The translations under genes were made by a program, and so were the position numbers. Shown here one piece after another: positions 1 through 21,309 of a DNA stretch of 21,309 nucleotides. The notes below the pieces were generated by a model. The model was not told the DNA's origin. It was given only the letters and a program-made list of their open reading frames with translations, and did no database searches. The stretch comes from a virus, in IMG/VR virus record IMGVR_UViG_3300033146_000755, positions 1 through 21,309 of that record. One strand, given 5' to 3'. Numbering within the stretch: position 1 is the first letter of the stretch; every line of letters starts with the position of its first letter.

Positions 1-624
1 ATCATCATCTTCTAAACCACTTAATGCTCCGTGGTCAGTAATACTTCCACTTGTAGCGTTGATTGTAACATCACCTAATCCACTTGTAGGGTCAATTGAT
101 ATATTTGTTCCAGCTATTATCTTAGTAACTCCACCGCCTGTAATAGCTTTATACGTACCGTCATCTGCTAAGTAATTAGATCCAGACCCATTGTCTTTTA
201 ACGAATCTAATAATGCTTTATTACTATGCGTATGAACCACTGGTGTGTTAATGAAATTGTTATAATCAAACGCATCGGCATTAATGCCTCCTGGATCGTA
301 AACAGCTTTTGTCATATCGCCAATACCAGAAATAGCTATAAATTCTATACCATTTTCTGTTGTATTAACAGCTGCTACATGCCCAGCCTCTCCTGTATAA
401 GCATTTGGTGTATCTGTTAATTCTAAGAAAGAATTAACTCCTGCATCTGTCTTAGCCCATATTCCATCTTGAAAGATATAAAACGCTTTTTCATCCTGGC
501 GATATGTAAACATACCATTGTAAGTTTTAATTATTGCATTCATCTCGTCTGCATCAGCAGAAATGAAATTTTCATCCAAAGGCTTACTTACTTGCATTTG
601 GAAATTGTCATTCATCGGTTTCAT
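1..624 (-). CDS. Phage fibre-like protein, N-terminal part (runs off left edge)
   Basis: An open frame of 208 codons runs from an ATG at 622-624 to the window edge without a stop, so this is the N-terminal part of a longer protein. I translated it by hand. It begins MKPMNDNFQM and contains FLELTDTPNAYTGEAGHVA at about residues 68-86 and SNYLADDGTYK at about 142-152. It ends at the edge with ITDHGALSGLEDDD. Short glycine, threonine and asparagine-rich motifs of this kind (LTDTPxxY, DDGTYK, HGxLSGLxDDD) are common in phage tail or head fibres. It starts 9 bases after the stop of the neighbouring fibre-like gene, so it is probably in the same transcript. There is no Shine-Dalgarno, only an A-rich leader. 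The receptor or attachment role is inference; the C-terminal tip domain lies outside the window. Confidence 0.75.
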   Translation of the reverse strand, partial: MKPMNDNFQMQVSKPLDENFISADADEMNAIIKTYNGMFTYRQDEKAFYIFQDGIWAKTDAGVNSFLELTDTPNAYTGEAGHVAAVNTTENGIEFIAISGIGDMTKAVYDPGGINADAFDYNNFINTPVVHTHSNKALLDSLKDNGSGSNYLADDGTYKAITGGGVTKIIAGTNISIDPTSGLGDVTINATSGSITDHGALSGLEDDD

Positions 625-633
625 ATCGTTGTT

Positions 634-1929
634 TTATTTTAGTAAGATATCACAATCTAACATACTATTTTCTGTATATTGGTAGATATCATATGTTATG
701 TTTTCTGGGCCTATATTATCTATGGTTCCTTTATAATCTATAAAACTATCTGGTCCTATTGTACTCTTGTTTTGATCATTTCCACAGAAAGTAGAATCCC
801 ATTCTGTGTATATTTTCCCTGTTTGATCTTTTGGTACTGCAAACCATCCCCAATCATCAGGTGTTGTTCTCATAGGAAATCTTACACCTCCGCTTGATGG
901 GACTATTAGTTTATCTATAAAATCAGGTTCTGTTGGTAAAGATCCATCTTGATTAAATCCATAATAAGAAGGATGTACCCAGTGTCTTGTGGTGCTCATA
1001 TTTTCGCTTACAATTCCAGTAGTTGCTGTTATTTTCCATGTTACACTTCCGTTTGTGTTTAATACAAAACTTTCTCCTGTGCCGTATGTGTGTTCATATA
1101 GCCCAGATACATCTAATGGGGAGCTTAAATTAAGTGTATTCTCTAATGTTAATACATCGAATACACCTATAGTATCCCAAAAAGCCTTTACAGGAGCGAC
1201 TGCTACACCTACTTCTATATAAGGTTCTGTAATATCTACATCAAAAGAAAGTAAATCTAAACCTACTAAAAGCTTATGCAAGAGGTCTGTTATACTACTA
1301 TTAGCAACAAATACGTCACCTATATAAATACCACCTACATTTCTTTCTGATTCTATTTCATATTCTAATCCAGAATTTCCACCAGAACTGCTATCTTTCC
1401 AAGTACCCATTCCATCATCATCTGATGTTAATACTTGAGTATCAGTTCCTCCATCTAATTTATACCCAGCTGTCGCGTAGATGTATTCAACATTTAAAGG
1501 ATCTTTTAAAGCATCTTTTAAATATACTGGGGTTCCGTTGCCATTTGCTGCCATTAAATATTCTCCTGTTATTGTTACTACCGGCCTATCATTATAGTCT
1601 ATTATATAACTAAAGTTATTACTATCTAAAAGAAAATCAATTTGAAAATTAAGATTTAATAATGATTGAACTAGCGTATCAGCTGATTGCATTTCCAAAT
1701 GTGTTAGAAAATTAGGACATTCATAATCGTCATCGTTTACTATTGTCTTTAATGGCAATTCATATTCTTCCATTAATTCAAGATGAATATCTATAATAGC
1801 TAAGTCATATGTTCCTTTCTCGAAATAAGTATAATCACCTATAGCGTATGCATCAACTACTCTGTTAGCTAAATCAATTTGCCTTGCTCGAACTATATTT
1901 ACATAGTTATTATAATTATCTTGAGTCAT
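634..1929 (-). CDS. Fibre-like virion protein (431 aa)
   Basis: This frame codes for a protein of 431 residues that I do not recognise as a named family. Residues 1-105 look mostly helical, with a CP pair at 71-72, and could be an attachment domain. At about 156-177 there is the stretch YKLDGGTDTQVLTS followed by DDGMGTW, a linker type seen in many phage fibres and similar to the DDGTYK motif in the next gene. Residues 190-431 are rich in beta-forming residues, Gly, Thr and aromatics (for example WGWFAVP near the C-terminus), as expected of a fibre or appendage body. It sits between the collagen-like fibre gene (gap of 2 bases) and the partial fibre at the left edge. That context supports a surface appendage. 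Whether it decorates the head or tail cannot be told from sequence. Confidence 0.65.
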   Translation of the reverse strand: MTQDNYNNYVNIVRARQIDLANRVVDAYAIGDYTYFEKGTYDLAIIDIHLELMEEYELPLKTIVNDDDYECPNFLTHLEMQSADTLVQSLLNLNFQIDFLLDSNNFSYIIDYNDRPVVTITGEYLMAANGNGTPVYLKDALKDPLNVEYIYATAGYKLDGGTDTQVLTSDDDGMGTWKDSSSGGNSGLEYEIESERNVGGIYIGDVFVANSSITDLLHKLLVGLDLLSFDVDITEPYIEVGVAVAPVKAFWDTIGVFDVLTLENTLNLSSPLDVSGLYEHTYGTGESFVLNTNGSVTWKITATTGIVSENMSTTRHWVHPSYYGFNQDGSLPTEPDFIDKLIVPSSGGVRFPMRTTPDDWGWFAVPKDQTGKIYTEWDSTFCGNDQNKSTIGPDSFIDYKGTIDNIGPENITYDIYQYTENSMLDCDILLK

Positions 1930-1931
1930 AG

Positions 1932-3530
1932 TTATGGTGTTGTTACGAATGCTTTAATATCATTCATTGTTACTTTTTTTACATTACCAGACGAATCACT
2001 TAATAATAATGTATCAAATTCTTCTACTGTAAATCCAGTTTTAGCTGAAGATATAGAATTAGATTTAAATACTGTTATTGAACCTGTGGTAGTATCTGGA
2101 GATGCTAATATCGGACTAAAATCAGAAACCATTGATAAAGTTAAGCTTAAATCAGGTGGTGTAATAGCCGTTAAAACTACTAATTTATCAGACGTATCAA
2201 TTCCTGGGACTTTACTATTTCCTGTTAGTCCTGTTATTATAACATTTATACCAGTACTATCTTTTGGTTTTGTTGTTGATGTTATCCTTAATCCTTCATA
2301 AGTAAAGGCTGTTCCATGCGAAGCTATTGAACAATTATCTAAAGTAAATGTTGCTGTTGTGTGTTCTATTGGTAAATCTAATTCTATTACATTATTACCG
2401 GCTAAACCGCCAATAATATCATTAAATTTACAATTATTAAATACAACTTTAGCTCCTAAAGAAGGAACTGTTAATCCAAATATATTACGTGTCATAAGTG
2501 TTCCAAAATTTTGACTAGCATTTCCGTTTCCTGTTGTAAATGTTATATTTTGAAATGTAGCTCCAGTCGTTAAATTTATTCTATTAATTTCTGGTGGATC
2601 AATAGCGTTAGTTACTGTATCTTTATCTGCTTCTGAATGGAAATATAAAAATCCATTTAATCCAATAAATGTTATTCCATCTAAATCCCAAGATACTTCT
2701 GTTTCTACATATACTTGTCCAGATATATATATAACTCCACCTAAATAATTAGTATGAATATTTGCTACAGCGTCTACTACTTGGGTCCAATCTGTACAAA
2801 AGAATATACCTAATTCATCTTCTTTATGTATAGTAATTAATGTTTCATCTGGATTTCCTGATAATGCTGCTTCTATTACAATGCCAGTACCTCCCTGAAA
2901 TGCAGCTGTATTTGTATCTGGCATAAGAACATCATTTACTTTTATTGGTCTCCATGTATCGCCTGCTCCACTATCTCCAGGTTCCCCTTTAGGGCCTCTT
3001 AATTGACCTATATTATTCCAGTGAGTTGGACCGGTTCCTTGTCCATCAGAAATAAAACCATCTCCAATTTCACATTCTCCAGTTACGGCATCAGTAGTTA
3101 TATAAATATCTCCTACATCAGCTCCGGCCACATTCATAATATCAACGTACGTAGCTGATCCTTCTATAAATATGCTATCTCCTTGTGGTCCTGTTGGGCC
3201 CGGATCTCCAGCTGGCCCTTGCACTCCATCTTTTCCTGGCATTCCGGCTGGACCTTGTTCTCCTTTTGGACCCTCTGGACCTTGTTGTCCAGGTTGTCCT
3301 GTAGCTCCATCTTGTCCGGCTGGTCCCTCTGGGCCTTGTGGTCCTTGTAAGCCTATTTCTCCTTTTGGTCCTTCTGGGCCTTGAGCTCCATCAGCTCCAT
3401 CTACACCATCTTGTCCTGGAGGACCTGGAGGGCCTTCTGGGCCTACTGCAAAATCTGGAAATGGGACTAATTCTTCATATCCTCTGTTTCCGATAGGGTG
3501 GCTTATATTTTTATATAAATTTGTTTCCAT
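1932..3530 (-). CDS. Collagen-like fibre protein with probable beta-helix domain
   Basis: This protein of 532 residues has three visible parts. Residues 1-29 form a short N-terminal leader. Residues 30-117 form an unbroken collagen-like run of 29 Gly-X-Y triplets, many of them GPE, GPK, GPQ or GPA, with a second short run ([10 protein letters not shown]) at 179-188. Residues 240-480 have the repeating pattern of a right-handed beta-helix or pectate-lyase-like fold ([46 protein letters not shown]). The C-terminus carries [13 protein letters not shown], resembling trimer or linker segments of phage fibres. Collagen-like triplets are known in phage tail fibres and make trimeric rods. The start codon overlaps the stop of the upstream gene as TAATG. 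A host-surface binding or glycan-degrading role is inference; no catalytic residues were identified. Confidence 0.8.
3180..3443 (-). repeat. Collagen-like Gly-X-Y coding repeat
   Basis: This stretch encodes 29 consecutive Gly-X-Y triplets plus a final Gly, residues 30-117 of the 532-residue fibre protein. On the plus strand it appears as recurring ggncc/tggncc blocks, clearly richer in G and C than the surrounding AT-rich coding sequence. The near-repeated blocks (GPEGPKGE occurs twice; GPAG occurs three times) suggest expansion by unequal recombination or slippage, so repeat number may vary between related phages. Confidence 0.9.
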
Positions 3531-4066
3531 TATGTAAGTATTTTATTAAGCGTTTCTTCTATGTTTTTATAATCATCTTCAAAGTCTAAATAAGCACTAC
3601 TTTCTAATGCTTTTAATAAACTCCTTGCTAATAATGCATCTTTGATATACGTAGATGCCCAAGGCTTATCACAATCATAATGCTCATATATTTTTTCTAT
3701 TTTTTGGTAAACTCTTCGTTCCATATTTGAGAACAGCGCAAACCTACGATTTATCGAATCGGCATATGAAGTTCCGTCTATTTCATATTCAAAAGTATAA
3801 ACAAAATTATATATCCCATCAGGAATAACATCTTGAAAGCCTAAACTTGTTGCTGATATCATTGCTGAATAACCATTAACAGGTAATCCTGGATGAATTC
3901 CCTCCGGCCCTGTTATATCTATAATTGTCTCTCCTGGCATTTTATCACTTGATATTGTTAATTCTGCAGTAGTTACAACTAAAAGTATATACATTAAAGC
4001 TAAATCTTCAAATAGTAAATATGATCCGTTCTTTTTTTGACTTACCATTAAATCTGGTTGATACAT
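3530..4066 (-). CDS. Virion-region protein of unknown function (178 aa)
   Basis: The product is not recognised. Residues 1-110 are predicted mostly beta, with a [16 protein letters not shown] stretch at about 54-69 and a [13 protein letters not shown] strand pair near 85-97. Residues 110-178 are helical and charged ([20 protein letters not shown] and on). It begins just after a strong terminator. Unlike most starts here, its ATG is preceded by a clear Shine-Dalgarno-like AAGGAG eight to nine bases upstream, so it opens a new translational and probably transcriptional unit. Its stop overlaps the start of the collagen-like fibre gene as TAATG. This suggests coupled synthesis, and perhaps a role as an adaptor or assembly factor for the fibre. 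That role is inference. Confidence 0.7.
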
Positions 4067-4086
4067 ATTTTCTCCTTTTTTTTAAT

Positions 4087-4121
4087 AAAAAAAAACTAAC
4101 AACCCAATTAAGGGTTGCTAG
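4087..4121 (-). terminator. Strong intrinsic terminator after the 381-aa structural gene
   Basis: On the minus strand there is a perfect 10-pair stem (CTAGCAACCC with GGGTTGTTAG, one G-T pair), a six-base loop TTAATT and a run of nine T. It lies 12 bases after the stop codon of the 381-residue gene and just before the 178-residue gene. Confidence 0.92.
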
Positions 4122-4132
4122 CTTAATTAATT

Positions 4133-5278
4133 TTAACCAAGTATTGTCTTGAGTGATGTCTGAGTAGCATCAGAGCAGTAAATAGTTACCGTTCCAATTG
4201 ATGCTGGAGACTGTCCTACAATATTTGTAAATCTCTGATCTTTAAATACAAATGCAGCTGACTCATATTGTTCACCTTCAATTGTTCTTACTTTGCTTGT
4301 TGGAACTGGTAGCATAGGATCAACTCGAATACCGTAGCCTCTATTACCTTTTGCGAACCACTCTTCCTCAGCAACTGTTTGCCATGTTCCGATACCTGCT
4401 GTAGCACCTTGAACTAATGAAACTGAAGCAGCTCCTTCAAGATTTTGTACATTAAAATCAGCTGGTTCAAATTTCCATAAACCTGGATCAAAACGAGACT
4501 TATCTACACCAGTAAATAAAATATGAACACTGTCATTATTTACTACTGTTTGTGATGTAAGAGCTCCGTTAGTAGCTTCAATTACAAGTCTATCGAGTTT
4601 AACATGTGTTGCATCAATTAGCTCAACTACGCGATATACGTTATCATCTACTGTTACACCGAGTCTAACAAAATCACCAAGTACAACTTCACCTGCACCA
4701 ATTGTGATAATAGGAGATCCGTTTGTAACTGCTAAATCTGTTGTAATTGCTGTACCTGTATCATCAGATAATACACTAAATTCGATGAGTTGTTCTGGTT
4801 CTCTTGAGAAGTTTTTAATAAGATTATTAACTAATCCAATTGCTACCTCAAGACCAGTTGCACCAACGCCTGATTTATATGTACCAAATTTGTACATTTC
4901 TTTGTTTCCAAATGTAGTATGAGTATCTCTGATTAAGATATTTACAGTATATACTGTATTATCTTCTACATTATAAAAACTTAATTTCTCAATCCTATTA
5001 GCTGCTGGTTTATAATCAGTATATGTTTGTTTTAAAAGATTCTTACCTAAAAATTCAGGAGAAAACTCAACTTCACCATTACCTTTACCAATAGCGATAC
5101 GATATGTCTTTTCTGGCGCTAAACCTGTAGCTCCATGAACTATACCAGACTCTTCTACTACTGCAATTTGACCATCTTCAATTGCTGATACATTACCTAA
5201 TACTAATATAGGATTTACTGGAGCATGACTCCCGTCTAATTTTTCCACTACCGTGTAGTGTACATTGTCATTAACCAT
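4133..5278 (-). CDS. Probable abundant virion structural protein (381 aa)
   Basis: The protein has 381 residues, is predicted to be mostly beta, and has no signal peptide or membrane segment. Notable segments are LSFYNVEDNTVYTVNILIRD at about 99-118, followed by MYKFGTYKSGVGATGLEVAIGLVNNL at about 128-153. This resembles what I remember of major tail-tube, tail-sheath-like or decoration proteins of large phages, but I cannot assign a family. It is the last gene of the connector block and is followed directly by a strong terminator. That placement resembles the capsid gene and fits a gene expressed at high level. Alternatives are an auxiliary capsid protein or a tail protein. A structural role is moderately supported; the exact role is unknown. 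Confidence 0.65.
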   Translation of the reverse strand: MVNDNVHYTVVEKLDGSHAPVNPILVLGNVSAIEDGQIAVVEESGIVHGATGLAPEKTYRIAIGKGNGEVEFSPEFLGKNLLKQTYTDYKPAANRIEKLSFYNVEDNTVYTVNILIRDTHTTFGNKEMYKFGTYKSGVGATGLEVAIGLVNNLIKNFSREPEQLIEFSVLSDDTGTAITTDLAVTNGSPIITIGAGEVVLGDFVRLGVTVDDNVYRVVELIDATHVKLDRLVIEATNGALTSQTVVNNDSVHILFTGVDKSRFDPGLWKFEPADFNVQNLEGAASVSLVQGATAGIGTWQTVAEEEWFAKGNRGYGIRVDPMLPVPTSKVRTIEGEQYESAAFVFKDQRFTNIVGQSPASIGTVTIYCSDATQTSLKTILG

Positions 5279-5304
5279 TTTTATATAGTTTTAAATTAAA
5301 AAAA

Positions 5305-5931
5305 TTACTGCTGTAAGGGCTCTTTTGTTGTAGCCTCTTCTATTTTCATAGCGTTAATTGCTAAATTTACAGCAGCATCTACTATTTCATCCATAACCTC
5401 TTCCTCAAAATCAAATTCACTTACATTAGCTATATCAATTCTTGTTGGTTTAACTATATAATCAAATTTATATTTATCAAATTTATTATGGGTAGTTATT
5501 ATTGAATGACCATTTTTATTATTTAGCCGCCAAGCTAACTTATCGTATGGCCTACGATATTTATTTTGTATATTAACAAGGTATTCATCATAAGTAATTG
5601 GCTTAACTAATACAGTTTTATCACCTACTATTAATGATTCCTTTACTATACTATAAGTGTTTATAGGGACCCCATAGAGATACCAGAATAACCCATCTGT
5701 TACCGTTGGACTACTTATATACCCCATTTCAAAAGAGTCCGTTAGAGGGCTTAATAAGCGCCTATAACGCTCATTAGTATCGAACTCAGATATAGTTTCT
5801 TTAAGCCAAACGTTTTGTGCTTGATTAAGAAATTCTTCCATTTCGGATGTTTGAAATTTCTTTCCTTGAACTTTATCTTTTGTTCGCATTATATTCTCAA
5901 ATCTTAGTTGAAGATTTAGTGCTGTTATCAT
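5305..5931 (-). CDS. Connector/tail-ring-like protein, paralogue 3 (208 aa)
   Basis: This is one of three adjacent proteins that resemble each other. The shared N-terminal pattern is Thr-x-x-Glu-x-x-x-[FM]-Leu-x-x-Ala, here FQTSEMEEFLNQAQ at about residues 27-40. The shared C-terminal pattern is a Tyr-hydrophobic-x-x-Pro strand (YIVKP) followed by a helix with E-I-V-x-x-A-V-x-L-A (DEIVDAAVNLAINAMK) at about 181-196. Small helical proteins of this size between the capsid and fibre genes fit head-tail connector or ring proteins, and crassviruses are known to stack several related rings at the portal vertex. Its start overlaps the stop of the preceding paralogue as TAATG, so the two are probably translationally coupled. 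The ring role is inference from position and shared pattern. Confidence 0.68.
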   Translation of the reverse strand: MITALNLQLRFENIMRTKDKVQGKKFQTSEMEEFLNQAQNVWLKETISEFDTNERYRRLLSPLTDSFEMGYISSPTVTDGLFWYLYGVPINTYSIVKESLIVGDKTVLVKPITYDEYLVNIQNKYRRPYDKLAWRLNNKNGHSIITTHNKFDKYKFDYIVKPTRIDIANVSEFDFEEEVMDEIVDAAVNLAINAMKIEEATTKEPLQQ

Positions 5932-6638
5932 TATTGTGCAGTTGTTGTAAGATGTGTTTTATATTTATCAATATACATATCTACTGCGAGTTTTACTATC
6001 TCCTCATGTGTATGAGCAGCTAATTCACATTCAGTTGTTTCTAAATCATCATATCTTTTATCTAATACTAATAATTTAGGCTTTCTTAAATATGTTAATA
6101 TACATGCATATAATGTAGTATATCTATCAACAAATATTGATAATACATCTTCTGTTTCAAATATAGCAACGGGTTTTCTTAATATTGGTTTATTAGTTGG
6201 GGTTGTTACTATTTTGTCTATTTCACTATAATCGGCAACACGATTTGGAGTCCATTCTGGAATATCAAAATCAGGTAATGATGGATCGTTAGCTCCTGGA
6301 TATACTTTTAATATTTGAGAATCAGATCTCATATAAAACATATAATCAGAAGGTAATGCAAAACGTGATGCATCATATACTGTGGATCCAGGAGTAGTCA
6401 TTGGTAATGGTTTATCTCTAACTATTAAATTTCTTAGATCGTCTGATCTATATTGTATCTCCTGAACATTCTGTTTCATTGTGGGTCCTGATAAATACTT
6501 TTCCTTAATATATCTATCAATAGCATAATTCAACATTCTAAATATCGTTTCAGATGTTGGACGTTTTATTGATTCAAAAGATTCATCCATCTCTTGTATG
6601 AGCTTTGTAAACTCATATTGCATTTCTATATTTACCAT
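5931..6638 (-). CDS. Connector/tail-ring-like protein, paralogue 2 (235 aa)
   Basis: This is the second and longest of the three similar proteins. It has RPTSETIFRMLNYAIDRYI at about residues 26-44, equivalent to the Thr-x-x-Glu helix of its neighbours. It also has a central beta segment with FALPSDYMFYMRS near 93-105 and a YLRKP strand near 183-187. Its C-terminal helix HEEIVKLAVDMYIDKYK at about 211-227 matches the E-I-V-x-x-A-V motif of the others. The gene lies 6 bases from its upstream paralogue and overlaps the downstream one by one base. Structural function at the portal-tail junction is inferred from position and from known crassvirus ring stacks. The sequence alone does not show which ring it is. 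Confidence 0.68.
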   Translation of the reverse strand: MVNIEMQYEFTKLIQEMDESFESIKRPTSETIFRMLNYAIDRYIKEKYLSGPTMKQNVQEIQYRSDDLRNLIVRDKPLPMTTPGSTVYDASRFALPSDYMFYMRSDSQILKVYPGANDPSLPDFDIPEWTPNRVADYSEIDKIVTTPTNKPILRKPVAIFETEDVLSIFVDRYTTLYACILTYLRKPKLLVLDKRYDDLETTECELAAHTHEEIVKLAVDMYIDKYKTHLTTTAQ

Positions 6639-6644
6639 TTTATA

Positions 6645-7283
6645 TTATTTTTGTTGTGTAATTCTTTGATCAGCTATTGATATTAAAGCTAATTTTACTG
6701 CTTCATTAATTATCTCTTTATGAAATTTATCATTTAATGACGCTGTAACAGTATCGGTTATATCTTCTGGTAAAGAAATATATGTAATATTTATAAAAAA
6801 TACTTTATCAACATAAGAGTCATGAACTATACATATCTTATTATTATAAGGAAAATAATTAATCCATTCATAAATTGGTTTATTAAAATCAGATACTAAT
6901 AATTTATCAACAACTGAAATATCTATTTCCTTTAATGGAATAATTGAATAAGTAGATAACGATTCCAATATATTATTATTTTGTGCTCTATATACGCTTG
7001 CACTGGCTGTTAGTACTTTATAATATTTTACTTCATCATTAGTAATTCTTACGTTTTTAGCATCAGAAAATACTGGTGTCATAGCGACAGTTGTAAATCT
7101 ATTAGATATTATTAGTTCTGATAATTCATTATTTCTACCAGCTTGCTGAATCATATCAATGACATTTAATTGAGCCTTTGTTAAAAACATATAAATTTCA
7201 TCTTCCGTGAAACCAGCAGCCGCAAAACTACCATTAACATCAAATTGGAGTAAGAAATTATCGTATAATTCTTGACTAGTCAT
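6645..7283 (-). CDS. Connector/tail-ring-like protein, paralogue 1 (212 aa)
   Basis: This is the first of the three similar proteins. The N-terminal segment FTEDEIYMFLTKAQLNVIDM at about residues 25-44 lines up with FQTSEMEEFLNQAQ of paralogue 3. The C-terminal segment HKEIINEAVKLALISIAD at about 188-205 lines up with the E-I-V-x-x-A-V-x-L-A helix in both others. A strand with ITYISLPED precedes it, as YLRKP and YIVKP do in the neighbours. It follows the 286-residue gene with a one-base gap. By position it is a candidate head-tail adaptor binding the portal, similar in context to P22 gp4-type proteins, but this is not shown by any unique motif. Confidence 0.68.
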   Translation of the reverse strand: MTSQELYDNFLLQFDVNGSFAAAGFTEDEIYMFLTKAQLNVIDMIQQAGRNNELSELIISNRFTTVAMTPVFSDAKNVRITNDEVKYYKVLTASASVYRAQNNNILESLSTYSIIPLKEIDISVVDKLLVSDFNKPIYEWINYFPYNNKICIVHDSYVDKVFFINITYISLPEDITDTVTASLNDKFHKEIINEAVKLALISIADQRITQQK

Positions 7284-7284
7284 A

Positions 7285-8145
7285 TTATGCTTCTTTTATT
7301 TGTGTACTTATCATTAAGTATATCTCATCAGTAGCTTTTTTAAGTTGCTTTAATTTATATATAGTGCCTTCAAGGTTAGGTTTATTTGGATTTAAATAAT
7401 CTCCACCAGGCAATTGATATTTATTATTAGACTTAATAATCGCACCACAAGCTAAAGCATCTTCTATAAATACTCTCATTTCAAAATCTTCATCATTAAT
7501 TAAGTCATGCATCTTTTTAAGAGTACTAGGACGATCAATTAATTTTGCAATTTCTGTTTTTAAGTATTCAATAGTAACATCTCCACTAACTCTTCTTCCG
7601 AAGACTCTTAGGAAATCAGACATTTTCTTTCTTGATGTTTCAATTTGTCCAATATAAATATAAGCATCTTTTTTCATATCTACATTTTCAGCTTCTGCAT
7701 CTATAATTTGACTTTCATCTACTAATGCAAACTTATATCCACCTTTATCATATCTTGCCTCCCATGATGGGGCTACAGACTCTTGGATTTGTAATACTTT
7801 ATATCTAATATAATCTATTGGATCACTTAAATCTAATTTATAACCATTTTCCATTAAATTATCATCTTTACGAATAACTATTTCAAATTTCCTCCAAAAA
7901 TTATCTGTTTTTTTATGTATATTTAGATTTTCTTCTAATTCCTTTTCTAAGAAATCTTTCTCATCTGGTGTTAATGGATTAATTAATGTGCCTTTAGATT
8001 TACTAATAGGTACTACATATCTTACCATTGTATCACTATACATAAAATAACCATCATGTCCTTCAGGATTCATTCCGCCATCCTTTTCAATTGGCATTAA
8101 TTTTATAATTTTATTCTTCAATATACTTTTTCCTTTAATTCCCAT
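7285..8145 (-). CDS. Conserved-looking protein downstream of the capsid gene (286 aa)
   Basis: I do not recognise the family. The N-terminus is basic (MGIKGKSILKNKIIKL) and followed by a glycine-rich segment around 22-33. Residues 170-265 look helical and could include a winged-helix-like unit: an MHDLINDEDFEMRVFIEDAL helix pair followed by a short beta hairpin (GAIIKSNNKYQLPGGDYL). The last 25 residues are helical. It is the first gene after the capsid terminator and leads the unit that continues into the three ring-like proteins. It may be a head-closure or DNA-contacting internal protein; that is a guess. The start at 8145 follows an A-rich leader. An internal Met at residue 17 is an alternative. 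Confidence 0.6.
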   Translation of the reverse strand: MGIKGKSILKNKIIKLMPIEKDGGMNPEGHDGYFMYSDTMVRYVVPISKSKGTLINPLTPDEKDFLEKELEENLNIHKKTDNFWRKFEIVIRKDDNLMENGYKLDLSDPIDYIRYKVLQIQESVAPSWEARYDKGGYKFALVDESQIIDAEAENVDMKKDAYIYIGQIETSRKKMSDFLRVFGRRVSGDVTIEYLKTEIAKLIDRPSTLKKMHDLINDEDFEMRVFIEDALACGAIIKSNNKYQLPGGDYLNPNKPNLEGTIYKLKQLKKATDEIYLMISTQIKEA

Positions 8146-8163
8146 TTCTTCTTTTTTTACATT

Positions 8164-8193
8164 AAAAAACTCCCACCCCGCGAAGGGCAGGAG
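8164..8193 (-). terminator. Strong intrinsic terminator after the major capsid gene
   Basis: On the minus strand CTCCTGCCC pairs with GGGTGGGAG (nine pairs, two of them G-T) around a TTCGCG loop, followed by six T. It sits about 35 bases after the capsid stop codon and separates the capsid gene from the 286-residue gene. Confidence 0.93.
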
Positions 8194-8226
8194 CAGTTAT
8201 TTTATTTAATTAAATTGCGTATTAGC

Positions 8227-9705
8227 TTATGCCAAAATCGCAGGTTTGATTCTCATAGTTCTCATTGGGTTAGTAATCATGACACCTCCAATATACATTC
8301 TATGAACTTCATAACCGTCTACAGAACTAGCTGTTTGACCAGGAGAAGATAGTTTGTTATATGGAGAATAAGGATCACGCATACCTGGGATATACTTATA
8401 GATATCCTCATCACCTTTTAATGCTACTTTTTGAATATTTGGTTTACCATCGGCTGTACCAAAATCAAGTAGATCATACTCACGAGAACTTGCTAGTCCA
8501 CCTTCTGGATGATAAATCTTATTACGAATAGGACTATCCTTCATAGGATCGTGCATCAATTCAAAGCTGATACCATTAACGGTACGATACTCTAGGAATT
8601 GACCTCTATAAGACATCTTGTTTCCAGAGATGCTAATACGATCTTGAGAGAAGTTTGGAGTCCAATGTGAAGCTTTTTCTTCTACTGCTTTGTGGAATTG
8701 GAACATGCCATATTCACCAGTAGATAATACAAAGCGTCTTGAATCTTCAGGTAGTTTACCTACAGATAAACCAATTGCAATTTCTGTTAGCCAATCAATA
8801 TCAAATGTATTATAATAGAATAAATTAGATGGGGCCATTTGTTCATATAAACCATGACCTGCTCTGATTTCATAACCAGATTCTCCAGTATTACCATAGC
8901 TACCATCAGCCATTTTGTTACTATTACTATACATTATTAATCTTGCGCGTTCTCTACGGAATTGTACTAAGAAGTCCCAATCGAGTTTCTTCAACCAACG
9001 AGTTTGAACTTTACCTTCGCTATCAACAAATGAGAAAGCTAGTGGTTTATTTTCACCTTTACGGATCATATTACCAGGAACTTTGTATTGTTTACGAATC
9101 ATACTTAATGTGTTTTCCATAGCAAATGGAGAAGTATGAGATACTTCACCACCTCTTTTAGATAGAGTCTGCTCAACTAGTGAGTATTCTTTACTCCATC
9201 TTGTTCCAGATTTTAATTCATCTGGATGAACTGATAGATGATCATTACCTGTAACTAATCGTACTTTGAATGCCCAACTATTGCCTAAGCGAATAGGGTC
9301 TGATTCAATACGTAGTTTATAATCATCTGGTTTTTCTCCTACAATAACATCTGTTGCGAAGAAAAGTCTTTCCTTAAATACTAACCAGAATGTACTTCTA
9401 GCAATACCAGGCTTAGAAGGCTTAGAACTGAACGTCTCATCTGCCCAATAGTCTTCTAATGGAATATTTTTTTCATCTGCCCCCTGTAACATCCACCTAA
9501 ATGGAACATCATCTTGGATGTATTTTGTTGGAAATTTATCTAAGAAAGAAACGATATCGTCTCCACCTAGATTTACTTTGTAAATTTGCTCAATAACACT
9601 GTTTATCAACTCAGGTTCTTGGCCAAATAATGCACCCAAATGGTTTTCCGTGGTTAATCCACCCCATTCTTTGGGTTCATATTTTTGTAACGGACTAATT
9701 AACAT
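8227..9705 (-). CDS. Major capsid protein, crAss-like (HK97 fold expected)
   Basis: The protein has 492 residues, a usual length for crAss-like major capsid proteins. It opens with MLISPLQKYEPKEWGGLTTE and has features I associate with that family: IARSTFWLVFKERLFFATDV near 100-119, and the aromatic and glycine-rich stretch AGHGLYEQMAPSNLFYYNTF near 283-302. An HK97-type shell fold is expected from the family but cannot be read directly. The gene is preceded by the acidic scaffold-like gene (22-base gap) and followed by a strong terminator. That layout fits a high-expression scaffold-capsid unit. Codon use is regular, and there is no Shine-Dalgarno, only an AT-rich leader (AAACAGAAAAATT). Confidence 0.85.
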   Translation of the reverse strand: MLISPLQKYEPKEWGGLTTENHLGALFGQEPELINSVIEQIYKVNLGGDDIVSFLDKFPTKYIQDDVPFRWMLQGADEKNIPLEDYWADETFSSKPSKPGIARSTFWLVFKERLFFATDVIVGEKPDDYKLRIESDPIRLGNSWAFKVRLVTGNDHLSVHPDELKSGTRWSKEYSLVEQTLSKRGGEVSHTSPFAMENTLSMIRKQYKVPGNMIRKGENKPLAFSFVDSEGKVQTRWLKKLDWDFLVQFRRERARLIMYSNSNKMADGSYGNTGESGYEIRAGHGLYEQMAPSNLFYYNTFDIDWLTEIAIGLSVGKLPEDSRRFVLSTGEYGMFQFHKAVEEKASHWTPNFSQDRISISGNKMSYRGQFLEYRTVNGISFELMHDPMKDSPIRNKIYHPEGGLASSREYDLLDFGTADGKPNIQKVALKGDEDIYKYIPGMRDPYSPYNKLSSPGQTASSVDGYEVHRMYIGGVMITNPMRTMRIKPAILA

Positions 9706-9727
9706 AATTTTTCTGTTTTAAAAAGGT

Positions 9728-10897
9728 TTAACCGTTAGTCTTTTTCATTAAATCTTTTAAAGCTTTAATTGATGCACTCATACGGTCTTCATTGTACGTC
9801 TCCCTGGCTGGTTTCCCAGATGATAAGGAGCGATTAGAACTAGCCACTCTGGTCAGTTCATCTATTGCAGAATTTTTAGAAACTCTTTTAACTTTAGAAA
9901 AATCAGGTTTAAAATTACCTTTTTTATCTATATCAAATAATCCAATTGAATGATAATAATGTACAGCCTTTTCAAAAGCTAAAGGATTTTTAGCCCTTGT
10001 TTGCATTACTGCATTTAATACATTTCCACTCTCATCTTGACCAACGACTTCCGTCATAGATTTATAAATTTTCTTTTGATCTTTTTCCTTTAATTCTATA
10101 CCAGGGATTATAAAATCTGTAGAAAAAACATTTTCTCTCAATTCATTCATCCTCTGTTCAGCTTGTTGTTGGTTGGCAATTCTTCGTTGTTTTTCCTCGG
10201 CTATAAGGCGTTCTTCTTTCTGCTTACTTATTTCTTTTAATTCTGTTAGAGCATCGATAGACTCATCTTCAAGCTCATCTAAACTTTCAAATTGTTTAAT
10301 CCTTCTATTTATCTTACTTTCCGAATAGCCTTTTTCTTCTAAACTTTCTCTAACTAATTTCTTTTGTAACTCAACATTATCGATAACTTGTTCTTCTGTG
10401 AGTTTATTGTATTGTAATTGCTCAGATTTTAATCCGATCAATTTATTTAATGGTACTCCTTCTTCATAATTGTTTATAATAGATTTAACTTCACTAGGAA
10501 GTGATTCTTTATATTCATTTATGTTTGAGATTATTTCTCCTTTTACTAATTCCATTAATGCTTTCGCATCAAAGTCTTCTGCTTCTTCCTCGTTAAAATT
10601 AGAAATTATACCCTCCTCCATGAGAGCTTTTGCAAGGACGCTTAAAGTATTAGTTGAAGAAGAATGGGACTCATTTTCAGAGGGCACAATTTCTTCTTGT
10701 TCTTCTTGATGATAAGTTTCGTTATCATCTACATTAACTTCTATTAAGTCTTTTTGTTCTTCTTCCTTTTCTTTATTTTCATCCTCATTAGGAGTTGGAG
10801 TAGGATTCTCCGCATTTTGCATTGATTGATCATCCATTATTTCTATTGGAGTTTCCATATCAATTCCATCTTCAAAATTAATAGTATTTTTACCCAT
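9728..10897 (-). CDS. Scaffold-like acidic coiled-coil protein upstream of capsid gene
   Basis: I place the start at the ATG at 10895-10897 (MGKNTINFEDG), giving 389 residues. The frame is open further to a TTG at 10949-10951, but that extension would be read from the terminator hairpin and T-run just upstream. The first 100 residues are very acidic and low in complexity (EDENKEKEEEQKDL). The middle has long charged helices, including KEISKQKEERLIAEEKQRR, likely coiled coil. The C-terminal 60 residues are more basic (RSLSSGKPARETYNED and on). Position directly before the major capsid gene and this composition fit an internal scaffolding protein. No protease motif was seen, so a fused maturation protease is not supported. 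Identity is inferred from context. Confidence 0.68.
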   Translation of the reverse strand: MGKNTINFEDGIDMETPIEIMDDQSMQNAENPTPTPNEDENKEKEEEQKDLIEVNVDDNETYHQEEQEEIVPSENESHSSSTNTLSVLAKALMEEGIISNFNEEEAEDFDAKALMELVKGEIISNINEYKESLPSEVKSIINNYEEGVPLNKLIGLKSEQLQYNKLTEEQVIDNVELQKKLVRESLEEKGYSESKINRRIKQFESLDELEDESIDALTELKEISKQKEERLIAEEKQRRIANQQQAEQRMNELRENVFSTDFIIPGIELKEKDQKKIYKSMTEVVGQDESGNVLNAVMQTRAKNPLAFEKAVHYYHSIGLFDIDKKGNFKPDFSKVKRVSKNSAIDELTRVASSNRSLSSGKPARETYNEDRMSASIKALKDLMKKTNG

Positions 10898-10920
10898 TCT
10901 TTTTTTAATTTTATTAAGTG

Positions 10921-10951
10921 CAATATTATAAAAAAAAACAGAGGAAGTCAA
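10921..10951 (-). promoter_or_regulatory. Candidate Bacteroidota-type promoter for the scaffold-capsid unit
   Basis: On the minus strand TTG (10949-10951) is followed after exactly 20 bases by TAATATTG (10921-10928), one mismatch from the Bacteroidota consensus TAnnTTTG. Transcription would start near 10915, about 18 bases before the ATG at 10897. The TTG lies in the loop of the terminator described next, so terminator and promoter overlap. Confidence 0.5.
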
Positions 10952-10960
10952 TCTTCCTCC
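10930..10960 (-). terminator. Strong intrinsic terminator between phosphoesterase and scaffold genes
   Basis: On the minus strand GAGGAAG pairs perfectly with CTTCCTC (seven pairs, extendable by a G-T pair) around an ATTGA loop, followed by TG and nine T. It lies about 90 bases after the phosphoesterase stop and shows that the TTG-started longer reading of the scaffold gene is unlikely. Confidence 0.92.
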
Positions 10961-11052
10961 GTATATTTTATAAATTAATTCTACAATAATACGCCAACTA
11001 CGTATTTATTTTATTTTAATTTCCGTTTAAAAACCCAAATGTTAAATTGAAT

Positions 11053-11985
11053 TTAATATTTATCCATTGTTGATACCATAGCTTGGCTTCCATAATTCAG
11101 TACAACACCACATGCTACAGTTGGCCTTTTAGGTTGATACTTGGCATATACAAAAGCGTATGCGTCCTCGTCAATTCCACATCCTACATTCATTCCAAAA
11201 ATAATATCTTTACGTGAAGCAAGGTATCTTACTCCAGCAAAGCTATGTGAGTGTCCAATTACTACACTCTGTCTTGCCTCTTTAGCTCTATTAGTTGCTC
11301 CCATATCTCCCGAGCTCCCAATACCATGTTCATAAATTACATCATCAATTACCCACCTTTCAGCGAACCTCCATCCAGGAGGAGACTCAAGGACTTCGCT
11401 ATGCTCTTTAATCCAACCTTGTGGCATACCAGCACGAAAAGCCTTGCGATAAGAAAGATTATCATGATTACCAAGACATACAAATACATTAGGAAAACTC
11501 TCATACCAATCTTTTAATTTAGTTTTAGCAAGTTCTAATTCCCTGCCACCTCCGAATCCATCAGGATCGGTGTCATGGAAGCTCATAGCGTGATTATCTA
11601 TAACATCACCTATATGAACTACTGTTTTACAATTAAACTGTTTATACACCGCCTTACAGTGTTCTAAATAACCGTCTTGATCAAAAGGAAAGTGAGTGTC
11701 CCCAATTATGAGGACGTTTCCATTTTTACTTTCTATTACGTTTTGACCTTTTAAATAACCAACTTCAGGATTATAATTTCTTTTAAGTTTAGGTTTTGAT
11801 ATTTCATATTCAGATATTTTATCTTTATGATCTTTCCAATAAAATCCTACTGCTCTACGTTTATCTTTTACTGCTTTACGAATTGTAGATTCATCTACTC
11901 CAAGCGTTTTGGCAGCTTTTGTCATTGACTTATGACTTGTTATGTATCTCCCAGTCAATGTATATTGATATATCTTCTTGCTCAT
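11053..11985 (-). CDS. NUMOD1-like DNA-binding domain fused to metallophosphoesterase
   Basis: The protein has 310 residues. Residues 5-50 (YQYTLTGRYITSH, then SMTKAAKTLGVDESTIRKAV, then GFYWK) match the NUMOD1 pattern, a small helix-turn-helix normally found at the ends of homing endonucleases. Residues 90-290 carry the calcineurin-like phosphoesterase motifs in order: GDTHFP (95-100), GDVIDNH (126-132), GNHDN (172-176), a lone His at 220 (YEHG) and GHSHSFAG (244-251). All metal ligands expected of the family are present, so it should be active. Substrate is unknown; a nuclease or phosphodiesterase acting on DNA ends, RNA or nucleotides are options. The start overlaps the portal stop as TAATG. 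Placement between portal and scaffold in a structural operon is notable. Confidence 0.85.
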   Translation of the reverse strand: MSKKIYQYTLTGRYITSHKSMTKAAKTLGVDESTIRKAVKDKRRAVGFYWKDHKDKISEYEISKPKLKRNYNPEVGYLKGQNVIESKNGNVLIIGDTHFPFDQDGYLEHCKAVYKQFNCKTVVHIGDVIDNHAMSFHDTDPDGFGGGRELELAKTKLKDWYESFPNVFVCLGNHDNLSYRKAFRAGMPQGWIKEHSEVLESPPGWRFAERWVIDDVIYEHGIGSSGDMGATNRAKEARQSVVIGHSHSFAGVRYLASRKDIIFGMNVGCGIDEDAYAFVYAKYQPKRPTVACGVVLNYGSQAMVSTMDKY

Positions 11986-14381
11986 TATTTACTTGTATTA
12001 GTTTTTGGCTTTTGTCTTGCGATAGCCTCCTTGGCTCTGTTCGACCTTTCGGTTTCTCTTTGCTTTTCTTTATCAAGGTTTATTTTACGATTGTTATTTT
12101 CTATATCAGAATTTATTTTCTTTTCATCTAACGCGGCTTTACTCTTTTCGTTTTCTGCTTTAGCTAAATCTAATGCTGTTTTAACATTATTAGAGGCTTG
12201 TGCTGCTCCTAATTTCATTTCTTCTACAGCTAATTTAGTTTCCGCATCTCTAATAGATTCACGTTCTTTCTGCATTAACTCAGCTTCTTGAGCGGCTTGA
12301 GCAGCTTCCGCTTGTGCTTTAGCAGCTTCTTGTTGAGCTTGTTGTGCAGCTTGTTCTCTTTGATCAGCTTCTCTTTCAGCTAATTCTAATTTTCTTCTCA
12401 TTGATGCTATTCCTTTAGAAGTATAAATATCAATAAGTTGAGTATAATTAATCTTATTATTTTGTAATCCAGCTTGAGCGAGTCCTTTAAGATCTTGTAA
12501 TAAGTTAGCATCTTCTGTTGCGTCATTAATTTTCAATCCTAAATCAACAGTACTTAACATTTGACCATCTACTTCAATAAACTTACTTGTCATATCATCT
12601 AATAAATATTGCATTTTCTTTTTATCTTTCTTTAAGATGTATCTAGCTGTTTCTAATACACTCTCCATAACACGTAACTTAGTGTTATCATGTGCTTTAA
12701 ATAACTTTTCAGTCATATGATTTGATTGTCTTACTGCTCTTTCTACACCACCTACTGTTTCTGAAGATGATATTTGGCCCATACGCTGTTGGTTAAGTCC
12801 TGTAATAATACCTACTTGACGTTCAATATACTCTAACATCATAATATGTTGTTGTATATAATCACCCATATTCGGATTAATAGCTTTATTTGATGTGTTA
12901 AAATTACCAGCTAATGTGCCTTGTGCTGCCCCTTCATCACCTGCTTTAAACGAATCTATAACAAGGTAGCCCATGTTCTCAGCGTAATGAATCCATTTTT
13001 CTGGTTCCCATTCATCAGGCATTTTAGCAAAGTCTAATTCAATCATTGGACCTTTAAACTTTTTAAATGCACTTTTAATACGATCCATAAATTCATCATA
13101 CAAATATTGATATGGTCTAATTAAATCCATAATAGAAATACCATATGATGTACCAATATATCCAGATCCACTAACTGATTTATTAGTCATTCTTCTATAT
13201 TGTATTGGTCTTGGTTGCATTTTTACATAAATATCACTACCTATTTTAGTGCCTTCCCACCATTCGTTAATCCAAATCCATTTAACTTCTTCGCCTAATT
13301 CTTTATCTACTGGATAATTTTCATCTACATACGCTTTATTTATACTTCCGTCTTCATCTATTACAGTAAGGACACCTATTTTACGTAAAGATCTCCATAC
13401 GACTCTAGACACTCTTACCCTACCATCTTCTGAAAATGCTCTTACTTTAGCACTTCTTGGTTTGGTTAAATCTTGGTTGTATCCGCTAATATTCACATCT
13501 ACATATGCATCTAATATAGATAGATTATCATCATATTCAGAATATCTAACTACACTAGCTTTAGACGGGGTAGACATTTCGTATGCGTCTTCTTCTATTG
13601 ATTTGATTTGCGCTTCTGTTAATTCATCATAAAAGTGATCAATTACGTATCCAACAGAATGATAGCCATCTTCTACAATTACATCAGCATCATCTATTCT
13701 GTTTCCTGCCTCTTGTCTTAATGTATATATATTTAATGGATCTATTTTTCTAACTTCTAATTCTCCATTAACAACATCTACACAATAGATCTCTTCAGAC
13801 TCTATAACTGCATCTTCAAATCCATCATTAAATAAAAGGTCTAGCCTTAAAGTTTCTCTATAATAAGCCATTAACTGATTAGACATTCTTTCACGCATAT
13901 CTTGATAATCATATACCATCCATTTATCTATTTCAGCTAATTTAGCTTTAAGTTCATCTTCTTTATATCCCATTCCCATTACAGCTTCTTTTAGCTTTCC
14001 TAAAAGAACTGCTTTATACTCTTCTTCTTTTTCATTAACTGCATCATCATTTATAACAGCAGCTTGTGGTTCAAATGTTCTTAGTGATTCTTCTCCTACC
14101 AATAAATTAATTCTTGGTCTTGCCAATGGATAACTTTGTAATTCTCTATCAAACCCATCTATCTTAAATGGATTGGTTATTTTATACATATCTACTACGT
14201 CCACTATTCCATTAGCTAAATCCTTATTTATCTGTTTATTTAAACGAGAAGTCCTTACTCCATCTTCTGTATCTCTATCAGTTAATCCTATACCAGCATC
14301 TACGCATTCTTTTAAGAACTTTTCTCCTTTTGCTGAAGTCGATCGTTTCTGAGATGGAAACCAATTGTTTTTTTTATTCAT
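11985..14381 (-). CDS. Portal protein
   Basis: The protein has 798 residues and lies directly after TerL (2-base gap), the standard phage position for the portal, which forms the dodecameric DNA channel at the capsid vertex. Residues 1-120 include a likely clip/stem entry region (SYPLARPRINLLVGEE near 83-98). Residues 120-600 are mixed alpha and beta with many aromatics (VKWIWINEWWEGTKIG near 368-383). Residues 660-798 form a long Ala, Gln, Glu and Lys-rich helix (REQAAQQAQQEAAKAQAEAA) that would be a barrel or coiled coil, ending in a basic tail. Length and the helical C-terminus fit crAss-like portals. Its stop overlaps the phosphoesterase start as TAATG. Confidence 0.85.
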   Translation of the reverse strand: MNKKNNWFPSQKRSTSAKGEKFLKECVDAGIGLTDRDTEDGVRTSRLNKQINKDLANGIVDVVDMYKITNPFKIDGFDRELQSYPLARPRINLLVGEESLRTFEPQAAVINDDAVNEKEEEYKAVLLGKLKEAVMGMGYKEDELKAKLAEIDKWMVYDYQDMRERMSNQLMAYYRETLRLDLLFNDGFEDAVIESEEIYCVDVVNGELEVRKIDPLNIYTLRQEAGNRIDDADVIVEDGYHSVGYVIDHFYDELTEAQIKSIEEDAYEMSTPSKASVVRYSEYDDNLSILDAYVDVNISGYNQDLTKPRSAKVRAFSEDGRVRVSRVVWRSLRKIGVLTVIDEDGSINKAYVDENYPVDKELGEEVKWIWINEWWEGTKIGSDIYVKMQPRPIQYRRMTNKSVSGSGYIGTSYGISIMDLIRPYQYLYDEFMDRIKSAFKKFKGPMIELDFAKMPDEWEPEKWIHYAENMGYLVIDSFKAGDEGAAQGTLAGNFNTSNKAINPNMGDYIQQHIMMLEYIERQVGIITGLNQQRMGQISSSETVGGVERAVRQSNHMTEKLFKAHDNTKLRVMESVLETARYILKKDKKKMQYLLDDMTSKFIEVDGQMLSTVDLGLKINDATEDANLLQDLKGLAQAGLQNNKINYTQLIDIYTSKGIASMRRKLELAEREADQREQAAQQAQQEAAKAQAEAAQAAQEAELMQKERESIRDAETKLAVEEMKLGAAQASNNVKTALDLAKAENEKSKAALDEKKINSDIENNNRKINLDKEKQRETERSNRAKEAIARQKPKTNTSK

Positions 14382-14383
14382 AA

Positions 14384-17300
14384 TTATTGTTTATATAGTT
14401 TATCAAAAAATGCCTTGTGTTTTCCTTTCTTCTTCTTCTTTGACGATTGAATTGACACTATGACATCTTCTCTATATATCATTGTCATTCCTAAAGCTGA
14501 TACCCTATCAGCATTAATATCTTTAGTCCACGCTGATAATTCTTTTAATAAAGCAACGCTTCTTATTGTATTTAAATTTGTTACATTCTCTTCTCTATTA
14601 AATGCTTGCCTTTCTATCCAAGCCAATATTAAATCTCTGCCATATCTGTTTACAGCCTCGTTAGCTGTCGTTCCATAGGCCTTATTACCTTGTTTTCCTG
14701 TATGTAATAATCTAGCATCCCTCAATATTTGAGGAGTCTCTGCTAGTAAATGTAAACTATTTTTATTTTTAAAGTGCCCAAATATACCCTTCTTTTGAGC
14801 TTCATAATTAGTTTTTGCATTATAAAATATAAGCATTCTTCTTACTTGCTCATAATATTCTTCAACTCTTCTTGTACGAGCTGTATATTCTGCTACTATT
14901 CTATCTGTAAATGTATCAAATACAAAGGTGGATTGTAAAGATAAAGTAATATCATCATTGCCATCATCATCTACAGGGTCAGTGCCCGCTATATATCTAT
15001 TAGCTGGTATTAATCCATGTACATCTTTCTTGGGCATTTCAAATATCTCTATCGCTCCATCCATAGATTCTCCTCTAATCAAAGGGAATCTTCTAATTAC
15101 ATTTAATTTAGAATTAGCAAATACAGGCTTTCCATGTTTATCTATTAAGAAATGCGCTTTCCATGAAGCCGCTAATAGTTTATCATCTGATTCTAGACTT
15201 CCTAATCTATGTTTTAAATCCTCTACTGGAAAGAAATTACCATCAGCAGATAAGAACATCTCAGACGGTTTAATAGGATAGTTCATCATTTCTAATTGGA
15301 GAGCCTTTACGTCAGTATTCTTAGTAAGCGCCTTCCTTCTCTTTAATAGAAATGCTAATGCCTTTTCTTCATCTGTATTACCATTCTCATCTTTAAATTG
15401 ATTCAATGCGTAATAAGCTGGAATAAAGAATCCAATTTCACCAGTGCCTTCCCATTCGTCATTGAAAGCCATCATTTGATATCCTCTAGGATTTCTAAAT
15501 ATTAATTCAGATTCAACTACTTTTTCAATATTACCACCAGTATTGTGGGTTATCACATTGTTGGCCAAATAAGAATGAGATCCACCAGCAGTTAGATTAT
15601 AAACATATTGCTCGCCTATATCCTCTATAGATTTTATCTTTTTGAAAGAAATATCATAAACATCCGTAGCTCCTTCAAAAAAGTTTCCGTCTTCTCCAGC
15701 TATATATCTTAATGGTAATTTTGATCTTCCATTTTTATTTATTGATTGTGCATAAATTCTTATTAATTTGTTTTGCTTTCTTTTTGTTAAAAATTTAATA
15801 TTGTCAGCAAATTTTAATACGCTTTCAAATTGATTAACATACAAAACATATTTAAACTCAGAACCTTTTTCGTACCCTCCAGATCTTCTTTCTTTATATA
15901 TATTTGATTCAATGCCAAATTTAATTAATCTATATTTTATTCCATATAGCAAATGCTTCAAATTTGATGTTAATGTGATTTGAACTTTTCCATTTTGGCC
16001 AAATTTAACACTACCATCGGCATCAAAATATCCACCAATAAATTCACTTAATGATTCTTTATCGTAATCATCGATATCAATTGGTAACTGCTTTTTGTAT
16101 TTCGTTTGCCCCTTTATTCCTGCTTCTCTTAAAATATCATTTATCCCGCTAATATTAACAGATTTATATAAATATCCTTTTTTCGTAACAAATTCTTTCT
16201 TTGTTTTGCATGAATAATTGTTTTCCATATATTCTATAGTTTCATCACTATCGAGGCTCAATTCAGCTGTACTCCCTCCGTAATATCCATCACCAACTAA
16301 TAATCCTAATAATCTTGCATGTTTATTTTTCTTTTTACCAAATATTGGAATTTCAGAAATAATACCAATTTGATCCTTATCAGTTATATTCTTAGCTTCC
16401 CTGAATGTACAAACCCTATATTTAACTTTATCTATATTCTTATCAAAGTGATGTTTTGATATCAATATTGGATGATCATCAGAACATTCCAATTTATCAC
16501 CTCCCTCAAAATTAATTCTATAGCATTTTTTCTTCTTTGGCTCAGTAAACTTTTCTATATTTTGTTGCAAAGCTCCATCAGAATGATAACCAACTATTCC
16601 GTCTTCCTTTTGTAAATCTTCTATATTCTTTAAATGCCCATCATTTGTCCATACTTTTGTACCAGCGCATACGCATCCTATATAGATTGCACTTCCGAAT
16701 TTAACAATACCCTCAATCATTGTTGCTGTATTAGAACCGTGCACTGTAAGCACATTAGGAAGCAATCCAACCTCCTCTATCACCATAGTGCCATAACGTC
16801 CACCAGCGGCCGCTTCTGGGTTCTCAGTGGTATATACACCATGTCTAATTGACGACCTAGTACCTTTCTTAACCCATCTACCTGTTTCTAATTTCTCCTC
16901 GTACTCGTATCGCCAAGGATTCTTCATATTATTAGGATTAAGATTACCAGCCATAACCCTATAGAAAGGACTAGGAACTTCTTCTGGTGTATTTTTAGCC
17001 CATACGCCAGGTAAGTTCTCCATATTGAATTCAACTTTATCTGCCAAATCTGATGATTTAGCTGCTATTCCAGCTCCAAGGAAGACTGATGCTTGAGGCA
17101 TATTATGTAAATAATCATCATTATAATACTTTGCCCCATCAAATAATACATCATGTAATAACATTCCACCAGCAGTACTATATGATTTACCTAATCCCCT
17201 TGAACCCATATTAAATAAGTTAAGGGCTTCATTCATATATAAAGGTAATCCCAACGGTTTGTTACGTAATCTACGTAAATATGTTCTCGTTGGTTCATAC

Positions 17301-17572
17301 TGCTTTAGCTCCCCATTCTTCTTATATACGCTAGCATGTAATATTATATCAGGCTCTCCGTCTAAATGTTCTTTAAGAGCCTTTACACAAGATATTTCAT
17401 CATCATCCTCGAAACCAGAAAATCCTTTTGCTTCTATCCAATTATAGAAGATCTCCCACTCTAAATCTCTTAAATGTGGCCTAACAGGCTTTCTTGCTGC
17501 TGTTAATGCCGTATTTCCATCTGTATGTAATATACTTCCAAAATTAATATAAAAAAACAAATGAGGGGGCAT
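14384..17572 (-). CDS. terL: Terminase large subunit (TerL) containing an intein
   Basis: The frame from 17572 encodes 1062 residues: 684 of terminase plus an intein at residues 300-677. The ATPase has a Walker A GSRGLGKS (123-130) and a Walker B TMVIEE (262-267), with acidic residues 266-267. The intein splits the coupling motif IG/TGG, restored on splicing as YIGTGGN. The RNase H-like nuclease has likely acidic residues Asp865 (AGTDPVDDD), Glu924 (NYEAQ) and Asp980 (GRDLILAW). The enzyme packages DNA into the capsid and cuts it. The in-frame start is probably not the native one. The 30 codons upstream of this ATG are open and read like protein (for example LSEELHDIKYDGDKWRW). They contain no start codon, and a start in another frame lies at 17694. 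A GGAG precedes ATG 17572 and could allow internal initiation. Confidence 0.92.
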   Translation of the reverse strand: MPPHLFFYINFGSILHTDGNTALTAARKPVRPHLRDLEWEIFYNWIEAKGFSGFEDDDEISCVKALKEHLDGEPDIILHASVYKKNGELKQYEPTRTYLRRLRNKPLGLPLYMNEALNLFNMGSRGLGKSYSTAGGMLLHDVLFDGAKYYNDDYLHNMPQASVFLGAGIAAKSSDLADKVEFNMENLPGVWAKNTPEEVPSPFYRVMAGNLNPNNMKNPWRYEYEEKLETGRWVKKGTRSSIRHGVYTTENPEAAAGGRYGTMVIEEVGLLPNVLTVHGSNTATMIEGIVKFGSAIYIGCVCAGTKVWTNDGHLKNIEDLQKEDGIVGYHSDGALQQNIEKFTEPKKKKCYRINFEGGDKLECSDDHPILISKHHFDKNIDKVKYRVCTFREAKNITDKDQIGIISEIPIFGKKKNKHARLLGLLVGDGYYGGSTAELSLDSDETIEYMENNYSCKTKKEFVTKKGYLYKSVNISGINDILREAGIKGQTKYKKQLPIDIDDYDKESLSEFIGGYFDADGSVKFGQNGKVQITLTSNLKHLLYGIKYRLIKFGIESNIYKERRSGGYEKGSEFKYVLYVNQFESVLKFADNIKFLTKRKQNKLIRIYAQSINKNGRSKLPLRYIAGEDGNFFEGATDVYDISFKKIKSIEDIGEQYVYNLTAGGSHSYLANNVITHNTGGNIEKVVESELIFRNPRGYQMMAFNDEWEGTGEIGFFIPAYYALNQFKDENGNTDEEKALAFLLKRRKALTKNTDVKALQLEMMNYPIKPSEMFLSADGNFFPVEDLKHRLGSLESDDKLLAASWKAHFLIDKHGKPVFANSKLNVIRRFPLIRGESMDGAIEIFEMPKKDVHGLIPANRYIAGTDPVDDDGNDDITLSLQSTFVFDTFTDRIVAEYTARTRRVEEYYEQVRRMLIFYNAKTNYEAQKKGIFGHFKNKNSLHLLAETPQILRDARLLHTGKQGNKAYGTTANEAVNRYGRDLILAWIERQAFNREENVTNLNTIRSVALLKELSAWTKDINADRVSALGMTMIYREDVIVSIQSSKKKKKGKHKAFFDKLYKQ
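15542..16675 (-). mobile_element. Intein with LAGLIDADG (DOD) homing endonuclease, inside terL
   Basis: This 378-residue intein corresponds to TerL residues 300-677. It starts with CVCAGTKVWTNDGHLKNIEDL-type block A, first residue Cys300. Block B is LECSDDHPIL with His367. Block F/G is YVYNLTAGGSHSYLA followed by NNVITHN, ending His676-Asn677, and the next residue Thr678 is the C-extein nucleophile. Two LAGLIDADG motifs are visible: LLGLLVGDGY (421-430, catalytic Asp428) and FIGGYFDADG (511-520, catalytic Asp519). All splicing and endonuclease residues I can check are intact, so it should splice and may home. Boundaries were verified at codon level: TGC at 16673-16675 and AAT at 15542-15544. 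Confidence 0.95.
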
Positions 17573-17631
17573 CCATCTCCATTTATCTCCATCATATTTT
17601 ATATCGTGTAATTCTTCGGATAAATCTATAT

Positions 17632-17694
17632 TTATAGTATAGGAACGTCCTTTATTATAAAATTATTTCTATTATTAATTTTTATATATGCCAT
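17632..17694 (-). CDS. Out-of-frame 5' segment of terL (candidate true start)
   Basis: An ATG at 17692-17694 overlaps the stop of the upstream gene as TAATG and opens a 20-codon frame (MAYIKINNRN, then NFIIKDVPIL) ending in TAA at 17632-17634. The TerL frame itself is open upstream to 17662. So the two frames overlap at 17635-17662, and one missing base there, or a minus-one ribosomal slip, would join them to give roughly IIKDVPYTINIDLSEELHD and on into TerL. No canonical slippery heptamer is present in the right phase. It may be a natural frameshift, a sequencing error, or a 20-residue leader peptide unrelated to TerL. Confidence 0.5.
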   Translation of the reverse strand: MAYIKINNRNNFIIKDVPIL

Positions 17695-18194
17695 TAAAAC
17701 CCTCCTCGTTCTGCTAGACCTTTCTTTCTACCACCTTTAATCTCACCACCAGCTCTTTTATCAGCTTCTATGAGCTTCTCTAATACTGTAATAGTTTTAA
17801 ATAACTTTTCGCTATTAGTAATAATAGAATCTAAATCCTTAGCATTATCAACTGTATATTCTGTATCATATAATGCTCTTTCATTAACAGTAAGTTGAAC
17901 TCTATGATAAGCATCTATTAAATGCTGTCTTTTTTCCCATTCAAATCTTTTTCCTGCTTTCAGAATCTCTTCATCAATAATTTTCTTTTTATCATCCATT
18001 GGCAGATTTCGTAATTTATTAGCCTCGCTTTGATCTAACAATATAGCCACTGCCCACATCACTTTACTTGAATATTCTTTATTTTTTGTTCTGTCTGCTT
18101 CTTTTAATTCTGAGAATTCTTTTACTAAGGATAAATTCCCTGCAATATCCCAGAAATTTGTTTTCGTATCGAAACTTTCTAATAATCCTGCCAT
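17694..18194 (-). CDS. Helical protein upstream of TerL; possible small terminase subunit
   Basis: The protein has 166 residues, predicted almost entirely helical, beginning MAGLLESFDTKTNFWDIAG. The C-terminus is glycine-rich and basic (GGEIKGGRKKGLAERGGF). I do not recognise a helix-turn-helix or a named family. Its place directly before TerL, the size and the basic tail are what one expects of a small terminase subunit (TerS), which binds the packaging site and stimulates TerL. That assignment is inference from context. Its stop codon overlaps an ATG (TAATG at 17692-17696), which supports translational coupling to the downstream frame. Confidence 0.65.
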   Translation of the reverse strand: MAGLLESFDTKTNFWDIAGNLSLVKEFSELKEADRTKNKEYSSKVMWAVAILLDQSEANKLRNLPMDDKKKIIDEEILKAGKRFEWEKRQHLIDAYHRVQLTVNERALYDTEYTVDNAKDLDSIITNSEKLFKTITVLEKLIEADKRAGGEIKGGRKKGLAERGGF

Positions 18195-18213
18195 CTTCTT
18201 CTGTATATAATTT

Positions 18214-18230
18214 AGTAGATTTTATCTACT
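18214..18230 (-). other. Small inverted repeat over a stop codon
   Basis: On the minus strand AGTAGAT pairs perfectly with ATCTACT around an AAA loop (positions 18224-18230 and 18214-18220). The TAA of the 37-codon frame lies across the stem and loop. There is no T-run, so it is not a standard terminator; it may slow ribosomes, protect an end after RNA processing, or be chance. Confidence 0.4.
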
Positions 18231-18335
18231 TTCGTATTCTTTCATTAAGATTTTAATCATTTCTAATAAATCTTTTTTATTAGCTTCTTTAATTTCTTTA
18301 ATAAACTCATTATTAACCTCTTCACTCGTCTTCAC
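18222..18335 (-). CDS. Possible small GTG-start protein (37 aa)
   Basis: A frame starting at GTG (18333-18335) and ending at TAA (18222-18224) encodes 37 residues, beginning MKTSEEVNNEFIKEIKEA and ending LMKEYESR. It is charged and would form a single amphipathic helix. It overlaps the end of the preceding gene by 14 bases and fills an otherwise empty 127-base gap in a tightly packed operon. The third positions are A/T-rich like its neighbours. No family is recognised, and the GTG start and lack of a ribosome site make it tentative. Confidence 0.4.
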   Translation of the reverse strand: MKTSEEVNNEFIKEIKEANKKDLLEMIKILMKEYESR

Positions 18336-18543
18336 CCTTGGGATGAATAAACTCAATATATTCCACATTTTGTATTTGTTTTAAATATTCTTCAACGTCT
18401 TCTATTTTAGCTATTGGTACTAACAGATCGTCTTGATTTCTTTGCATTCTTTTTTCTATTTCGTCTAGGCTTTTCCACAGTTCGGTTACTGATATGTTTT
18501 TGTCCGTCCAATAACTCACTTTCGGATCTATTAAGTATCTCAT
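18322..18543 (-). CDS. Hypothetical protein (73 aa), overlapping the gene before it
   Basis: I use the ATG at 18541-18543, giving MRYLIDPKVSYWTDKNIS and on; the frame also extends ten codons upstream to a TTG. The protein is helical and charged, ends with EYIEFIHPKGEDE, and is unrecognised. It overlaps the 133-codon frame upstream by 137 bases in a different phase, an unusually long overlap for this genome. It may instead be the C-terminal part of that upstream protein separated by a frameshift. Its composition (Trp, Tyr and Leu-containing helices) looks more protein-like than the competing frame over the shared stretch. Confidence 0.5.
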   Translation of the reverse strand: MRYLIDPKVSYWTDKNISVTELWKSLDEIEKRMQRNQDDLLVPIAKIEDVEEYLKQIQNVEYIEFIHPKGEDE

Positions 18544-18808
18544 CTTTTTCTTCTTTTTTATTTCTCTCAACAACTAACTTTTCATATTCTTCATCTTCTG
18601 GTTTCGTTATTGTTCCTTCTTTAGATAATATATCCTCTGCTAATTTAGCCGCCTTCTCCTCTGTAAAGGTACCTGCTATTGAACTGGGCCAATACACCTT
18701 CCCTTTAGAGTTCTTTCGTCTAGCGAGCTTATTCGCCTCTCTACGCTTACGATATGCTATCATATTCTCTCCTGGTAGTCGTTTATCATTATAAATATCA
18801 TTTTCCAT
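18407..18808 (-). CDS. Hypothetical basic protein (133 aa); C-terminal part doubtful
   Basis: The start is secure: it overlaps the preceding stop as TAATG and reads MENDIYNDKRLPGENMIAYR, followed by a basic helix (KRREANKLARRKNSKGK) and a YWPSS motif near 39-43. Residues 46-85 are acidic and helical. From about residue 86 the sequence becomes a simple basic tail (RRNRKKNAKKSRRSV) over a region that a second frame reads as better-looking protein. So either two genes overlap, or a one-base shift in the A-rich stretch around 18545-18570 has split one gene. No family is recognised; nucleic acid binding is suggested only by charge. Confidence 0.6.
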   Translation of the reverse strand: MENDIYNDKRLPGENMIAYRKRREANKLARRKNSKGKVYWPSSIAGTFTEEKAAKLAEDILSKEGTITKPEDEEYEKLVVERNKKEEKDEILNRSESELLDGQKHISNRTVEKPRRNRKKNAKKSRRSVSTNS

Positions 18809-19146
18809 TATATAAAATCTTTATGTAATTCTAATGTTGCTCCTGTAAGATCATTAATCTTTACAACTATATCATTTTGATCTGCCCTTGGTATATATTG
18901 TAATTTAAAAATATATCTAAAAGACTCATCTTCATAATCAGTTAAAACTAAATCTTTAAGCATAAACATTAAATAATCTATTTCTAAATCTTCTAATATT
19001 GGTAAATTAAATATTACTCCAATATGTGCTTTTGTTAATCCAATTGGAGAATCTACTCTTGCCCAAAAACTATTATTTTTTAATGATACTTTATTATCAT
19101 GCCCTTGAGCTCTCATTATCTCCATTTGTACTTTTTCGTTCTTCAT
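18808..19146 (-). CDS. Hypothetical protein (112 aa)
   Basis: The product is not recognised. It has a short charged N-terminus overlapping the end of the HU/IHF-like gene by 50 bases, then a mixed fold (SFWARVDSPIGLTKAHIGVI near 26-45), an acidic helix (EDLEIDYLMFMLKDLVLTD near 52-70) and a beta-rich end. The true start may be an internal Met (Met8 or Met11) that would shorten the overlap. Its stop overlaps the next ATG as TAATG, so it is translated in series with the 133-residue protein. Confidence 0.6.
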   Translation of the reverse strand: MKNEKVQMEIMRAQGHDNKVSLKNNSFWARVDSPIGLTKAHIGVIFNLPILEDLEIDYLMFMLKDLVLTDYEDESFRYIFKLQYIPRADQNDIVVKINDLTGATLELHKDFI

Positions 19147-19393
19147 TATTTTCTTTTTTGTTTTGTAGATTTCTTCTAGCCACCTCCACTCTTTTTTTTG
19201 CTAATTTAAAACTTCCAAAATGTGGAATATAAACGCTTTTGAAATCATAATTATTATTTTTATTTCCAGAATTCCTCATCACTTGACTAACAAATTTAAA
19301 TTGAGTTTTAATAAGGAATTTTACTTCAGCAATAGTTATATTATTATCTTTTGCTATTTTTTTTATTAGATCTTGTATTTCTTTGCTCTTCAA
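19097..19393 (-). CDS. HU/IHF-like DNA-bending protein
   Basis: The protein has 98 residues. The N-terminal half is two helices (EIQDLIKKIAKDNNITIAEV, then a KFLIKTQFKFVSQVMR helix), followed by SVYIPHFGSFKLAKKRVEVARRN at about 53-75. This matches the V-x-I-P-x-F-G-x-F beta-arm signature of the HU/IHF family, which bends DNA as dimers. crAss-like phages are known to encode IHF-like subunits. The family's exposed arm between the two halves of the signature appears shortened, and the C-terminal 25 residues are a charged, disordered tail (KENNEERKSTNGDNESSRA). It may act in packaging, genome compaction or transcription; that is inference. Confidence 0.7.
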   Translation of the reverse strand: MKSKEIQDLIKKIAKDNNITIAEVKFLIKTQFKFVSQVMRNSGNKNNNYDFKSVYIPHFGSFKLAKKRVEVARRNLQNKKENNEERKSTNGDNESSRA

Positions 19394-19604
19394 ATCTCCT
19401 CCCTCTTCTTTCTGCGTCTATAAGTTTCTTTCTTGATACTGATCTTTCATATCCTTCTATAATTCTATAGCATTGTAGCAATACATTACGAGCATCATTT
19501 AGAAATTCTCCTTTTAATTGATTAGGGACTTCATGTAAATTTAATAATTGATCATATTTCTTTACAAAATTCTCAAATGATTTTATATCTATTTTAAGTT
19601 TCAT
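19344..19604 (-). CDS. Hypothetical helical protein (86 aa)
   Basis: The product is not recognised. It begins MKLKIDIKSFENFVKKYDQL, is helical throughout, and ends with a basic tail (RRGRRFEEQRNTRSNKKNSK). The start overlaps the end of the winged-helix-like gene by 11 bases, and its end overlaps the HU/IHF-like gene by 50 bases. This fits a compact operon. The basic tail suggests nucleic acid contact but nothing more specific. Confidence 0.58.
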   Translation of the reverse strand: MKLKIDIKSFENFVKKYDQLLNLHEVPNQLKGEFLNDARNVLLQCYRIIEGYERSVSRKKLIDAERRGRRFEEQRNTRSNKKNSKR

Positions 19605-19962
19605 CTTCTCCTCCTTGTTTATAAGTAAGGGAAAAAACTATACCACCATTTGTTTCATAAGGTACTATATATTTTTTATTTATTTCATTATCAATGATAA
19701 TCCCTTTCTTCTTCATTGAATTTATTAACACTCCAACATTTTGTGTTTTAATATTCATTTTTTTTGCCACGAGAGCTCTATCAGTAGTATCTAATATTCT
19801 TTTATAATTATAAGTGTTAAGATCTCTTACAAATCTTACTGTATTCATATGTCCTAATAACTCATATTCTTTTTTAGTCATTGATGTAAATGGACCAATT
19901 ATACTAAAGAATTTTTGAAAATATTCAGATACCGTACTGAAATTATAATTCAAAATCATCAT
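19594..19962 (-). CDS. Winged-helix-like DNA-binding protein candidate (122 aa)
   Basis: The sequence pattern suggests a MarR- or replication-initiator-like winged helix. A helix with TKKEYELLGHM (about 29-39) is followed by a helix-turn-helix with TDRALVAKKMNIKTQNVGVLI (about 59-79), a wing helix (NSMKKKGII) and a short beta wing (EINKKYIVPY). The C-terminus is beta-rich. It would fit a phage transcription regulator. It overlaps the upstream 72-codon frame by 20 bases and the downstream gene by 11. The two initial Met codons leave the exact start open. Family assignment is by pattern only. Confidence 0.6.
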   Translation of the reverse strand: MMILNYNFSTVSEYFQKFFSIIGPFTSMTKKEYELLGHMNTVRFVRDLNTYNYKRILDTTDRALVAKKMNIKTQNVGVLINSMKKKGIIIDNEINKKYIVPYETNGGIVFSLTYKQGGEDET

Positions 19963-20143
19963 AATGCAAACTCCCTTCTAATTCCTTCTTTTCCTCATAG
20001 TGAACAATATCTATAATAGCGGCTTGCGCGGAATCAGTTAATGCAGGCTCACTATCTATTAACTTACCATATAAATAATCATTATTTATAACGGTTTGTA
20101 GATTAGTTAATAATTCACTATCTATTATTAATATCTTCTTCAT
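19943..20143 (-). CDS. Small acidic protein, first gene of the operon (66 aa)
   Basis: I start this gene at the ATG at 20141-20143 (MKKILIIDSELLTNLQTV) and not at the in-frame ATG six codons upstream, which lies inside the promoter. The product is acidic, alpha/beta in pattern, ends EGSLHYDDFEL and is not recognised. With the promoter's -7 element ending only 5 bases before the ATG, the transcript would begin at or next to the start codon, suggesting leaderless translation. It heads the series of genes leading to terL. Confidence 0.6.
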   Translation of the reverse strand: MKKILIIDSELLTNLQTVINNDYLYGKLIDSEPALTDSAQAAIIDIVHYEEKKELEGSLHYDDFEL

Positions 20144-20147
20144 ATTG

Positions 20148-20178
20148 CAAATATACAACATTTATTTGTTAAATGCAA
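20148..20178 (-). promoter_or_regulatory. Bacteroidota-type promoter (TTG, 20 bases, TATATTTG)
   Basis: On the minus strand TTG at 20176-20178 is followed after exactly 20 bases by TATATTTG at 20148-20155. This fits the Bacteroidota housekeeping consensus TAnnTTTG with a -33 TTG. It reads toward the small-gene operon and terL. Both elements are exact, so this is the best promoter in the window. Confidence 0.75.
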
Positions 20179-20204
20179 GCTTTTCTTTATTTATTTTTTT
20201 ATTC

Positions 20205-20237
20205 TTTGTTATCCTCGCGCTACGCGGTAAGCGTATA
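20205..20237 (-). other. GC-rich inverted repeats downstream of the endonuclease gene
   Basis: In an AT-rich gap the minus strand holds TACGC-TTACC-GCGTA and an overlapping CGCG-TAG-CGCG, two alternative short hairpins. There is no adjoining T-run of terminator type. They lie about 30 bases upstream of the promoter and could be an operator, a weak terminator or a recombination footprint; the role is unknown. Confidence 0.35.
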
Positions 20238-20242
20238 CAAGG

Positions 20243-20695
20243 TTAAAAACTTAGGACTAAATCGTCACCAACCTTCTTCTTCTCTTTTTTAAAGTACTTC
20301 TTCACTCTTTCCTTACGTTCTTTCTTGTCGGACAAAGGCTTTAATCCTAAGCTCATTCTAACGCCATTCACGCTCATTTTAAGCACCTCTCTGTTCTTAT
20401 AATGTACAACGGATATTCCTTTACTCTCTAGCCATATTTTGCGTTGAGCATCTCTCATTAAGCCTTCTCCGATATAATGTTGATGACCGTCTAACTCTAT
20501 TACCACGCCTAAAGTTGGTAAATAGAAATCAGCTATCATAAAATACGTATTTGAAATGAATGCTTTTTGAAAAATGAATGGGATACCAGACTCTACTAAT
20601 AATCGTAGAAATATCTTCTCGTGTATCGTAGCGTCCTTTCTCAATTGGCGTATACGCTCTTTAGCTATTCTATGTCTTTCTTCTAATTTATTCAT
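20243..20695 (-). CDS. Free-standing Vsr/DUF559-type endonuclease
   Basis: The protein has 150 residues with the DUF559/Vsr-like nuclease pattern. A helix carries Glu26 (ATIHEKIF), followed by Asp56 in MIADFYLP, then the core VIELDGHQH (Glu67, Asp69, His71, His73) and an RDAQRKIWLESKG helix with Asp82. This arrangement is shared with EDxHD-type homing endonucleases and with Vsr. The C-terminus (KKERKERVKKYFKKEKKK) is strongly basic and probably binds DNA. Family members are frequent as selfish, free-standing genes in phage genomes; others act in repair. It sits alone between a structured non-coding region and a promoter, with a separate 81-base gap downstream, which fits a mobile insert. A role in host DNA breakdown is an alternative. 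Confidence 0.82.
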   Translation of the reverse strand: MNKLEERHRIAKERIRQLRKDATIHEKIFLRLLVESGIPFIFQKAFISNTYFMIADFYLPTLGVVIELDGHQHYIGEGLMRDAQRKIWLESKGISVVHYKNREVLKMSVNGVRMSLGLKPLSDKKERKERVKKYFKKEKKKVGDDLVLSF

Positions 20696-20754
20696 TATTT
20701 ATATATTTAATATAACACCATTCCCACCCACTGTGTGTTTTTGTAAGCCTTAGT

Positions 20755-20773
20755 AAAAAACTGCTAGTAGCAG
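20755..20773 (-). terminator. Probable intrinsic terminator before the endonuclease gene
   Basis: On the minus strand CTGCT pairs with AGCAG around an ACT loop and is followed by six T. The stem is short (five pairs, three G-C), so strength is moderate. It closes the structured non-coding stretch and lies 60 bases before the endonuclease ATG. Confidence 0.7.
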
Positions 20774-20970
20774 AACATTTGAAACCATAATCAAATCTTT
20801 GTATTCTAATGTTTTTATTTATCTTTTCCCTTTCCTGCTGAAAGGATTAATTACCTGATCCAAGAGAACGCCATTACTTAATTTCGATCTTTACCAGATA
20901 CAAGGGTTCAAAAGTTGGGGGAGGGTGAGCTCCCCGCACCGCATTTATACTCAGCATGCCAGAGTAATTG

Positions 20971-21011
20971 AGCGTAGTAAGGAATCGAACCTTATTTAAC
21001 CATTCTACGCT
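20971..21011 (-). ncRNA. tRNA-like acceptor/T-arm minihelix (no D or anticodon arm)
   Basis: The minus strand reads AGCGTAG, ten bases, TAAGG, TTCGATT, CCTTA, CTACGCT. That is a perfect 7-pair acceptor-like stem directly next to a perfect 5-pair T-stem with a canonical GG-TTCGA-TTCC T-loop. Only ten bases (AATGGTTAAA, itself D-loop-like) stand where the D and anticodon arms should be. No CCA is encoded. It may be a tRNA with an internal deletion or a tRNA mimic. A working tRNA is not supported. Confidence 0.5.
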
Positions 21012-21036
21012 TACTAGTAGATATCAAATACCTACT

Positions 21037-21303
21037 CTATTTTGTTAATCTAATATCATGTTTATTAACAAAATAATATCTATCAGATTTAGAATGATCA
21101 TCATATGTCTCATCGAGTATCTTATTCAAATAAGGCAAAGGAATCATTACTTCTACACCATTTTGTAAATTAGTATCTCCTTTATCATGTATAAAATAAT
21201 TAAAATCTTCAATCTCATATTTTCTAATCAATTCAGATTCATCTAAATCTTTTCGTAATTTTGCAACTAATATAATATAATCGCCAGTTGGTTTCCAGTC
21301 CAT
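21037..21303 (-). CDS. Small protein, possibly GroES/gp31-like co-chaperonin
   Basis: The visible frame has 88 residues from an ATG at 21301-21303; it stays open to the window edge, so a start further upstream is possible. It begins MDWKPTGDYIILVAKLRKDL, similar in pattern to the GroES opening (kPlgDrVlV), and ends DRYYFVNKHDIRLTK, similar to the GroES end (yfl-x-x-x-DIl). An intervening VMIP and the overall length also fit. The middle is diverged, with no clear mobile-loop hydrophobic triplet. T4 gp31 shows that phages carry such proteins for capsid folding. The match is only a pattern judgement, and a hypothetical protein is the safe reading. It ends in TAG, 3 bases before a hairpin. Confidence 0.55.
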   Translation of the reverse strand: MDWKPTGDYIILVAKLRKDLDESELIRKYEIEDFNYFIHDKGDTNLQNGVEVMIPLPYLNKILDETYDDHSKSDRYYFVNKHDIRLTK

Positions 21304-21309
21304 GTTTCT

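Follow-up and report, generated by a model that had tools for sequence, protein, structure and literature searches.

The large terminase subunit, TerL, is the usual marker gene in the classification of crAss-like phages. For the Delta crAss-like group, the part of the survey by Yutin et al. (2021, PMC7886860) that treats these terminases describes TerL as typically containing an intein, and in mycobacteriophage Chandler the TerL6-f intein lies in the terminase C-motif and splices in a reporter (Kelley et al. 2016, PMC5050341). In light of these two precedents, the intein that we describe here, encoded in the terL gene of a 21,309-base virus fragment (hereafter the window, meaning the whole stretch analyzed), is of an already known kind. 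It shares with Chandler TerL6-f its place in a terminase C-motif, a likeness drawn from the published description rather than from sequence, and differs from it in that the Chandler host protein is an actinophage terminase_6. The TerL of cr53_1 (Blohavirus, Delta crAss-like) likewise has an in-frame intein, which belongs to the sequence family of the window intein (34% identical), although its insertion lies six residues further on (GTGGDEG/S, the slash marking the insertion point) and in another TerL lineage. Dulem virus 41 and 42 (GenBank PP511520, PP511876) match the window in the register of insertion (G/TGG), in the CVCAGTK start of the intein and at 38-41% identity, but they belong to a different TerL lineage, and TAG is an amino acid codon in Dulem virus 42; their records annotate a terminase or a LAGLIDADG-like domain protein only. 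As these two viruses and many IMG/VR contigs attest, the insertion site of the window intein is in use among crAss-like phages.

The crAss-like (Crassvirales) identity of the window is indicated by a Pfam Crass_capsid match (3e-122) and by PHROG families 6681, 6547 and 11589, those of TerL, portal and major head protein, and terL adjoins the crAss portal and capsid genes. The terL frame has no internal stops across its 1062 residues, and the protein aligns by tblastn, on both flanks of the insert, with the TerLs of Cellulophaga phage phi14:2 and of eleven related contigs (L001-L011). The gene and its host segments are laid out as follows.

14384..17572, minus strand: terL, large terminase precursor of 1062 residues including the intein (open reading frame; PHROG 6681, 3.8e-89)
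16676..17572, minus strand: N-extein, residues 1-299 (tblastn to intein-free TerLs stops at 299/300)
17183..17206, minus strand: Walker A, GSRGLGKS, residues 123-130 (sequence reading)
16772..16789, minus strand: Walker B, TMVIEE, residues 262-267 (sequence reading)
14387..15541, minus strand: C-extein, residues 678-1062, rest of the ATPase and nuclease domains (tblastn to intein-free TerLs starts at 678)
15539..15541, minus strand: the +1 residue Thr678, which opens the TGG coupling (C) motif (DNA reading; Thr also at +1 in relatives of the same register)

The insertion is in phase 0 (GGA^ACT), between Gly299 and Thr678 and downstream of Walker B, with Cys300 starting at nucleotide 16675 and Asn677 ending at 15542 on the minus strand. 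A preliminary description made from the letters alone had placed an intein in a crAss-like TerL at exactly these coordinates, and Pfam, NCBIfam, family conservation and the AlphaFold2 model all concur; the residues to which it assigned splicing and DNA cleavage are likewise at the numbers it gave (below).

15542..16675, minus strand: intein of 378 residues, C1 to N378, residues 300-677 of the precursor (Pfam PF14890 and PF14528; TIGR01445; AlphaFold2 model and PDB matches)
16673..16675, minus strand: the C1 nucleophile, Cys300 (Cys in 70/70 family inteins)
16472..16474, minus strand: block B histidine, His367, intein H68 (His in 70/70)
15731..16339, minus strand: LAGLIDADG homing endonuclease domain, approximately residues 412-614 (VIA alignment; PF14528 at 509-592)
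16289..16291, minus strand: catalytic Asp428, intein D129, in LLVGDG (Asp in 69/69 filled rows)
16016..16018, minus strand: catalytic Asp519, intein D220, in GGYFDADG (Asp in 69/70)
15542..15547, minus strand: the C-terminal His676-Asn677 (H377 in 63/70, N378 in 66/70)

The Pfam matches are to Intein_splicing (PF14890, 5e-14) and LAGLIDADG_3 (PF14528, 1.5e-14), and that of NCBIfam TIGR01445 (intein_Nterm) starts exactly at residue 300; agreement of this kind is far from what chance would give. The sequence and fold features of class 1 inteins are present, namely Cys1, the block B histidine, the His-Asn end followed by Thr, a HINT fold and homologs that are empty at the same site. Block B reads S364-D-D-H367, that is SxxH instead of TxxH, and in block F an asparagine (YNL) replaces the usual aspartate, a substitution common to 67/70 relatives. 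The two LAGLIDADG helices each bear a catalytic acid, as in two-motif monomeric homing endonucleases. We regard the element as almost certainly a class 1 LAGLIDADG intein in the TerL C-motif, predicted from its sequence to excise itself and to home into intein-free terL genes.

An AlphaFold2 model of the intein, built with 49 aligned family members (pLDDT 89.8, pTM 0.88), has as its best PDB matches complete intein-homing endonucleases, with VIA-align Z-scores of 24-29 over approximately 290-330 residues: TliVMA (7qsu; Z 28.7, rmsd 3.6, 317 aligned), PI-PfuI (1dq3; Z 26.9, rmsd 4.0, 333 aligned) and PI-SceI (1vde; Z 25.8 within a range of 25-26, rmsd 3.6, 324 aligned). These share with the window intein the two-domain fold of a HINT splicing domain and a LAGLIDADG nuclease, but reside in other host genes and are only ~14-21% identical to it. 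Taken separately, the two halves align with the Mtu RecA intein (splicing; Z 21.2, rmsd 1.6 Å, 136 aligned) and with I-Tsp061I (nuclease; Z 16.8, rmsd 3.3, 178 aligned), with model residues 113-315 matching I-Tsp061I and WhiA in the VIA alignment. Two further cysteines, C51 (nt 16523-16525) and C64 (nt 16484-16486; both minus strand), are near-invariant in the family (68/70 and 66/70) and sit on consecutive strands of the model.

We then compared the insertion site with its uninterrupted counterparts. Twelve related contigs (L001-L011 and L121) and phage phi14:2 (L017) are intein-free at the same position of TerL, and the tblastn flanks of the intein end within one residue of the junction in these relatives. 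The window junction, FGSAIYIG/TGGNIEKVV, is matched by FGSSIYLG-TGGNIEKIL in L001, FGSSIYIG-TGGNIEKII in phi14:2 and FGSAVYLG-TGGNMEKIV in L121, and the empty-site DNA of L001 reads TTTGGTAGCAGCATATATTTAGGA^ACTGGTGGTAATATTGAG, with the caret at the insertion point. The C-motif is also uninterrupted in the reference crAss-like TerLs of crAss001, cr50_1, cr52_1, cr60_1, cr108_1 and cr126_1. The suggestion in the preliminary description that both same-site inteins and empty alleles be sought in TerL homologs is thus borne out on both sides, by Dulem virus 41/42 and by phi14:2, L001-L011 and L121 respectively; its further proposal, that excision recreates IGTGGN in the coupling motif, accords with the empty junctions, which read GTGG, or GTSG in L007 and L009-L011. 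The window presents a complete intein within the TerL coupling motif, in a phi14:2-related crAss-like lineage that is otherwise intein-free in the TerLs seen.

An assembly chimera or pseudogene joined from two unrelated reads might be suspected from the GC content of the intein (0.29), which is below that of the N-extein (0.37), but the C-extein (0.33) and the whole window (0.32) are near the intein value, and dozens of independent contigs share the site at which the exact phase 0 junction falls, which leaves this explanation a negligible probability.

On the proposed reading, the precursor would excise residues 300-677 after translation by the standard class 1 route: an acyl shift at Cys1, transfer to Thr+1, cyclization of the terminal Asn, aided by the penultimate His, and ligation of the exteins. 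Splicing would restore YIG-TGGN and yield, as computed from extein lengths of 299 and 385 residues, a terminase of 684 residues, in agreement with the product and 378-residue intein lengths given in the preliminary description. In a mixed infection, the intein would cleave an intein-free terL within its conserved core, GGN-ACN-GGN-GGN, and be copied in as the break is repaired. The unspliced TerL motor should be inactive, and, with the coupling motif interrupted, packaging presumably waits for splicing. This dependence, given that the intein breaks a motif needed for ATPase coupling, is what lends some appeal to the idea, discussed for phage inteins (PMC5050341) and raised for this locus in the preliminary description, that redox state, temperature or another cue slows or triggers splicing and so times DNA packaging. 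The CVC start of 50/70 family inteins and the near-invariance of C51 and C64 would suit a redox switch of this type; yet Thr, Ile or Met takes the place of Cys3 of that start in the other 20/70, the N-extein has no cysteine beside the C1 junction, sister phages manage with an uninterrupted TerL, and five published TerL inteins spliced fast in a reporter (PMC5050341). Conditional maturation of TerL is accordingly unsupported here, and we consider it very unlikely.

The window intein in isolation retrieved no relative as a single-sequence query of IMG/VR, nor did we find a close relative of it at the DNA level, and terL as a DNA query returned no matches in the phage collection. Searching with a five-sequence alignment, by contrast with the single query, recovered 172 relatives in IMG/VR, 80 of which were taken for analysis, and one clear relative on a bacterial MAG contig (L099). 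The family is present at about 80 IMG/VR loci, with few exceptions in the TerL C-motif, and the closest relative of the window intein is 44% identical in protein sequence. In the 70 distinct inteins compared, C1, H68 and D218 never vary, D129 and D220 hardly do, and 66 terminate in Asn against four in Gln. Among close pairs of family inteins, which do not include the window copy, dN/dS is 0.04-0.22, with dS saturated in several, pointing to purifying selection. The 82 classed loci fall into three registers spaced three residues apart: alpha (G/TGG), that of the window, with 66 loci and inclusive of TAG, TAA, TSG and TN motif variants; beta (GTGG/T) with 10; and gamma (GTGGxxG/S) with six, cr53_1 among them.

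Several variations on this theme were also observed. The related inteins of L020, L022, L025 and L027 end in Lys-Gln (TKQ/TGG) rather than His-Asn, and their block F His is changed to Asn too, so that their C-terminal cleavage residues have changed in concert. Two or more inteins are apparent in the TerLs of L031, L052, L057, L069, L070, L090 and L091, the extra ones lying upstream near Walker A/B; no match to a second intein was found within the window. In L076, L077 and L079, whose TerLs share ~40% of N-extein and ~30% of C-extein residues with that of the window, a different intein of 352 residues with a CVCEDSLI start occupies the same G/TGG site.

The phylogeny of the inteins is at odds with that of their host proteins. 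Three changes account for the register on the intein tree, where beta forms one group (support 98). On the TerL tree the register needs 11 changes among intein-bearing rows, in a final count in which the truncated or double-intein loci L031, L089, L094 and L095 were not labelled intein-free; an earlier count on the same TerL tree data had given eight changes for beta alone. The window TerL belongs to a 10-row clade (support 99) whose other nine members are intein-free, on a tree in which several rows are long-branched and the intein-free TerLs were drawn chiefly from the neighborhood of the window. The window intein, for its part, groups in a 9-row clade (support 99) with those of L019-L022, L025, L027, L029 and L030, the TerLs of which are scattered over the TerL tree. 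Forcing the nine TerLs of this intein clade to be monophyletic is rejected (p-AU 4e-9), for a group picked after the intein tree was known. Beyond the crAss-like phages, the same alpha register is used in MT835482 (L016), in a terminase that is related to those of Streptomyces phages (39-41%) and has no match by the crAss TerL profile; BS162P1, related to it at 75% over the N-extein, has the C-motif site empty (SATGGT) but an intein elsewhere in TerL.

The incongruence of the two trees and the presence of the family in a non-crAss terminase are best explained if lateral homing has reached the same essential motif many times over. A different possibility is that the window intein is a decaying element, still splicing but with a dead endonuclease, and retained by descent rather than homing, as its sporadic distribution and the lack of a near-identical copy in the collections searched might hint. 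The LAGLIDADG fold is, however, intact throughout, with both catalytic aspartates in place, and the closest TerLs are all empty, which favors gain by the window lineage over long retention; we judge decay unlikely. The window intein is most likely a laterally acquired LAGLIDADG homing intein, and, to go by its intact residues, probably an active one. More tentatively, but as a quite credible possibility, we suggest that the family specializes on the terminase C-motif, in crAss-like phages and in an unrelated terminase, and has moved between the three registers, with the motif serving as a ladder of homing sites: the repeated Gly-Thr/Ser words of this region (GTGGTEGS, in protein and DNA) are such that endonuclease target and splice junction could shift register. 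A limited search of the open-access literature found no description of adjacent registers in the terminase C-motif or of incongruence with the TerL tree. The set of TerL C-motif inteins offers a ready system for studying site choice and site shifts by homing inteins within an essential motif, and inteins are frequent enough in this marker gene that they must be removed before tree building.

Elsewhere in the window, the gene at 11053-11985 (minus strand), which separates the portal gene from the structural gene after it, joins a NUMOD1 DNA-binding module to a calcineurin-like phosphoesterase, an arrangement also apparent in L001 (7508-8052). A similar N-terminal module is paired with an RNase H-like exonuclease in L124 (from 268), and the same exonuclease with another N-terminus lies downstream of the portal in L121; this post-portal slot appears to combine one DNA-binding module with exchangeable enzymes. 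The capsid protein (8227-9705, minus strand) has relatives 75-81% identical (L116-L121, L137), while the best TerL reaches only ~55-61%, suggesting that TerL evolves faster or was exchanged. The window additionally encodes a DUF559 (Vsr-like) nuclease (20243-20695, minus strand; PF04480, 1.4e-13) and a collagen-like protein of Gly-X-Y repeats (1932-3530, minus strand; Pfam Collagen, 8e-15).
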